NCBI RefSeq assembly: GCF_024170465.1
Contig: NZ_JALJYF010000001.1
Coordinates: 1,302,001-1,366,000 of the forward strand
Direction of reading: 5' to 3'
Origin: Natronospira proteinivora
Lineage (GTDB): Bacteria; Pseudomonadota; Gammaproteobacteria; Natronospirales; Natronospiraceae
DNA: 64,000 nucleotides
Below the pieces are notes generated by a model that saw nothing but the letters and a program-made list of their open reading frames with translations, ran no database searches and had not been told where the DNA came from. Numbering within the stretch: position 1 is the first letter of the stretch; each line of letters opens with the position of its first letter. The translations under genes and the position numbers were made by a program. Shown piece after piece: positions 1 through 64,000 of the stretch.

Positions 1-1083
1 CGGGAACAGGCGATCCGGCTCTTGCGCCGGGGCATCGTCCAGTGCTTCGCCGAACTCGGCAACCAGGCGGCTGGCCAGGGTTCTCGCCGCCGCCACCGAG
101 ATCTGCTGCCCCAGAATCGCCCGCACCGCAATCTCGAACGGATCCCAGGCGCCGGGCACGCGGATGCCCGCATGCCTTTTCATCACCGGGCTCAGCAGGG
201 GATCGCGGCCCAGCACCGAGGCCACGGCCAGCAAGTCCGCATCAAGATCGAACATTCGGCGAACGCGGGTGACCAATTCGGGCAACAGGCGAATATCCGG
301 TATGCGGGCATGAAGTTCCAGGGCATGGCCGTCACCACCGGCCGGGGCGACGCTAAACCCGCCGACCTGGCCATCGAGTCGGAAGCTGCGTCGGTAGCAA
401 CCGTCGGCCACGGATTCAACGCCGGGAATCGCCCGCCCGGCAAAGAAATCCAGCAGCCCCGCCCAGTCGAAGGGCGGGCGGTAGCCTAGACGCAGGCGGA
501 TCGACTCGTGCCCCCCGGCTACGGCACGATGCCGACGCAGGGCGCCGGGGGTGCGCTGCCAAGTCGCCTTCACCACGCTGTTGAAACGACGCAGGCTGCC
601 GAAACCGGAAGCGTAGGCGATCTCCGCAATCGACAGTGTGCTTTCATCAAGCAGGTGCTTGGCGAACAGCAGACGACGGGTGTGCGCCACCCGATGCGGG
701 CTAGCACCGACATGCTGCTCGAACAGGCGCGTCAGGTGACGCGGGGTCACCTGTAACTCGGCGGCCAGATCAGCGACCGTGCCATCATCCAGATAACCGT
801 CGTCGATCCGCTTGAGGGCATGACGCACCAGCGCCGGGCCGGAGGTCGCCATCCTGTTGCCGGGGGCCAGCTCCGGCAGACAGCGCAGACAAGGCCGGAA
901 ACCAGCGGCCAGGGCCGCGGCAGCCGTGGAATAGAAACGCACATTCTTTGCAAGCGGCGGCTGCACCGGGCAGGTGGGACGGCAAAACACGCGGGTAGTC
1001 ACGACGGCGATGAAGAAACGCCCGTCGAAACGAGCATCCCGCGACTGGCGCGCACGTTCACAAATGGCGGCGGAGAGTTTCAT
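1..1083 (-). CDS. Ada/AlkA-type fusion: alkylation-response regulator and DNA-3-methyladenine glycosylase (partial, 3' end beyond window)
   Basis: The reading frame is open from ATG at 1083 to the window edge, giving 361 visible residues. Residues 1-75 form an Ada-type zinc domain with Cys34, Cys38, Cys65 and Cys68 (FCRPTC and CLRC motifs). Residues 90-180 form an AraC-type helix-turn-helix. From about residue 190 an AlkA N-terminal domain begins, and the HhH-GPD glycosylase core starts at AWDPFEIAVRAILGQQIS. The HhH hairpin and catalytic Asp would lie beyond the edge. By family knowledge such proteins sense methylphosphotriesters through the Ada cysteines, activate transcription and excise alkylated bases; they are often annotated alkA. 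The domain order is clear; the missing C-terminus is the only uncertainty. Confidence 0.93.
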   Translation of the reverse strand, partial: MKLSAAICERARQSRDARFDGRFFIAVVTTRVFCRPTCPVQPPLAKNVRFYSTAAAALAAGFRPCLRCLPELAPGNRMATSGPALVRHALKRIDDGYLDDGTVADLAAELQVTPRHLTRLFEQHVGASPHRVAHTRRLLFAKHLLDESTLSIAEIAYASGFGSLRRFNSVVKATWQRTPGALRRHRAVAGGHESIRLRLGYRPPFDWAGLLDFFAGRAIPGVESVADGCYRRSFRLDGQVGGFSVAPAGGDGHALELHARIPDIRLLPELVTRVRRMFDLDADLLAVASVLGRDPLLSPVMKRHAGIRVPGAWDPFEIAVRAILGQQISVAAARTLASRLVAEFGEALDDAPAQEPDRLFP

Positions 1084-1204
1084 GGCAAGACAATAACCTG
1101 CCACCGCCGTATTGTCTCGCCGGATTCGGACATCACCCCTTGCCCAGTGAAGAATTCAGAAACAATGCCTCGCAAGTCCAGTCTGGGCGCGTATCCCGGC
1201 CTCT

Positions 1205-1597
1205 TCATCTCCGATCTGCCTTCCATGCGTCCGAAACCAACCGCCCTATTTCCGGCTTGTCTACCACTAGAATCAATTGCTTGTCATGGTCACTGTAAAG
1301 CACTTCGATATTTGCCCCGGCATCGGCCATGCGACGGGTGATCAGACCCAGCTGCCCAGGGATCGTCTGGTCGAGTCTCTGGACGAGGACTTCGCGATCA
1401 GCAAGAACCCTGACTCCCGCTTCCTCCAAGGCGTGGCGTGCCTTGGCCGCATCTTCCACCAGGAAATGGCCGATTCCGCGACCATCCACCGTCCAGGCGC
1501 CGCCGCCTTCCACACTGACGCCGGTACGGCCCAACGCTTCACCCACATCGGCAAGTGCTCCGGGCCGGTCCTCCAACTCCACGGTCAGGTCTCTCAT
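1205..1597 (-). CDS. Tandem ACT-domain protein
   Basis: A 130-residue protein with two ACT-like halves. The first begins MRDLTVELEDRPGALADVG, the classic beta-strand and ligand-binding loop of ACT domains; the second has IPGQLGLITRRMADAGANIE. There is no enzymatic domain, so it is a stand-alone ligand-binding or regulatory ACT protein, and the ligand cannot be read from sequence. Its start codon overlaps the stop of the OsmC gene by four bases (ATGA at 1594-1597), so the two are translationally coupled and form one operon. No other function is evident. Confidence 0.85.
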   Translation of the reverse strand: MRDLTVELEDRPGALADVGEALGRTGVSVEGGGAWTVDGRGIGHFLVEDAAKARHALEEAGVRVLADREVLVQRLDQTIPGQLGLITRRMADAGANIEVLYSDHDKQLILVVDKPEIGRLVSDAWKADRR

Positions 1598-2097
1598 GAT
1601 CTAGCGCCCCCTTCCAATACAGTCGAGGGCTGGACACGGATACCGGCCTCGTGGGCAATGGGAACACTGCAGGAGTTGGCGATAAAACAACGTTTGTGAG
1701 CCGTTTCGTGTAGTCGCAATGCTTTTTTCCGGTCTTCTTCGCGCGTAATCGTGACGACCGGGTGCAACACAACAGCTTCGAAATACCCGCCGCCGGCGGC
1801 CAACTTCAATGTTCCATCTGCTTCGTCCTCGTAAGCCGTTACAACGATGCGGTGCTTGGCACACAGTGCGAGGTACGACAACATGTGACAGCCGGAGACC
1901 GCGGCCAGGAAATGATCCTCCGGGTCGTGTCTGGACGGATCGCCCCGGAACGCCGTGCCAGCGGAGCTTTCCATGTCTGGCTTGCCCGCTATCTTCACCC
2001 GGTAGTTCCGACCGTATTCGTCGTACTTGGCCGTACCATGACCCAGGTTGCCCACCCATGCCAGATGGGCCCGGTATTCGATCTCGTTATTGCTCAT
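1594..2097 (-). CDS. OsmC/Ohr family protein
   Basis: A 167-residue OsmC-fold protein. The first conserved cysteine is in SGCHMLSYL; the second lies in the C-terminal half, in the CFIANSC region, giving the usual peroxidatic/resolving pair of OsmC/Ohr thiol peroxidases. By family knowledge these reduce organic hydroperoxides in the cytoplasm. It is the first gene of a two-gene operon with the ACT protein and is transcribed divergently from an ArsR-type regulator 75 bp away, which probably controls it. Whether it is an Ohr or a general OsmC-like protein is not decided by sequence alone. Confidence 0.9.
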   Translation of the reverse strand: MSNNEIEYRAHLAWVGNLGHGTAKYDEYGRNYRVKIAGKPDMESSAGTAFRGDPSRHDPEDHFLAAVSGCHMLSYLALCAKHRIVVTAYEDEADGTLKLAAGGGYFEAVVLHPVVTITREEDRKKALRLHETAHKRCFIANSCSVPIAHEAGIRVQPSTVLEGGARS

Positions 2098-2172
2098 TTG
2101 CTCTGCTCCTGTGATTGGTCAGAGTCGATTCTGGTAGTTGCTACGCATTTATGCTTCGTCTACGATCGAAAT

Positions 2173-2853
2173 ATGTCAGAGCATCCCGACATCGCTACCG
2201 TCGCCAGCCTGATGGGCAATCCCACGCGGGCAGACATGCTCATGATGCTCATGGACGGTACTGCCCACACGGCGACCGAGCTCGCTATGGAAGGTGGTGT
2301 GGCTCCGTCCACTGCAAGCAATCACCTTGCCCAGCTTGAGTCCGGCGGCCTCGTGACCATAGTCAAGCAGGGACGGCACCGCTATTTCCGTATCACCTCC
2401 CCTGAGGTGGCCTCTGCCATGGAAGATCTGTTGATCATTTCCCCGAAGATGAGCCGGCCGCGTTCGGGTCCGAACGACGAACGGCTGCGTCGCGCCCGAA
2501 TGTGCTACGACCACCTCGCGGGCGAGGCGGGCGTCCGGCTGCTGGAAAATCTCCGGGAGCACAAGCTAATTACCGGAGACGACGGTTCACTTCATCTGAC
2601 ACCGACTGGCGAGGCATGGTGCAAGCGTATTGGAATCGACCTCAATGCCCTGCGGGGTATCCGGCGGCCGCTCTTCCGATGCTGTCTTGATTGGAGTGAA
2701 CGTCGAATGCACCTGGCCGGGTCGATTGGCGCAGCACTGTGCAGTCGATTGTTGGATATGGGCTACGTGCGCCGAGAACCGGACAGCCGCGCGTTGGCAA
2801 TTTCCCCGCGTGGTCATCGCTTCCTTGAGACACTTGACTTGGAGGACCAATAA
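2173..2853 (+). CDS. ArsR-type winged-helix transcriptional regulator
   Basis: A 226-residue protein starting at ATG 2173; an upstream in-frame extension overlaps the osmC gene and lacks family similarity, so I reject it. Residues 1-90 are an ArsR/SmtB winged helix (DIATVASLMGNPTRADMLMMLMDG, then APSTASNHLAQLESGGLV). A second, longer C-terminal half with RRMHLAGSIGAALCSRLLDMGYV matches the extended ArsR subfamily of about 220 residues that sits next to peroxidase or efflux genes. No metal-binding CxC motif is present in the helix, so a metal signal is unlikely. The divergent placement next to osmC suggests it represses osmC and itself. Confidence 0.88.
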   Translation: MSEHPDIATVASLMGNPTRADMLMMLMDGTAHTATELAMEGGVAPSTASNHLAQLESGGLVTIVKQGRHRYFRITSPEVASAMEDLLIISPKMSRPRSGPNDERLRRARMCYDHLAGEAGVRLLENLREHKLITGDDGSLHLTPTGEAWCKRIGIDLNALRGIRRPLFRCCLDWSERRMHLAGSIGAALCSRLLDMGYVRREPDSRALAISPRGHRFLETLDLEDQ

Positions 2854-2901
2854 CAAGCCCCCTCGCTAACTCGCGTTTTCCCGTGAGGCGGGCCTCCGCC
2901 A

Positions 2902-3104
2902 TCAAGGCGGCAGCAGAACAGTTCGGACGGTCATCCCTCAAGGGCATGGGCCTCGACTGGAACAAGCTAAATGTTGCCCTCGCCTCCCAGAAACACGGCA
3001 AGAACCGGCCATATTGCTGCCAGAACTCCACGACCCGACCGCGTCAGCTCACCGCACACGCAAAACTGGCCGATTTGGAGCCCGTAGGGAGTGGGTGTCC
3101 TTGT
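2902..3104. repeat. Intergenic repeat family, copy A
   Basis: Noncoding block filling most of the 340 bp gap before the lipoprotein gene. Its first part (GGCAGCAGAACAG..., then CTCAAGGGCATGG) matches copy B near 12280-12325. Its second part (GCCCTCGCCTCC, then GGCAAGAACCGGCCATATTG) matches copy C near 22205-22245. It ends with CCGATTTGGAGCC and GTGGGTGTCCTTG, shared with copies C and D. It shows no ORF of its own with family similarity. Confidence 0.75.
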
Positions 3105-3193
3105 ATTTTGTCGTGATAAGATCAGGCATCCATGCTAGGAATTGGACCGAATTAACCTCTTAAGGAATATCTTCAAAAGAAGGGGAGACCTCC

Positions 3194-5650
3194 GTGCGAC
3201 ATCAAACCGCGTCAAACCCGCATTCAGTGGCACTGCTACTTTTTCTCCTGCCGATCGTTGCTTGTAATAATTCGGACTCCAACAACAATAGTCCTGGTGA
3301 GACCACCGAACCCGTTACTCTATCTGCTGAATCGAATTTCAGCGAAGTCTTGCTCCGATGGGATGGAGACTCAAGAGAAGACATATTTTTCTCGACAGAC
3401 AGGCACTGTGACTGGGACAACACCCTGCTCTGCCCTGACGGGGGGATCGTAACCGACGCAGGTCCGGGAGAAACCATACTCACGGCGGATAGTGATCTGG
3501 TGCGGGATAGATCATATTTTTTTGTAACGGGTGGCAACGGGACCTATTCACAACCCGTCGGCGCGCGTCCTTTTGCCATCAACACTGACAGAACAATCAA
3601 CGAGGTCTCCCATTATGACAACACTCTCTACCTACTGGGTGATTTCACGCAAATAAGCCCTGCCACAGGCGGCATGTCAATCGTCTCTCGGGATGATGGT
3701 CGACCGAAGGGAGCGATGATCCCTGTTTTGAGAGAAAACGAGAACGGCAACAACTCTCTCGCAAGCATTCTACATGCTGCTCCAATGCTTGATGGCAGCT
3801 GGCTTGTCCGGGGTGATGCCACTCACGTTGGTGACCAGGGGGTGAACCAGGTATTCCGGGTGTTCCGCGACGGAACCGCCCAACAACTGGACCCCAATGG
3901 CTTTGAAACGAATAGCCATTTTTCCAAGCTTCGCGCACACCCTGACCAGGATCTAATTGTAGCAAGCGGCTCATTCAGGACCGGCCCTGAAATCGGCGCT
4001 GAAACACACAGCCTCATACTGATCAACCCTGTATCCGGCGACAAAATTGATCATTTTGATAGTTTACCTGGCCGAGCCAGCACGTTCTCCATACACCAGA
4101 ACAACTTGGCGGTAGCCGGCTCACTCGAAGACGCACTCCTGGACAATTTCGTCTCTATCTATGACATCTCCACACGTAGCCCCGTCTCGCCAGACTGGAC
4201 ACCGATATTCGATGGAACTATACGATCAGTCGCCCTCAATGACGAACGTCTATATGTTGTCGGGGATTTCCGAAACGTCGATGGTAGGCCTCGCGCGGGC
4301 GTTGCTGCCTTTGATGCCAATACACTCGAATTACTAGAGACACCCTTCGACACCTCCGGCCTAAACAACCAAACAGTTACAAATCAGAATTTCACCTTGC
4401 TTTGTTGCTCAGACGGCGCCCCAGCCCCGGAGGACCGAGTTCTCGTACTCGACCGGAGCACTGACCAGATTTTCAATTGGAATCCAAGGCTTGCAGAAGA
4501 TTCAGAAATTCATAGGATCATCAAACAACCTGGCCGAATTTATCTGACCGGCAACCTGCGCCTTGAGGACGACGCGACACCACGGAAAGCTGTCGCATAC
4601 GACGGAGACTCTCTCGAGTTGATCGAGAGCTGGTCGCCAGTAGCCGGTGCGAACATCTCGACTATCTCAGACGCGGGAGACAGGACCCTCATTGGCGGAA
4701 CATTCGAGCTGTCCGGAGGAGTTGCCCGCCCCGGGCTCGCAGCCATTGACATGCAATCGGGTCAACCAACGGACTGGAACCCGCCGCTCGCAAGCCTGGG
4801 CCGGCCAATCAATATAGAGGCAACTACTGATTCTGTTATTACAGCCTTCGAGGATCGCTTAGATATACCTTCCCCAGCGTGGCCGCCAAGCAGAATCGTC
4901 CCACTGGATCCGGATACCGGACAGGAGACCGGAGCATGGTCACTAGAAACGTATAACGGAATCCTAACACTCAAGGCGGAACAAGACACCCTTTATGTGG
5001 GCGGTAGGTTCACCTACTTGGGCGAAGAAGAACGGCACGGCCTTGGGTCCATTGACCTGACTACAGGCACAGTTACGCCCTGGGCGCCCAATGTAGCTGG
5101 CTACCCAGTCTCAATCGCCGTTGGCCCGGAAACCGTTTATGCAGGGATGGGATGGGGCTATCGATCGGATCGCCTCGTCGAAGCCATTGACCGGCACAAT
5201 GGGGAAAACCTGAACTGGCGGCCTGGCTTGTCCGGGTTTATCAGCAATGTGCTTATTTACGAAGACTCGCTAATAGTTGACGGCCACGATCCAGAGGACA
5301 TCTCAAACCTGGGCATAAATAGTCTGTCACGCAGTACTGGCGAGGTTACAGGGTTTACGTCGCTCACCGGCCGTACTCACGCGCTCACCCTTATTGATGA
5401 CGAGGTCGTTACGCAGGGAATGTACTCTCCAGCCGATCAGGATTCCGGCGCTTCATTGAGATATCTGAACGCAGAGACTCTCGAGGTCACGCCCAATGTC
5501 TTACCTACAGTCCACAACTTTCAAGGCGACGTTGATATAGAAGCCTTCGGACGTTTCCTCGTAACGACAGGAACATTTCGGACAGACGGCAATATTCCCC
5601 GCCAAGGCCTGCTTATTTTCGACCGCGAATCGGGAGAGCTCGCATTTTAG
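3194..5650 (+). CDS. Large secreted lipoprotein with beta-propeller-like repeats
   Basis: An 818-residue protein starting at GTG 3194 behind the strong ribosome site AAGGGGAG. The signal peptide ends in a lipobox (LLPIVAC), followed by an Asn/Ser-rich linker. The rest holds at least six repeats of about 60-100 residues of the pattern LYVGGRFT...RHGLGSIDLTTGTVTPWAPN, with variants YVVGDFRNVDGRPRAGVAAFD and IGGTFELSGGVARPGLAAID. This pattern is known from bacterial DUF5122/Delta-60-type propeller proteins. The repeats suggest a propeller of blades exposed outside the cell; ligand and role are unknown. GC is visibly lower than in the flanking genes, a sign of acquisition by transfer. It stands alone, preceded by repeat copy A. 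Confidence 0.85.
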   Translation: MRHQTASNPHSVALLLFLLPIVACNNSDSNNNSPGETTEPVTLSAESNFSEVLLRWDGDSREDIFFSTDRHCDWDNTLLCPDGGIVTDAGPGETILTADSDLVRDRSYFFVTGGNGTYSQPVGARPFAINTDRTINEVSHYDNTLYLLGDFTQISPATGGMSIVSRDDGRPKGAMIPVLRENENGNNSLASILHAAPMLDGSWLVRGDATHVGDQGVNQVFRVFRDGTAQQLDPNGFETNSHFSKLRAHPDQDLIVASGSFRTGPEIGAETHSLILINPVSGDKIDHFDSLPGRASTFSIHQNNLAVAGSLEDALLDNFVSIYDISTRSPVSPDWTPIFDGTIRSVALNDERLYVVGDFRNVDGRPRAGVAAFDANTLELLETPFDTSGLNNQTVTNQNFTLLCCSDGAPAPEDRVLVLDRSTDQIFNWNPRLAEDSEIHRIIKQPGRIYLTGNLRLEDDATPRKAVAYDGDSLELIESWSPVAGANISTISDAGDRTLIGGTFELSGGVARPGLAAIDMQSGQPTDWNPPLASLGRPINIEATTDSVITAFEDRLDIPSPAWPPSRIVPLDPDTGQETGAWSLETYNGILTLKAEQDTLYVGGRFTYLGEEERHGLGSIDLTTGTVTPWAPNVAGYPVSIAVGPETVYAGMGWGYRSDRLVEAIDRHNGENLNWRPGLSGFISNVLIYEDSLIVDGHDPEDISNLGINSLSRSTGEVTGFTSLTGRTHALTLIDDEVVTQGMYSPADQDSGASLRYLNAETLEVTPNVLPTVHNFQGDVDIEAFGRFLVTTGTFRTDGNIPRQGLLIFDRESGELAF

Positions 5651-5689
5651 GAACAGAAAACCGAATACCAGCGGCCGATTGGTCTGGAG

Positions 5690-5803
5690 CGGATGGGGTG
5701 CCCTCACCACCATTATGGTCTGACTAAATACCCCGCCCGCAGGCAAGCCCATGCTCACCAGCCCCAAGAACATCAACACGCCAAGTCCAATTTTCGATTT
5801 CAT
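5690..5803 (-). pseudogene. Truncated copy of the DUF5694 gene (5' end only)
   Basis: The first 35 or so codons match the intact gene starting at 8202: MKSKIGLGVLMFLGL versus MRSQIGLAVLMFLGL, then GLPAGGVFSQTIMVV versus GLPAGGVLSQTITVV. The upstream ribosome site GGGAGGGGTGC is also conserved. Similarity stops near 5690 and the frame then runs into the antisense of the lipoprotein gene, with no DUF5694 sequence. This is therefore a relic left when a tandem copy was cut, probably by insertion or deletion at the lipoprotein gene's 3' end. Confidence 0.8.
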
Positions 5804-5830
5804 AGCACCCCTCCCACGTTAAGGGGCTCT

Positions 5831-7090
5831 CTACTCCGTCTGGATCGGGAGTGTCTCTGATTTTTCTCTACCTTTGCCCTGTCCGAGCTCTAAAACATCA
5901 CGGTCAAACAGCAACCCCGTCTTGATACCCGCCACCGTACGCAGGGCTTGGCGGCGGGTGTACGGCACGCTGTTCGTCAGCGGAAAGCTAATGTCGCGCA
6001 GCCACCCGGCCAAGCGGCTATCGGACTGGAACAAGGGCGTCAGTGCTCGGCTGGCTAGCTGATAGAAACGCAGGTGACGGCGGCGGGCCGGGGTATAGGC
6101 GGCAAATGCTGCGGGTATGGAGGTCGCATGATCCACGCAACGGGCCAGCACCAGAGCGTCCACCAGTGCCAGATTCGCCCCCTGGCCGAGCTGTGGGCTC
6201 ATGCCGTGTGCCGCATCGCCGATCACCGCCACCGAACCCTGATGCCAGCGGCGCATGCGCACATCCGCGTAGGTTGCCAGCAGCATCTGGTCCCGGTCGG
6301 TAATGGAGGCCATCAGCGGGCCAATCTCGGGCCAGTACTCAAGCACTTGAGACTTCCAGTCAGCCAAAGGGCGATCTTTCCAGGCAGCGTAGTCCGCCGT
6401 CTTCAGGCTCCAAAAAAAACTGACACACGGTTTCCCGCTCTGCGGATCGAGCCCGGTAGGCATCACCCCGATCATCACCCCAGCACCAACATAGCGCTGC
6501 AACAGCGCCGGCTCGGGTGCTTGCTCAAGAGACGTGCTGATCGTCCACAATGCACCCCAGGGATAAGGCTGACAGCGCTGCGGGATGGCGAGCTGCTCAC
6601 GCAATTGTGACTGGGTTCCGTTGGCGATCACCACCCCGTCAAAACCAGCAAGCGTTTTTCCATCGGCCAGCTCCAGCACCGGACGCTCGTCAACATGACG
6701 AATACCATTCACCTCGGTGTCACAACGAATCTCCACCCCGGCATCCACCGCCGCGCCCAACAGCACTTGCAACAAGTTGGCCCGATGCACCCCCAATGCA
6801 TACGGCTGTGCAGCCAAGCCTCCGTAACTGACATCCATCACCCGCCGCCCGCTCGATGTCCTGCCATCAAGCCGATCCACACGAGCCGCTGTTTCCTCCA
6901 TCGCTTCCAGCAACCCCAATTCCCGCAAAACTGCCATGCCGGTCGGCTGCAGCAAAATGCCCGCGCCCACGGCGGTGGGTTCAGGGAACCGCTCAAACAG
7001 AGTGACTGCATGGCCTTGGCGTGCAAGGAAAATGGCCGTGGCCAGTCCAGCAGTACCACAGCCGACAATGGCGATGCTTCGCCCCTTCAT
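5831..7090 (-). CDS. FAD-dependent monooxygenase (salicylate hydroxylase-like, PHBH fold)
   Basis: About 419 residues. I choose the ATG at 7090 (MKGRSIAIVG) because GGGGAA lies six bases upstream; a TTG at 7108 has no ribosome site. The N-terminal Rossmann motif is IVGCGTAGLATAIFLARQGH, the NAD(P)H/FAD DG motif appears as GFDGVVIANGT, and the second FAD motif is VIGDAAHGMSPQLGQGANLAL. These are the three hallmarks of class A flavoprotein hydroxylases, which use NAD(P)H and O2 to hydroxylate aromatic substrates. The substrate is not predictable. The DUF5694 gene ends only 23 bp upstream, so the two are likely cotranscribed. Confidence 0.9.
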   Translation of the reverse strand: MKGRSIAIVGCGTAGLATAIFLARQGHAVTLFERFPEPTAVGAGILLQPTGMAVLRELGLLEAMEETAARVDRLDGRTSSGRRVMDVSYGGLAAQPYALGVHRANLLQVLLGAAVDAGVEIRCDTEVNGIRHVDERPVLELADGKTLAGFDGVVIANGTQSQLREQLAIPQRCQPYPWGALWTISTSLEQAPEPALLQRYVGAGVMIGVMPTGLDPQSGKPCVSFFWSLKTADYAAWKDRPLADWKSQVLEYWPEIGPLMASITDRDQMLLATYADVRMRRWHQGSVAVIGDAAHGMSPQLGQGANLALVDALVLARCVDHATSIPAAFAAYTPARRRHLRFYQLASRALTPLFQSDSRLAGWLRDISFPLTNSVPYTRRQALRTVAGIKTGLLFDRDVLELGQGKGREKSETLPIQTE

Positions 7091-7113
7091 TGATTTCCCC
7101 TTTATCAAAACTC

Positions 7114-8202
7114 TTACTGAGTATCATCCGAGAGCAGTTCTCGGGCTGGTTTCACCTCAAGCCATGGCTGCGACCGCAAGTCGGCCTCGGTAAACGGCCG
7201 ATGAGCCGCCCCAACAATAAACAGGACGCGTTCATCAGACCCCTGCGCCAGAGCCCGGTACAACTCAGCAGAGATTTCGGCCGTGCGGGCATGCCAATAC
7301 ATTAGTCGCCGCTGAAAGGCACCTTCGTCGTTGTCGAACCGCCGTAAGGTCTCCCATTGCAGCTCGCGGTCCATCGCTTCGTAGTCTTCGCTGTTAGTGT
7401 ACCGAAGCAGGCTAACCAGCGCTTCCTCCCCGGCGTCCGGCTGCCAGGCCTCCATCATGATTACCCGGTGCTCCTCCAGCCTTTCTTGCACCTCAGCACT
7501 TTCAATCACATCCATGCCACCATGTTCGACGGCTGTCCGCATACCCCGAGTCTCGTCTTCCAGGGCATCCGCCGTACACAGCTCATGTAACCCAGAACGT
7601 CTAGCAAGGGGCACCGCCAGCGAATAAGCCTCGTGGTCCGATTCCAGTATTGAGTTCAGCCCATCGACCGTCAACGCCCCCAAGACCTCGCCGGCCGCTT
7701 CCCGCTCCGCTTCGTCCAGATAGGACCAGTTCAGAACCGCGGAATGAAATTCGAACCCGGCCACCAGCAAGCCAATCGCCCGGATTCGGTCTGCCAGCTC
7801 AAGCGAACCCCACTCTTGGAGTAGGTTCCTGGCCTCGCGGCGCGCTGCCACCGGCCCCCGCTCAAGCTTGCCCCGCATTTCGTAACCGGCCGGCACAATT
7901 ACTGTTGCCAATGGTCGACCGTGGGTTTCCGGCTGAAATGTCATGCCATGCTGCTTTTGGTCGAGCAACTGCGCCTGAATACGCTCACCACCCATGCGTT
8001 CCACGCACACCTGCGTCGGCTCAAACCCGGCCAGGCGATCAACGACCTTGGCCAGCTGCTCGTCTGTCGGCGCCCGATCCAAGCCCGATAGATGGGGTGT
8101 CCCCACTACCGTAATGGTCTGACTGAGCACACCGCCCGCAGGCAGGCCCATGCCCAACAGCCCCAAGAACATCAAAACGGCAAGTCCAATTTGCGATCTC
8201 AT
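7114..8202 (-). CDS. Secreted DUF5694 protein
   Basis: A 362-residue protein with an N-terminal signal peptide or anchor (residues 1-28, GLAVLMFLGLLGMGLPAGGV). It then has the DUF5694 start ITVVGTPHLSGL and the C-terminal block VLFIVGAAHRPFTEADL. These GTPH and GxAH histidine motifs resemble TraB/ChaN-type folds, but no activity is established. ATG 8202 follows GGGAGGGG, a strong ribosome site. It is the first gene of a probable two-gene operon with the flavin monooxygenase. A truncated copy of its 5' end lies at 5690-5803, on the far side of that gene. Confidence 0.85.
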   Translation of the reverse strand: MRSQIGLAVLMFLGLLGMGLPAGGVLSQTITVVGTPHLSGLDRAPTDEQLAKVVDRLAGFEPTQVCVERMGGERIQAQLLDQKQHGMTFQPETHGRPLATVIVPAGYEMRGKLERGPVAARREARNLLQEWGSLELADRIRAIGLLVAGFEFHSAVLNWSYLDEAEREAAGEVLGALTVDGLNSILESDHEAYSLAVPLARRSGLHELCTADALEDETRGMRTAVEHGGMDVIESAEVQERLEEHRVIMMEAWQPDAGEEALVSLLRYTNSEDYEAMDRELQWETLRRFDNDEGAFQRRLMYWHARTAEISAELYRALAQGSDERVLFIVGAAHRPFTEADLRSQPWLEVKPARELLSDDTQ

Positions 8203-8392
8203 GGCACCCCTCCCACTGTGTCAGCGACAAGATAAAGTACCCAAAACGGTCGGTACCCGATCAATTATGGTTTGTTTAGCGTAGCTGGGTTCGGACCATC
8301 CAGAAAGACGAGCATCAGCCCCACGCTTGCTCAGCACGCCACAGGCACTACACTAAACCCCCTCATGCCTGACCAGCCCACGGAGACTCCCC

Positions 8393-10132
8393 ATGAAACA
8401 CCCACTGCCATTGCCCGCCCTGGCCCTGTCCGTATTGACCCTACCCGTATTGGCATTGGCCCTTGTGGCCTGTGACCCGGGAGATGAACGCGCGCAAACC
8501 CCGCAGGCGGACCTGTTGATTCATGGCGCACCGGTCTGGTCGGCGGACATGGAAGGCGAAGCCGATGCCGTGGCGGTGCGGGGTGAGCGCATTCTGGCGG
8601 TGGGTCAGTACGAGGAGCTCAAAGCGCATCGGGGCGACGACACCCGGGTGATCGAGGTGGACGGCGGGCGCATCGTGCCCGGCTTTATCGATAACCATAC
8701 CCATTTCAATCGGGCCGGCGAGCTGTTGCTAGGCATCAACCTGCTGTCGGTGGCCGATGATGAAGGCTTACGGCGCGAACTCAGCGCCGCCCACGAACGC
8801 ATGCCAGAGGAAAGCTGGATTACTGGCGGCCTGTGGGGGGCCTATGAGGCCTGGGAGCATGGAGACGGCCAGGGCGACGCCGAGGCCCCGGCGGATGCCT
8901 ACGACCCCGACGGTGAAATCCTCGAAGACATTGCCGGCGACCGCCCGGTGCTGCTCTGGAACTGGGATGAAAGCCTGTGGCTGGCGAGCCGCTCGGCCCT
9001 GGCCCATGCTGACTTCGACTGCGAGCAGGACGGCGTGGAATGCCGGGATGGGGAACCCACCGGCCGACTGGACGCAGAGGCGGGCGAGGCCCTGCGCGAG
9101 ACCGTGCCGGACAAACCCTTTGAGCAACGCATCGCCGAGGCCGAAAAAGCCCTTGAGCGGCTGCGTGAACAGGGCGTGACCACCATCCACGACATCACCA
9201 CGCCCGAACAGATGCAGGTCTTCCAGCATCTGCACCGGGAGGGCCGGCTCACCACCCGGGTCTACGCCCGCCCCACCCTGGACCGCTGGGAAGCGCTGGC
9301 CGAGGTGGGCATCACCCACGGCTTCGGTGACCCCATGCTCCAGATCGGCGGCCTCAAGGGTTTTGTCGACGGCATCATGGGTAATTCCACCGCCCGCTTC
9401 TACGAGCCCTACGAGCACATCGATTCCCGCGGCCAGTGGCGGGACATGATGTCTCCCGAGGGCAACATGCTGGAGTTACTCAAAGGGGCTGATGCCGCCG
9501 GCCACTGGCCCCAGGTCCATGCTATCGGTGACGAGGCCATCGACCACCTGCTGGATCTCTACGAGGAAATGATCGAGGCCAACGGCCCGGCCGACCGCCG
9601 CCTCCGGGTGATCCACACCCAGGTCCTGCGTGATGCCTCGGTCGCCGAGCGCATGGCCGACATGGACCTGATCGCCGAAATGCAGCCCTTCCACGCCATC
9701 GACGACATGCGCTGGATGGAAGAACGCATCGCTGACCGCTCCCGCTGGGCCTATGCCTTCCGCACCCTGCACGAGGCCGGCGTCATGCTCAGCTTCGGCA
9801 GCGACTGGCCCGGTACGAATGCCTCCTGGTACCCGGCCAACCCCATGCAGGGCATTTACGCCGCCGTGGTCCGCAAGACCCTGGACGGCGAGCCGGAAGG
9901 CGGCTGGTTTCCCGAGGAACGGATCGACCTGGAAACAGCACTTGAAGCCTACACCGCCAACAACGCCTATGCCGAAGGCAATGAAGACAAGAAGGGCCGC
10001 CTGGAGCCCGGCATGCTCTCCGACATCGTGGTGCTGGACCAGGACCCCTTCGAAGTGGACGACAGGGTGCTCAAGGATATCGATGTAAATCTGACCGTGG
10101 TTAACGGTGAGGTGGTCTTTCAGCGGGAATAG
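8393..10132 (+). CDS. Lipoprotein amidohydrolase of the YtcJ type (Amidohydrolase_3)
   Basis: A 579-residue protein with a lipobox signal peptide (LALVAC, Cys about residue 27). The amidohydrolase body carries the first metal motif GFIDNHTHF, a long insert typical of Amidohydrolase_3 (IVPGFID through SDWPGTNASWYPANP), a central metal histidine in VHAIGDEAIDHLL, and the closing motif KGRLEPGMLSDIVVLDQDPF. By family knowledge such metal-dependent enzymes hydrolyse amide bonds of small molecules; the substrate is unknown. The lipid anchor places it at the outer or inner membrane facing the periplasm. It is a single-gene unit with Asp/Glu-rich composition like the neighbouring core genes. Confidence 0.9.
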   Translation: MKHPLPLPALALSVLTLPVLALALVACDPGDERAQTPQADLLIHGAPVWSADMEGEADAVAVRGERILAVGQYEELKAHRGDDTRVIEVDGGRIVPGFIDNHTHFNRAGELLLGINLLSVADDEGLRRELSAAHERMPEESWITGGLWGAYEAWEHGDGQGDAEAPADAYDPDGEILEDIAGDRPVLLWNWDESLWLASRSALAHADFDCEQDGVECRDGEPTGRLDAEAGEALRETVPDKPFEQRIAEAEKALERLREQGVTTIHDITTPEQMQVFQHLHREGRLTTRVYARPTLDRWEALAEVGITHGFGDPMLQIGGLKGFVDGIMGNSTARFYEPYEHIDSRGQWRDMMSPEGNMLELLKGADAAGHWPQVHAIGDEAIDHLLDLYEEMIEANGPADRRLRVIHTQVLRDASVAERMADMDLIAEMQPFHAIDDMRWMEERIADRSRWAYAFRTLHEAGVMLSFGSDWPGTNASWYPANPMQGIYAAVVRKTLDGEPEGGWFPEERIDLETALEAYTANNAYAEGNEDKKGRLEPGMLSDIVVLDQDPFEVDDRVLKDIDVNLTVVNGEVVFQRE

Positions 10133-10163
10133 GCTGGCCGTTAAAGCAATACTGAAACGTCCG

Positions 10164-10200
10164 GCGGCCGAACCAATCTTGGAGGTGGGTGTCTTTGCTC
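10164..10200. repeat. Intergenic repeat family, fragment E
   Basis: A short 3' fragment of the repeat: CGGCCGAACCAATC followed by TTGGAGGTGGGTGTCTTTG, corresponding to the GGGAGGTGGGTGTCC end of copies C and D. It sits between the amidohydrolase gene and the end of the AbiE module. Confidence 0.5.
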
Positions 10201-10229
10201 TTGGTTCTTCTTAAGACAATACTCCCCGA

Positions 10230-11108
10230 TCACCCATCCCATGGCAGAGAGGAATAGAAATCTCTTACGACACTGAACGCCTCATCAAAATCTGGCAATT
10301 CCCCTTCAACTTCATCCTGAAGCCGCGAATATTCCTTCCGCGATCGCTCGGCTATTTCCGGCTCATCTATGACCTCCCTCGTACACTCGACGCCGCGCGC
10401 ATCGAATTTCTGGCGCATGGCCAAAAGGAGAAGCCTCATATCTTCCTCAGTTGTTAAGTGCCCTTTCCTTATCACCGAGTAAATATCGTATACTTCCTGA
10501 CGACGAATTCGACCTCGCCTCGCTGCAGTTTGCTGAATCAGCGCTCTGTACTTTTCCGCAATTTGATCGTATAGGCTATATGCGATCAGTTGATCTTCGC
10601 CCAAATAAACTTGGGATGCGATGAAAGTGCTCTCATTGAAACTGAGGTCTATAGTTACCGTTCTCGCGCTATCCCTTCCCTGAATCATTCGCGTATATTG
10701 CTTTTCACCTTTGAGGGCGTAACCAACCCGAACTCGTAAGGTAGGAAAGGTCGCATCAGATCTTGGCGGTTTAATGACATGAGACTGAACCCGACAAAGC
10801 ACATCTTCGTCAATACTGCGCCCAGCGTCTAGCGCCGCTACTAGCTCCTTAATCAGCAATTCCACATTCACTTCCTGCAGAGGCTTTTCGGTGGAGAAAT
10901 CCACATCTTTGGTGTGTCGCCCCGTGTCGTAACCAAGAGCGAGCAGTACGCCTCCTTTGATCACCATCTTGCTCTGCAAGGAAGGCGAGCGAGAAATGGA
11001 GACTAGAATCACCCGCATCACACGGCGCACCGCATACTCTGCTGGGTCATCTGCCGCTGAATCTACCCAGCTATCTACATCAACGAGCTTACGCACCACC
11101 TCAGACAT
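10230..11108 (-). CDS. AbiEii-type nucleotidyltransferase toxin
   Basis: About 292 residues from ATG 11108; a longer start at 11141 is possible. The nucleotidyltransferase signature is KGGVLLALGYDTGRHTKDVDFS, with the GG pair and the D-V-D metal-binding aspartates, followed by family blocks such as QLIAYSLYDQIAEKYRALIQQ and RGRIRRQEVYDIY. It is the toxin half of a type IV AbiEi/AbiEii system; by family knowledge the toxin transfers nucleotides to an RNA or other acceptor and blocks phage growth. The start at 11108 overlaps the antitoxin stop by eight bases, which suits translational coupling. Together with its partner it forms a two-gene unit under the palindromic operators at 12027-12184. 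Confidence 0.88.
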   Translation of the reverse strand: MSEVVRKLVDVDSWVDSAADDPAEYAVRRVMRVILVSISRSPSLQSKMVIKGGVLLALGYDTGRHTKDVDFSTEKPLQEVNVELLIKELVAALDAGRSIDEDVLCRVQSHVIKPPRSDATFPTLRVRVGYALKGEKQYTRMIQGRDSARTVTIDLSFNESTFIASQVYLGEDQLIAYSLYDQIAEKYRALIQQTAARRGRIRRQEVYDIYSVIRKGHLTTEEDMRLLLLAMRQKFDARGVECTREVIDEPEIAERSRKEYSRLQDEVEGELPDFDEAFSVVRDFYSSLPWDG

Positions 11109-12018
11109 TGATCGATAACGCCCATCTTCTCGAAAACTCATCCGAGTAGTCGCCAGCCGGATCCAATTTTCTAGATCCGCCTCGAGTCACCTCTGAGGCC
11201 CATTGCTCCAATATCGGATGCCCCTTCAACCCAGGATTCGCTTGCTCTAGCAAATACCCAACTCGCGCCTGCTCAAGCTTGTTTCCATGAGTATGTAGCT
11301 CACTCAAAATCTGCTCGGAATAAGACCCAGCGTGCTCATCAAAAACCTCTATCACATGGTATATTCCGCCGCATCGATCTGGTTCGCGCACCATATCAAG
11401 AAAGCAGCGCCCCACCGTGGCTACTCGTACTTCACCATTTTCAACCCGCTTATAGGCTGCTTGGTAAGCCTGGTCTAGGCGGCTACTAGACCAAACGCTC
11501 AGAGGCCGTTTCCGGAACTTATCCATATTTAACCGATGATAAGCAGGCAACTTCGCATCCTGGTAAACAGACAAAAGGGCCCCCAAAGAATGCTCCAACC
11601 TAGCATTCGACAAAGTTCTCCAGAGTGCTTTCGATGGGCTGGTCAAGAAAATCGTCTTCGGCATCCGGTCCGTCAATCCATGCCAATCCATCGCGCTGAG
11701 ATGGGAAATATAGCTAAATGGATCAAGCGAGCAGACTGCCCGCTCGACCTTCGGAAGGGCCCCAACACCAATCATATAACCGACAACCTTACGACCTTCG
11801 CGGTACCCCTCCAGAGCCCCGAGGGCGATTAGTTCATCTCTGAACTTGCGAAAATCCTTTCGTAATTCCGCACCCTCAATCGCACCGATATCGTCACCGG
11901 CTTGATGTAAACTCTGGACGAAACTGACCGCCAAATCGGCCTCCTGAACCAACGGCCGTTGAAGCAATCTCAGATTGTTTGCGAATTGCCGGAGACGAAT
12001 ACTAGAGAGTCTTGGCAC
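11101..12018 (-). CDS. AbiEi-type antitoxin and autorepressor
   Basis: A 305-residue protein starting at GTG 12018. The N-terminal 90 residues hold the winged-helix region expected of AbiEi, and the C-terminal part holds the antitoxin domain (FSYISHLSAMDWHGLTDRMPKTIFLTSPSK is typical of AbiEi_4/AbiEi domains). There is no clear Shine-Dalgarno site; the predicted leader is only about 34 bases long. It lies directly before abiEii with an eight-base overlap. Family members neutralise the toxin and bind inverted repeats in their own promoter. Two perfect palindromes occur just upstream here, one of them over the core promoter. Confidence 0.88.
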   Translation of the reverse strand: MPRLSSIRLRQFANNLRLLQRPLVQEADLAVSFVQSLHQAGDDIGAIEGAELRKDFRKFRDELIALGALEGYREGRKVVGYMIGVGALPKVERAVCSLDPFSYISHLSAMDWHGLTDRMPKTIFLTSPSKALWRTLSNARLEHSLGALLSVYQDAKLPAYHRLNMDKFRKRPLSVWSSSRLDQAYQAAYKRVENGEVRVATVGRCFLDMVREPDRCGGIYHVIEVFDEHAGSYSEQILSELHTHGNKLEQARVGYLLEQANPGLKGHPILEQWASEVTRGGSRKLDPAGDYSDEFSRRWALSINV

Positions 12019-12026
12019 GGAAAGAC

Positions 12027-12079
12027 GACCCCCATGCGGTGGTTAATGTCCTAAGGACATTAACCACCGCATGGGGGTC
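12027..12079. promoter_or_regulatory. Palindromic operator 1 of the AbiE operon
   Basis: A perfect 26-bp inverted repeat with a one-base centre at 12053. The inner core is TGTCCT-A-AGGACA and the outer part of each arm contains GCGGTGGTTAA. It begins nine bases upstream of the antitoxin GTG and covers the -10 region and predicted start of transcription. Perfect symmetry over 53 bp, together with the AbiEi gene next to it, points to autorepressor binding. A hairpin in the leader is the alternative. Confidence 0.85.
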
Positions 12080-12086
12080 TTGTCAA
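12059..12086 (-). promoter_or_regulatory. Predicted sigma-70 promoter of the AbiE operon
   Basis: Read on the minus strand: a perfect -35 TTGACA (12081-12086), a 16-base spacer and a -10 GTTAAT (12059-12064). Transcription would start near 12052, the centre of operator 1, leaving a leader of about 34 bases. The -10 box lies inside the operator arm, so repressor binding would block RNA polymerase. Confidence 0.65.
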
Positions 12087-12139
12087 GCTCCCTGCAGAAC
12101 ATGAAGGATTTGGCCCGCCAATACATTGACTTTCCCAGA

Positions 12140-12184
12140 AAAACCAGCTAACCTCTGTCCTTAGGACAGAGGTTAGCTGGTTTT
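12140..12184. promoter_or_regulatory. Palindromic operator 2 upstream of the AbiE promoter
   Basis: A second perfect inverted repeat: arms of 22 bp around a single T at 12162. Its centre TGTCCT-T-AGGACA equals that of operator 1 except for the middle base, while the flanking arms (CCAGCTAACCTC) differ. The two centres are 109 bp apart, close to ten helical turns. The shared core is likely what AbiEi reads, with binding at both sites. Distal function is inferred only. Confidence 0.8.
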
Positions 12185-12273
12185 GCTTTGCAATCAAGCG
12201 CTTAGCCGAACTAACCACCGCGCACATAGTGGGCCCGGACCAATCCTACATATCTCATCCTCCGACACCAACA

Positions 12274-12460
12274 AGGTGGTGGCAGAACGATTCCGAAGGT
12301 CATTCCTCAAGGGGATGGTCTTCGCCAGAGCGCTGCCTCCGGAACCCGGCTAGCGAGGAACGACCAACACCTACTCAACTTCCAATACCTGCCGCCGAAG
12401 GCGGCTCACCGCTGACTGGATCAAGCTAGTTAGAGTATTGAGTGTCCTGGCGATTGGGTC
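12274..12460. repeat. Intergenic repeat family, copy B
   Basis: The first part (GGTGGTGGCAGAACGATTCC, then CATTCCTCAAGGGGATGG) matches copy A. The middle (CCCGGCTAGC, then CTGCCGCCGAAGGCGG) matches copy C at 22116-22175, and ACTGGATCAAGCTA matches copy A. It ends with GTGTCCTGGCGATTGG, found in copy D as GTGTCCTGGTGATTGG. It separates the AbiE operators from the Fic gene and holds no gene. Confidence 0.7.
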
Positions 12461-12469
12461 AAAATGTCG

Positions 12470-13924
12470 TTACGTTTCATCAAAAGCGCCTTCGGCTCGC
12501 AGTTGGGCCAGCAGCTCGTCCCAATTGTTCAGCGATAAGTCTGTGGTAATTCGCTGTGCCCGGTCACAGATTGCAATCAGCTCATTGGGGTTTTGATCTC
12601 TGGAAAGCGCTCGCAAGGCCGCGACGTAGCGGTGACGATCGGCAGTGGTGACAATCAGGCGGGCCTGCCCGGCAGCACTTAACTCTGCGTTGGCAGTCAG
12701 CCGGGCCACGCGCCCGTTACCGTCGAGGAAGGGATGGACCTCATTGACGAGGAAGAGAGTAAAGACGGCTCGGGCGAAGGGATTCTCCAGTGAGTCCAGG
12801 TAGTCGTATCCCAGCGCCAGTGATCCCCTGACCAGGGCAGCGTCCATGAATGCATGGGCACCTGTGCTTACAGGTCCGCTCCTGAATTCACCGGGACGCC
12901 ATTCCGGACGTTCCGCCATCAGAACTTGGTGCCGATCTCGAATCAGTGCCTGCAACTCGCGGCTGTCCTTTGGGATCGTGTCGACCAGATTGTGACGGGC
13001 GAGCGAGAATGTGCTGGTGATGTCGTGGCTGTCGGCGGCAGGCCTGCCCGGGATAGGGCCACCCCGGAAGACCAGATCCTGTGCTTCCTCGATCAGGAAG
13101 CGGGTCCCCTCAATGTAGTTCGAGAAGTAGGCTTCAATGAAGGCACGTCGATCGGCCTGGTCGGTGGTCTCCTTCATCGGCCGGGGTGGCACGGTAGTAC
13201 GCCGTAATGCCTGCGCCAAGCGATCGAATCGATCCTCGGCAATCGGACAAACTGGGTGGTCCGCAGCACGTGAGAGTACCGCTGAAGCTGACAGGATCCC
13301 GCGAGATGAGCGATTCCCGACAATGGCGTCAATAATCTCGGCGAGCAATTGAGCTTCGCGCTCCAGCCCCAGCGCTTGACCGAGCCGGCCGGCCTGATTG
13401 CCCAGAGCCTCAAGCGCGCCAAATCCTTCTCGCAAGGCATAACGCTCACAGTGCGCCTGAACCCCTTTTCTGCCGAGTGCCCGGGGAAGCCCTTTTTGAG
13501 CTCGGGTGACGGTAAGGTTTTCGAGGAGCGCCCTAGGCGTTGACGCCCAGTAAAGGTCGCCGACGAAAGGTCTGTCGCCAGGCAGTGCCCCAGGCCCGGG
13601 GGCCAGTCGTACCGTGACGCCAGGTAGCGACACTGATTGGCGGTGTCGAGCACCGACCAGAAATATCTCGCCAGCGTTGACGGGATCGGCTTCCAGCGCT
13701 GAACGGTAGCCCACCACATAGCCCGGGTACTTGTGGGCCAGCACCCGCCAAAGCCTGGGAGAACGCAGGATATCGGCCGGTGGTTGATCGAGGATGGGCG
13801 TATAGATCCCGGGCGCGATACGTTGCAGTTCTCCAGCCTGAGCGGCCCGGCGCAGCCGCTTGTCCTGCGTCGCATCGCCGGTCGCGAAGAGCAGATCACC
13901 GTCTGATGTGTCCATCTTCGTCAT
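12470..13924 (-). CDS. Fic-domain protein with AbiEi-like N-terminal region
   Basis: A 484-residue protein. Residues 395-410 carry the complete Fic motif H397-PFLDGNGR-405, so AMP-transferase or related activity is expected. Residue S268, E272 and G273 form the SxxxEG inhibitory motif, which blocks ATP binding in cis in class II Fic proteins. Residues 20-180 resemble AbiEi-type proteins: a winged-helix start (LRRAAQAGELQRIAPGIYTP) and a body with STPRALLENL. The protein thus joins a possible DNA-binding antitoxin-like module to an autoinhibited Fic enzyme. It stands alone between two repeat copies, with a possible promoter and operator at 13959-14002. Its target cannot be predicted. Confidence 0.92.
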   Translation of the reverse strand: MTKMDTSDGDLLFATGDATQDKRLRRAAQAGELQRIAPGIYTPILDQPPADILRSPRLWRVLAHKYPGYVVGYRSALEADPVNAGEIFLVGARHRQSVSLPGVTVRLAPGPGALPGDRPFVGDLYWASTPRALLENLTVTRAQKGLPRALGRKGVQAHCERYALREGFGALEALGNQAGRLGQALGLEREAQLLAEIIDAIVGNRSSRGILSASAVLSRAADHPVCPIAEDRFDRLAQALRRTTVPPRPMKETTDQADRRAFIEAYFSNYIEGTRFLIEEAQDLVFRGGPIPGRPAADSHDITSTFSLARHNLVDTIPKDSRELQALIRDRHQVLMAERPEWRPGEFRSGPVSTGAHAFMDAALVRGSLALGYDYLDSLENPFARAVFTLFLVNEVHPFLDGNGRVARLTANAELSAAGQARLIVTTADRHRYVAALRALSRDQNPNELIAICDRAQRITTDLSLNNWDELLAQLRAEGAFDET

Positions 13925-13958
13925 TCTTGTGCCCTAAGTGATTGCCAATCTGTCCGGT

Positions 13959-14002
13959 ATTATCCTTTTTCTAGCTAATTAAGTCCACAAACCTCTAATT
14001 AG
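13959..14002 (-). promoter_or_regulatory. Possible promoter and operator of the Fic gene
   Basis: On the minus strand a -35 TGGACT (13982-13987) and a -10 GATAAT (13959-13964) are 17 bases apart. Two copies of CTAATTA (13975-13981 and 13995-14001) flank the -35 box at 20-base spacing, two helical turns. They may be sites for the AbiEi-like N-terminus of the Fic protein; this is inference. Confidence 0.4.
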
Positions 14003-14114
14003 AAGCCTACCCGCTCAAGCAACACGCTAGAACGGCAGCCGATCTCTGAATTTTCGGTGCCAGACCGGATGCGCTATGCTCGGTACCTTTCGTGAATTGC
14101 TGGAGGGCGCCTCA

Positions 14115-16550
14115 ATGAGCGCATTGCGTTGGATGTTTGCTGTGACCTGGCTGGTCGCGATGATCTTCTCGGCCCCGGTATTGGCGGGCGATGCGGACGA
14201 TGCCATGCTGCCGGTGCATTACCAGCCCGACAGCGGCCAAGTGCTGCTGGAAGTACGGGACCTGGATGAGCCGCTGATCTATTCGGTCAATCTCGCCGCC
14301 GGCCTGGGGACCTCCGCCCCCCTGCTCGACCGGGGCCAGATGGGCAACGAGACCCTGGTGCGCTTCAAGCGTCGGGGGGATCGGGTGCTGCTGGTGGACG
14401 AGAATACCGGCCACCGGGCCCTGGGCGACAACGAACACCTACAGCGCTCTGTTGAGCAATCCTTCCCGCGCTCGGTACTGGCCGCCTTCCCGATCGAAGA
14501 GGAACGCGACGGCGCCCTGCTCGTCGATGCCACGGAATTCTTCCTCTCGGATATGTTCGGGATTGCCCAGCGCATCAAGGGCGCCGAGCTCGGCCAACCG
14601 AGCCTGGATTCGGACCGCAGCTACATCGAGCCCGACCACACCGACGCCTTCCCGAAAAACAGCGAGATCCGCTCGGTGCTGACCTTCGCCGTGGATGAGC
14701 CGTCTTCCGAACTGGCTCAGCACGCCCCCGACCCGCGCTCGCTCACCTTCGAGCAGCAGCACAGCTTCCTGCGCCTGCCGGATGACGACTACCAGCCCCG
14801 GGAGTTTCACCCGCGGGCCGGCATCTTCCCGCACGTCTTCTTCGACTTCGCCCAGGGCCATGACAGCGACTACCGCCAGCGCTGGCTGTGGCGCTGGCGC
14901 CTGGTGCCCTCCGACAAGGACGCCTATCTGGCCGGCGAGCTGGTAGAACCGGAAGAGCCCATCGTCTTCTACATGGACCCGGCCATCCCCGAGCCCTACC
15001 GCAGCACCTTCATCGAGGGCAGCCTCTGGTTCAATGAAATGTTCGAGGCGGCCGGCTTCAAGAATGCCCTCCAGATCAAGGACCTGCCCGAGGGCGCCGA
15101 CCCCATGGACATCCGCTACAACATGATCCACTGGGTGCACCGGCGCGAGCGCGGGCCTTCCGTCGGCCCCTCCCACAAGGACCCGCGCACCGGCGAAATC
15201 ATCCACGCCATCGTGCGCATGGACTCCTTCCGCTCGCTGGTCAATCACGACATATGGATGGGCTTCCGTCCGGCCGCCGGCCCCGATGGCCTGGCACAGT
15301 CCAGTGAGGAAATGGCCATGGCCCGGCGCCTGCAGCACACCGCCCACGAACTGGGCCACGCCCTGGGTCTCGCCCACAACTTCATCGCCGCCACCCACGA
15401 CCGGGCCTCGGTGATGGACTACCCCGTGCCCCTGGTGCATCTGGACGAGGACGGCCACCTGGACATCGCCGAGGCCTACGCCCCCGGCCCGGGCCCCCAC
15501 GACAAGCTGGCCATCCGCTACGCCTATACCTGGTTCCCGGACGAAGAAGCCGAGCGCGAGGGCCTGGCCGAAATCATGCGCGAAGCCCAGGAGGACGGGC
15601 TGCGCTTCATCACCGGCGGCGCCGCCCAACCCCACGGTAGTTTCCCCGACGCCAGCGTCTGGGTTGAGGGCAATGACATGCTCACCGCCCTGGACCGCAC
15701 CCTGGGCGTGCGCCAGGCCCTGATCAACGCCTTCGACGAGCGCGCCCTGGACGATGGCGAGCCCTACGCCTTGCTGGACAAGCGCTTTGCCCACGTCTAT
15801 CTCCATCACCGCACCGCACTACAGGGCGCGATCAAGTATCTGGGCGGGATGGAGTTTGCCTATGCACTGAAAGGCGAGGAAGTGGAACCCACCCGGCGCA
15901 TTCCGCCGGAGGAACAAAGCCAGGCCCTCAGTCGCGTCCTCGACACCCTGCAAACCGAGCACCTGCGGGTCCCGGACAACATCGCCGAGCAGATCGCCCC
16001 CACCCCCTTCGGCTGGGACTGGAACGGTGAAGACCGCCTGTTCACACCCAACACCGGCCCGGCCTTCGACCCGCTCTACGCGGCCCACAGCCTGGCCCAG
16101 GAAACCGTGGACGGCCTCCTGCACCCAGAGCGCTTCAATCGCGTGGTCTCCTTCCACGCCCGCAACAACGACTTCCCGGAACCCGGCGCGGTACTGGACC
16201 GCCTGGTGGACACCGCTTTCACGCACAATCCAAATGCCGCCGACAACGATCCCCAAGACCCCCAGGACCCCTACCTGGTCCGCATCGTCCAGCGCGCCGT
16301 GGTGGACGGCCTCCTGGACCTGGCCGGCCACGAGCAGACCGGCAGCGAAGCCCGGGCCCTGACCGAAGCGCGCCTGAAACAACTCAAAGGGGAACTCAAG
16401 GACGGCTGGCTAAGCCTCGGCCGCGACCGCGACCCGGCAACCACCGCCCACCGGGCCACCCTGCGCCGCGACATTCAGCGCTATTTCGAGGGCGACGACG
16501 ACCCGCAGAAGCGACCGCGCCCCGAGCCGATTCCCCTGCCCTGGCCGTAA
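14115..16550 (+). CDS. Secreted zinc-dependent metalloprotease (DUF5117/DUF5118 family)
   Basis: About 811 residues from ATG 14115, which follows GGAGGG and opens a clear signal peptide (MSALRWMFAVTWLVAMIFSA). The zinc motif is HELGHALGLAH, with H411, E412, H415 and the third ligand H421. N-terminal blocks with YSVNLAAGLGTSAPLLDRGQ and VRFKRRGDRVLLV are typical of DUF5118/DUF5117, and the C-terminal half matches the DUF4953-type region found with them. By family knowledge these are large periplasmic or exported proteases of unknown substrate. The gene has high GC and belongs to the core genome rather than to the defence modules around it. A strong terminator follows. Confidence 0.92.
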   Translation: MSALRWMFAVTWLVAMIFSAPVLAGDADDAMLPVHYQPDSGQVLLEVRDLDEPLIYSVNLAAGLGTSAPLLDRGQMGNETLVRFKRRGDRVLLVDENTGHRALGDNEHLQRSVEQSFPRSVLAAFPIEEERDGALLVDATEFFLSDMFGIAQRIKGAELGQPSLDSDRSYIEPDHTDAFPKNSEIRSVLTFAVDEPSSELAQHAPDPRSLTFEQQHSFLRLPDDDYQPREFHPRAGIFPHVFFDFAQGHDSDYRQRWLWRWRLVPSDKDAYLAGELVEPEEPIVFYMDPAIPEPYRSTFIEGSLWFNEMFEAAGFKNALQIKDLPEGADPMDIRYNMIHWVHRRERGPSVGPSHKDPRTGEIIHAIVRMDSFRSLVNHDIWMGFRPAAGPDGLAQSSEEMAMARRLQHTAHELGHALGLAHNFIAATHDRASVMDYPVPLVHLDEDGHLDIAEAYAPGPGPHDKLAIRYAYTWFPDEEAEREGLAEIMREAQEDGLRFITGGAAQPHGSFPDASVWVEGNDMLTALDRTLGVRQALINAFDERALDDGEPYALLDKRFAHVYLHHRTALQGAIKYLGGMEFAYALKGEEVEPTRRIPPEEQSQALSRVLDTLQTEHLRVPDNIAEQIAPTPFGWDWNGEDRLFTPNTGPAFDPLYAAHSLAQETVDGLLHPERFNRVVSFHARNNDFPEPGAVLDRLVDTAFTHNPNAADNDPQDPQDPYLVRIVQRAVVDGLLDLAGHEQTGSEARALTEARLKQLKGELKDGWLSLGRDRDPATTAHRATLRRDIQRYFEGDDDPQKRPRPEPIPLPWP

Positions 16551-16559
16551 CGCAGCGCA

Positions 16560-16600
16560 CCGCGCCGGCGGGCATCAGCCCGTCGGCGCGGCTTTACTTT
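16560..16600 (+). terminator. Rho-independent terminator after the metalloprotease gene
   Basis: A 14-bp GC stem (16560-16573 with 16578-16591, one G-T pair) with loop ATCA, followed by CTTTACTTT. It lies ten bases after the stop codon. Confidence 0.8.
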
Positions 16601-16618
16601 CAGAAGGCCCCAAACCAG

Positions 16619-16735
16619 CCGGCCCAAGCCATCTCATACCCGAAAAGGACCGATTTGGAGCCAGGTAGGGAGGTGGGTGTCCTTGAGGCTCGTGTTCCTG
16701 GGTTCCGTGATTGGTGTCCTGGTGATTGGTGGTGG
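16619..16735. repeat. Intergenic repeat family, copy D
   Basis: CCGGCCCAAGCC and then GGACCGATTTGGAGCC plus TAGGGAGGTGGGTGTCCTTG, matching copies A and C. It continues into GTGTCCTGGTGATTGG, shared with copy B. It separates the metalloprotease terminator from the 3' end of the PIN gene. Confidence 0.7.
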
Positions 16736-16737
16736 GA

Positions 16738-17232
16738 TTAATTAAATTGGACCTCTAAAGCCCTTAGCATGGTGAAAACATTCTCGTATGGCACCCCGAA
16801 CTGAATACAGACATCAGGCAGCTTAATCTGATTTCGCGACTCGGGCCGCGATTCTTCCAGTGTGACAACAACGCAACCGTACACATATGCGTAGGCCACA
16901 AGCCAGCCATCAGCACCGGTGGCAAATTTAGCCTTGGCAGCATCAAAATACTGCGCATTCCGTTGGGCCCACATCATCACATCTGTATAGGCTGTCGCCA
17001 CATCGCCTTGGCGGGTGCTCAAGAAAAAACTGTCGGGCACTAGATTATTAATCCAGCTGACCAAATCATCATCCTCTCGTCCTTGAAGCAACTCCATTCG
17101 ATTCCGATCCAGGCTATAAACCCGTTCCGCCTGATGTCTCTCCAACAAGCTCGCCCAGAACCCCGGGCAAAGATCAAATGCGTAGTAACTGTTTTTAGCG
17201 GTGATCAAAACATCGGAATCAATAATATACAT
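16738..17232 (-). CDS. DUF4411 PIN-like nuclease
   Basis: A 164-residue protein beginning MYIIDSDVLITAKNSYYAFD, the DUF4411 version of the PIN start with the first metal Asp. Later acidic residues lie in FATGADGWLVAYAYVYGCVVVTLE, the usual second acidic cluster. PIN enzymes are ribonucleases used in many toxin-antitoxin pairs. The gene starts three bases after the stop of the ImmA/IrrE-like gene, so the two are cotranscribed. This pairing is frequent in genomes and is thought to be a toxin-antitoxin-like unit, though not proven here. Confidence 0.87.
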   Translation of the reverse strand: MYIIDSDVLITAKNSYYAFDLCPGFWASLLERHQAERVYSLDRNRMELLQGREDDDLVSWINNLVPDSFFLSTRQGDVATAYTDVMMWAQRNAQYFDAAKAKFATGADGWLVAYAYVYGCVVVTLEESRPESRNQIKLPDVCIQFGVPYENVFTMLRALEVQFN

Positions 17233-17234
17233 AT

Positions 17235-18392
17235 TCAGGGGAGCTCCATCCCTAGACGGCGTGCATACTCTTGAAATGCACCGCCATTTAATCCCGTCAG
17301 ATCATAAGCCTGCTTGAATCCGATCCGCCCCTCTTTAGCGGCACGAACCACCTGAGTAGCAAACATCTTGCCAACACGCGTGTTCTGATTATTATAGAAA
17401 TCGCCTCCACCACCAGTCGCCTGTTTTTGTCTGCGCTCCTGCCGGATATACTCTTCATAAAAAGTGAAGAAATACTTGCGATCGACCAAACGCAAATCCA
17501 TGGCCCGCCGACCAACCACGATGGGACTAACCTTGAACTGGCGTGCCAACAGCTCAAATGGGGTTTCATCACGGCGTACATCAGGCCAAGTAGCGCGAAG
17601 CTCTGCTTCGGGTACTAGGAACTCGGCAGCCGCGCGATCACAAAAGGTTTCAACTGCGCCACCGTCGGGGAAAATCCCTGGAAAACCAGACAATCCGGAC
17701 CCCTCTGAACCCAGCCAGAGGTGGGCTAACTCATGCACTAGAGTAAACATCTGTGCGGACTTGGCATCCGCACCGTTGACAAAGATCAACGGCGCATAAT
17801 CATCGCTAAGGGCAAAACCTCGAAATTCCTCCACATTTAGTACACGACGAGTATTATTGCCCACCACACCATTGACCACGGCCATCACACCCACCGCCTC
17901 AATTGCATTGCGCAAGGCGCTAACAGCGTCCTGCCAGGTGCGTACGGTCGCCGCCCAACCATCTTCCAAATTGAGGAACCGGCGAATTTCACGGCCAATG
18001 GCTGCTGGATCGTCACCCAGGTTGGCACTACCGATGAACTGAAGCGGATCTGTCTCACACTCTAAACGGCTTTCCCGCAACCAAGCCTGACGCCGCTGCA
18101 TCGCATAAATTGTATCAACCAGATCTGGGCTGGCAGCGTGCAACTGCTGATTCTGCAGCGTGCGGAAATCCGGGATAGGCATGGGAATCTGTGGCGGCTT
18201 GGGGAGAAACAAGTAGCCGAAAGGTACGCGGGTCGCGTTGGCAAACGCTTCTAGTTGCTTAAATGTGGGGTACACCTCGCCCCGCTCCCATTCGGGGAGC
18301 TTGGGAAATCGGTCCGCAAGCGCAGCCACATCCAGATGGGCGCGCTCGCGCGCCCATTGGACCACTTCTGGGCTCACAGCGATGCGGGTCAT
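17235..18392 (-). CDS. XRE/ImmA-IrrE fusion (metallopeptidase-type antitoxin or regulator)
   Basis: A 385-residue COG2856-type protein. The N-terminal 60 residues contain an XRE-like region (LDVAALADRFPKLPEWERGEVYPTFKQLEAFANAT). The ImmA/IrrE zinc peptidase motif is H220-ELAH-224 in FTLVHELAHLWLG. By family knowledge such proteins cleave a repressor or act as the regulatory half of a toxin-antitoxin pair. It is the first gene of the operon with the DUF4411 PIN protein immediately downstream. Confidence 0.9.
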   Translation of the reverse strand: MTRIAVSPEVVQWARERAHLDVAALADRFPKLPEWERGEVYPTFKQLEAFANATRVPFGYLFLPKPPQIPMPIPDFRTLQNQQLHAASPDLVDTIYAMQRRQAWLRESRLECETDPLQFIGSANLGDDPAAIGREIRRFLNLEDGWAATVRTWQDAVSALRNAIEAVGVMAVVNGVVGNNTRRVLNVEEFRGFALSDDYAPLIFVNGADAKSAQMFTLVHELAHLWLGSEGSGLSGFPGIFPDGGAVETFCDRAAAEFLVPEAELRATWPDVRRDETPFELLARQFKVSPIVVGRRAMDLRLVDRKYFFTFYEEYIRQERRQKQATGGGGDFYNNQNTRVGKMFATQVVRAAKEGRIGFKQAYDLTGLNGGAFQEYARRLGMELP

Positions 18393-18523
18393 GGTTTTAC
18401 CTCTGTCGGCATTATAGCTGCTGAAGCGCCTAGAAATCTCCTCCTATCATAGGATTCTGACACACCGATCCGGGTCATTCCTACACCGGTCGGAATCACC
18501 GCTGTCATTCAGGTCACCTGAAG

Positions 18524-21500
18524 TCATTTCAAGTGCCAGGTATCCCCGTCGCGCCAGGCCTGGCCGAGGACTTCCAGGGCGCCGAGGACCTGGTTGATGG
18601 ATTTGCTGGGTTTGCGTTTGAACTGGCCGGCCAGCGTGTCGGCGGTCTGGGGGCCGATGGCCAGGAGGCGGCGCACTGCTTCGACCTGGTCGGCCATGGC
18701 TTTGGGCCAGGTGGGCTTTTTCGCGGGTTCGGCGGGCGCTTTGCTCGGAGCACCGACGCCGGGCTCTAGGGCCGTGGTGGTCTGGGTGGCTTCGGGGGCC
18801 TGGTACTCGGGCCGTAACCAGCGGACATGGCCTTGAGCTTCTTCGGCGGCTCGTTCGGCGTTTAGATCGACGAGGCGGCTGAGCAGCTCTTCCTCGGCTT
18901 CGGCCTGGTCGGCGGGCTTACCCGGCAACGGAGTAGTGGCGCCAGGGTGGCCGACGAGAGCATCAGCAAGGTCGCTCCAACCATAAGCCTCGAAGACCGC
19001 TCGGTCGAGGTCGTCGTGCAGTTCGCGCAGCAGGGAGATGAGGCCCTGCTCGTGGATGGTGCGTTCCTTGTCGGTCAGTGGTTCTTCGGCGCGCAGCTTT
19101 TCCAGTACATTGTACATGCCGGTAAGGGTGAGATCCGGGTGTTCGGCCTGGCGCCCCTTGCGGTGGGCGTCGATGCGTTCGGCGAGGTCGCCGATGATGG
19201 CGGCCTGCTGGTCGTCGAGCTCGGGGAAAGGGAAAGTGTCGAAGCTGCGCCCTTTTGCATAAACAGGGTCATTACCGACGCCAAGACTGCCTCCTGTCGC
19301 TAATGCCCACCGTGTATGTAGGCGTGAGGAGAGAACAGCCAGGATGTCAGCCTGTGAAGTGCCGACCGTAACGAGTTTCTGGTCAGGAATAACACCGCTT
19401 TCAACAAAAACAAAGACGCGGTGTTTTGCGGTCATTGTGGTAGCGATGTATCTAGTTAGCCCATCGATAGAGCGCCGTGTTGCTGGCACTGGCTCGCCGA
19501 AGACCCACCAGTTCTTCCGGTAGGTGGCACGCTTGTTTTGGTCGCGTTCGGGTTTTACTCGATCCTTTACCCACTGGTAGAGCTGTGGGAACTGCTCTCG
19601 GACTTCACTCAGACTGAGTCCAAACAGATCGATGATGAATACATCTCGAGGCTTGTGCATGATATCGCGGCCATTCAGGTAAGGTTGAATGGGAACATCA
19701 TTGCCTGCCACATGATTAAGGCCCAAGGAGACCGCTTCAGCCCTACTAACAACAAACCCCATGCCGATTGGTTGCACCCCACGGAAACAAAGTTCTGAGT
19801 TGGAGAGTAATGGTTTAGCGCCAGCGATGTTGGCACCGACGCCCAGATCCGAAAATAACTTGCCCGCCTTGCGGCTTAGTTCCACAGTGCGGGCATCGTC
19901 GCCAGTATCGCGTTCGGCAAGGACATGCTGCAGGGTGCCGGGCTGGTCTCCGGCCACGCCGACGGTCATTGCGATGCGCACGGCGGCGCCGTCGGCGCTG
20001 TCTACCCAGGGGTGGTCGGGAATCGCGAAGACCAGCGACAGAGGTTTCTTGCTGTCGTTCAGGTGTGGTTCGAGTACGCGGCGGTTGAAGGTCTGGCGCA
20101 GGCTATTGGTGGTGATAAAGCCGAAGCGCTGGGCCTCTCCCTTGCGGACTTTTCCGGCAGCGATGTGCCACCAGTACATGACGAAGTCGGCAGAGTCCGG
20201 AACGATACCTTTGAATACCTTGCGCACGGCGTCCACATAGCCGTCGCCCAGTGCGCGGCGCATTGTCGCGGCGCCAATGAACGGCGGGTTACCGACGATG
20301 AAATCGGCTTCAGGCCATTCGGTGCGGCGCGGGTTGCTGTAGTGGTGGACGAGGGTGCGGGCGCTCTCGTCGGGGATGAGTTCGCCAGTAGCGGGGCTCT
20401 TCTTGTAGCTGATGCCGTCCCAGATGGTCACGGGCTCGCCGTGGTCGTCGGTCATGGGTTCGCGGCTGCCGTACTCGATCAACGCGTCACGGCATTCGAT
20501 GTTGTGAAAGTCGCGGAGGATCGGTTCGGGCAGGTTGAGATTGCCATGCAGACGGTAGTGCCATTGGAGGTAGCCAATCCACAGGACGATTTCGGCGATG
20601 GCGGCGGCGCGTGGGTTGATCTCCAGGCCCAGGAACTGGTGGGGGTCCACGGTAAGACCTTCGGTGTCGAACGTGGACTGGCCGGCGCTCAAATCTCGGA
20701 TCAGGTTAAGGACTTCGCCTTCCAGACGCTTTAGGTGCTCCAGCGCCACATACAGAAAGTTCCCGGAGCCGCAGGCTGGGTCGAGCACGCGGATCTCCCG
20801 CAGCCGCTCGTGGAAGCCCCGCAGTTCTTTCAAAGCCTTGTCACGCTTACCCTGTTGCAACCAGGCTTCGGCGGCCACCTGTGCGGTGCTCCATTCGGCG
20901 CGTAGGGGCTCGATGATCGTGGGCATGACCAGGCGCTCGACATAGGCGCGCGGGGTGTAGTGGGCGCCGAGCTTGTGCCGTTCGCGGGGATCCAGCGCAC
21001 GCTCAAGCAGAGTGCCGAAAATGGCTGGCTCGACAAAGCGCCAGTCCGCCTTGCCGGCACGGACCAGCAGGCCGATCTGTTCGGCGTTGAGCGGTATCGG
21101 ATCGATATTCTCGAACAAGCCACCGTTGAAGCACTGCACCTTGTGCATCAGCTGGCCTTCGTAGCCACCCGTCTTCATGGTCTCCCAGAGCGAACGCATC
21201 GCGTCCGGGAAATGCTCCGGGTTCTCCTGCAACCGCTCCAGCAGGCCGGTGAAGCTGCCACGCGGCAGAAGCTCCACATCCTCGGAGAACATGGTGAACA
21301 GACAACGCTTGAGGAAGTGGGCGACGCGCTCGACTTCGTAGCCGCCCTGCTCCAGGGATTTCGCCAACTCAGCGAGCTGCGCGCTGACTTCGCGGGTAAC
21401 CCGGGCGGCGTGCTTGCTGGCGTCAAGCTGGTCAGGCTGGGTCCAGAGCAGGTACAGACGCTGCTGGATCTCGGGCTCGCGGAGGTCTTCCAGCCGGATG

Positions 21501-22024
21501 CGGTGTCGGCTCGGGTCCGGATACGGGACATAAGTCCCACCTGATCGGGAAAACTCGGAGTAGAGCTCCAGACTGCGGCCGACATCGGTGACGACGATGA
21601 ACGGCGGGCGCCCTTCATCGCGGGGCAGCGCGCGCACGTAATGGTCGGCCTGATTCTGGGCGGCCAGCATGGCCTTGTCCCAGCCCTGGGTATCCAGGCC
21701 CTTGCCAGTCTGCTTGGCCTCCAGCACAAAACAACCACGCCGATAGAGATCGATATAACCCCGGTTCTCGCTACCATCCGGATTACGGATCGTGACGCGC
21801 CGCTCGAAAACATAGGCGTTCTCGCGGGTCTGATCACTGGCCGGCTCAGGCTGCGGCAGCCCCAGCAGGGCGCAAAGCTCGGTGAGGAAAAGCTGATAGT
21901 TCGCCCGCTCGGTGCCGCCGGTGTCACGCCAGCGCTCGATAAACGCCTCTACCGCCTCGGCGGTGGCAATGGCGACTGGCTCAGATTCCGGGGAGACAGG
22001 CAAACTGACGGGGTTCATATCCAT
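18524..22024 (-). CDS. Type IIG (MmeI-like) restriction endonuclease-methyltransferase
   Basis: A single 1166-residue polypeptide. The nuclease motif is D92-x9-E102-A-K104 in [17 protein letters not shown], the same spacing as in MmeI. The adenine methyltransferase core has [17 protein letters not shown] (SAM binding) and VGNPPFIG (catalytic NPPF). A target-recognition region follows to about residue 950. The last 60 residues resemble a winged helix ([18 protein letters not shown]), an addition beyond the 900-1000 residues usual for MmeI. Being self-contained, it needs no partner for cutting and modification. It is a single-gene unit near repeat copy C. A methylation-only BREX/PglX role is less likely, since no brx/pgl genes are nearby. 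Confidence 0.88.
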
Positions 22025-22111
22025 GATTATCGGGACGCTTCCGTTTTTCTAGCTACTGTACAGGGAGTGGAAAGAATTGTCTTTTCCGGCCGAACTCAGG
22101 GACATACATCC

Positions 22112-22407
22112 AGAGCCCGGCTAGCCAAACAAGACCACCCACACTCAATCGGCCCAAGCTGCCGCCAAAGGCGGTTCTCCCCTGCCTGGAGCAGGCGAAA
22201 TACTGCCCTCGCCTCCCCGAAATGCGGCAAGAACCGGCCATATTGCTTCCGGAGCTCCCCGAACCAGGCTTCTCAAGTCACATCACCAGCGAAAACGACC
22301 GATTTGGCGCCATCAGGGAGGTGGGTGTCCTCGTGTGTTGCGTCTCAAGTCACATCACCAGCGAAACGACCGATATGGAGCCTGCCGGGAGGTGGGTGTC
22401 CTCGTCG
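22112..22407. repeat. Intergenic repeat family, copy C, with internal tandem duplication
   Basis: The longest copy, filling most of the 525 bp gap. It starts at GCCCGGCTAGCC (matching copy B), runs through CTGCCGCCAAAGGCGG (copy B) and GGCAAGAACCGGCCATATTG (copy A), and ends with GACCGATTTGG and GGGAGGTGGGTGTCC (copies A and D). The last 70 bp is present twice in tandem (22271-22341 and 22343-22407) with a period of 72 bp. No gene is visible in the gap. Confidence 0.78.
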
Positions 22408-22550
22408 GTTTTCGTCCTTGTGTTTCTCACCTACATTTTGCATGCTAAGCGTTTTGGCCTATTCTGACATGTATCCGTTGGCATCCCTCTTCACGTTCTG
22501 AATACACGATCATACCCTTCAGTTTGGCCAAGCCCTCAAGGAGCTGAGCA

Positions 22551-23999
22551 ATGGACGAAGCCAATCCCAACAACAGCCATTTCTACCGAAAAACCATCCG
22601 AATCGCTGACTTGGAGCTTGACCCGGAAAATCCGCGAATAAGCTTACGCCCAGGAGAGGACGAACGCCGCTGTATAGAACGATTAGCACACACTGAAGGT
22701 CCTGCGCTATTAGCACTTTGTCGAGATATCGCTGAAAATGGCCTAGGGATTGACCCTATAGTAGTAAGTCGCGACAACGATCAGTGGCTCGTACGAGATG
22801 GGAACCGGCGCGTAACTGCATTGAAGTTACTTAACAACCCAGATCAATCACCACCTGAGCTAGCGACACAAGTTCGCCGGGCCAGAGATTCAATCACGGA
22901 GATACCAAAAGAGATTCAGTGCGATATAAGCGAAAATGAAGATGCCATTATTGAACATATAAGCAGACAACATCGTGGTGCTGGGAGCGGTGAAGGACTC
23001 CGCCAATGGGAAGCCGTCGAACGCGCACTCTTCGAGCTCAGATATGACTTACGAAGCCAAGACGCCCTTTCAGCAAAAGTCCTGCGCTATGCGAGCGAGC
23101 ACGAACTTACCGCAATCCCCTCTAATTTCCCCATCACAACATTAACGCGATTCCTGACGAGAGAACGATTGGCGAAAATCGGTTTCAAGAATATCGACAG
23201 CCACCCTCCCGTACTTAATCAGTCACGCGATACCGTTCATCAACGCATTAGAAAGATTATTTCTGATCTTTCAACTGGGCGAGTAAACGTTACAAGAAAC
23301 ACAGATAGTGATAGCGACTCATTTTCAATGATGCACACGCAAGACCAGACTAAGTATCTCGAAGAATTACTTAGCATTGGATCTCCGGAACTCTCTGGCC
23401 AGACTGAAGACCCTGAAACATTAGACAACCCCCAACAACGCACAGATAAAACCGGTGCTGAAGACTCGTCAAACTCCCATTCCAATACTGATACCGGATC
23501 CAACAAGCCGCCCACCGGAACAAGAAAGTCAAGCTGGGAGCGCAATCACATCACCAAACCGATAAGACACTACGGACTCCCCGAGATACCTAGAGAGCAC
23601 CAGAAAGCACGAGACGTGCAAGCTGAACTAACCAAGATTAATTTAAAACACACGCCTATGGCGGCCGCAGTGTTAGTTCGATTGCTAATTGAACTTACTG
23701 TTGAGCACTATGTACAAACTAACAACCTTGGTGGTGCCGCAAAAAAGGAAGCTGGGAATGGAAAAGTTGGCCTGGGGCATCGACTAATCGCATCGGCTAA
23801 GCATATGAATAAAAACAACATTCTCGACCGGGAAAAAACGGATCTCACCATCCAGCAAGCCAACAAAGAACAAATGTCGCTGCATACCCTGAACAAAGTT
23901 GTTCATAGCGAATATTTCTTTGAGGGTAAGGAGTCTCTCAATAAGTTCTGGGATAACCTTAGGCCTTTCTTGCGGGAATGCTGGAAGGCTAGCGCTTAG
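22551..23999 (+). CDS. ParB/Srx-fold protein with helical C-terminal domain
   Basis: A 482-residue protein; ATG 22551 follows AAGGAG. The N-terminal 140 residues match the ParB/sulfiredoxin fold: IRIADLELDPENPRI, then LCRDIAENGLGIDPIVVSRDN and the signature LVRDGNRRVTALKLL. The middle is Ser/Thr/Asn-rich and likely disordered (residues 240-330). The C-terminal 150 residues are helical (MAAAVLVRLLIELTVEHYV, then NKVVHSEYFFEGKESLNKFWDNLRPFL), recalling HEPN-like or Abi C-terminal domains. GC is lower than in the core genome. It converges with the methylase gene, sharing 11 bp at the 3' ends. A role in chromosome partition is unlikely; a defence or phage-related ParB-like enzyme is more plausible but unproven. 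Confidence 0.8.
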   Translation: MDEANPNNSHFYRKTIRIADLELDPENPRISLRPGEDERRCIERLAHTEGPALLALCRDIAENGLGIDPIVVSRDNDQWLVRDGNRRVTALKLLNNPDQSPPELATQVRRARDSITEIPKEIQCDISENEDAIIEHISRQHRGAGSGEGLRQWEAVERALFELRYDLRSQDALSAKVLRYASEHELTAIPSNFPITTLTRFLTRERLAKIGFKNIDSHPPVLNQSRDTVHQRIRKIISDLSTGRVNVTRNTDSDSDSFSMMHTQDQTKYLEELLSIGSPELSGQTEDPETLDNPQQRTDKTGAEDSSNSHSNTDTGSNKPPTGTRKSSWERNHITKPIRHYGLPEIPREHQKARDVQAELTKINLKHTPMAAAVLVRLLIELTVEHYVQTNNLGGAAKKEAGNGKVGLGHRLIASAKHMNKNNILDREKTDLTIQQANKEQMSLHTLNKVVHSEYFFEGKESLNKFWDNLRPFLRECWKASA

Positions 24000-24840
24000 A
24001 ATAAGGTGGTGGATCAAGGTCTAGGCCTTTTGTATAAATTAATTCTGTTGCATGACGTCTAGAACTATTATTAGCGGTGTAATATATACTAAAACGACCG
24101 CCCTTGGCCCAATGATACAGATCTTCAATCTCTGGAGTGTCATCATATGTCACTACCCACGGATACTCTATATGCTTAACAAATTCCGCTATTGATTCGT
24201 GATCACCGTGCTGATAGGCATTACGATACAGACCCCCACCTTTCGAAAAATACGGCGGGTCTAGGTATACGAGTCCAGGGTCGCTATTCGCGGCCGGCAA
24301 CTGAGTAAGGAAATCAAGAGCATCTAAATTAAAGAGGCATATCCTATTGCTATATCGGCTCACAAGTTCAATTCGCTCAGAAATCGTCTTTTTGTTGAAA
24401 CGTGCATCTATCTTCCACATCCCCGCTTGAGATCGGCCACCAACGACCCCTCCCGACAGTATCCCGGATCTACTTGTTCGGTTTACATACAAAGCGGCAA
24501 ATCCGACATCAACCGTGGAATGCCTTTCTATCGAGTTAAGCACACCAACTTGCTTGTCGCGCTCCTCAACAGTTATAGGCGCCTGCCACAATAGACTAAT
24601 CAACTCATCAGGAAAATTAAGAACCGATTCCCAGAATGCGTATACTGCCGGATCGATATCATTTATGTACACCTTCCTCACATATCCACCAAGCAAAAGA
24701 TGCAAGGCTACTCCAGCACCACCAACATAAGGCTCTGCGTACCATCCACCGGAAAGGTCATTTGCACGCATGATTTCTGCCATCCATGCGCCAAGGCGAC
24801 CCTTCCCCCCTGGATATCGGAGCGGACTATAGAATGGCAT
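23989..24840 (-). CDS. Dam-type (D12 class) DNA adenine N6-methyltransferase
   Basis: A 283-residue protein with the D12-class order: SAM-binding motif at the N-terminus (LRYPGGKGRLGAWM, then YAEPYVGGAGVALHLLL), NDIDPAVYAFW, and the catalytic DPPY in LVYLDPPYFSKGG. By family knowledge it methylates adenine N6 in a short DNA site; the recognition sequence cannot be read. No restriction gene is directly attached, so it is an orphan methylase or the modification part of an unrecognised system with the convergent ParB-like gene. Confidence 0.9.
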   Translation of the reverse strand: MPFYSPLRYPGGKGRLGAWMAEIMRANDLSGGWYAEPYVGGAGVALHLLLGGYVRKVYINDIDPAVYAFWESVLNFPDELISLLWQAPITVEERDKQVGVLNSIERHSTVDVGFAALYVNRTSRSGILSGGVVGGRSQAGMWKIDARFNKKTISERIELVSRYSNRICLFNLDALDFLTQLPAANSDPGLVYLDPPYFSKGGGLYRNAYQHGDHESIAEFVKHIEYPWVVTYDDTPEIEDLYHWAKGGRFSIYYTANNSSRRHATELIYTKGLDLDPPPYSKR

Positions 24841-24875
24841 AAACTCTCATCATCCTATGATTTTAGGGACACCGA

Positions 24876-24893
24876 ACGGCGTTAGGCCGCCGT
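24876..24893. other. Small hairpin upstream of the methylase gene
   Basis: ACGGCG and CGCCGT form a 6-bp stem around TTAGGC, 36 bp before the methylase start. It could be an operator or chance; no promoter is evident. The rest of the 24841-25043 gap shows nothing I can identify. Confidence 0.25.
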
Positions 24894-25043
24894 ACAATTT
24901 CTAAGACAATATTACCAGAAGCGATCAATACATATCAGGTGCCGTAACGTCGAGAACAAATAGGACGAAGCAGAAAGTTTAGCGGGTTATAACAACTCGG
25001 AGCGGCAGGTGTACTTGTACGTTAATCGCTAGCAATTGATGTT

Positions 25044-25577
25044 CTAATGCAACATTTTCGATTTTTCTTCTTTCATTTCTTCCCAAGGGATATTATGTAA
25101 CTCTTCAGAATCATCAGCCACGATGTCCTCCACACACAGAGCCGCAAACCAATGAGGCAAAACTCTGCCTTTCGCGTAATCCCGTCTTAACTTCTTCGTT
25201 ACTCGGAAATGCTCAATTGTATGCAATTTCTGCTTCCCACCCCACTTGGCGACATGCCCAAGCTCATTTAACATTACTGGGTCAGATATCGATTCAAGAT
25301 AATCGGCTAGAATCTCCCCATAGCTGCCTCCACCATGTAGACGCGGTTGGATCAGCGCAGTAAGCACATCGCCCTTAACTACTCCAGCCCTATCTCGAAT
25401 AGGATTTGGTATCTGGTCAACTCTCGTATGCAACTCATCCAGCATAGCACTCTGTTGTTCGAGCAAGGCCATCAAACTATCGACCTGCTTTTGACGGTTG
25501 TCACGAACGAGCCACCAAAGGATCATTATCCCTGGCGCCAATATCAGAATCACAAGTGTTGCCACAGTGGTGTACAT
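25044..25577 (-). CDS. Membrane-anchored protein of unknown function (cassette gene 3)
   Basis: About 177 residues; ATG 25577 is preferred and GTG 25583 is possible. One N-terminal membrane segment (TVATLVILILAPGIMILWWLV) is followed by a basic stop and a coiled-coil-like stretch (QVDSLMALLEQQSAMLDELHTRVDQIP). The cytoplasmic part contains WGGKQKLHTIEHFRVTKKLRRDYAKG and ends acidic. I do not recognise a family. The gene follows the small membrane protein gene with almost no gap, so it is the last gene of a three-gene operon. Confidence 0.7.
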   Translation of the reverse strand: MYTTVATLVILILAPGIMILWWLVRDNRQKQVDSLMALLEQQSAMLDELHTRVDQIPNPIRDRAGVVKGDVLTALIQPRLHGGGSYGEILADYLESISDPVMLNELGHVAKWGGKQKLHTIEHFRVTKKLRRDYAKGRVLPHWFAALCVEDIVADDSEELHNIPWEEMKEEKSKMLH

Positions 25578-25585
25578 AGTCACTA

Positions 25586-25789
25586 CTACTCAATTTTGTC
25601 CAATATCTTCTTCAAAAGATCCGTATTGCTTTTGTTAACCTCTACAAGCTGATTTTTTACAAGCAACAACTCCGGGGAGCCACCTCGAAAGTCTCTAATA
25701 AGATCCCTTAATAGGCCTACAAAAGTGTTAACAACCACCGTAAGAGAGACAGTAACCCCACCAAGTTGTATCAAGCTCGCCGTTTCCAC
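25586..25789 (-). CDS. Small single-pass membrane protein (cassette gene 2)
   Basis: About 67 residues. The GTG at 25789 has GAGAGAGG at a proper distance; the GTG at 25798 is too close to that site. Residues 5-25 form a hydrophobic helix (LIQLGGVTVSLTVVVNTFVGLL), followed by a short polar tail (VKNQLVEVNKSNTDLLKKILDKI) likely to form a coiled coil. No family is recognised. Tight spacing to both neighbours supports an operon whose products meet at the membrane. Confidence 0.6.
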   Translation of the reverse strand: METASLIQLGGVTVSLTVVVNTFVGLLRDLIRDFRGGSPELLLVKNQLVEVNKSNTDLLKKILDKIE

Positions 25790-25807
25790 AGAAAACACCT
25801 CTCTCGG

Positions 25808-26425
25808 TTACTTAGATGGTGAACCTAGATGCAAGAGTTGCGTTTCGGCACGGGCGATCTTATCCTTCAGCTGCTTGAGCTCTTTCCTCGTCAACGCGAA
25901 CGTGACCGATGATTTCTCGCGCTCTGACGTGATGTACTCTAGACTCATCAAAAAACCCGCAACCATACGATTATCGTTTTCTGAAACCGGAACAAACATT
26001 GGTCGTAAATCAGAAGAGAGATATGCGGCGCCAAAATCGAGCGCGCGCACATCGAGAGCATCTTGTTTTTCTTCTTCCGAAAGACAGAAGAATTTCCGGA
26101 GCTCGTCATGATCCTCGATATCTTCTTCGAGCAAAGCCCCTATTTCACTCACGACCTCACTTGGATCATGCTCTTCCTTCGTCAGGCGAGATAAAATCAA
26201 ATTCGCGATCATATAAATGCTGAACACTTCAGCATCATCCATTTGATACTTGCTAGCTAACTCTTCCAACCGCGTCCCAGAAGGCTTACGCGGCTGCGCA
26301 ATATCATTGCCCCGTAGCTCCCAAAGAAGCTCAACTGGTGCTTCCTTGAAGCGCTGGAGATCTTTCAGAAACGACTCATCCGACCTTAATGGCTCAGGAA
26401 TCAAATGATCTTCTCGCGTTGTCAA
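25808..26425 (-). CDS. Cytoplasmic acidic protein of unknown function (cassette gene 1)
   Basis: A 205-residue protein from TTG 26425; GGAG nine bases upstream supports this unusual start. It has no membrane segment or signal peptide. Acidic helices (EEHDPSEVVSEIGALLEEDIEDHDELRKFF) precede a C-terminal helix (FALTRKELKQLKDKIARAETQLLHL) likely to form a coiled coil. I recognise no domain. It is the first gene of the three-gene cassette, which has lower GC than the genome and sits among defence genes. Confidence 0.65.
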   Translation of the reverse strand: MTTREDHLIPEPLRSDESFLKDLQRFKEAPVELLWELRGNDIAQPRKPSGTRLEELASKYQMDDAEVFSIYMIANLILSRLTKEEHDPSEVVSEIGALLEEDIEDHDELRKFFCLSEEEKQDALDVRALDFGAAYLSSDLRPMFVPVSENDNRMVAGFLMSLEYITSEREKSSVTFALTRKELKQLKDKIARAETQLLHLGSPSK

Positions 26426-27083
26426 CAGCTTCGCTCCTTCTAACCTCTATTGCGTAATCTACGCGGATATCGACAGAACTTTTCCGTGCACAGCCCAAGG
26501 TGGCCCACCTGACTCCGGAGATTACCCAAATTCAGGTCGGCGACCTAGTCAGGTTCTTGCAGTAGGCAAATAATACTCCAAGACTATCGCCAAGCACTGC
26601 AAGCTTACAATACTTATACATTCTATATTAGACACCCCAAATAACCAACCTCTATAGAAAGCGCTTTTTCCTGTTAGAACAGATAGTTATACGAGCTTAG
26701 TCGCTTCCAATATGTATTCTCTGCTTTATCAGTCATTGCCCCACTCCCTCGGAATTCGACCGCCCAGCCGCAGTAATATCGAACTAAGCAAAACCGCCTC
26801 ACAGACCATTGCCATAGTCTAGTGCCCAACTTCCATTGCAACTCCCAACCCGGACCTGCACGAGAGCTGGATCTCTTCCTCTAGACCGCAAGTTCCTCCG
26901 CGGCTATCTGGCTATCAAGGTGCATGTCCTCATTCGTTTAGTGTGGTGACTCTCCGTACCCACAGTCACTCTAAGGACCAAACTCATTGGCGGAGTGAGC
27001 CGTCCCCCTTATCCCACGCGCAAAAGCTTCCGCTGCTCCCACTGTTGGCTGCAAAGCCTCGCTAGGCAATAGCAATACGGCTA
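26426..27083. other. Gene-free, AT-richer stretch
   Basis: 658 bp without a credible gene. On the plus strand near 26496-26561 a short open piece (KVAHLTPEITQIQVGDL, then stop) faintly resembles the C-terminus of a tyrosine recombinase, but it is too short to claim. There is no tRNA, terminator or clear repeat. It separates two modules and is probably decayed accessory DNA. Confidence 0.5.
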
Positions 27084-27833
27084 TCAAGGAAGCCTCTTGA
27101 GATCGTAAAGCAGAGCCACCTCTGGGTGCACCTGCCGTGTTGTCTCTCCTAACTCGATTCGCCGCTCAACAGCATACGCGGTAACACTTGCGGTAACAGC
27201 CAACCCACCCGCTAGGACGGATCCGACTGGCCCAGCAACTAACGCACCCACCGTAGCTGCCGATGAAACTGCCGCCAACTGTTTCGGTTGAATGAATAAC
27301 TTCGCTGTACCGACCATCGTCTGTAGCCCGTGCTTCTCAATAGCCCATTCATAATCCGCCAACATCCTCGCAATCGAATCGCTAGCTTCTAGCTTCGATG
27401 TTGCAGCCAATCCGCTATGCAGCCATTGCCTGAAAGCTGCATACTTCCAACGTGCTTGTTCATCGCTGCGAAACTCCATAACCTGCTCCCACTCCAGTCC
27501 TTCTTCTACAACCACTGGAAGCCCCTCCAACGCAGCCTGGAGTACGTAGTGTTTACCTCTGTCAAGGTGAGGCTCGATCCGCTCGCTCGAGTCGAGAACA
27601 GGAACGCAGGTAACACCCTTTTCCCTCCATACAGCCTCCACCGCCCTCAAATAATGAGCAAAATTTTCGAGCTCCGCATTGAGCACGACCGGACAGATAG
27701 TCCGAATGCTAGCCGGCGTCTCGTACTGTCTAATATTAGGTACGCAAAGCATCACTTCATCGAAAAGAAGCGCAGCCCGCTTCGCGGTATCAAGATGCGT
27801 TATCCCGCAGGTCTTGTTATAAGTTTTCCGCAT
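27084..27833 (-). CDS. Unknown protein with Gly/Ala-rich membrane hairpin
   Basis: A 249-residue protein from ATG 27833. The N-terminal half is soluble (GITHLDTAKRAALLFDEVMLCVP). Residues 190-222 are a Gly/Ala-rich hydrophobic stretch (SSAATVGALVAGPVGSVLAGG, then LAVTASVTAYAV) able to form a membrane hairpin. The end is polar. I do not recognise the family. It lies 142 bp downstream of a broken TIR gene in the same direction; a TIR sensor with a membrane-active partner is a known defence design, so the two may once have formed one system. This is inference from position. Confidence 0.6.
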   Translation of the reverse strand: MRKTYNKTCGITHLDTAKRAALLFDEVMLCVPNIRQYETPASIRTICPVVLNAELENFAHYLRAVEAVWREKGVTCVPVLDSSERIEPHLDRGKHYVLQAALEGLPVVVEEGLEWEQVMEFRSDEQARWKYAAFRQWLHSGLAATSKLEASDSIARMLADYEWAIEKHGLQTMVGTAKLFIQPKQLAAVSSAATVGALVAGPVGSVLAGGLAVTASVTAYAVERRIELGETTRQVHPEVALLYDLKRLP

Positions 27834-27975
27834 ACGTTTCGGCTCTCAAATGCCACCAGTCGCCATAAGTCGCCGCGTGAATTGAGGGTCCACGTGCCAA
27901 GCGCGCAAACTTGGTGGCCTTTCTAGGCCCATCACCACCCTTCTTCGACGTAATGGCGTGGCCATGTTGGACCGC

Positions 27976-28306
27976 TCACACTGCCTCGTCGAGGATCACG
28001 CCCGCAGCGATTTTTTTGGCGATGTCCTCGACCGAATCCTGCACCGTTGTAAAGCCTGCAAGGTCTGGCAAGATCCCACTGTACTTTTTCACATCGTCGA
28101 ACGTAACATTATGTAGGACAGGGATCAGAATACTCTTGCCCAGCAATGTACCGAGCTCCCTTTCTATCCAAAACCGCCCCGTGAGGTAGGCTGGCGTGAG
28201 CAGGAAAACTCCTGATCGGGCCTTCTGTAGGCCCGCGCCCATCTGCATACTGGCATCATATGTCCAATGTGATACCGAGCGTTGCTGATTGCTGGCATGG
28301 CTCGTT
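27976..28306 (-). pseudogene. 5'-truncated TIR-domain gene
   Basis: About 110 codons encode the second half of a TIR domain: SGVFLLTPAYLTGRFWIERELGTLLGK, then SILIPVLHNVTFDDVKKY and LPDLAGFTT. The first strand survives only as DLTSHASNQ, and about 20 residues of helix A expected after it are missing. No start codon with a ribosome site lies in frame, and the frame runs back into the 3' end of the oxidoreductase beta-subunit gene. The gene seems to have lost its promoter and start in a rearrangement against korB. Confidence 0.7.
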
Positions 28307-28309
28307 AAA

Positions 28310-29356
28310 TCACCGACACCCCCCCTGAAAAGCCTCCAAAACCCCAACCGGATCCCCAACCCCATCCACCCCAGTTAAACTCCTAGCAGGCAACTTCCTG
28401 CCACCCTCCTCATGCTCCTCCGAATTCACATACAACAACCCAGTAACAATCTCTTGCGCCTCCCGATGCCGCTCCAGATACCCAATAGCCGCCGCCCGAT
28501 TGGTCGGCTCATGATCCACATCAATCTTCCTCAGCACGATGGTCGAGCCATCATGCAATTCAATCGGCATGGCCCTGCCCTTCTCGTATTCCACCTTGAT
28601 CTCCTCCCGGGGCGGGATGAAATCGGTATGAATGGCCGGATGGAAGAACTCCCGGGTATGGGCGTAGCTCTTGGAGCTGCCCTGGTGGTCATTAAAGGCC
28701 ACACAGGGGCTGATCACATCGATTAGGGCGAAGCCGTTGTGTTTTAGGCCGGCCTGGATGAGGGGGATGAGTTGTTCTTTGTCGCCGGAGAAGCCTCGGG
28801 CGACGAAGCCGCAGCCGAGTGTTATGGCGGTTAGGACCGGGTCGATGGGTGGGTTTTCGTTGACCTGGCCGTATTTGGCTTTACTGCCCACATCGGCGCT
28901 GGCGGAGAACTGGCCTTTGGTGAGGCCGTACACGCCGTTGTTTTCGATGATGTAGAGCATGTTTACATCACGGCGGATGGCGTGGGCGAATTGGCCGAAG
29001 CCGATGTTGAGGGAGTCGCCGTCGCCGGAGACGCCGATGAAGTGGAGTTCGGGGTTGGCGGCCTGGGCGCCGGTGGCGATGGAGGGCATGCGGCCGTGGA
29101 CGGCGTTGATGCCATGGGCTTCGCGCAGGAAGTAGGCCGGGGTCTTGGAGGAGCAGCCGATGCCGCTCATCTTGGCGACCCGGAAAGGCTCGATGTCCAG
29201 GGCCCAGACGGCCTCGATCAGGCCGGCGGTGATGGAATCATGGCCGCAGCCGGCGCAGAGGGTGGACATGCCGCCTTCGTAGTCTCGGGTGGTTAGGCCG
29301 AGTTTGTTTTTGGGGAGGTTGGGGTGGTGGATTTTTGGTTTGGTCATGAAGCTCAT
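28310..29356 (-). CDS. korB: 2-oxoacid:ferredoxin oxidoreductase, beta (TPP) subunit
   Basis: A 348-residue protein; ATG 29356 follows AGGAG by eight bases. It has the iron-sulfur/TPP entry motif LCAGCGHDSI, the cofactor motif GVSGDGDSLNIGFGQ ending in YIIENNGVYGLTKGQ, and the metal-binding region typical of KorB/PorB. With KorA it oxidatively decarboxylates a 2-oxoacid (2-oxoglutarate or pyruvate) to acyl-CoA and reduces ferredoxin. It lies downstream of korA, separated by 211 bp that hold nested hairpins and a REP-like repeat. Its last 15 residues may have been altered by the junction with the TIR remnant, as the stop lies just before it. Confidence 0.92.
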   Translation of the reverse strand: MSFMTKPKIHHPNLPKNKLGLTTRDYEGGMSTLCAGCGHDSITAGLIEAVWALDIEPFRVAKMSGIGCSSKTPAYFLREAHGINAVHGRMPSIATGAQAANPELHFIGVSGDGDSLNIGFGQFAHAIRRDVNMLYIIENNGVYGLTKGQFSASADVGSKAKYGQVNENPPIDPVLTAITLGCGFVARGFSGDKEQLIPLIQAGLKHNGFALIDVISPCVAFNDHQGSSKSYAHTREFFHPAIHTDFIPPREEIKVEYEKGRAMPIELHDGSTIVLRKIDVDHEPTNRAAAIGYLERHREAQEIVTGLLYVNSEEHEEGGRKLPARSLTGVDGVGDPVGVLEAFQGGCR

Positions 29357-29380
29357 GGGGTGGCTCCTGGAAATTCTGGC

Positions 29381-29553
29381 TCACGCGAAGGCGCTAAGAC
29401 GCTAAGGGTTAAGGAAATCCCCCTCTGTCTCCCCCTTCCGAGCAGAGCTCGCAAGGGGGAGGACCCTGTAGCTGTGTTTGGGTCGCGGATGAATCCGCTC
29501 CTACGGGGGGTGTGTTGGGCTTTTATTCTTGGCGCCTTTGCGTCTTGGCGTGA
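29381..29553. repeat. Nested inverted repeats between korA and korB
   Basis: The outer arms are 29381-29406 (TCACGCGAAGGCGCTAAGAC and following) and 29529-29553 (GCGCCTTTGCGTCTTGGCG), nearly complementary. An inner hairpin has 14-bp arms CTCCCCCTTCCGAG (29429-29442) and CTCGCAAGGGGGAG (29448-29461) with one mismatch. A REP-like unit lies between them. The outer arms resemble a repeat widespread in proteobacterial genomes. Confidence 0.7.
29484..29507. repeat. REP-like palindromic unit
   Basis: TCGCGGATGAATCCGCTCC followed by TACGG: a small palindrome of the GTAGGAGCGG family also seen at 31407-31490 and 43287-43351. Confidence 0.8.
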
Positions 29554-29567
29554 GGAATCATTGGCTT

Positions 29568-31379
29568 TTAGCATGCCTCGGCCTCCTGGCAATAATCCGT
29601 GATGGTGGATTCTATGTGCATGGAGGCGATGGGGAGGCCGTTGTAGTGGAGGATGGAGACGAGTTTTTTGGCGTCGGCGTCGAGTTCGGCTTGGAGCATG
29701 CACTTTAGTTGGGCATCGCGGTTTTGTTCGATGACGAAGATGGTGTCGTGTTCGTCGATGAAGCGGCGGATGTGGTCGGTGAAGGGGAAGGCGCGGATGC
29801 GGCAGTAGTCGAATTCGGTGCCCTTCCCTTTCAGATTGTGCCGGGCTTCTTTGACGGCCAGATCGCAGGAGCCGAGGCTGATGATGCCGGCCTTGACGGG
29901 TTTGGATCGGGCGTAGTCGATGTAGGGGGCCGGGATGTGGTCCTTGGCGGTATCGAACTTGCGGCGCAGGCGGTCCAGGACGCGCTGGTATTCGGCGGCG
30001 TCTTCGGTGTAGGTGGCGTGTTCGGAGTGGCCGGAGCCGCGGGTGAAGTAGGCCCCCTTGGGGTGGACGCCGGGGAGTGTGCGCTGGGGGATGCCGTCGC
30101 GGTCCGGGTCCTGGTAGCGGCCGTAGCGGCCTTCCAGTTTGTCCAGGTCTTCGGCGGAGAGCACCTTGCCCCGGTCGGGTTGGTAGCTCTCATCCCATTT
30201 CAGTTCCGGGACCATCCATTCGTTCATGCCGATGTCGAGATCGGAGACCATGAAGACCGGGGTCTGGAAGCGCTCGGCCAAGTCGAAGCTCTTGATGGAG
30301 AAGTCGAAGGCTTCCCGGGGGTCTGCCGGGTAGAGACAGATGTGGCGGGTGTCGCCGTGGCCGGCGTAGGCGCATTCATTGATGTCCGACTGCTGGGTGC
30401 GGGTGGGCATGCCGGTGGAGGGCCCCACCCGCTGGATGTCGAAGATCACCGCCGGGATTTCGGTGTAGTAGCCGAAGCTGACGAATTCATTCATTAGGCT
30501 GATGCCGGGCCCGGAGGTGGCGGTGAAGGCGCGGGCGCCCATCCAGCCGGCGCCGAGCACCATGCCGCAGGCGGCCAGTTCGTCTTCGGCCTGGATGATC
30601 TTGTATTGAGGGGTGCCGTCTTCATCGTGGCGGTGCTTGGCGCAGAAGCTGGTGAAGGCATCCATCACGCTGGTAGAGGGGGTGATGGGGTACCAGGCGG
30701 CCACATTGGCGCCGGCGAGCATGGCGCCCAGGGCGGCGGTGGTGTTGCCGTCGACAATGACATGGCCTTTGGTCATGTCGGCTTTTTTGACGTGCAGGGG
30801 TAGCGGGCAGTCGTAGTGTTTTTTGGCGTAGTCGTAGCCGATGTGGACGGCTTCCATATTGGGTTCGACCAGCTTGGCTTTCTTCTCGCCGAAGGTTTCC
30901 TTGAGCAGTTGTTCGATGATGTCGAGATCCAGGTCCAGCAGGGCGGCCAGGGCACCCACATAGGCGACGTTTTTCATCAGGATGCGGGTGCGGGGCTCGA
31001 CGAAATGATGGTTGATCATCTCGGCCAGGGGCACGCCGATGACGGTGATGTCGTCGCGGGTGATCTCGCGGTGGCGGGGCCAGGTGCTGTCGTAGAAGAG
31101 ATAGCCGCCGGGGGCCAGTTCGGCCTGGTCCTTGGCGAAGGTTTCGGCGTTCATGGCCACCATGAAGTGGACCTGGCCGGCGCGGGTGAGGTGGCCGGGG
31201 TCGGTGACGCGGATTTCATACCAGGTGGGCAGGCCCTGGATGTTGGAGGGGAAGTAGTTTTTGCCCATCACCGGGACGCCCATGCGGAAGATGGATTTCA
31301 TGAGCAGGGCGTTGGCGCTGGCGGAGCCGGTGCCGTTGACGGTGGCGATTTTTAGGGTGAAGTCGTTGACCTTAGGCAT
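29568..31379 (-). CDS. korA: 2-oxoacid:ferredoxin oxidoreductase, fused gamma-alpha subunit
   Basis: A 603-residue protein. Residues 1-190 form the gamma domain (VNGTGSASANALLMKSIFRMG, then NYFPSNIQGLPTWYEIR); from about residue 200 the alpha subunit follows (VDGNTTAALGAMLAGANVAAW, then YPITPSTSVMDAF and a TPP-domain region with TSGPGISLMNEF). The fused KorA form is common in aerobic or microaerobic proteobacteria. It is the middle gene of a three-gene set: a GltD-like flavoprotein gene upstream and korB downstream, both separated from it by REP-like repeats. Confidence 0.93.
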   Translation of the reverse strand: MPKVNDFTLKIATVNGTGSASANALLMKSIFRMGVPVMGKNYFPSNIQGLPTWYEIRVTDPGHLTRAGQVHFMVAMNAETFAKDQAELAPGGYLFYDSTWPRHREITRDDITVIGVPLAEMINHHFVEPRTRILMKNVAYVGALAALLDLDLDIIEQLLKETFGEKKAKLVEPNMEAVHIGYDYAKKHYDCPLPLHVKKADMTKGHVIVDGNTTAALGAMLAGANVAAWYPITPSTSVMDAFTSFCAKHRHDEDGTPQYKIIQAEDELAACGMVLGAGWMGARAFTATSGPGISLMNEFVSFGYYTEIPAVIFDIQRVGPSTGMPTRTQQSDINECAYAGHGDTRHICLYPADPREAFDFSIKSFDLAERFQTPVFMVSDLDIGMNEWMVPELKWDESYQPDRGKVLSAEDLDKLEGRYGRYQDPDRDGIPQRTLPGVHPKGAYFTRGSGHSEHATYTEDAAEYQRVLDRLRRKFDTAKDHIPAPYIDYARSKPVKAGIISLGSCDLAVKEARHNLKGKGTEFDYCRIRAFPFTDHIRRFIDEHDTIFVIEQNRDAQLKCMLQAELDADAKKLVSILHYNGLPIASMHIESTITDYCQEAEAC

Positions 31380-31406
31380 TAAGAACCCTCAATTACAATC
31401 GGGGCA

Positions 31407-31490
31407 CGTAGGAGCGAATTTATTCGCGATTGGGTCAGAAACCGCCATCGTGCCCTCCGAGAGCCGGTCGCGGATGAATCCGCTCCTACG
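31407..31490. repeat. Pair of REP-like units in inverted orientation
   Basis: Unit 1 is at 31407-31429 (AGGAGCGAATTTATTCGC core) and unit 2 at 31468-31490 (GCGGATGAATCCGCTCC core), in opposite orientation, 38 bp apart. Together they form a BIME-like pair between korA and the upstream flavoprotein gene; they could form an mRNA hairpin. Confidence 0.85.
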
Positions 31491-31521
31491 GGGGTTCGTT
31501 TGCATTTGGCTTCTATGGTCA

Positions 31522-33342
31522 TCAGGCGCGTTTTTTGTCGGGGGTGCGGGCGGCGACTTCGTCGCTGACTTTGGGGATGAAGACTTCGCCGTGTTTCATG
31601 TCCCAGGCGGCGGTGGGGCAGCGTTCGGCGCAGAGGCCGCAGTGCACGCATTGGTCTTCGTCTTTGATCATGTGGCGTTTGGTCTGGGGTAGCTTGGCGG
31701 AGACGTAGATGTCCTGGTCCGGGTTGTTGGCCGGGACCTTGAGGCGGCTGCGGACGGATTCTTCTGATTCTTCTTCATCGATGTGCAGCATGGTGAGGCA
31801 TTGGGTGGGGCAGATGTCGATGCAGGCGTCGCACTCGATGCACTTTTCGTTGAAGAAGATGGTCTGGATGTCGCAGTTGAGGCAGCGCTCCACTTCCACT
31901 GCCCACTCTTCCTGGCCGAAGCCCAGTTCCACTTCGATGTTCACATTCTTGAAACGTTTTTTCATGTCCACGTGAGGAACCAGGCGGCGTTCCTCGGGGG
32001 CGTACTGGTTGGAGTAGGCCCATTCGTGCTGGCCCATTTTGACGGTGTGCACATCCACGGCATTGGGCAGGCGTTGGGTGATGTCTTCGCCGTTGACGTA
32101 TTTGTGGATGGAGATGGCCGCCTCGTGGCCGTGGCGCACAGCCCAGATGATGTTCTCCGGGCCGAAGGCGGCATCGCCGCCGAAGAAGACGCCCGGGCGG
32201 GTGGACTGGTAGGTGATCTTGTCCACCAGGGGCACGTCCCATTCATTGAATTCAATGCCGATGTCCCGCTCGATCCAGGGGAAGGCGTTTTCCTGGCCGA
32301 TGGCGAGGATGACGTCATCGCAGGGCAGGAAGATTTCATTGATGACCTTGCTCTTCTGGCGGCCGTCTTTTTCGAAGTACTCCAGCACCTCGAAGGTCAT
32401 GCCCTTGAGTTGGCCGTCTTCCATGACGAAGGCCTTGGGGGAATGACAGGTCATCAATTCCACGCCTTCGTCCAGGGCGTCTTCCAGTTCCCATTCCGAG
32501 GCCTTGAGCTGGTCGCTGGGTTTGCGGGCCATGACACGGACATCATGGGCGCCCAGGCGCAGGGAGGTGCGGCAGCAGTCCATGGCGGTGTTGCCGGCGC
32601 CGATGATCAGCACCTTCTTGCCGATGGATTCGATGTGCTCAAAGGCCACCGATTCCAGCCAGTTGATGCCGATATGCACCCGGCCCGTGTCTTGGGCCTC
32701 GTCGCGGCCTTCCAGCTTGAGGTCCTTGCCGCGGGGGGCGCCGGCGCCGACGAAGACGGCGTCATAGCCCTCTTCCAATAAGGCCTTCATGGATTGGATG
32801 GGGCTGTTCAAGCGCAGGTCCACATCCATGTCCAGGATGTTGTCGATCTCTTCATCCAGGACATTGGGGGGCAGACGGAAACGCGGGATGTTGGAGCGCA
32901 TCAGGCCGCCGGTGACATCCAGCTTTTCGAAGATGGTGACTTCATAGCCCAGCGGCGCCAGGTCATTGGCAACAGTCAGCGAGGCACAGCCGGCGCCGAT
33001 GCAGGCGATCTTTTTGCCGTTTTTCTTTTTCGGGGCCTGGGGCAGGCGCTCGGCAATGTCGTCTTTGAGGTCGTAGGTGACCCGTTTGAGGCGGCAGATA
33101 GCCACTGGCTTTTCATCGTCCACCCGGCCCCGGCGGCAGGCCGGCTCGCAGGGGCGGTCACAGACCCGGCCCAGAATGCCCGGGAAGACATTGGAGTCCC
33201 GGTTGAGCATATAGGCGTCGGTGTAACGGCCCTGGGCGATGAGGCGGATATAGCCGGGGACATCGGTGTGTGCGGGACAGGCCCACTGACAATCCACGAC
33301 CTTGTGGAAATAGTCAGGGTGGTAGGTATCAGTCGGTTTCAT
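31522..33342 (-). CDS. GltD-like FAD/iron-sulfur oxidoreductase (electron partner of KorAB)
   Basis: 606 residues from ATG 33342, which follows GGAGCG; the longer frame upstream lacks family similarity. The N-terminal glutamate-synthase-like region binds iron-sulfur clusters (CQWACPAHTDVPGYI, then CDRPCEPACRRG). Two nucleotide-binding domains follow: FAD site IACIGAGCASLTVANDL and NAD(P)H site KVLIIGAGNTAMDCCRTSL, then FFGGDAAFGPENIIWAV. The C-terminal 110 residues are a ferredoxin-like domain with two 4Fe-4S motifs (CIECDACIDICP and CVHCGLCAERCP). It likely passes electrons between ferredoxin and NAD(P)H for the KorAB reaction, being first in the operon. Confidence 0.92.
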   Translation of the reverse strand: MKPTDTYHPDYFHKVVDCQWACPAHTDVPGYIRLIAQGRYTDAYMLNRDSNVFPGILGRVCDRPCEPACRRGRVDDEKPVAICRLKRVTYDLKDDIAERLPQAPKKKNGKKIACIGAGCASLTVANDLAPLGYEVTIFEKLDVTGGLMRSNIPRFRLPPNVLDEEIDNILDMDVDLRLNSPIQSMKALLEEGYDAVFVGAGAPRGKDLKLEGRDEAQDTGRVHIGINWLESVAFEHIESIGKKVLIIGAGNTAMDCCRTSLRLGAHDVRVMARKPSDQLKASEWELEDALDEGVELMTCHSPKAFVMEDGQLKGMTFEVLEYFEKDGRQKSKVINEIFLPCDDVILAIGQENAFPWIERDIGIEFNEWDVPLVDKITYQSTRPGVFFGGDAAFGPENIIWAVRHGHEAAISIHKYVNGEDITQRLPNAVDVHTVKMGQHEWAYSNQYAPEERRLVPHVDMKKRFKNVNIEVELGFGQEEWAVEVERCLNCDIQTIFFNEKCIECDACIDICPTQCLTMLHIDEEESEESVRSRLKVPANNPDQDIYVSAKLPQTKRHMIKDEDQCVHCGLCAERCPTAAWDMKHGEVFIPKVSDEVAARTPDKKRA

Positions 33343-33501
33343 GCCGCGCTCCGGCAGTGGCGGGCAAACGTCAATGTGCCCCTTCTCTCTAAAGCTAGCC
33401 CCGCCGGGGGCGGCGGTCAAGCACGCCCCGCCGTGACGGGGCATCCATTTAGCGGGGCATTACGGCCGATGCGTGATGATCAAACCTCCCTGGCGCGGTA
33501 C

Positions 33502-34026
33502 TCAGCCCTGCCTGGATATAGCCGGTTCCGCCTGCGCCAGCATCCACAGGTCATCCCGGTCCACGGCACGATCAAGGAGTTGCTTGTATTGAATCAATTC
33601 CCGGCGGGGCATCACTTTCATGCGCAGGTCGAAGGGCTCTCGCAATTCATATTGGGCGAGATCTACTTCCAGGGGGTGCCATTGGCCTGTGTCAGCACGC
33701 TGGATGTATGTATCACTGGCGCTGCCAATCTCAATCACTATTCCCTCTATTACGAACTGGGCATAGACCACATCCCACTGCCCGCCCACATGACGATCAA
33801 GGGGCTTGCTTTGATACGCCTGCCATTCCCGGGCGATCTCATGTAAATCGCTTTCCGGCACCAGCAGGTCGATGTCATTCAAGGGGCGCCAGGCGCCGTG
33901 GGCGATGGCCGCCAGGCCGCCCACGATCAGATAGTCTACCTCCCGGTCCCAAAGCATGGATAGCAGCTGGACAAGCGCCTCCCGGATGCCGGCTTCCCGC
34001 TGTTTCGACGTACTCAAATCGTCCAT
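33502..34026 (-). CDS. Nucleotidyltransferase-fold protein (orphan)
   Basis: A 174-residue protein with the nucleotidyltransferase signature VGGLAAIAHGAWRPLNDIDLLVPE: the GG pair and the D-I-D metal aspartates. Such proteins are often toxin or antitoxin partners (MNT/HEPN or AbiEii-like), but no HEPN or AbiEi gene is adjacent. It may be a solitary nucleotidyltransferase or the remaining half of a pair. The start at 34026 is plausible; no strong promoter is seen. Confidence 0.8.
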   Translation of the reverse strand: MDDLSTSKQREAGIREALVQLLSMLWDREVDYLIVGGLAAIAHGAWRPLNDIDLLVPESDLHEIAREWQAYQSKPLDRHVGGQWDVVYAQFVIEGIVIEIGSASDTYIQRADTGQWHPLEVDLAQYELREPFDLRMKVMPRRELIQYKQLLDRAVDRDDLWMLAQAEPAISRQG

Positions 34027-34307
34027 ATCACTCTCCGTCTTCCTGGCCCTCCTCGGCCAGCAAAATCACTGATGCCCGGAACCAACACAGGCAACAAGAA
34101 ACAGCAACCAGCCCGGCGACAGCTGATGGTGACTCCCCGTTTCAGCATTCGCCTTTCGCCCGATATAGCGTAATAGCTCGGTAGAACAGCGATGTTATCT
34201 CATGGCCAGCGCTTGTCAAGCGCCGATCTTCCCAATAAGCGAAGGACACATGGCCAAACCGCTCCCGAATACCTAGGATGGTGGCTCACCGACATTGGAG
34301 ACTGCCC

Positions 34308-34922
34308 ATGGGATTGCCAAAGCGCTTGCTCACCCCCGTCCTTCTGACCACCCTGCTCATGACGGGCCCGTCGCTGGCCGGCCCGGAGACACTACCCGAG
34401 GAGCAGCAGGCCTTCTGGGAACGATTCCAGGATTTATGCGGCAAGGCCTTTGCGGGCGAGATTTCGGATGTGACGCCCTATTACGAGGACGGCGTGGTGG
34501 ACCGGGAGCTGCGCATGCAGGTGATGGAGTGCGAGGAAGATCGCATCCACGCCCCCTTCCATGTGGATGACAACCATTCCCGTAACTGGATCCTGACCAT
34601 CGTGGACGGGACCATCCGCCTCAAGCACGATCACCGCTATGAGGACGGCACGGAAGAGGACATCAGCCAATACGGTGGCGATGCTCCCACCCCGGGCCTA
34701 CCCACCCGCCAGATCTTCCCGGCCGATGAACACACCGCCGAGATTCTGCCCAAGCGGGCGGACAACTTCTGGTTCTTCGATTTCGTGGACGAGGACACCC
34801 TGCAATACGGGGTCCACTGGCCCAAGTACGGCCATTCCATCCGGGTGGAGTTTGACCTGTCGGAAACCATCCCCGCCCCGCCCCGGCCGTGGGGGTATGA
34901 AAATGACTCGCCAGACCGCTAG
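34308..34922 (+). CDS. Secreted protein of unknown function
   Basis: 204 residues from ATG 34308, with GGAGA seven bases upstream and a signal peptide (LTPVLLTTLLMTGPSLAG). The mature part is acidic and aromatic-rich (EEQQAFWERFQDLCGKAFAG; NFWFFDFVDEDTLQYGVHWP), without transmembrane segments or catalytic motifs I can identify. Composition matches core genes. It is monocistronic, convergent with the kinase-like gene downstream. No function is proposed. Confidence 0.75.
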   Translation: MGLPKRLLTPVLLTTLLMTGPSLAGPETLPEEQQAFWERFQDLCGKAFAGEISDVTPYYEDGVVDRELRMQVMECEEDRIHAPFHVDDNHSRNWILTIVDGTIRLKHDHRYEDGTEEDISQYGGDAPTPGLPTRQIFPADEHTAEILPKRADNFWFFDFVDEDTLQYGVHWPKYGHSIRVEFDLSETIPAPPRPWGYENDSPDR

Positions 34923-34966
34923 CAGACGACAAGCCCTCTGCTTGATTGGCCCGCCCTGGCAGACCG

Positions 34967-35731
34967 TCAGGCGGGCCGGAATTCCTCAAGCAACTGGGCC
35001 AGCGGCTCAAGCTGCTCCGGTTTGAGTTCGGCTGCCTGCTGAAATGCCGTCAGGAAGGCCTGGCGCATTGCCGGGTTGTCCTCGCCCAGGAGATGTGCGG
35101 GCAGCTTTTTCATGCTGTGCTCGATATGGCGGCGCAGGCGGTTGAGCAAGGCCGATCGGGGAATAATAGGCACGGGATAGAGCCCTTCCAGATCGATCAA
35201 GGCGGCTTCGGGCGTATCGCTATCCGACCATTGCAGGATGAAGTTGTGGCTCGCCGGGTCCTGGTGGTGGACCCGATGCTTGTACAGTTGCCCGAACAAT
35301 CGGCCCATGGCGCCGGCGACCCGGGCGATTTCTTCATGGCTGCGTTTTGGATCGGCCAGCCAGAGATCCAGGCGATCTCCCTGCACTTCCCGGGTGGCGA
35401 CGAAACTGGCCGAGGGCTGGGAATCGGTGGATGACAAGCGCCCCCAGGCCACCGGCTCGGAATGGGGAATACTCGCTTCACTGAGAATGCGAGAGACCCG
35501 CTCCACGTGGCGGGCGGGCCGCAGGCGGTTGCGAACGCGGGTACGCAGGGTGTGGCCGGGCATGACCTTGATGAAATAGTGGGCACCGGAGGGGCAGCGA
35601 ACCCGCTCCACCAGGCCTCGGCCCTTCGCCTTCTGGCGCAGACGCAAGGCCTTTTGGCGGAATCCGCCGGGGTCACAACGATCAAGCACACCCTGGGAAA
35701 AGCGTTTCAGACAGCCGGCATTCTCCAACAT
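34967..35731 (-). CDS. LPS core/Kdo kinase-like protein (WaaP/InaA type)
   Basis: 254 residues from ATG 35731, preceded by GAGGAG. It has an atypical protein-kinase-like fold: glycine-poor N-lobe with YFIKVMPG (catalytic Lys), the catalytic loop HHQDPASHNFIL (His-x-Asp and Asn) and the metal-binding Asp in ALIDLEG. These are the hallmarks of WaaP/KdkA/InaA proteins, which phosphorylate LPS inner-core sugars. It lies divergent from a TetR regulator with an operator-like palindrome between them, so it may be under that regulator's control. Confidence 0.82.
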   Translation of the reverse strand: MLENAGCLKRFSQGVLDRCDPGGFRQKALRLRQKAKGRGLVERVRCPSGAHYFIKVMPGHTLRTRVRNRLRPARHVERVSRILSEASIPHSEPVAWGRLSSTDSQPSASFVATREVQGDRLDLWLADPKRSHEEIARVAGAMGRLFGQLYKHRVHHQDPASHNFILQWSDSDTPEAALIDLEGLYPVPIIPRSALLNRLRRHIEHSMKKLPAHLLGEDNPAMRQAFLTAFQQAAELKPEQLEPLAQLLEEFRPA

Positions 35732-35819
35732 GGTAGTCTCCTCGGTGCCGAGCCCGGCGATTCGGTCCGGCGCCGGGCTCGAAGCGCCTGTTGACAGGCT
35801 TTCGGGGAGAAGCAATTAT

Positions 35820-35837
35820 ACGGACTGACGAGTCCGT
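35820..35837. promoter_or_regulatory. Putative TetR operator
   Basis: ACGGACT-GACG-AGTCCGT: perfect 7-bp arms around four bases, in the 123-bp gap between the divergent kinase-like and tetR genes, 18 bp before the tetR start. The position and symmetry suit autorepression by the TetR protein. Confidence 0.55.
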
Positions 35838-35854
35838 CCGCAAATATTGACAGG

Positions 35855-36487
35855 ATGAACGGTTTCGCCATGCATGAAAAAAAGCCACGGGTGAGAAAAA
35901 GCAGCGAGGAAAGAAAGCGGGAGATCCTGGCCGCCGCCCAGTCAGAATTTGCCAGGGTCGGTTACCGCTGTACCGATGTTCAGAACATCGCCGATGCCGT
36001 GGGTGTTGGCAAGGGCACCATTTACCGCCATTTTCCCTCCAAGGAGGGGCTGTTCCAGGCCGCTGTTACCCAGGCCCTGGATGAGCTCAAGTCTGCGGTG
36101 GAAAGCTCGGTTGCCGATCTGAGCGATCCGCTGGAGATTCTCCGAACGGCCTTGTGCCACTACCTGACCTACTTCGCCGCCAACCCGGATCTGGTGGAGC
36201 TGTTCATCCACGAGCGGGCGGAATGCGGGCAGGCGGTCAAACCGCTCTACTTTGTCCGAACGGACCGGGAGCAAGCGGACTGGTCGGCCCTGTTACAGCA
36301 GCTACAGGCACAAGGGCGGGTGCGCCAGGATCACGATTGTGAACAGCTGAGCCGGATTCTGGGGGAAATGCTCTATGGCGCCGTACTCAGCCACCGCCTT
36401 TCCGGCTCGCAAACCTCACTGACGGAGAAAGGCCCGGTCATTCTGGACATCTTCCTCAACGGCATCATGGAACCCGACTGCCAATAG
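35855..36487 (+). CDS. TetR family transcriptional regulator
   Basis: A 210-residue protein (ATG 35855 or 35870; neither has a good ribosome site). The N-terminal TetR helix-turn-helix is KREILAAAQSEFARVGY followed by VQNIADAVGVGKGTIYRHF. The C-terminal ligand-binding half is helical and includes ALCHYLTYFAANPDLVELFIHERAEC, a common TetR C-terminal pattern. It likely represses itself and the MipA-like gene 43 bp downstream, and perhaps the divergent kinase-like gene. The inducer is unknown. Confidence 0.88.
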   Translation: MNGFAMHEKKPRVRKSSEERKREILAAAQSEFARVGYRCTDVQNIADAVGVGKGTIYRHFPSKEGLFQAAVTQALDELKSAVESSVADLSDPLEILRTALCHYLTYFAANPDLVELFIHERAECGQAVKPLYFVRTDREQADWSALLQQLQAQGRVRQDHDCEQLSRILGEMLYGAVLSHRLSGSQTSLTEKGPVILDIFLNGIMEPDCQ

Positions 36488-36530
36488 ATTTCTTCCCGAC
36501 TAAATACGGATTAAACAAAAGGGAGCAAAC

Positions 36531-37364
36531 ATGAAAGGGAGTGCTCGTTATTCCCCGGCCGGCCGGGGTCTTCTGCTGGGGTTCATTTTTGCAATCTTGG
36601 TGTCCCATGGCACGGCTGCGTCCGCCCAAGGCATGCTCGGCCCCATGCCGGGTCAGGAAACAGATGGCATGAAACCCACCCGGGTCAGTGTGGGGGCTGG
36701 CGCCATGATCTTCCCCGAATACCAAGGCAGTAGTGATTATCGTGCCCTGCCCCTACCGATGGTACAGGCCAACTGGGGAAATCGAGCCAGCCTCGGGATG
36801 GCCCAGGGCTTTCAGTACAACTTTTTCAACCATGAACGCTGGCAGGCCAGTACCTTTCTCCGCTACATGGGAGGGCGCAATAACAGCGGCGCTCTGTCAG
36901 ACATAGAACGCAAGGATGGTGGTCTGGCGAGCGGCGGGCGGCTTCGCTTGCGTCTTGGCCCGGTCAGCGTCAGCAGTACGGTTCAAACACCGCTGAGCGG
37001 CGACATATCCGGGAGCCAGGCCAATCTGGCGGCCACGTTCATGGGTATGTCCCCCGGCTCCCGGTGGATATACACCGTCGGCCCTTCCATTACCTGGACC
37101 AGCGATAATCGCAGCAATGGACTCTACGGCCTGAATGAGAGTGATGCACAAACCCTGGGTGTCTCACCCTATGAGGCCGAATCGGGCATCAGCGCTAGCC
37201 GCTTGACCATGACACTGACCCGGGTTATTTCCAAGCAGCAAACGGCCACTGCCATTATCAGCATGAATTATCTGCAGGGGGATGCGGCCAACAGCCCGCT
37301 CATTCAAGACCTGGGAGAACGCCGACAAGCCATGGGCGGTGTCATTCTCAGTTGGCACTTCTAG
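36531..37364 (+). CDS. MipA/OmpV family outer membrane protein
   Basis: A 277-residue protein with a signal peptide (GLLLGFIFAILVSHGTAASAQG) and the MipA/OmpV start VSVGAGAMIFPEYQGSSDYRALPLPMVQANW. The rest alternates amphipathic strands and ends in an aromatic residue (LSWHF), as expected for a beta-barrel. MipA binds murein machinery in E. coli, but most family members are uncharacterised porin-like proteins. It is cotranscribed with or controlled by the tetR gene upstream. The plus-strand T-rich run after it (37404-37413) may help end transcription. Confidence 0.87.
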   Translation: MKGSARYSPAGRGLLLGFIFAILVSHGTAASAQGMLGPMPGQETDGMKPTRVSVGAGAMIFPEYQGSSDYRALPLPMVQANWGNRASLGMAQGFQYNFFNHERWQASTFLRYMGGRNNSGALSDIERKDGGLASGGRLRLRLGPVSVSSTVQTPLSGDISGSQANLAATFMGMSPGSRWIYTVGPSITWTSDNRSNGLYGLNESDAQTLGVSPYEAESGISASRLTMTLTRVISKQQTATAIISMNYLQGDAANSPLIQDLGERRQAMGGVILSWHF

Positions 37365-37424
37365 GGCTCCCGGACCATGATCCAAGCGTCATCCCGGCGG
37401 GTTTTATTTTTTTCACTCCCGCTT

Positions 37425-38390
37425 TTACTCGCAATCTTGTAACAGCTCCCCGGCCAGGTCCATGGCCCGGGATTCCTGGGCAGGCGTCAACGGGTGATCG
37501 GGGTTGCGGGACTGTCGGGCCGGGTCACTTTCTCCCTGGAGCCGGCCAGCGGTGTAACGGTGAGCAAAGCCTTCCAGCTGCCAGGCGATGGCCTCATCCG
37601 CATCGGTATGGTCCCCCACATGCAGGCCTTCGGTCACCGGTGACTGACGAGAAAAGTGGGCCCCCATGGAATACAGGGCCCGATGGTCGCAGGCCTCGCG
37701 TAGTTGTCGGGCGTAATCCTGCCGGTAGGCCAGGCGCTCATCGGTACTCTCAATGTCCATGTCTTCTGGCGGGGGGACCGGTGTAGAGCGGCCGAAGACC
37801 ACGTCATACATCGCCTCCGCATGCCCGGCTTCGGCCGAACGCCAAAGCCAGCGAGACTGGGCTTGCATGGCAACATTGGCGTTCCAGAGTTCACTTTCCC
37901 GGCAAGGACCCTCAATGGCCTGATACTTATCCCTGGTCTCCTGCAATCCCTGGATAGTTTCCGGGTCATTGGCCTCTGCCAACTGATTCTCCAAGTCCTC
38001 CATCACCATGGGGCTGTGCATGCAGTGCTCGGCTAACTCAAACAGTTGATACCCCGCATGCACATCGCCCGCCTCGAAACGATCCACCAGCTCGACGTAG
38101 AGGGCATCCACATCACTGATGGCATGCCAGTCCAGGGCATCGCCCCCCCTGGTGAGACCCGTATCCGATATTGCATCCTCTTCAAAGGTCTCGCGCGGAG
38201 AAGAACTTTGGTCTGTTCCCCTTGCTTCCTCGTGCACCTGACCCTGCTGATCGTCCTCGGATTGCGCCAACGGCTCGGCCATCTCGATCCCCGAATCCGG
38301 GGCAGACAGATCGCCCCCATTACGCAAAAAAACAATCACGGTCACCAGCACGGCCACAATGACGATAATGGCAGACAAACGAAAGAACAT
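37425..38390 (-). CDS. Membrane-anchored protein, tandem paralogue 2
   Basis: 321 residues; ATG 38390 follows a G-rich ribosome site. One N-terminal membrane segment (AIIVIVAVLVTVIVFL) is followed by an acidic linker (DDQQGQVHEEARG) and a helical domain. The end of this domain (LYSMGAHFSRQSPVTEGLHV, then WQLEGFAHRYTAGRLQG) aligns with the neighbouring gene at 38430-39398. A segment AEAGHAEAMYDVVFG resembles Sel1/TPR helices. The pair is a tandem duplication. Function is unknown; the anchor suggests action in the periplasm. Confidence 0.78.
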   Translation of the reverse strand: MFFRLSAIIVIVAVLVTVIVFLRNGGDLSAPDSGIEMAEPLAQSEDDQQGQVHEEARGTDQSSSPRETFEEDAISDTGLTRGGDALDWHAISDVDALYVELVDRFEAGDVHAGYQLFELAEHCMHSPMVMEDLENQLAEANDPETIQGLQETRDKYQAIEGPCRESELWNANVAMQAQSRWLWRSAEAGHAEAMYDVVFGRSTPVPPPEDMDIESTDERLAYRQDYARQLREACDHRALYSMGAHFSRQSPVTEGLHVGDHTDADEAIAWQLEGFAHRYTAGRLQGESDPARQSRNPDHPLTPAQESRAMDLAGELLQDCE

Positions 38391-38429
38391 GCCCCCCCTT
38401 TCAGATAATTCAGTGACAGGCCGGTCGGC

Positions 38430-39398
38430 CTAATCACATTCCTGGACAATTTGCTCAGCCAGCAGCTGGGCATCCATTTCTTCAGCCGATGTCAGCGCAT
38501 GATCCGCACGCCTTGCGGCGTGGGCGGGCCGGGGCTCATTCTGGACCAGGGCCGCTGCATAGCGGTGGGCGAAGCCTTCCATCTGCTGGGCCGTATCCCC
38601 GTCCACGTCCGTGAACTGCCCCATCTCCAGCCCCTCGGTGACTCCGGAATCACGGGACAGATGAACCCCCATGGAATAGAGGCCGTCCGCGTGGCAGGCA
38701 TCCCGAAGCTGCTGGGCGTATTCCTGCCGCCGGGCTTGACGCGTCTCTTCATCGCCGTGGTCCAGATCATCCATCGACGGACCTGAGCCCCATGTCCCGA
38801 AAACCACGTCATACATGGCATCGGGATGCCCACGCTCCGCCGAATGCCAGACCCAGTTCACTGCTTCCTGCGTGGCGGTATGGGGCGTTTCAAAACGGCT
38901 GTTGCGACAGGGCTCCTGCATGGCGGATAACTTCTCCAACCGCTCCTGGATGTTCTGACGCTCTCCGGGAGAATCGGCCTCTTCCAAATCGCTTTCAAGC
39001 CGATCAAGATGGTAGACAGCATGCTGGCAATCCATGGCCAATTCATGCAGGTAATAGGCGGCGTTTGGGTTGCCGTCTTCATGAGCCGCTTCCAAGCGCC
39101 CGGCCAATGTATCCACGTCACCCAGGTTATGCCAATCCGGCTCCTCAATCAGCACCTCTTCCCGATCATTCCCAGGCGTTTGTTCATCGTCCGGCTCGGG
39201 CGTCGGCGTATCCTCATCGGAAGCCAGGGCCTGTTCCTGCCCTTGATCATCCGTTTCAGGCACCTGGTCTGGTGCTTCTTCCGCCTCGGTGATCACGGAA
39301 TCATCCGGGGCCTCTTCTTCATTCTCGTTCAGCAACCAGACCAGACCGAGCAGAATTGCGAGAGAGATAATCATCAAAATCAGCATCTGACGAGACAT
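38430..39398 (-). CDS. Membrane-anchored protein, tandem paralogue 1
   Basis: About 322 residues from ATG 39398 with GAGG upstream. N-terminal membrane segment (LILMIISLAILLGLVWLL), a very acidic linker (ENEEEAPDDSVITEAEEAPD), and a helical domain ending LYSMGVHLSRDSGVTEGLEMG and QQMEGFAHRYAAALVQNE, paralogous to the gene at 37425-38390. ERGHPDAMYDVVFGTWG matches the Sel1-like piece there. It is 39 bp upstream of its paralogue, probably cotranscribed. Duplication and divergence are evident; the role is not. Confidence 0.8.
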   Translation of the reverse strand: MSRQMLILMIISLAILLGLVWLLNENEEEAPDDSVITEAEEAPDQVPETDDQGQEQALASDEDTPTPEPDDEQTPGNDREEVLIEEPDWHNLGDVDTLAGRLEAAHEDGNPNAAYYLHELAMDCQHAVYHLDRLESDLEEADSPGERQNIQERLEKLSAMQEPCRNSRFETPHTATQEAVNWVWHSAERGHPDAMYDVVFGTWGSGPSMDDLDHGDEETRQARRQEYAQQLRDACHADGLYSMGVHLSRDSGVTEGLEMGQFTDVDGDTAQQMEGFAHRYAAALVQNEPRPAHAARRADHALTSAEEMDAQLLAEQIVQECD

Positions 39399-39441
39399 AA
39401 GCAAGCCTCAACACACTTCAATTTCAACTGACTGAACATCA

Positions 39442-39924
39442 TTATCGATTGCTAACGCGTGCCAGATAGCGATCCAGATGATTGGCAAAAGTCTGGCGAT
39501 CGGCCTTGGACAGCGGGGGTGGCCCACCGGATTGAATGCCGCTGCTGCGCATTGTCTCCATGAAATCCCGCATGTTCAAACGCCCCCGGATGTTTTCCGG
39601 GGTAAAGCATTCACCGCGCGGGCTGATGGCCTCGCCGCCCTTCTCGATCACCTCCGCCGCCAAGGGGATATCACTGGTGATGACCAGATCGCCCACCGAA
39701 ACCAACCGCACAATCTCATCGTCCGCCACATCAAAACCACTGCCCACCTGCTGTTGCCGAATATAGGGCGAACGTGGAACCTGGATGGCTCGATTGGCCA
39801 CCAGCGTCAGCAGTATGCGGGTGCGCTCCGCCGCCTTGAACAGGATTTCCCGGATCACCACCGGGCAGGCATCGGCATCCACCCAGATACGGGGTCCGTC
39901 TTTGTCGTCTCTGTCTATAGCCAT
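39442..39924 (-). CDS. yaiI: YaiI/YqxD family (DUF188) protein
   Basis: A 160-residue protein with the full DUF188 pattern: [21 protein letters not shown], then [23 protein letters not shown] and [19 protein letters not shown]-like fold by family knowledge; the cellular role is unproven. Its start overlaps the end of the upstream cysteine-synthase-type gene by ten bases, so the two are coupled. Confidence 0.92.
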
Positions 39925-40907
39925 GGTGGCAGCGGCAATCCCTTCTCGGTCAAAAAGCTTGGGTTGAACAATTTCTTCTCATAGCGGCTGGCCGAATCAC
40001 ACAAGATGGTGACGATGGTATGGCCCGGGCCCAACTGCCTGGCCAGGCGGATGGCGCCGGCCACGTTGATACCACTTGAGGCGCCGAGATAAAGCCCTTC
40101 CTTGCCGATCAGATCCCACAGCACGGGAAGCAGCTCGGTATCCGGAATATTGAAGGCCTCGTCGATGGGCGCGCCTTCCAGGTTGCCGGTTACCCGGTTC
40201 TGGCCGATGCCCTCGGTAATGGAGCTGCCGCTGGACTTGATCTCGCCGTGTTTGATCCAGTGGTAGATGCCTGCCCCGTCCGGATCCGCCGCCGCAGTAA
40301 CGACCGGGCGATCCTGTTCCTTGAGCCAGGCAGAGACCCCGGCCAAGGTGCCCCCGGTACCCACCGCACAGATAAAGCCATCCAGCTTGCCATCCAATTG
40401 CGCCCAGATTTCAGGGGCGGTGGACTGGTAATGGCCGTCCCGGTTGGCGGTGTTATCCCATTGGTTGGCGTAATAGACCCCGTGGGGATTGTCCAGAGAC
40501 TCAGCCAGGCGGCGGGCTTGGTGAACATAGTTGTCCGGGTTCTTGTAGGGCACCGCCGGGACCGTGCGAAGATCGGCCCCCATGCCGCGCAGGGCGGATT
40601 GCTTCTCCTCGGACTGGGTCTCGGGCATCACGATAATGGTCTTGAGCCCTTGGCTATTGCCCACCAGGGTCAGGCCGATACCGGTATTGCCGGCCGTGCC
40701 TTCCACCACCGTGCCGCCGGGCTCGATCAAGCGGCGCTCCAGGGCATCCTGGATCAGGTATTTAGCCGCCCGGTCTTTCACCGAACCGCCGGGGTTCATG
40801 AACTCGGCTTTGCCGTAGATCTCGCAGCCGGTCAGCTCGGAAGCCAGGCGCAAACGGATGAGTGGCGTGTTGCCCACCGCCTCGGCAAACTGTCGGGGGT
40901 TGTTCAT
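39915..40907 (-). CDS. Cysteine synthase family PLP enzyme
   Basis: 330 residues from ATG 40907, which follows GAGGAAA. The PLP-binding lysine is in [15 protein letters not shown], the substrate loop is [11 protein letters not shown] and the phosphate-binding loop is [16 protein letters not shown]. These are the hallmarks of O-acetylserine sulfhydrylase/cysteine synthase (CysK/CysM); the sequence leans to CysK-like A type, but paralogues such as cystathionine beta-synthase-like proteins exist. It overlaps yaiI by ten bases. It is divergent from an alpha/beta hydrolase gene with a 98-bp gap. Confidence 0.9.
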
Positions 40908-41005
40908 CGACAAATTTCCTCGTAACAATGGAACAGGACTACCCTATCACCACGACCTCGCCGGAGCAGCGAAACGAAGCAAACTATTGGCAGGAGCATC
41001 GAAAC

Positions 41006-41878
41006 ATGCAGGAAGCGTATTTCACCCGTGAAGGAACGCGGCTATTTTATCGTCATTGGGAGGTGGGCGATCATGCTCCGGCCCTGGTGATGTGTCATGG
41101 CCTGGCCAGCAACGGCACCCGCTGGCGGGAATTCGCTGAAGCCATGGCGGGCTCCGGCTGGCAGATTCTCTGCCCGGACCTCAGGGGCAGCGGAGGTTCC
41201 CTCTATCGCGGCCGCATCAATGCTGACATCTGGGCCGATGACCTGGCGGCCCTGCTGGACCATCAGGGCATCAGTCGAGCGGTGGTGGGTGGTCACTGCC
41301 TGGGTGCCAACCTGGCCCTGCGCTTCGCCCAACGCCATCCAGACCGTTGCCGGGGACTGGTACTGGTGGAGCCCATGTTTCCCACCGCCCTATACGGCCG
41401 TCTCAAACGGCTGGCCCGGATGCGTTACATCCTGCCGCTGCTGGCCTGGCCAATTCTGGGATTCAACAAGCTGGGCATCTATCGCCGGAATCTGCCCCGG
41501 CTGGATCTCACTGAACTGGATCACAACACCCGCCAAGCCATGGAAGCCCTGGGGGGCCACGAGGCCATCCGGAAACGCTATGCCAAACCCAGCCGAGACA
41601 CCCTCTACCTGCCGGCCGCCGCCTATCTTCAATCGCTCAATCAGGTCTTGCGGCCCATGCCGCCCCTCCACAACATCAGGCAACCTGCCCTGGCCCTGCT
41701 CTCCAGCGGCGCCCTGTTCGGCGACCTGGCCCTGACCCGGGAAAAGCTGAACGAGATGCCCCATATCCGGATCAAGGAGCTAAGCGCCATGCACTGGATT
41801 CCCACCGAACAACCCGAAGCCATGGTGGAACATATTCGGGCATGGCTGGAAACACTGGCCCGGCAGGATAGAGACTAA
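41006..41878 (+). CDS. Alpha/beta hydrolase with Cys nucleophile position
   Basis: 290 residues from ATG 41006, with AGGAG ten bases upstream. The alpha/beta-hydrolase oxyanion motif is CHGLASNGTRW and the nucleophile elbow reads VVGGHCLGANLALRF: Cys98 replaces the usual Ser. The His is in SAMHWIPTEQP. Cys nucleophiles occur in dienelactone hydrolases, so activity is possible, but the true substrate is unknown. It is a stand-alone gene preceding the Fnr box of the moa operon. Confidence 0.82.
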   Translation: MQEAYFTREGTRLFYRHWEVGDHAPALVMCHGLASNGTRWREFAEAMAGSGWQILCPDLRGSGGSLYRGRINADIWADDLAALLDHQGISRAVVGGHCLGANLALRFAQRHPDRCRGLVLVEPMFPTALYGRLKRLARMRYILPLLAWPILGFNKLGIYRRNLPRLDLTELDHNTRQAMEALGGHEAIRKRYAKPSRDTLYLPAAAYLQSLNQVLRPMPPLHNIRQPALALLSSGALFGDLALTREKLNEMPHIRIKELSAMHWIPTEQPEAMVEHIRAWLETLARQDRD

Positions 41879-41970
41879 GCCCGGACCTCAGGGCCGCTCG
41901 GGATCTACAGGATATGCTGAAGGCCATCGACAGCACCGCTTATGTCCGGCGGGGTCATCATCCAGACAAT

Positions 41971-41984
41971 TTGATGTAAATCAA
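41971..41984. promoter_or_regulatory. Fnr/Anr/Dnr box upstream of the moa operon
   Basis: TTGATGTAAATCAA: perfect consensus TTGAT-N4-ATCAA. Centred near 41977, it would place transcription about 42 bp further on, close to 42019, before the riboswitch. It couples molybdenum cofactor synthesis to low oxygen or NO. Confidence 0.85.
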
Positions 41985-42043
41985 GCCCGATCCGAAATTG
42001 ACCTGTGTCAATGCTGGCCCTCGGCACCCCCGGCACACTCCTT

Positions 42044-42185
42044 TTCAGGCTGACAAAAAACAGCCTGACTCCGAGCATTCGTAGCCTGTAGCCAGCAGCT
42101 GGTATGGCGCGGATGCCGCCGGCCGACGGGGATCCTCCCGGCGGTAGCGGCCAGGGCAGTGTGGGGAAACCCGACTGCCTCCCGG
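42044..42185 (+). ncRNA. Moco (molybdenum cofactor) riboswitch
   Basis: The leader of moaA has the conserved elements of the Moco RNA motif: hairpin CAGGCTG/CAGCCTG (42046-42067), ACTCCGAGC (42068-42076), AGCTGGTATGGCG, then GGCCGACGGGGATCCTCCCG and GCGGTAGCGGCC. A further stem (GGGCAGT with ACTGCC, 42153-42180) follows, and the ribosome site AAGGAG lies after it. The order matches the moaA leader of E. coli and other proteobacteria. It likely reduces expression when cofactor is plentiful. The exact ends are approximate. Confidence 0.85.
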
Positions 42186-42203
42186 CTTTGGAAAGGAGTG
42201 TGT

Positions 42204-43274
42204 ATGAACACCCGGCACCCAGACCATCCGTCCCGTACGGATGCTGTTCCGCTACGCCACATCAGTCAGCTGGCAGGCAGCAACCCGGCCGATGACCGCA
42301 CCGATCTGGAAGACCGCTTTGGGCGTCGTTTTGCCTACCTGCGTCTGTCCATCACCGATGTCTGCAACTTCCGCTGCGAGTACTGCCTGCCTAATGGCTA
42401 TCAAGGCAAGCCCACCGGCTTTCTGCATCAATCGGAGATCGAACGGCTGGTCAGTACCTTTGCCGAACTGGGCATCCGCAAGATCCGGATTACCGGTGGT
42501 GAGCCCCTGGTCCGCAAGGACGCCCTGGAGATCATCGCCCATGCCGCCGCCACCCCCGGGATCGAGAAGGTCGCCTTGACCACCAATGCCTTTAACCTGG
42601 CGGATCAGGCGGAAAAGCTGAAACAAGCGGGGCTGTCTGCGGTGAATGTCAGCCTGGACAGCCTGGATCCGGCTGGTTTTGAGCGCATCACCGGCGACAA
42701 GCGCCACGCCAAGGTCATGGCCGGGATCGATGCGGCCCTGACGGCCGGCATCGACACCGTCAAGATCAACACGGTGCTGCTGGCCGGGCTCAATGACCAT
42801 GAATTACCCGATTTCATGGAATTCGTACGCAGCCGCCCGATATCGGTGCGCTTCATTGAGCTCATGCAAACCGCCGATAACGGGGATTATTTCCGAAAGC
42901 GGCATGTAAGCGGTGGCGAAGTGGCGGAACAGCTGCTGGCCGCCGGCTGGTCACCGATCAAGCGCGGCGAGACCGATGGCCCGGCGGTGGAATACGCCCA
43001 CCCCGACTATGCCGGTCGCATCGGCCTGATCACCCCCTACGCGGCGGGCTTCTGCGACGGCTGCAATCGGCTGCGGGTGACCGCCCGAGGGGGGCTGCGT
43101 TTGTGCTTGTTCGGCAACGGCACCCATGACCTGCGCCCCCTGCTGCAGGATGATGCCGACCGCCCTGCCCTGAAACAAAGCATCTTCGATGCCCTGTTCC
43201 AGAAGGATGTGTCGCATTTCCTGCACAAGGGGGATTACGGCGATACTCCCAACCTGGCCAGCACCGGCGGGTAA
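42204..43274 (+). CDS. moaA: GTP 3',8-cyclase MoaA (radical SAM)
   Basis: 356 residues from ATG 42204, behind AAGGAG. The radical SAM motif is CNFRCEYC (CxxxCxxC), followed by the SAM-binding GGEPLVRKDALEI. The C-terminal second 4Fe-4S cluster is CDGCNRLRVTARGGLRLCLF, and the protein ends in Gly-Gly as functional MoaA proteins do. It converts GTP to 3',8-cyclo-GTP, the first step of molybdopterin synthesis with MoaC. It is the first gene of the operon and is under the Fnr box and riboswitch upstream. Two REP units separate it from moaC. Confidence 0.97.
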   Translation: MNTRHPDHPSRTDAVPLRHISQLAGSNPADDRTDLEDRFGRRFAYLRLSITDVCNFRCEYCLPNGYQGKPTGFLHQSEIERLVSTFAELGIRKIRITGGEPLVRKDALEIIAHAAATPGIEKVALTTNAFNLADQAEKLKQAGLSAVNVSLDSLDPAGFERITGDKRHAKVMAGIDAALTAGIDTVKINTVLLAGLNDHELPDFMEFVRSRPISVRFIELMQTADNGDYFRKRHVSGGEVAEQLLAAGWSPIKRGETDGPAVEYAHPDYAGRIGLITPYAAGFCDGCNRLRVTARGGLRLCLFGNGTHDLRPLLQDDADRPALKQSIFDALFQKDVSHFLHKGDYGDTPNLASTGG

Positions 43275-43286
43275 AAACCCAAGCAC

Positions 43287-43351
43287 CGTAGGAGCGGATT
43301 TATCCGCGATCCTGTATCGAGCCATGATCGCGAATGAATTCGCTCCTGCGG
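43287..43351. repeat. Pair of REP-like units between moaA and moaC
   Basis: Unit 1 is at 43287-43309 (AGGAGCGGATTTATCCGC) and unit 2 at 43328-43351 (GCGAATGAATTCGCTCC), in inverted orientation, 18 bp apart. The same family occurs at 29484 and 31407. Confidence 0.85.
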
Positions 43352-43386
43352 GGGCGGCACAAATACAAGATAAAGGCAGACCGACA

Positions 43387-43890
43387 ATGAACGAATCGAA
43401 TTACCGGATGGTGGATGTAGGCGGAAAACAGGTCACCCGTCGGCGGGCAATTGCCACCGGGCGGATTGTGGTGGGCCCGGAAGTGATGGCCTATCTCAAG
43501 CAGGGAGAACTGCCCAAGGGCGATCCTCTGCGTCTGGCCGAAGTGGCCGCCATTCTGGCCGCCAAGAAAACCCCCGACCTGCTTCCTCTCTGCCATCCCC
43601 TGATGCTGGATCACGTGGGTCTGTTGTGTCAGTTGAATGAATCGGTTGAGGCCGTGGATGTCTATGCCACGGTGGTCACCAGCGCCCGTACGGGGGTGGA
43701 GATGGAGGCCCTGGCTGCGGTCAATGCCGCCCTGCTGACCATCTGGGACCTTTCCAAGCCCATTGAGGCGGCCTTGACCATCACCAACGTCAAGCTGCTG
43801 CTCAAGGAAGGTGGCAAGTCCGGGCGCTGGGAGCATCCCGAGGGCCTGGACGGACTGCCCGACAGCCTGGCCCGGGAGCTGGCCGCATAA
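43387..43890 (+). CDS. moaC: Cyclic pyranopterin monophosphate synthase MoaC
   Basis: 167 residues from ATG 43387. The MoaC motifs are present: MVDVGGKQVTRRRAIATG, AAKKTPDLLPLCHPLMLDHV with the catalytic Lys and His region, and GVEMEALAAVNAALLTIWD. It completes cPMP formation from the MoaA product. The next gene starts within its stop codon (one shared base at 43890), so the moa genes are tightly coupled from here on. Confidence 0.97.
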   Translation: MNESNYRMVDVGGKQVTRRRAIATGRIVVGPEVMAYLKQGELPKGDPLRLAEVAAILAAKKTPDLLPLCHPLMLDHVGLLCQLNESVEAVDVYATVVTSARTGVEMEALAAVNAALLTIWDLSKPIEAALTITNVKLLLKEGGKSGRWEHPEGLDGLPDSLARELAA

Positions 43891-45053
43891 TGTCTGTGCT
43901 TGATCGCATAAGCCCCGACTGGCCCCCCCGTTTCCGCCGCAGGCTCGGGGACGTGGGCGGCGCCTTTGCGGATGGCGCGATGCTCTTTCCCCTGCTGTTG
44001 GCCCTGGCCTGGCAGACCGGGGGCTCGGTGGTGGTCATGCTGGCCACCACGGGGGTGGCCTATATTGTCACCGGCTGGCTGTTTCGCCTACCCATTCCCG
44101 TCCAGCCGTTGAAGTCCCTGTCCATCATGGCCATTGCCGCCGGGGCCAGCGCCCAGGAATTACAGGCGGCGGGACTGCTGCTGGGGGCGATTTATTTCAC
44201 CATCAGTTTCATGAATGTGAATCGCCTGGCCGGCCGCATCCCGGATGTACTGGTGCACGGTTTTCAGCTGGGGCTGGGCATCATGCTGTTGCTCACCGCC
44301 GTCAAGCTCATGGGCGGCAACTGGCATGAAATGGCCCTGGTGGCGTTCGCGGGGGCGCTGGTGATTGGCTTGAGCCGCCTCAGCGGCCTGCCCTTTCTGG
44401 GTGTGATCGCCATCTGCGGTCTGCTGTGGGGCATCTGGCATGCCGATGTACCCATCGTCGGGGATCACGCCAGTACCCTGCGACCCAGTGTGGTGGCCTT
44501 GATGGTGTTGCCACAGATTGCCTTGACGCTGACCAACTCGGTGCTGGGCACCCAGCGGGCCGCCAACAGCTACTACGGCGAGGCGGCCTGGCGGGTGACC
44601 CCCCGCCGCCTGCTGACTTCCCTGGGGCTGGGCAATCTGGTGGTGGGGGCCCTGGGAGGCATGCCCTACTGCCACGGCTCCGGGGGGGTTACCGCCCATT
44701 ACCGGGGCGGAGCCCGTAGCTGGCTGTCCAATGTGGTCATCGGCAATGCCCTGCTGTTACTGGCCGCCGCCCTGCTGATTGGCGGCGGGGGCCTGCCGGA
44801 GTATCCACCGGCACTCCAGGCCCTGCTGTTGGGGGTGATCGGTGTCTTTCATATTCAGCTGACCTACGCCAGCTGGCGCCGTTGGGATACGGCATTGATT
44901 CTGGTGGTTATGGGTAGCACCGCCCTGTTGGCCCAGAGCATGCTCTGGGTGCTGGTGGCGGGCGTGGCCGCACTGACCGCCCGCTGGATTGTTCAAACCC
45001 TGGCCGGTCGACACTCTATCGAGGGTCCATCGGTGGGCAAACCATCAAGTTGA
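43890..45053 (+). CDS. MOT1-like putative molybdate/sulfate transporter
   Basis: 387 residues with about ten membrane segments. The MOT1 motifs are present: the early PIPVQPLKSLSIMAIAAG (MOT1: PMPVQPMK) and later GGMPYCHGSGGVTAHYRGGAR (MOT1: GxMPxCHGAGG). Family members in plants and some bacteria import molybdate with high affinity. The position inside a molybdopterin operon supports molybdate over sulfate. It begins at the moaC stop and ends nine bases before moaD. Confidence 0.9.
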   Translation: MSVLDRISPDWPPRFRRRLGDVGGAFADGAMLFPLLLALAWQTGGSVVVMLATTGVAYIVTGWLFRLPIPVQPLKSLSIMAIAAGASAQELQAAGLLLGAIYFTISFMNVNRLAGRIPDVLVHGFQLGLGIMLLLTAVKLMGGNWHEMALVAFAGALVIGLSRLSGLPFLGVIAICGLLWGIWHADVPIVGDHASTLRPSVVALMVLPQIALTLTNSVLGTQRAANSYYGEAAWRVTPRRLLTSLGLGNLVVGALGGMPYCHGSGGVTAHYRGGARSWLSNVVIGNALLLLAAALLIGGGGLPEYPPALQALLLGVIGVFHIQLTYASWRRWDTALILVVMGSTALLAQSMLWVLVAGVAALTARWIVQTLAGRHSIEGPSVGKPSS

Positions 45054-45062
45054 GGTAAGACC

Positions 45063-45320
45063 ATGACTCGCAAGATCGACGTCAAACTCTATGGCGCCTT
45101 TCGCCAGTACAGCCCGAACAAATCGGTGACCGTAAGTCTGCCGGCAGAGGCCACGGTATCGTCCCTGCGCCAGGCATTCGCTGAACAATTCGATGACGAC
45201 AATGCCCGGGCCCTGCTCAAGGCCTCGGCCTTTGCCACGGATGAGGCGGTGCTCGACGAACAGGAACCGGTGCCGAGTGACAAGCCGCTGTCTATCCTGC
45301 CTCCTGTATGTGGGGGGTAG
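45063..45320 (+). CDS. moaD: Molybdopterin synthase small subunit MoaD
   Basis: 85 residues of ubiquitin-like fold (IDVKLYGAFRQYSPNKSVTV), ending in ILPPVCGG. The C-terminal Gly-Gly is adenylated by MoeB and carries the thiocarboxylate sulfur for molybdopterin. ATG 45063 follows GAGG. Confidence 0.93.
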   Translation: MTRKIDVKLYGAFRQYSPNKSVTVSLPAEATVSSLRQAFAEQFDDDNARALLKASAFATDEAVLDEQEPVPSDKPLSILPPVCGG

Positions 45321-45350
45321 CGGCGAGCGAAGCAAGGCTGAATCATTGGG

Positions 45351-45366
45351 TGCACTAAATAGTGCA
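45351..45366. other. Palindrome between moaD and moaE
   Basis: TGCACTA-AA-TAGTGCA, followed by TTTT. It could be an attenuator hairpin, RNA-stability element or protein site; none can be decided. Confidence 0.5.
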
Positions 45367-45386
45367 TTTTGGAATACAGGAACTGA

Positions 45387-45830
45387 ATGATGACAATTCA
45401 TGTAGATACGAAAAACGAAGCGCTGTCCACCGAGGCTGCCCTGGCGCATTGCTCGGCGCCGGGCCACGGCGCGGCGGATCTTTTCATCGGCCGCGTCCGG
45501 GACCTGAACCAGGGACGCGCGGTGAATGCGGTGAGCTATGACCTGCACCCCCTCTTGTGCTGCAATGTCTTTCGCGAAATCTGCGAGGAAGCCCGGGCCG
45601 AGTGGGGCGAGGCCCTGCATTTCTGGCTGGAACACCGCCAGGGCCGCCTGGCCGTGGGTGACGACAGTGTGGTGGTGGCGGTGAGCTCCCCCCACCGGGA
45701 TGAGTCTTTCAAGGCCTGTCGTTATCTGGTGGAGCAAATGAAGCACCGGGCCCCCATCTGGAAGCAGGAGCATTATGTGGATGGCGACAGTGCATGGGTC
45801 CAGGGCCATGCCCTCTGCAGCCACGGTTAA
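45387..45830 (+). CDS. moaE: Molybdopterin synthase large subunit MoaE
   Basis: 147 residues; ATG 45387 (or 45390) follows AGGAA. MoaE motifs: AADLFIGRVRDLNQG, VSYDLHPLLCCNVF, VVVAVSSPHRDESFKACRYLVEQMKHRAPIWKQEHY with the conserved Lys residues of the active site. It adds two sulfurs to cPMP with MoaD. mobA begins five bases after the stop. Confidence 0.96.
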   Translation: MMTIHVDTKNEALSTEAALAHCSAPGHGAADLFIGRVRDLNQGRAVNAVSYDLHPLLCCNVFREICEEARAEWGEALHFWLEHRQGRLAVGDDSVVVAVSSPHRDESFKACRYLVEQMKHRAPIWKQEHYVDGDSAWVQGHALCSHG

Positions 45831-45834
45831 TCCC

Positions 45835-46392
45835 ATGCCGGACTTTGCCGGACTGGTACTGGCCGGCGGGGCCTCTTCCCGCATGGGCCGGGACAAGGCA
45901 GCGCTGCCCTGGCGAGGCCGCACCCTGCTGGACCATGCGGTGCAAACCCTGGATGCCGCCGGGGCCGCCCCGGTGCTCGTCTCCGGTGAGCGGCCGGCTT
46001 ATGACTACGTGCCGGATCAGTATCCCGCCTGCGGCCCCCTGGGGGGGCTGGCCTCGGTTCTATCTCAGCGACCCGGACTTCAGGGCCGGATACTGGTGGT
46101 GATTCCGGTGGACACCCCGGGGCTGGACCGGGATGCCATCCATGCCTTGGTCGAGACCATCCACGGGGGCGCAGCCGCCGCCTGCTTCACCCATCATCCC
46201 CTGCCCCTGGCCGTTCGGGTCGATGACACCCTCCAGCATCATCTGGAGACCATTCTGAACGGCGAAGGAAAAAAGGCAGTCCACGGGCTCCAGGATATGA
46301 TCCGTTTCCGGGTGCTGCCGGACGGCGGCTGGGACCTGAGCAATGTGAATACCCCGGAAGAATGGCAACGCTTTACCGAGGTGGCCGGTTGA
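45835..46392 (+). CDS. mobA: Molybdenum cofactor guanylyltransferase MobA
   Basis: 185 residues from ATG 45835. The GTP-binding start is FAGLVLAGGASSRMGRDKAALPW, the MobA signature, and VVIPVDTPGL matches the later nucleotide/metal motif. It attaches GMP to molybdopterin, making the bis-MGD form used by nitrate reductases and other DMSO-reductase-family enzymes. It ends within the start of the next gene (TTGA overlap at 46389-46392). Confidence 0.95.
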   Translation: MPDFAGLVLAGGASSRMGRDKAALPWRGRTLLDHAVQTLDAAGAAPVLVSGERPAYDYVPDQYPACGPLGGLASVLSQRPGLQGRILVVIPVDTPGLDRDAIHALVETIHGGAAAACFTHHPLPLAVRVDDTLQHHLETILNGEGKKAVHGLQDMIRFRVLPDGGWDLSNVNTPEEWQRFTEVAG

Positions 46393-47597
46393 GTGGCAAA
46401 GGTCTATGGCCCATTGGACTGGCCATCTATCTCTTGATGCTGCCGGTCACCGGCGTGGTCCCGGTGCTGGAGGAATTGACCGGCGGGCGGCATCCACAGC
46501 TGTCGGATTTCGACAAGCATCTGTTCATGGTGGCCAATATGGCTGCCGCCGTGGTTCTGGCCCCCCTGGCGGGCCGCCTGTCCGACCACCTGGGCCGCCG
46601 CCAGCCGATTATCGTCGGCGTGATGCTGGCCAATGCCCTGGTGCTGGTATTGCTGGCCAATGACGCCTCCTATTGGACCCATCTCCTGCTGCGTTTTTTT
46701 GATGGCGCCCTGCATATCACGGCCCTGACCCTGCTCATGACCATGGCCATGGACCGGGCCCGGCTGGCCAGTACGGGTCGAGCCATGGGTGTTGCCGGTG
46801 CCAGTTTGACCCTGGGAGTGGCCACCGGGGCCCCACTGGGCGGTTTGATCGGCCAGGGCGAGGCCATCCATGTCCTTTACGCCGGTGCGGGGCTGTCCCT
46901 GGTGCTGGCCCTGTGGGTGTCCGGTCTTGAAGAGGCCCCCCACCGGCCGCTGCGGAGTAATGATGAGCGCGCCCCGGTCAGAAAACTGCCCTGGCGGGCG
47001 CTGCTGCTGCCCTATGTCTTCACCTTCGCCGACCGGCTGTCGGTGGGCTTCATCATCTCCACCATGGTGCTGTACATGCGCACGGTTTTGGCGGCCGAAC
47101 CCAACCAGATCGGAGCCCTGATGGGCAGCTTCATGCTGCCCTTCGCCCTGCTGACCTATGTCTTCGGGCGCCTGGCCAAACGCTTTCGACCCCTGCCCAT
47201 GATGATGAGCGGCAGCGCTTTGTATGGCCTGGCATTGCTGGCCCTGGCTCTGGCACCCCTGCCCCTGTGGTGGCTGCTCATGCCCCTGGGCGGTGTGGCG
47301 GCAGCGCTGATGTTCGCCCCTTCCCTGGTGCTGACCGCCCAGGCCGCGGGCGAAGACAACCGGGCCATGGCCATGGGCGGCTTTCATGCCGCCGGCTCAC
47401 TGGGCTTTCTGCTGGGGCCCCTGGTGGGTGGCGGCACCCTGGCGCTGGCCGGCTGGCTGGGCTACTCGGGCTGGCTGGCTGCCTTTCTGCTGATGAGTGC
47501 CCTGCAATGGCTGTGCGTCTTGCTCTTCCTGCCCCGGCTCCTGAGGGAGCGGGGAATTGACCCACATCAACCGTCATCCGCCTCGCCAATGCCATGA
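46389..47597 (+). CDS. MFS transporter in the moa operon
   Basis: About 402 residues from TTG 46389, which has GAGGTGG six bases upstream and overlaps the mobA stop; an ATG at 46362 is possible. Twelve predicted membrane segments and the MFS motif GRLSDHLGRRQPIIVG between helices 2 and 3 show a major facilitator. A substrate is not recognisable; nitrate, nitrite or a cofactor-related compound would suit the context, but this is inference. It overlaps moeB by four bases (ATGA). Confidence 0.88.
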   Translation: MSGKGLWPIGLAIYLLMLPVTGVVPVLEELTGGRHPQLSDFDKHLFMVANMAAAVVLAPLAGRLSDHLGRRQPIIVGVMLANALVLVLLANDASYWTHLLLRFFDGALHITALTLLMTMAMDRARLASTGRAMGVAGASLTLGVATGAPLGGLIGQGEAIHVLYAGAGLSLVLALWVSGLEEAPHRPLRSNDERAPVRKLPWRALLLPYVFTFADRLSVGFIISTMVLYMRTVLAAEPNQIGALMGSFMLPFALLTYVFGRLAKRFRPLPMMMSGSALYGLALLALALAPLPLWWLLMPLGGVAAALMFAPSLVLTAQAAGEDNRAMAMGGFHAAGSLGFLLGPLVGGGTLALAGWLGYSGWLAAFLLMSALQWLCVLLFLPRLLRERGIDPHQPSSASPMP

Positions 47598-48694
47598 TGG
47601 ATCCCATGAAACATTCTCTGGAACGCTACGCTCGCCAAAGCCGCCTGCCGGAAGTGGGCGATGCCGGCCAACGCCGACTGGCCGCCAGCCGAGTGCTGTG
47701 TATCGGGGCCGGCGGCCTGGGCTGCGGGGCCTTGCCCTATCTGGCCGGTGCCGGGATTGGGCGCATCACCATCATTGACGATGACCAGGTGGAAATCAGC
47801 AATCTCCAGCGCCAGGTATTGTTCAGCGAGGCCGATGAAGGCCGCCCCAAGGCCGAGGCGGCAGCAGAGCGGCTCCGCGCCCTCAATGGGGATATCGAGA
47901 TAGAGGCCGTGACCCAACGCCTGGACAGCGGCAATATCCAGGCCCTGTTCGAGGGTCACGATGTGGTCATCGATGGCAGCGATAATTTTGATACCAAGTT
48001 CCTGGCCGGTGATGCGGCGGTGAAATTCGGCGTGCCCCTGGTCTATGGCTCGGTGGTTGGATTCGAGGCCCAGGTCACCGTGTTCGACCCGGATCAGGGC
48101 CCTTGCCTGCGCTGCCTTTTCCCCTCGCCACCCGACACCTGGGTGCCCAATTGCGCGGAGAACGGAGTCCTCGGCCCTTTGGTGGGGATGGCCGCCTCGC
48201 TTCAGGCCACCCAGGCCATCGAAATACTGCTGGGTGAAACCGGCAATCAGGCTTTGTCACCGCTCATTGGTCGGCTCTGGATGCTGGACGCCCGGGACAT
48301 GGACAGTCGGACCCTGGCCATCCACAAGCAACCAGCCTGCCCCTGTTGCAGTCGTCCACCGGAATCCATTGCATTACCCAGGGCGGAAAGCTCAGCCGGG
48401 CTCAATATCCCGGCCACCGAAGCGGCCCAGCTGGAAACCGTCCAGTTTATTGATATTCGCGAACCGGATGAGTGGGCTCGGGAACATATTCCCGGCGCCC
48501 GTAACCTGCCGCTGTCGCAGCTGCTGGCCGGGGAAACCCCAACCATCAAGAAGGATGAGGTTTGCGTGGTTTACTGCGCCCAGGGTGTGCGGGGTGAGAC
48601 CGCCGCCCGCCTGCTGGCCGAACAGGGCCTGGACTCGGTGAAAAACCTCAGTGGCGGCCTAGCCGCCTGGCCCGGGCCCCGCGAACAGGCTTAG
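47594..48694 (+). CDS. moeB: MoeB-type adenylyltransferase with rhodanese domain
   Basis: 366 residues. Residues 1-260 are a MoeB/ThiF/HesA adenylating domain: ATP site VLCIGAGGLGCGALPYLAGAG, DDDQVEISNLQRQVLF, and zinc cysteines in CLRCLFP and CPCC. The C-terminal 100 residues are a rhodanese domain with active Cys in VVYCAQGVRGETAA. The fused form can activate MoaD and supply sulfur to make its thiocarboxylate. It closes the moa operon. Confidence 0.93.
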   Translation: MMDPMKHSLERYARQSRLPEVGDAGQRRLAASRVLCIGAGGLGCGALPYLAGAGIGRITIIDDDQVEISNLQRQVLFSEADEGRPKAEAAAERLRALNGDIEIEAVTQRLDSGNIQALFEGHDVVIDGSDNFDTKFLAGDAAVKFGVPLVYGSVVGFEAQVTVFDPDQGPCLRCLFPSPPDTWVPNCAENGVLGPLVGMAASLQATQAIEILLGETGNQALSPLIGRLWMLDARDMDSRTLAIHKQPACPCCSRPPESIALPRAESSAGLNIPATEAAQLETVQFIDIREPDEWAREHIPGARNLPLSQLLAGETPTIKKDEVCVVYCAQGVRGETAARLLAEQGLDSVKNLSGGLAAWPGPREQA

Positions 48695-48788
48695 GCGAAA
48701 TCGGCCTGCCATAAGGCGAAGGGATCTGTGATCTGCTAGGCTTCGGGGTTAGTCAGGGAAAGCCCAGCAAGTTCATGAGGAGCAAGCC

Positions 48789-49010
48789 ATGAGTGACATT
48801 GGCGGCATTGTTTCAACCAGTTCGGCCATGAGCCAAGCCCAGTTGCGGGCGGAAGTGGATGTGTCCGTTCTGCGCAAGGCCATGGACATTCAATCTTCCA
48901 CCGCCGCCCAGCTGCTGGATGCCCTGCCGGAGGTAGAGGCTTCCGCCGCCAGCACCCACCGGAGCGACGCCACGTCCAACCTTGGCAGCCTGCTGAACGT
49001 ACGCGCCTGA
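48789..49010 (+). CDS. YjfB-like putative motility protein
   Basis: 73 residues after GAGGAG. It matches the small YjfB family (SDIGGIVSTSSAMSQAQL, then VLRKAMDIQSSTAAQLLDAL). The role is unknown; the motility label comes from family context only. Its own leader suggests separate expression. Confidence 0.75.
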   Translation: MSDIGGIVSTSSAMSQAQLRAEVDVSVLRKAMDIQSSTAAQLLDALPEVEASAASTHRSDATSNLGSLLNVRA

Positions 49011-49022
49011 TCACCCAGGCCG

Positions 49023-50201
49023 CTACCAGCCGGCGGCCATCGTCCACCACAGCTTGCGGCTATCCACCGGTCCTTGCTCGCCGTCGAACCAGGCCAGTTT
49101 CACCTCCGTGGACCAGGGCCCGCGGACATCACGACCCAGGGAGAGATTCAGCTCCTGGCCCAGGTCCCGTCCGCCGCTATCGGCCCTGAAATCATGCAGC
49201 TTGCCCACAAGGCGCCACGGTCCTAACGAGGTGGCGGCCCCCAGCCAGGTATCCCGCAGGCCGTCCGGCGGCGTGGTCAGGAACTGGTCGGCCCAGCCAT
49301 TGTGGGCATGCAGGGTTGCCAGGGGCGTCTGAAAACTGGCGTCACCATCGCCACCCAGGCGTTCATGGCCTACAAACCAACGCCAGCTGCCCCGCTGCTG
49401 CTGCAGCTCAGCCCGCCAGTAGTTCTGACTCTGCTCCAACGGCCCGTCCTCAATGCCGGATTGGCGGGCGAATTCCAGGCGATAGCTCAGGTCCGCGGCC
49501 AATGGCCCACGGAGACGAAAGCCCCGATTTTCATGGGAGGCGGGCCGATCGTCGAATTTAAAGCGGTGGACATAGAACTCGATTCGGGTCTCACCAAAGT
49601 GACGCCCGGCCAGCACCACCCAGCTGTCCAGGTCCGCCTCGGCCTGCAGGGGATCGGGGTGGTTTGGCCCGAAGACCCGGTGGGCCCGGTCCAGGTACTG
49701 CACATCCAACTGCCAATCCGGATTGGGTATCAGGCTCAGGCTCGCGGCATCAAAGGTCTGCTCCAGCTGACGAAAGCCCACGTTGCCGATGAAACGGGCA
49801 TTGTCATCCACCAGGCGCTGCCGGCCGACCCGGGCTTGCAGTTGATCGCCTTGCTGATAGCGCAGCCAGGCCTGGGAGATACCGGTATCCGCTGGGTCCG
49901 CCACCACCGGCCGCGCTTGTGGCGTGACCGTGTCATGGTAACGGCGCTCGCCAATGACCCGGTTGCCATGGAACATGAGCCCGGCATCAAAGCCTTGGTA
50001 CTCAGCCGTGTTCAGGCCTACTCGAAGGCGAGCCGTGGACGCCAGAGCATCATCCTCGATGCCATCCTGATCCACCCACTCCATGCGGTAACGAAGATCC
50101 ACCTCACCGAGACTGACCGCCGCCTGCACAGGTGCCGTGACCAGGGCGAGTACCAGGCCGGCCAGTCCAGCCCTCATGAGTAGCCCTTGCTGACTTTGCA
50201 T
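49023..50201 (-). CDS. Alginate-export-type outer membrane porin
   Basis: 392 residues with a signal peptide (LAGLVLALVTAPVQAA) and an outer-membrane beta-barrel pattern: alternating strands with RLRVGLNTAEYQGFDAGLMF, RYQQGDQLQARVGRQRLV and an aromatic C-terminus (TMAAGW). It matches the alginate export/OprD-like porin families. Such porins often sit near denitrification genes, perhaps for nitrite or nitrate entry; the substrate is not defined. It is divergent from dnr, with a weak Fnr-like site between. Confidence 0.85.
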   Translation of the reverse strand: MQSQQGLLMRAGLAGLVLALVTAPVQAAVSLGEVDLRYRMEWVDQDGIEDDALASTARLRVGLNTAEYQGFDAGLMFHGNRVIGERRYHDTVTPQARPVVADPADTGISQAWLRYQQGDQLQARVGRQRLVDDNARFIGNVGFRQLEQTFDAASLSLIPNPDWQLDVQYLDRAHRVFGPNHPDPLQAEADLDSWVVLAGRHFGETRIEFYVHRFKFDDRPASHENRGFRLRGPLAADLSYRLEFARQSGIEDGPLEQSQNYWRAELQQQRGSWRWFVGHERLGGDGDASFQTPLATLHAHNGWADQFLTTPPDGLRDTWLGAATSLGPWRLVGKLHDFRADSGGRDLGQELNLSLGRDVRGPWSTEVKLAWFDGEQGPVDSRKLWWTMAAGW

Positions 50202-50259
50202 GCCGAACGTCCTTCGCGATTATCTGGTCTGATTCTCCTTCCCCAGATTGGCTGTCGCC

Positions 50260-50273
50260 TTGATCTGGGTCAT
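50260..50273. promoter_or_regulatory. Weak Fnr/Dnr-like site between porin and dnr
   Basis: TTGATCTGGGTCAT: the first half fits TTGAT, the second half (GTCAT) differs from ATCAA at two of five positions. It lies 66 bp before dnr and 59 bp before the porin start, so it may serve either gene. Confidence 0.4.
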
Positions 50274-50325
50274 GAATCCGCCCAATGCCCCTGAATTCGG
50301 CATATTGAAAGGATAGAATGGGCCC

Positions 50326-51015
50326 ATGAACAAGAAACCCGACTCCAAGAATGTGGATGAACACCCGGTGTTCTCCGCCCTGCCCCAGGCCCAGCGTGAA
50401 CGCATCCTGTCCCGTTCGGAGGTGATCTCCATTGGCCGGGGCGAAACCCTGTTCCATGAAGGGGATCCGGCGCGGCGCATCTATCGTTGCGAGAGCGGCC
50501 AGCTCAAGCTTTACCGCCTGGCACCCAACGGTAATGAAAAGATCATCGCCCTGATCCAGCCCGGGAGTACTTTCGCGGAAGCCACCATGTTCATGGAGGA
50601 ACGCAACTACCCGGTCAACTGCGAAGCGCTCAAAGCCAGTCGCCTGGTGAGCTACGATGCTGATGACTGTGTGGAAATGCTGCGGCAGGATACCGACAGC
50701 TGCTTTCAGCTGATGGCCATGTTCAGCCGCCGCCTGCGCCAACGGCTGTCCGATATCGAGGCCCTTTCCCTGCAGAATGCCACCCTGCGGGTCGCCAACT
50801 ACCTGCTCCAGCTCCGCCAGCAGCAGGACGGGGCCGACACCCTGGACCTGCCCACCTCCAAGAAACACATAGCCGGGTTGCTGGCCCTGCAGCCGGAAAC
50901 CCTGTCACGGGTATTTGCCCAGCTACAGGAGTCGGGAGTCATTCAAGTGGAGGCCCGGCGGGTCACCATCCTGGACCCCGACCGCTTCCAGAATATCGCC
51001 TACGGCCTGGACTAG
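50326..51015 (+). CDS. dnr: Dnr-type Crp/Fnr regulator (NO-responsive)
   Basis: 229 residues: a cNMP-like sensor domain (LFHEGDPARRIYRCESGQLKLYR) and a Crp-type helix-turn-helix (TSKKHIAGLLALQPETLSRVFAQLQ). It lacks the N-terminal cysteine set of oxygen-sensing Fnr, the pattern of Dnr/NnrR proteins that bind haem and respond to NO. It lies directly upstream of nirK, whose Fnr box it may use. Naming rests on context plus the missing cysteines. Confidence 0.85.
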   Translation: MNKKPDSKNVDEHPVFSALPQAQRERILSRSEVISIGRGETLFHEGDPARRIYRCESGQLKLYRLAPNGNEKIIALIQPGSTFAEATMFMEERNYPVNCEALKASRLVSYDADDCVEMLRQDTDSCFQLMAMFSRRLRQRLSDIEALSLQNATLRVANYLLQLRQQQDGADTLDLPTSKKHIAGLLALQPETLSRVFAQLQESGVIQVEARRVTILDPDRFQNIAYGLD

Positions 51016-51073
51016 CCGCAAGAAACCTCCAAAACACAGGCAATCGAAGAACCATCACCCAATAAGCCTGATA

Positions 51074-51087
51074 TTGACTTAAATCAA
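51074..51087. promoter_or_regulatory. Fnr/Dnr box of nirK
   Basis: TTGACTTAAATCAA fits TTGAY-N4-ATCAA. Its centre is near 51080; a -10-like TAAAAA lies at 51110-51115 and transcription would begin near 51122, the usual distance of 41.5 for class II activation. Confidence 0.85.
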
Positions 51088-51113
51088 TGTTCACTCCTTT
51101 CCATTCGCGTAAA

Positions 51114-51136
51114 AAGATGCATGTGGATTGCACATT
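51114..51136. promoter_or_regulatory. NsrR operator of nirK
   Basis: The left half AAGATGCATGT matches the NsrR half-site (AAGATGCATTT) at ten of eleven bases; the right half GATTGCACATT is weaker. The site covers the -10 region and predicted transcription start, suited to repression lifted by NO. nsrR itself lies at 56348-56782. Confidence 0.7.
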
Positions 51137-51178
51137 AATCCACCTCTGACATCAGCGCTCAAGAGAGGAGCCGATACC

Positions 51179-52327
51179 ATGCAAGCCCGACAGCTATTGC
51201 TCACCGCTGCCAGCATGACGCTGGCATTAAGCCTCGCACCGTTGACCCTCACTGCTGACGAACGCCTCAAACATGACGGCGAATTCATGGTGGACGGAAT
51301 GATCTTTGGTATGCCGGAAGCACGGGTGTTCGAGGAAGACTACGATGGCCCGCCGGTGGTAGGCGAAACCATGACTGCCCTCCCCCACCTGGCACCCTTG
51401 ACCCATGAAGGCAACAAAACCCATGAGGTCCGGCTGGACACCTTCGCCCAGAAAATCGAAGTGGCGAATGGCAAGACATTCAATGCCTGGACGTTCGGCG
51501 GCACGGTCCCTGGGCCGACCCTCCATGTGCGCGAAGGAGATCGTGTGGTCTTCACCATGAAGAACCGCTCCGACGAAATGGTCAGCGTCACCGAGCCGGT
51601 GCCGGGGGGAAGCCCCTTTTTCAGCCAGCTTAATGAGAACAACTATCTCAAGACGGAGCCGGCGGTGAGCCCCATGCCACACTCCATGGATTTCCACAGC
51701 GGAACCGTGGCCGCCGATGACAAATGGCGCACCATCCCGCCCGGCCAAAGTATCGAATTCGAGTGGGTGGCCAACTATCCCGGCGTCTTCATGTACCACT
51801 GCGGCACGCCCAGTGTCTTGATGCACACCGCCATGGGCCAGTACGGGGCCGTGGTGGTTTCCCCCAAGGAAGGCTATGACACCGATGATCAGGTGGACCG
51901 GGAGTACGTGATTGTTCAGTCGGAGTACTACCTGCGCAAACACGGTGATGAATACCGCTATGACCATACGGCGGCCATGAACCGCAATCCCAGCCAGGTG
52001 GTATTCAACGGCCATGTGAACGCCCTGAATAGTGAGCCCCTGCGGGCCAATGCCGGCGAGCGGGTTCGGCTCTATCTCATGAACGCCGGTCCCAATGACA
52101 CCTCCAGCTTCCATGTCATTGGCGCCATCTTCGACCGGGTCTGGTACGAGGGCAACCGCGAAAACGAATGGCGCGGCATGCAAACCGTCCTGCTGGGTGC
52201 AAGCAACAGTGCCGTGGTGGAATTCATCGTGCCCGAGGAAGGCAGTTACAAGCTGGTGGACCACGAGTTTGCCGACGCTGAACGCGGCGCTGCGGGCACT
52301 CTCATTGCCGGCCCACGCCGCCAGTAA
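51179..52327 (+). CDS. nirK: Copper-containing nitrite reductase NirK (unusual type 1 copper site)
   Basis: 382 residues from ATG 51179, which follows AGAGGAG; signal peptide at residues 1-25. Copper ligands follow NirK: type 1 H168, C208 and H216; type 2 H173, H207 and H362; catalytic D171 and H312. At the type 1 axial position, five residues after H216, Gln221 replaces the usual Met, while a Met is at 219. About 25 extra residues (VSVTEPVPGGSPFFSQLNEN and following) lie before the MPHSMDFH motif. The second cupredoxin (FHVIGAIFDRVWYEG) is AniA-like. It reduces nitrite to NO in the periplasm. First gene of nirK-nirV-SCO. Confidence 0.93.
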   Translation: MQARQLLLTAASMTLALSLAPLTLTADERLKHDGEFMVDGMIFGMPEARVFEEDYDGPPVVGETMTALPHLAPLTHEGNKTHEVRLDTFAQKIEVANGKTFNAWTFGGTVPGPTLHVREGDRVVFTMKNRSDEMVSVTEPVPGGSPFFSQLNENNYLKTEPAVSPMPHSMDFHSGTVAADDKWRTIPPGQSIEFEWVANYPGVFMYHCGTPSVLMHTAMGQYGAVVVSPKEGYDTDDQVDREYVIVQSEYYLRKHGDEYRYDHTAAMNRNPSQVVFNGHVNALNSEPLRANAGERVRLYLMNAGPNDTSSFHVIGAIFDRVWYEGNRENEWRGMQTVLLGASNSAVVEFIVPEEGSYKLVDHEFADAERGAAGTLIAGPRRQ

Positions 52328-52349
52328 GACCCAGAAAAGGAGCACCGTC

Positions 52350-53138
52350 ATGCGCACCACCCGACTGGCAAGCCTCAGCACCGCCCTGATTGTTTGCATA
52401 AGTAGCCAGGCGGGTATCTCGAGTGATCGAGCGGTGCGCATTGACGGCGGCACCTTCATCCAGCCGGTATTGCTGGATGAGAACCAACGGACGCTGGAAA
52501 TGGAAAGCTTCTACCTCGACCGTGCCCAGGTCAGCAACAGTGATTTCCTGGACTTCATTCAGCAATACCCAAACTGGCGGCGGGACCAGGCTCCAGGATT
52601 ATTCCGGGATGCGGACTACCTGAAACACTGGCCCGAACCCGATGCCCTGGGAGACGGGGTAGCGGGTGCTGACCGTCCCCTGACCCGGGTGTCCTGGTAC
52701 GCGGCAAGGGCCTATTGCCAGGCCCAGGGAGGACGACTCCCCAGCATGGATGAATGGGAATACGCCTCCGCCAGACAGCGAACCCTGACGGGGCAAAGTG
52801 ATGATGACTACGCCGATGCCCTGTTCGCCTGGTACAGCAATCCGGGCGCCGAGACCCTGGCTGCGGTCGGCCAGGGAGAGGCCGGACCTCTGGGCGTCCA
52901 TGATCTCCACGGGCTGGTGCTGGAATGGGTGGAGGATTTTGAACTGCTGCTCACCATGGGTGACCAGACCGACCTGCTGAATGGGTCCTGCGGCGACACC
53001 GCCCGAATGATGCCGGAGTTTGATGCCGCCCATTACGCCACTTTTCTGCGCTATCAGTCACGCAGCAACTACAGCCCCCGCACCACCACCACAACCCTGG
53101 GCTTTCGTTGTGCCTACGACCCGGAGGATATGAAATGA
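52350..53138 (+). CDS. nirV: NirV-like formylglycine-generating-enzyme-fold protein
   Basis: 262 residues from ATG 52350 after AAAGGAG; signal peptide at the start. It has the FGE/SUMF1 fold: IDGGTFIQPV, SFYLDRAQVSNSDFLDFIQQY, SWYAARAYCQAQGGRLPSMDEWEYA and a closing RTTTTTLGFRCAYD. NirV of other denitrifiers lies downstream of nirK in the same way. Its role is unclear, perhaps in NirK assembly. Its stop overlaps the SCO start by four bases. Confidence 0.87.
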   Translation: MRTTRLASLSTALIVCISSQAGISSDRAVRIDGGTFIQPVLLDENQRTLEMESFYLDRAQVSNSDFLDFIQQYPNWRRDQAPGLFRDADYLKHWPEPDALGDGVAGADRPLTRVSWYAARAYCQAQGGRLPSMDEWEYASARQRTLTGQSDDDYADALFAWYSNPGAETLAAVGQGEAGPLGVHDLHGLVLEWVEDFELLLTMGDQTDLLNGSCGDTARMMPEFDAAHYATFLRYQSRSNYSPRTTTTTLGFRCAYDPEDMK

Positions 53139-53764
53139 ATACTTACAAAGCAGTGCTGCTCTCGATTCTCCTTGCTCTACTGCTGATGAGTAGCGGCAAG
53201 GTATTCAGCGAGTGTGACCATGAACATCACCAAGAGCATACACCCCTGGAAGCTACCGAGCTGACCCATGACGACTCTCTGTTCCACCTGTCGGCAGAAT
53301 GGACCAACCACCGGGGTGAGACACTGACGCTGGCTGATTTCAGCGGCCACCCCATGATCATCACCATGATATACGGTAACTGCGAGACCGCCTGCCCCAT
53401 TCTGGTCCACGATGCCCACCGCACCGAGCGTGCCCTGCCCGAGCATCTGCAAGCGCAGGTCAAGGTGCTGGTGGTGAGCTTCGATGAGCAGCGCGACACC
53501 CCCGACGCACTGGCCAGCTACGCCGACCAGCGAGACCTGGACCAGGATCACTGGCATTTCCTGCATGGCGAGGCCGCGGATATCCGTACCCTGGCCAGCC
53601 TGCTGGGCATCCGCTACCGGGCCAACCAGGATGGCAGCTTCGATCACAGCAATGTGGTCGCCGTGCTGGATGGTAACGGACAGATTGCCCACCGTACCGA
53701 GGGTTTGGTTCGCCCGGTGGACGCCGCAGTGGCCGCCCTTAGACAGCAGACCCAAAAACCCTGA
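53135..53764 (+). CDS. SCO1/SenC family copper chaperone
   Basis: 209 residues from ATG 53135 (overlap ATGA with nirV, GGAGG upstream). Signal peptide, then thioredoxin fold with copper-binding Cys83-ETA-Cys87 (GNCETACPIL) and the conserved His in DHSNVVAV. SCO proteins deliver copper to cupredoxin sites, in cytochrome oxidase and likely here in NirK. Its tail (residues 24-36) is His-rich (CDHEHHQEH), suited to metal capture. Confidence 0.93.
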   Translation: MNTYKAVLLSILLALLLMSSGKVFSECDHEHHQEHTPLEATELTHDDSLFHLSAEWTNHRGETLTLADFSGHPMIITMIYGNCETACPILVHDAHRTERALPEHLQAQVKVLVVSFDEQRDTPDALASYADQRDLDQDHWHFLHGEAADIRTLASLLGIRYRANQDGSFDHSNVVAVLDGNGQIAHRTEGLVRPVDAAVAALRQQTQKP

Positions 53765-53781
53765 TGACGACCCCTTAAAAC

Positions 53782-53795
53782 TTGATCACCATCAA
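53782..53795. promoter_or_regulatory. Fnr/Dnr box of norZ
   Basis: TTGATCACCATCAA: perfect consensus. Centred near 53788; transcription would begin near 53830 with a -10-like CAAAAT at 53819-53824. Confidence 0.85.
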
Positions 53796-53821
53796 GGTTC
53801 AGGGGCCCTTTGACACCTCAA

Positions 53822-53832
53822 AATATGCATTC
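53822..53832. promoter_or_regulatory. NsrR half-site of norZ
   Basis: AATATGCATTC matches the NsrR half-site at ten of eleven positions, where N is free; the other half is poor. It covers the -10 region and the predicted start, as at nirK. Confidence 0.55.
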
Positions 53833-53932
53833 TTTTTACCTGTTAATAAAAACCATTCATCCACATGCCCCCTTCCCGACCACGCCGGCCGCCGGATGGG
53901 GCAACACACAGCTCATGTAGGAGAAAGTAATT

Positions 53933-56230
53933 ATGAGCTCCATCAAGAAGCTCTGGTGGTTCCTCGGCATCCTCTTTGTCGCGTCTTTCGGGACGCTGCT
54001 CCTGATCGGGGGTGAAATCTATCGAGAAGCCCCGCCCATGCCGGATCAAGTGGTGGCCGAAGATGGCCGCGTGGTATTTGATCGGGATCATATCCAGCAG
54101 GGTCGCCAGGTCTGGCAGACCATGGGGGGCCAGCAGCTAGGCTCCATTTGGGGCCACGGTGCCTATTTGGCACCGGACTGGACCGCCGACTGGCTGCACC
54201 GGGAAATCACTGTGCTGTTGGACACATGGGCGGAGCGGGATCACCGCCAGGACTTCAGCGCGCTCTCCTCGGAGCAGCAGGCAGCCTTGAAGGCCCGTCT
54301 CAAGGACACCCTTAGAACCAATACCTGGGACGAAGCGAGCGGGACCATCACGGTCTCCAATGACCGGGCCGATGCCATCGCCCACGTCTCACAGCATTAT
54401 GTGGATCTGTTCGGTGATGCCGAAGCCCTCTCGGAACTGCGGGAGAAGCAGGCCATTCCGGAAAACCCAGTGCCGGACCTGGAGCGCCGGGAACTGGTTC
54501 CGGGATTTTTCTTCTGGACGGCCTGGGCCGCTGCGGCTGAACGCCCCGGCAAGGACATTACCTATACCAACAACTGGCCCCATGAACCCCGCATCGACAA
54601 TCGGCCCAGTACCGCCAATGCCATGTGGTCGATTGCCAGTGTGATTCTGCTGCTGGCTGCCATCGGGGCCATGGTCTGGTACTACGCCGCCTCCCGCAAG
54701 GAAGAAGAGCTGCCCACGCCGCCTGAAAAGGACCCCTTGCGCAAGATGCAGAAGACGCCTTCCATGAAGGCCACCCACAAGTTCTTCTATACGGTCATTG
54801 CTCTGTTCATGGCTCAGATCGGCCTGGGTATTCTCACCGCTCACTATGCCGTGGAAGGCCAGGGTTTGTTCGGCTTCCCGCTGGCTGATTATCTCCCCTA
54901 TGCGGTGACCCGGACCTGGCACACCCAGATTGCCATCTTCTGGATTGCCACCGCCTGGCTGGCCACGGGACTCTATATTGCACCGGCCATTTCCGGTCAT
55001 GAACCCCGCTTCCAGAAGCTGGGTGTCAATGTGCTCTACTTCGCCTTGCTCTTCGTGGTGGTGGGTTCATTGATGGGCGAATGGTTCGGTGTCCAACAAA
55101 AGCTGGGCCTGGACGCCAACTTCTGGTTCGGTCACCAGGGCTGGGAATACGTGGACCTGGGCCGCTTCTGGCAGATCCTGCTGTTTATTGGACTGGTGTT
55201 CTGGCTGGTGCTGGTGGCCCGTGCCCTGTGGCCGGCCCTGAAGGAAAAAAGCCAACGCCAGCCGCTGGTGATGCTGCTGTTCCTGTCCACGGTGGCCATC
55301 GGCCTGCTGTATGGTGCCGCCTTCTTCTGGGGCAAGCACACCCACCTGTCCATGATCACCTACTGGCGCTGGTGGATCGTCCATCTGTGGGTGGAAGGCT
55401 TCTTCGAGGTCTTTGCCACCGCCGTGATCGCCCTGATCTTCACCAAGCTGGGACTGATCCGAGCCAAGCTGGCGGCGGCCGCTGTCCTGCTGGCCACGGT
55501 GGTTTTCCTCTTCGGGGGCATTCTCGGGACCCTGCACCACCTCTACTTCTCGGGAACCCCCACGGCGGTTTTGGCCATCGGGGCCATGTTCTCGGCACTG
55601 GAAGTGGTGCCGCTGGTGCTCATCGGCTACGAGGCCTATGAGAACTATCACATGAGCAAACGGACCGACTGGATGGAACGTTACAAGTGGCCGGTCTATT
55701 GCTTCGTGGCGGTCGCGTTCTGGAACATGGTGGGCGCTGGTCTGCTGGGCTTTCTCATCAATCCGCCCCTGTCGCTCTACTTCCTGCAGGCACTTAACAC
55801 CACCGCCGCCCACGCTCACGGTGCCCTGTTCGGTGTCTACGGCATGCTCGGGATCGGTCTGATGCTGTTCTGCCTGCAAAGCGCCAATCAGCGGCTGCGC
55901 TGGAACAACCGCATCATGGCGCCGGCTTTCTGGACGCTCAATATCGGCCTGGCCATGATGGTGTTCATGTCGCTACTGCCGGCCGGTGTCTATCAGGCCT
56001 ACCACAGCATTACCACTGGCTTCTGGTATGCCCGCTCCGAGGAAATCGTGCGCGGGCCCATCATGGAAGCCCTGGTCTGGCTGCGGGTGCCCGGTGATAT
56101 CGTTTTCGCCATCGGTGCCTTCCTGCTGGCCTGGGCGGTCTACCAGGCCTGGAAGACCAGCCGTGGCCCGGAACCGGTAGGCGTTCCCCTCGAAACCAGT
56201 GAAACCGCGGAGGCTGATACACGCTTTTGA
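53933..56230 (+). CDS. norZ: Quinol-dependent nitric oxide reductase (qNor)
   Basis: 765 residues; ATG 53933 follows TAGGAG. The N-terminal 240 residues form the qNor extension, equal to NorC without haem c (GGQQLGSIWGHGAYLAPDW). The rest is the NorB-like 12-helix body: haem ligands in HTQIAIFWIATAWLATGLY and later AHAHGALFGVYGMLGI, and the FeB-site region HLWVEGFFEVFATAVIALIF with the conserved Glu. It reduces NO to N2O with quinol in the membrane and removes the NO made by NirK. It is controlled by the Fnr box and NsrR half-site upstream and ends at a strong two-way terminator. Confidence 0.96.
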   Translation: MSSIKKLWWFLGILFVASFGTLLLIGGEIYREAPPMPDQVVAEDGRVVFDRDHIQQGRQVWQTMGGQQLGSIWGHGAYLAPDWTADWLHREITVLLDTWAERDHRQDFSALSSEQQAALKARLKDTLRTNTWDEASGTITVSNDRADAIAHVSQHYVDLFGDAEALSELREKQAIPENPVPDLERRELVPGFFFWTAWAAAAERPGKDITYTNNWPHEPRIDNRPSTANAMWSIASVILLLAAIGAMVWYYAASRKEEELPTPPEKDPLRKMQKTPSMKATHKFFYTVIALFMAQIGLGILTAHYAVEGQGLFGFPLADYLPYAVTRTWHTQIAIFWIATAWLATGLYIAPAISGHEPRFQKLGVNVLYFALLFVVVGSLMGEWFGVQQKLGLDANFWFGHQGWEYVDLGRFWQILLFIGLVFWLVLVARALWPALKEKSQRQPLVMLLFLSTVAIGLLYGAAFFWGKHTHLSMITYWRWWIVHLWVEGFFEVFATAVIALIFTKLGLIRAKLAAAAVLLATVVFLFGGILGTLHHLYFSGTPTAVLAIGAMFSALEVVPLVLIGYEAYENYHMSKRTDWMERYKWPVYCFVAVAFWNMVGAGLLGFLINPPLSLYFLQALNTTAAHAHGALFGVYGMLGIGLMLFCLQSANQRLRWNNRIMAPAFWTLNIGLAMMVFMSLLPAGVYQAYHSITTGFWYARSEEIVRGPIMEALVWLRVPGDIVFAIGAFLLAWAVYQAWKTSRGPEPVGVPLETSETAEADTRF

Positions 56231-56250
56231 GGCATCACTGAACCAGCAAC

Positions 56251-56280
56251 AAAAGGGCCCCTCTCCGGGGCCCTTTTCTT
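56251..56280. terminator. Bidirectional rho-independent terminator
   Basis: AAAAGGGCCCC (56251-56261), loop TCTCC, GGGGCCCTTTT (56267-56277), CTT. A- and T-rich arms allow it to act for norZ and for nsrR on the other strand. Confidence 0.9.
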
Positions 56281-56347
56281 ATGCCAGCCATTTCACGGCA
56301 GCCCGTCGAGGTAAGCTCAGTAATCGGAAACGGAAGCTGGCCAGCGA

Positions 56348-56782
56348 TCAACTGAGATCCAAGAGGCGGGCCACCTGGGCTCGATTGCCCATGAGATCCG
56401 CCAGGGTGTAGCCGTCCAGGACATTGAGAAAGGCCTGTAGGGCCTCGTTAAGCACGCCGGCCAGGCGGCAGCCTGGTGCAATACGACACCGCCCGGTCCC
56501 ACCGGGAAAGCACTCGGCAATAGCGAAGTCTTCCTCGGTGGCCCTGGCCACGGCCCCGAGATTGATTTCCGATTCCGGGCAAGCCAGTCGAATACCCCCG
56601 CCCTTGCCCCGCAGGGAATGAAGAAAACCCGCCCGGGTCAGCCCCTGAACCACCTTCATCAAATGATTTCGGGAAATATCGTAGCGTTCGGCGATCTCGC
56701 CGATGGTGGCCAGGCGGTTATCCTGGGCGGCCAGATAGATCAGTACCCGGTAAGCGTAATCCGTATGGCGCGTGAGATGCAT
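56348..56782 (-). CDS. nsrR: NsrR, NO-sensing Rrf2 repressor
   Basis: 144 residues of Rrf2 fold: N-terminal winged helix (LTRHTDYAYRVLIYLAAQ, then TIGEIAERYDISRNHLMKVV) and three cysteines Cys91, Cys99 and Cys105 in CFPGGTGRCRIAPGC that hold the iron-sulfur cluster. The spacing is close to E. coli NsrR. NO destroys the cluster and releases DNA. Its target sites are seen before nirK and norZ. It is downstream of fnr on the same strand, 65 bp away. Confidence 0.93.
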   Translation of the reverse strand: MHLTRHTDYAYRVLIYLAAQDNRLATIGEIAERYDISRNHLMKVVQGLTRAGFLHSLRGKGGGIRLACPESEINLGAVARATEEDFAIAECFPGGTGRCRIAPGCRLAGVLNEALQAFLNVLDGYTLADLMGNRAQVARLLDLS

Positions 56783-56847
56783 GCCCGGCTCCTTAAGCGG
56801 TAATCCATAGGCATTTTACCCCTTGAACCAAAGCAAGCCCATTGTTT

Positions 56848-57591
56848 TCAGCCCCTGGCTGCCTCCCTTTCCAGAGAAGCCTGATCGAGAATGGTGACTT
56901 CGCGCCGATGCAGATAGATAATCCGACTCTGGATCATTCCTCGTAACATGCGACTGACCGTCTCGGGCGCCATGCGCAGGTAATTGGCCATGTCCCGACG
57001 GGGCATGGGCAGATTGAAATGGTCTTTATCCGCACCCCGCTGGGCCAACCGTTTACTCATGCGAAGCAGAAAAGCCGATATCCTGGCACCCGCCGGACGC
57101 TCCAGATCTCGATCCCATTGCAGGGCCAACTCGCGACTCATGATGCGGAGCAGCTGGTGATGAATGTGCGGCACCCGTTCGGCCAGGCGTTCCAATTCCA
57201 TCAAATCGAAACGACAAACCAGAGAAGTCCCAAGGGACATGACACTGACCCCATGAACCCCCGGATCGATGGCTTCCAGACCAATCAGGTCGCCGGGCAG
57301 ATGGAAACCGAAAACCTGCTCATGCCCACCCCGGGAGGCCCGGAAACTCTTGAGGCAACCAGCACGGATGGCATAAATACCCGAAAGGACATCGCTCTGG
57401 TGGAACAGAGCCTGCCCATCTTTCAGGGAACGACTGCCCCGCATAGCCAGTTCCAGATCATCCAGTCCCTGGCCGGCCTCTGCCCCGGGCAGGCAGTGTT
57501 CTCGCTGATGGCAGACCTTGCAGGCGCAGGCACCGGGGTCAAGCGGAAAATGCGTTACCCCCTGGCGCTTCGATCTAGGTTGCGCTTCCAT
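56848..57591 (-). CDS. fnr: Fnr/Anr oxygen-sensing regulator
   Basis: 247 residues. Cys24, Cys27, Cys33 and Cys126 have exactly the spacing of the four 4Fe-4S ligands in E. coli FNR (20, 23, 29, 122). The C-terminal helix-turn-helix has the MPRRDMANYLRMAPETVSRMLRG pattern; E in APETVSR and the following Ser-Arg give TTGAT specificity. It binds the boxes upstream of moaA, nirK and norZ. Together with dnr and nsrR it controls the whole denitrification block. Anr and Fnr names are equivalent here. Confidence 0.93.
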   Translation of the reverse strand: MEAQPRSKRQGVTHFPLDPGACACKVCHQREHCLPGAEAGQGLDDLELAMRGSRSLKDGQALFHQSDVLSGIYAIRAGCLKSFRASRGGHEQVFGFHLPGDLIGLEAIDPGVHGVSVMSLGTSLVCRFDLMELERLAERVPHIHHQLLRIMSRELALQWDRDLERPAGARISAFLLRMSKRLAQRGADKDHFNLPMPRRDMANYLRMAPETVSRMLRGMIQSRIIYLHRREVTILDQASLEREAARG

Positions 57592-57742
57592 GGCGTCAAC
57601 TCCTAGTGGGGGAAATGAATTGGCACCTACTCAAGCTAGCTTTTATCTCCCAAATAGCAAGGTGGCGGCTCACGATGGATTCACCTGGCCATCTCCTTGG
57701 GGTATGGTTCAGCGCTGAATCAAATAAGAGGTTTCCGCCGCC

Positions 57743-59752
57743 ATGCTGTCCATCCTGTCCAAGCTACTCATCGCCCTCCTGCTGGTCCTGGCCGTAAGTG
57801 GCGCCCTGGCCGACGACAAGCCCGACGGCCTTACCCCCGAGGATTATTACGATTTTCAGTTCATCAGTGATCCGCAAATGGCCCCGGATGGCGGAAAAGT
57901 GGCCTTTGTGCGAGCCACGGTGAGCGATGACCGCGAGTCCCGGGAATCGGCCATCTGGCTGGTGGGCACGGATGGCGAGACCGAACCCCGCCGTTTTACC
58001 CGGGGCGATTCCGACAGCCAGCCCCGCTGGTCGCCGGATGGCCAATCCCTGGCCTTTGTTTCCGGCCGGGATGATTCCACCCAGCTATACGTGATGCCGG
58101 TGGATGGCGGCGAGGCCCAGGCGGTCACCGAGATTGAGCAGGGCAGCATTGCCGGCTTCGAATGGCTGCCCGGGGGCGAGGGCTTTCTGCTCACCCTGAA
58201 CCTGGACCCGGCGGTGGACGACCCCACTCAGGAGAAGGAAGAGGACGAGACCCCGGAAGCGGATGTCACCCTTATTGATCGGGCCGTCTACAAAACCGAA
58301 TCCGCCGGTCTTTTGGACGACAGCCGCCTTGGGCTTTGGCGCCTGGACCGGGAGAGTGGTGAGCTGGACGCACTGCTGCAGCCCAGCGACTGGCAGGTAC
58401 ACAATGCTCGGGTTTCCCCCGATGGCGAGGTGGTGGCCTTTAATGCCGACCGGGACGGCGGGGAGTTTGACGGCGACTTCAACCAGGACCTCTACCTGCT
58501 GACCCTGGAGGACGGGGATGTCCGCCGCCTGGACACCCCTGAGGGGCGTTCCGAGATGGCTGCCTTCTCACCGGATGGTCGCGATCTGATCTTCCACCAT
58601 CACAATGACCGCTATGAACCCACCCAGATTCATCGCCTGGATATTGCCAGCGGGGATCGGGCGCAATGGCATGACGGGATGGATTTAAGCGTCGGCAATC
58701 TGCTCTGGGCCGGGGATCAGCCCCATTTTCAAGCCGACTACCGGGGCAGCCGCCCGATCTTCCATCTGTCTGATGAGGGCAATGACTGGCGCATGCTGCT
58801 GGGCGAGGCGGCCAGCATCAGCGGCCTGAGCCTGAGCGAAGACGGCCGACGCATGGCCTACACCCTGGAAGACGAGGTCAGCCTGGCCGAGGTCTATGTG
58901 GCCGATGGCGACGGCGATAACCCGCGGCGCCTGACCCGTTTCAACGATGAACTGCTGGCCGAGCGGAGCCTGTTGCCCCTGGAGCGCTTCGAGTTCAGCA
59001 CCGATGGCGATTTCAAGCTGGATGGCTTCCTGCTCCGGCCGGTGGGTTTTGAAGCAGGTCAGCGCTACCCGGTGATCCTCAACATCAAAGGGGGCCCGGG
59101 CGGCATGTGGGGCCACCAGTGGTTCCATGAAAAGCAGATGATGGCCGCGAAGGGGTATGCGGTGATCTTCACCAATTACCGGGGCAGCAGCGGTTACGGC
59201 CATGCCTTCTCAGACGCGGTGCGCCTGGACTACGGCGGGGTGGATTTCCGGGACAATATGCAGCTCGTGGACGAAGCCCTGGCCCGCCATGACTGGATGG
59301 ACGAGGACCGTCTGTATGTCACCGGCGGCAGTCACGGCGGCTTTCTCACCAACTGGATCACCACCCAGACGGATCGCTTCCGGGCGGCGGTGACCCAGCG
59401 CAGCGTGGCCAGCTGGCTCTCGGAAGCCGGCACCCAGGCCTTCCCGCCCAAGTTCATGGCCGCCGAATTCGGCGGCAACCTGTGGGAGAACTTCGATTAC
59501 TACTGGAGCCGCTCTCCGCTCAGATACGCCGATCAGGTCACCACCCCCACCTACATCATTCACAGCGACCAGGACCAGATCACACCCATCGGCCAGGGGC
59601 AGGAGTGGTATTACGCCCTGCTGAACAATGAGGTGGAAACCGGCATGGCCATTTTCCACGGCGAGGGCCATGGCCTGTCCCGAGCCGGCAAGCCGGTGAA
59701 TCTGGTCAAGCGGCTGCAACTGATTCTGGACTGGTTTGAGCGCTACGAATAA
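57743..59752 (+). CDS. S9 family (acylaminoacyl/prolyl oligopeptidase-type) serine peptidase
   Basis: 669 residues with a signal peptide (LSILSKLLIALLLVLAVSGA). The N-terminal half is a WD40-like propeller (repeats such as DGQSLAFVSGRDDSTQLYVMP). The C-terminal hydrolase domain has Ser530 in GGSHGG, Asp611 in HSDQDQITP and His643 in GEGHGLSR: the catalytic triad. It cleaves peptides in the periplasm. It overlaps hrpB by 17 bases at its 3' end. Confidence 0.94.
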   Translation: MLSILSKLLIALLLVLAVSGALADDKPDGLTPEDYYDFQFISDPQMAPDGGKVAFVRATVSDDRESRESAIWLVGTDGETEPRRFTRGDSDSQPRWSPDGQSLAFVSGRDDSTQLYVMPVDGGEAQAVTEIEQGSIAGFEWLPGGEGFLLTLNLDPAVDDPTQEKEEDETPEADVTLIDRAVYKTESAGLLDDSRLGLWRLDRESGELDALLQPSDWQVHNARVSPDGEVVAFNADRDGGEFDGDFNQDLYLLTLEDGDVRRLDTPEGRSEMAAFSPDGRDLIFHHHNDRYEPTQIHRLDIASGDRAQWHDGMDLSVGNLLWAGDQPHFQADYRGSRPIFHLSDEGNDWRMLLGEAASISGLSLSEDGRRMAYTLEDEVSLAEVYVADGDGDNPRRLTRFNDELLAERSLLPLERFEFSTDGDFKLDGFLLRPVGFEAGQRYPVILNIKGGPGGMWGHQWFHEKQMMAAKGYAVIFTNYRGSSGYGHAFSDAVRLDYGGVDFRDNMQLVDEALARHDWMDEDRLYVTGGSHGGFLTNWITTQTDRFRAAVTQRSVASWLSEAGTQAFPPKFMAAEFGGNLWENFDYYWSRSPLRYADQVTTPTYIIHSDQDQITPIGQGQEWYYALLNNEVETGMAIFHGEGHGLSRAGKPVNLVKRLQLILDWFERYE

Positions 59753-62231
59753 ACCACAGCCAAGCCTGCCCATCGACCACTGCCTGCCGCGCCTGCAGAC
59801 CCTGCTGGCGGAAGGGACTGCGGCGGTCCTGCAGGCGGCCCCCGGGGCGGGCAAGACCACCCGGGTGCCGCCGGCCCTGCTGGCAGCCGACTGGCTGGGC
59901 GGACGGCGGATTCTGATGCTGGAACCCCGCCGCCTGGCCGCCCGGGCGGCGGCCCGCTTCATGGCCCGGGAGATGGGCGAAGCGGTGGGCGAGACCGTGG
60001 GCTATCGCACCCGCCTGGATACCCAGGTCTCGGCGCGCACCCGCATCGAGGTGGTCACCGAAGGCATCCTCACCCGAATGATCCAGGCCGATCCGGAGCT
60101 GGCCGACTACGGCCTGGTAATCTTCGATGAGTTCCACGAGCGTTCCTTGCAGGCCGACCTGGGCCTGGCCCTGGTACGCGAGTCCCAGCAGGCCTTGCGG
60201 GAAGACCTGCGCGTTCTGGTGATGTCCGCGACCCTGGACTGCGGGCCGGTGGCCGAGCTGTTGAACCAGGCCCCGGTCATCGACAGCCCCGGGCGCAGCT
60301 TTCCGGTCAGCAGCCATTATCTGGGCAGCGACCGCCAGACCCCGCTGCCGGTTCAGACTGCCCGGGCCGTTCAGCGGGCCCTGTCTGAGGAAAGCGGTTC
60401 CATTCTGGTCTTTCTGCCCGGCACCGGCGAGATCCGTCGTACCGCTTCCCAACTGAAAGACAGCCTGCCTGCGGACGTGGAACTGGCGCCCCTGTACGGG
60501 AACCTGCCGCCCGCCGAGCAGGACCGGGCCATCGAGGCGCCACCGCCGGGGCGTCGCAAGGTGGTGCTGGCCACCAATATCGCCCAGACCAGTCTCACCA
60601 TCGAGGGCATCCGGGTGGTCATCGACAGCGGCCTGGAACGGCGCTCGGCTTTCGATCCCAACAGTGGCATGAGCCGCTTGATCACCACACGGGTCTCCCA
60701 GGCGGCGGCCGAGCAGAGACAGGGGCGGGCCGGACGGCTTGAGCCGGGGGTCTGCTTTCGCCTGTGGTCGGAATCGGAGCAATCAACCCTGGCCGCACAC
60801 AGTCCGCCCGAGATCCTGTCCGCCGATCTGGCCCCCGTGGTATTGGAACTGGCCCAGTGGGGCTGCCGGGACCCGAAGGAACTGGAATGGCTGACACCGC
60901 CGCCACTGGCCCACTGGCGCCAGGCGGTGAGCCTGCTGCAATGGCTGGATGCCCTGGATGAGACGGGGCAGATCACCGCCCATGGGCGATCCATGCTCAA
61001 GCTGGGCCTGAGTCCCCGGCTGGCCCATCTGGTGGTGCGGGGGCGTGAATTAGGCCTGGGCAATATGGCCGCCGAATTGGCCGCATTGCTGAGCGAACGG
61101 GATCCCCTGGGCCGGGAACAGGGCGCTGACCTGGAGCACCGCCTGCGCGCCCTGCGGGAGGGGCAGCTGCCCAAAGCCCGCCTGAAGCCGCTGCAGCAAA
61201 CGATTCGCAAGCTGGGGCACAAAGCCGACTCGGCCGAGCCGGGCCTGGAGGCCATCGGCCGCCTGCTGGCCCTGGCCTTTCCGGACCGCATCGCCCGGCG
61301 TCGACCCGGCCGCCTGCCCCGCTACCAGTTGAGCAATGGACGTGGGGCCTTCCTGGCGGAGAACGACCCCCTGGGCCAGGCTGAATGGCTGGTGGCCGCC
61401 GAGCTGGACGGCCAGGCCCGGGAAGCCCGGATCCATCTGGCGGCGCAACTGGATCCGGCGGTAATCGAGGGGGATTTGGCCGCCCATATTCAGGAGGGCG
61501 ACACAGCGGATTGGGATGAGCAGCGCGGACAGCTGATTGCCCAGCGGGAAAGACGGCTGGGCCAGCTTGTTCTGGCCCAGGAGCGCCTGCCGGATCCGGA
61601 CCCGGAAATCATCCAGGCCGGCTTGTTGAGTGCCGTGCGACGCAAGGGCCTGGATGCCCTGCCGTGGACTGATGCGGCACGCCAGTACCGGGCACGGCTG
61701 GCCTGGATGCATTATCTGGAGCCGGAACATTGGCCGAAGATGGACGAGCCATCCCTACTGGACTCGCTGGAGGAATGGCTGGCGCCCTTCCTTGCCGGCT
61801 ACCGCCGCTGGTCGGAGCTCAAAACCGTTCCGCTGCTGGAGGCCTTAAAGCAGCAACTGAGCTATCCCCGGCAACAAGCACTGGAAAAGGCTCTGCCGGG
61901 ACGGCTCACTATTCCCACCGGCGAATCAGTGCGTCTGGGTTATGAACGCGACCCGGCGCAGGACCAGGGCCCGGTGCTGGCCGTGAAGTTGCAGGCCGCG
62001 TTCGGTCTGGCCGAGACCCCTCGCTTGGCAGACGGGCGCCTGCCGGTGGTTTTCCACCTGCTCTCCCCGGCGGGTCGCCCCCTGGCCGTCACCGCTGATC
62101 TGGCCAGTTTCTGGCGGCAAGCCTACCCGGAGGTGCGCAAGGACATGCGGGGCCGCTACCCCAAGCATCCCTGGCCAGAAGACCCCTTGAGCGCTACTCC
62201 GACCCGGCGAACCAAGGGCCGGCCCCGCTAG
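59736..62231 (+). CDS. hrpB: HrpB, ATP-dependent DExH-box RNA helicase
   Basis: 831 residues from TTG 59736, overlapping the peptidase stop. Walker A is QAAPGAGKTTRVPPALL, motif II is DEFHERSLQADLGLAL and motif VI is QRQGRAGRLEPGVCFRLW. The C-terminal HrpB-specific domain (HLLSPAGRPLAVTADLASFW and PEVRKDMRGRYPKHPWPEDP) matches full-length HrpB. Its RNA targets are unknown. The TTG is the only start near the conserved N-terminus. Confidence 0.94.
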   Translation: MSATNKPQPSLPIDHCLPRLQTLLAEGTAAVLQAAPGAGKTTRVPPALLAADWLGGRRILMLEPRRLAARAAARFMAREMGEAVGETVGYRTRLDTQVSARTRIEVVTEGILTRMIQADPELADYGLVIFDEFHERSLQADLGLALVRESQQALREDLRVLVMSATLDCGPVAELLNQAPVIDSPGRSFPVSSHYLGSDRQTPLPVQTARAVQRALSEESGSILVFLPGTGEIRRTASQLKDSLPADVELAPLYGNLPPAEQDRAIEAPPPGRRKVVLATNIAQTSLTIEGIRVVIDSGLERRSAFDPNSGMSRLITTRVSQAAAEQRQGRAGRLEPGVCFRLWSESEQSTLAAHSPPEILSADLAPVVLELAQWGCRDPKELEWLTPPPLAHWRQAVSLLQWLDALDETGQITAHGRSMLKLGLSPRLAHLVVRGRELGLGNMAAELAALLSERDPLGREQGADLEHRLRALREGQLPKARLKPLQQTIRKLGHKADSAEPGLEAIGRLLALAFPDRIARRRPGRLPRYQLSNGRGAFLAENDPLGQAEWLVAAELDGQAREARIHLAAQLDPAVIEGDLAAHIQEGDTADWDEQRGQLIAQRERRLGQLVLAQERLPDPDPEIIQAGLLSAVRRKGLDALPWTDAARQYRARLAWMHYLEPEHWPKMDEPSLLDSLEEWLAPFLAGYRRWSELKTVPLLEALKQQLSYPRQQALEKALPGRLTIPTGESVRLGYERDPAQDQGPVLAVKLQAAFGLAETPRLADGRLPVVFHLLSPAGRPLAVTADLASFWRQAYPEVRKDMRGRYPKHPWPEDPLSATPTRRTKGRPR

Positions 62232-62250
62232 CAGGGCTCTATACCAGCCC

Positions 62251-63054
62251 TTAGAAGCTGCCCAGAAGCCGTGAGACGGAACGACGCCCCATGAAACGAT
62301 CCACCTGAACACCCTCGGCATCAAAAAGCAGCGTGGTGGGAACCCCATAGGCCCGCCAGTCCCGCATCAATTGCTGCTTGGGATCCAGAACCACGGTAAC
62401 GTTGGACGGCCAATCGTTTTCATGTTCCGCCAGATAGGCATGCACTTCTTCCGGCTGCTCGCCCACGTTCACCAGCAGCCATTGGGATTCCGGCTGCTCC
62501 CTGGCGGCATCAATCAGATCCGGCATCATCTGCCGACAGACGCCGCACCAGCTTGCCCACAGAAAAACCCCACTGGCTTGGCCGGCGGATTCCGCCTGCA
62601 GCGACGTCGCTTCCCCCTCCAGAGTAAAGACCGTTTCCGCCTCCGCCAGCTCAAGCGGCTCGGGCTGAAGATTGTGGACCACCACCCAGCCCACCAGCGC
62701 CACCACCAGCGCGGGCGCCACAGCGGCTGAAAGCCAGCGAAGCGCCAGACCCCGGAACAGTACAAAGCCTGCCGTGATCAGGCCCATGGCCACCACTGCG
62801 CCCCAAAGGGTGTAACCGTCCTGCCAGATATAAAGCGCCTGCCAGGGGGCATCGGCGTACAGGGCCGGGTATTGGATGACATGGCCCAGACGTCCGCCCA
62901 GAACTGCGGCAATCAATACGCCGGTCACCCAGCCGTTGATGCCCGGTTCCCGACGCTGGAGGAGCTGGGCAGCCAGCAGCAGGGCAGCCGCCGTCAACAG
63001 GAGGACCAGGCGGTCCAGGGGCAATACCAGGGGGCCGAGACTGACACTATCCAC
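62251..63054 (-). CDS. Lgt-like membrane domain fused to thioredoxin domain
   Basis: 267 residues from GTG 63054. Residues 10-125 hold four to five membrane segments with an Lgt-like element (GGRLGHVIQYPALYADAPWQ, then DGYTLWGAVVAMGL) reminiscent of prolipoprotein diacylglyceryl transferase. Residues 140-267 are a TlpA-like thioredoxin domain with Cys170-GV-Cys173 in LWASWCGVCRQMMPD, and cis-Pro in GVPTTLLFDAEG. It is probably a periplasmic thiol-disulfide protein tethered by an Lgt-derived membrane part. Whether any transferase activity remains is doubtful, since the key Lgt arginine/histidine region is short. Convergent with hrpB; divergent from the hydrolase lipoprotein. Confidence 0.82.
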   Translation of the reverse strand: MDSVSLGPLVLPLDRLVLLLTAAALLLAAQLLQRREPGINGWVTGVLIAAVLGGRLGHVIQYPALYADAPWQALYIWQDGYTLWGAVVAMGLITAGFVLFRGLALRWLSAAVAPALVVALVGWVVVHNLQPEPLELAEAETVFTLEGEATSLQAESAGQASGVFLWASWCGVCRQMMPDLIDAAREQPESQWLLVNVGEQPEEVHAYLAEHENDWPSNVTVVLDPKQQLMRDWRAYGVPTTLLFDAEGVQVDRFMGRRSVSRLLGSF

Positions 63055-63111
63055 GGGGAGAACACCAATATGGTTTAAGGTAGAACTCAGATGATAACAA
63101 AGGACAATGCC

Positions 63112-63849
63112 ATGAAGGCCACACTGCTCTCCCTGACCATCATGTTCCTTGCCAGTGCTTGCAGCTTGTTTACCCCCCGCCCCGAAACCCCCATGCCGAT
63201 GGACCGGGCTCAGGCCGAGCCGGAATCCGATACCCTATTGGTCCTGCTGCCCGGACGCCAGTCACGCGGCCCGGACTTTCGCAAGCAGGGCTTTCTGGCA
63301 CCGGCCAAATCAGCCGGGCTGGATGTGATCGCCGCTGATGCCCACTTTGGCTATTACTTGGAAGAAAGCGTGACCCGCCGCCTGCACGAAGACATCGTCC
63401 AGCCGGCCCGTGAACAGGGTTATGAGGAAATCTGGCTGATGGGGATCTCCCTGGGGGGACTGGGTGCGGCCTTGTACCTTTCCGATTATCCCGGTGAGGT
63501 GGACGGCCTGATCCTGCTGGCCCCTTACACGGGCGCTGATGCACTGCGCGACGAGATTGCCGATGCCGGCGGTCTCATGGCCTGGAACGGCCAGTCCGAT
63601 GCCGGTAAGACCCATGAGCGTGAGGCCTGGCGGGCCCTACAACACTGGATCGGACAGAATCAGCCTCCGCGCCTGATTATCGGTTACGGGGAAGAGGACA
63701 GTTTTGCCAAGGCCAACCAGCTGATTGCCGACCCGCTGCCAGCAGAACAGGTCTATACCCGGGCAGGCCGCCACAACTGGTCAGTCTGGACCCCCCTCTG
63801 GGAGGCTATTCTGGATGATCATCACTTGCCCCGAGAGGCGTCGAATTGA
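63112..63849 (+). CDS. Alpha/beta-hydrolase lipoprotein
   Basis: 245 residues from ATG 63112 (AAAGGA upstream; a start at 63091 is possible). Lipobox LASAC at about residue 16. Alpha/beta hydrolase with nucleophile Ser in LMGISLGGLGAAL and His in AGRHNWSVW. The acidic residue is probably in GYGEEDSF. It is a periplasmic or outer-membrane esterase-like enzyme with unknown substrate. It overlaps the end of a gene on the other strand. Confidence 0.83.
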   Translation: MKATLLSLTIMFLASACSLFTPRPETPMPMDRAQAEPESDTLLVLLPGRQSRGPDFRKQGFLAPAKSAGLDVIAADAHFGYYLEESVTRRLHEDIVQPAREQGYEEIWLMGISLGGLGAALYLSDYPGEVDGLILLAPYTGADALRDEIADAGGLMAWNGQSDAGKTHEREAWRALQHWIGQNQPPRLIIGYGEEDSFAKANQLIADPLPAEQVYTRAGRHNWSVWTPLWEAILDDHHLPREASN

Positions 63850-64000
63850 ATGGCGATGTAACGTTGCCTGATGTGTCATGTTCCAGAATGTGACGCTCAA
63901 AGCGGTGACATCGAATACCGTGTACCACCTCCCTGAATGCTGCTGCTGCCACCTCAATCCGCTCATGACGGCCTCTCCCGCGATTTCTGCCAGCCATTCT
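63781..64000 (-). CDS. 3' end of a gene, possibly a linear amide C-N hydrolase (partial)
   Basis: An open frame enters from the right edge and stops at 63781: EWLAEIAGEAVMSGLRW, then SGRWYTVFDVTALSVTFWN. This pattern (W-x-VFD-x-x-x-x-x-x-F) recalls the last strands of choloylglycine/acyltransferase-type Ntn hydrolases, but only about 70 residues are visible. It overlaps the hydrolase lipoprotein by 69 bp in convergent direction, which lowers confidence. Confidence 0.4.
   Translation of the reverse strand, partial: EWLAEIAGEAVMSGLRWQQQHSGRWYTVFDVTALSVTFWNMTHQATLHRHSIRRLSGQVMIIQNSLPEGGPD

Follow-up and report, generated by a model that had tools for sequence, protein, structure and literature searches.

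The DNA analysed here is a stretch of 64,000 nucleotides from Natronospira proteinivora, referred to below as the window. The nirK gene, coding for a copper nitrite reductase, is located at positions 51,179–52,327 of its forward strand as an intact open reading frame starting from ATG, and the 382-residue product has a signal peptide and two cupredoxin domains. Upstream on the same strand lies a gene for a Crp/Fnr-family regulator (50,326–51,015). Downstream of nirK, also on the forward strand, are a nirV-like gene with an FGE-sulfatase domain (52,350–53,138), a gene for a SCO1/SenC-like copper chaperone (53,135–53,764), both conserved in the operon of the Gln-type nirK, and norB (53,933–56,230), which codes for a single-chain, quinol-type nitric oxide reductase with a cytochrome c-like domain. 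An Rrf2-family regulator, NsrR-like with a score below the NsrR cut-off, is encoded on the reverse strand (56,348–56,782). The genome holds one NirK and gave no match to the cytochrome cd1 enzyme NirS, which was rejected as the true nitrite reductase of the genome because it was not found; the window nirK is thus the only dissimilatory nitrite reductase found there. The window protein therefore probably carries nitrite respiration, and NorB, the NsrR-like and Fnr-type regulators and the lack of NirS agree with a predicted role in converting nitrite to NO.

Codon check and alignment placed the type 1 (T1) copper ligands at His168 (CAC, 51,680–51,682), Cys208 (TGC, 51,800–51,802) and His216 (CAC, 51,824–51,826), the type 2 (T2) ligands at His173 (CAC, 51,695–51,697), His207 (CAC, 51,797–51,799) and His362 (CAC, 52,262–52,264), the last given to the neighbouring subunit, and the catalytic pair at Asp171 (AspCAT; GAT, 51,689–51,691) and His312 (HisCAT; CAT, 52,112–52,114), all on the forward strand. 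These T1 and T2 ligands and the catalytic Asp/His pair showed no variation in an alignment of 54 sequences; the first-pass annotation had described them as kept. The sensing loop reads HSMDFH and includes Asp171. Only 20 residues separate His362 from the end of the reading frame, and there is no C-terminal third cupredoxin domain. The T1 axial position is occupied by Gln221 (CAG, 51,839–51,841), five residues after His216, and Met219 (ATG, 51,833–51,835) stands at His216+3. The stretch from YHC to GQYG aligned without gaps to the NirK of Geobacillus (3wkq), whose axial Met falls opposite Gln221, which together with the codon read directly confirmed the axial placement of Gln proposed earlier. 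The T1 set His2-Cys-Met used as a criterion for NirK is therefore not found here, as Gln221 takes the place of Met.

The AlphaFold model of the window protein shows a confident NirK fold (mean pLDDT 90.9). NirK structures occupied the top rows of the fold search with Z scores of 33–36, the best among those listed being AniA (Z 35.9), with Geobacillus NirK at an rmsd of 1.5 Å; 6HBE, a NirK structure discussed below, was absent from the 50 matches listed, which speaks neither for nor against a likeness. The best family match was TIGR02376 (NCBIfam), at 201.7 bits against a cut-off of 296.3, and this match was divergent and split at an insert described below. The catalytic features and the fold weigh more than this threshold, which was set on other clades. 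As the window protein scores below the curated cut-off, automatic annotation may miss the clade to which it belongs.

The relatives of this NirK were gathered from a genome scan (80 sequences), and more came from searching the surrounding classes and phyla. Gln221 is present in all 57 distinct members of the window clade, so that Gln is indeed a clade trait, a point that the first-pass annotation had left to be checked. Its codon is always CAG or CAA, and each change from ATG therefore takes two substitutions. Because of these two base changes and the 57/57 conservation, Gln221 is neither a sequencing slip nor a lone mutation. Members of the clade come from five phyla, covering Gammaproteobacteria, Balneolia, Trueperaceae, Gemmatimonadota and Acidobacteria; the hosts include Alkalilimnicola, Wenzhouxiangella, Idiomarina, Pseudidiomarina, Marinimicrobium and Rheinheimera, as well as Gracilimonas, Fodinibius, Trueperaceae, Gemmatimonadota and one acidobacterial MAG. 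Most clade members examined keep the gene order nirK-nirV-sco. In the literature searched we found no report on the axial ligand of the NirK of this clade, a 2025 phylogeny of aquatic nirK makes no mention of Gln or of axial ligands, and the branch is apparently uncharacterised.

Several further loci were observed during these searches. Fodinibius roseus carries two tandem nirK operons (-3467 to +3054 from nirK at L028), the gene for a Met-type NirK of about 480 residues being followed by that for a Gln-type enzyme, with nirV and sco after each. One Met-type sister nirK, L173 (G599), has an in-frame TAA shortly upstream of the T1 His motif, which reflects either a broken gene or an assembly error. 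Two gammaproteobacterial NirK-like proteins, L100 and L182, have an axial Gly (HVVTGG) or Leu (HISHGL).

The second feature of the clade, which goes beyond the first-pass annotation together with the breadth of the clade itself, is an insert next to the T1 site. In the window protein it covers residues 131–165 (SDEMVSVTEPVPGGSPFFSQLNENNYLKTEPAVSP; 51,569–51,673, forward strand), between the end of a strand at Asn129 and the T1 ligand His168, and the alignment places it directly before Met166-Pro167-His168. All 57 clade members carry it, with a length of 34–36 residues, or 60–63 in a few Balneolia, where ordinary NirKs have 2–4 residues and the nearest Met-type sisters have 10–14 or no insert. 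An automatic tally found Gln in 58/58 sequences with the insert, and, among about 99 Asp-type sequences without a long insert, Gln in 2 and Met in about 97. Pro140, Phe/Tyr147, Gln150 (56/57) and Pro165 are conserved within the insert across the 57 members, and in the AlphaFold model it is predicted to be ordered and to form a helix from 146 to 153. Met166 and Pro167 are the equivalents of RpNiR Met92 and Pro93, which touch the donor haem and precede the T1 ligand His94 (PMC13324648); as the insert ends at these residues, its place in the sequence suggests that it borders the electron-entry face.

Candidate donors are encoded next to nirK in several relatives. In Idiomarinaceae and Marinimicrobium, a gene for a small cytochrome c stands just upstream of the Gln-type nirK, and in eight of the loci collected the gene directly upstream codes for a free cytochrome c some 131 residues long. 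This protein has homologues in the donor domains tethered within three-domain NirKs, those of PhNiR (E 1.5e-20) and RpNiR. In Balneolia, a cupredoxin gene lies downstream of the Gln-type nirK. The Natronospira proteinivora genome holds relatives of the small cytochrome c, and a single azurin is the only protein of the blue-copper family found in it.

A tree of 90 sequences, built with the insert and the axial column left out, calls for three changes between Met and Gln, namely in the window clade, in the Thermus type and in L125/L126. These last two sequences form a Deinococcota group nested in the AniA-like NirKs; they have an axial Gln, keep AspCAT and have no insert, and represent a third Gln lineage. 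Starred branches part the window clade from the Thermus type. In the AU test, one common origin of every Gln NirK was strongly rejected (p 8e-32), as was a joint origin of the window clade with L125/L126, and a grouping of the window clade and the Thermus type was not rejected (p 0.146). From the changes in the tree and these tests, the axial Gln would have arisen at least twice and probably three times.

Gln ligation in NirK chemistry is already known from a solved precedent, TsNirK of Thermus scotoductus SA-01 (PDB 6HBE, 1.63 Å, 2019; PMC6400189), which the Thermus-type loci among the relatives match. Its T1 copper is bound by His75, Cys115, His125 and, apically, Gln130 Oε1, and the enzyme is intensely blue, with a kcat of 65 per s and a KM of 27 µM (PMC6400189). 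The replacement of the axial Met by Gln is thus tolerated in the NirK family. The counter-case raised in the first-pass annotation, that Gln might be widespread in well-studied NirKs with normal sites, is borne out in part, by this one enzyme with its blue T1 site and good activity. Gln130 stands at His125+5 just as Gln221 stands at His216+5, but TsNirK has three domains with a fused C-terminal cupredoxin where the window protein has two, SerCAT instead of AspCAT (Asp171), a longer, class I-length Cys-His loop, and no insert before the T1 His, in place of about 35 residues. Because of the tethered cupredoxin domain and SerCAT, its properties carry over only imperfectly. The closest solved structure by sequence, Geobacillus NirK (3wkq, 3wia; 45% identity over 273 residues), shares the two domains, the Cys-X7-His spacing, the T2 ligands and the Asp/His pair, but has an axial Met and lacks the insert of about 35 residues. 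AniA of Neisseria (5ue6), RpNiR and PhNiR share the class II core of the window protein and likewise have an axial Met and no insert; the donor cytochrome c is tethered in RpNiR and PhNiR, whereas the donor of the Gln-type NirKs is separate. The same His2-Cys-Gln ligand set is found in stellacyanin, azurin M121Q and rusticyanin M148Q, although these are single-domain electron carriers and not nitrite reductases. The novelty, as far as the literature searched shows, lies in the broad two-domain AspCAT clade, its coupled insert and the repeated switch from Met to Gln.

The effect of such a ligand on the T1 potential has been measured in other proteins, which bears out the earlier remark that Gln lowers it: the potential changes by -64 to -91 mV in azurin M121Q (PMC5698706) and falls by 104 mV, from 667 to 563 mV, in rusticyanin M148Q (PMC11881046), and the Met-to-Leu change in AxNiR has the opposite effect, a shift of +96 mV, with effects on activity that vary by donor (PMC13324648). 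We consider the window protein to be, with a probability of about 0.8, a working periplasmic copper nitrite reductase with a His2-Cys-Gln T1 site (His168, Cys208, His216 and Gln221), a lowered potential and a reshaped docking surface. Gln221 Oε1 would bind the T1 copper apically and would drop its potential by about 60–110 mV compared with Met ligation, so that T1 would drive electrons more strongly towards the T2 copper. A partner would dock on the surface remodelled by the insert and hand over its electrons; this donor may be the small cytochrome c from the gene just upstream in Idiomarinaceae and Marinimicrobium, the cupredoxin from the downstream gene in Balneolia, and one of the related cytochromes c or the azurin in Natronospira proteinivora. 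Effects of the second coordination shell might compensate for this fall.

The reading in which a shifted loop brings Met219 to the copper and leaves Gln221 a purely structural role, which the first-pass annotation had named as what would speak against an axial Gln, is very unlikely. Met219 lies two residues ahead of Gln221 and is present in 55 of the 57 clade members, but the other two, Wenzhouxiangella L003 and L005, have Gln in its place (HTAQGQ) and thus no Met in the stretch from the T1 His216 to Gln221, which is itself kept in 57/57. A Met-type sister, L043, has Met219 together with the canonical Met221 (HMVMGM), and in TsNirK the +3 residue, where the window protein has Met219, is Gly and the bound residue is the Gln at +5. 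The loop also has the Cys-X7-His-X4 length of Met-type class II NirKs, and in the AlphaFold model Met219 immediately follows a predicted helix, 213–218.

Near-neutral drift of an axial Gln, with the second shell restoring the potential and electrons entering as in Met-type NirKs, is in keeping with TsNirK being still blue and active with Gln and with azurin being the sole blue-copper-family protein found in the genome, as is the case with ordinary two-domain NirKs. We regard it as improbable, since selection is suggested by the strict conservation of Gln across five phyla, by at least two independent gains at two base changes apiece and by its unbroken association with the insert, and since the azurin and rusticyanin variants found in the literature have a lower potential with Gln. 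Even less credible is a T1 copper that no longer serves electron entry, with the insert covering it and electrons taking another route, or with the enzyme catalysing another reaction. The insert is placed by sequence on the donor-facing side and is predicted to be ordered, but the Cys-His bridge and the sensing loop are intact, the operon in the window holds a nitric oxide reductase, the genome has no other dissimilatory nitrite reductase that could be found, and relatives encode a donor-type cytochrome c beside nirK.

The His2-Cys-Gln nitrite reductase remains our preferred reading. A broader proposal, which we put forward tentatively and hold to be rather doubtful as a whole, is that it belongs to a widespread, undescribed two-domain class, common in saline and soda-lake bacteria, with a low-potential His2-Cys-Gln T1 site and a new docking loop, resulting from one of two or three such switches. 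The NO2-/NO potential falls at alkaline pH, two protons being taken up per electron. If the proposal is true, the switch would fit the enzyme to donors of lower potential or to this falling potential, the link to alkaline and saline habitats being a hypothesis drawn from the names of the hosts. NirK is the enzyme that governs the production of NO during denitrification, with electron entry determined by its T1 copper. The clade with a fixed Gln in five phyla and its Met-type sisters, with a shorter insert or none, form a natural experiment on the tuning of the potential and on donor docking, and the present case suggests that motif rules demanding Met, or the TIGR02376 threshold, could overlook a whole group of denitrifiers.
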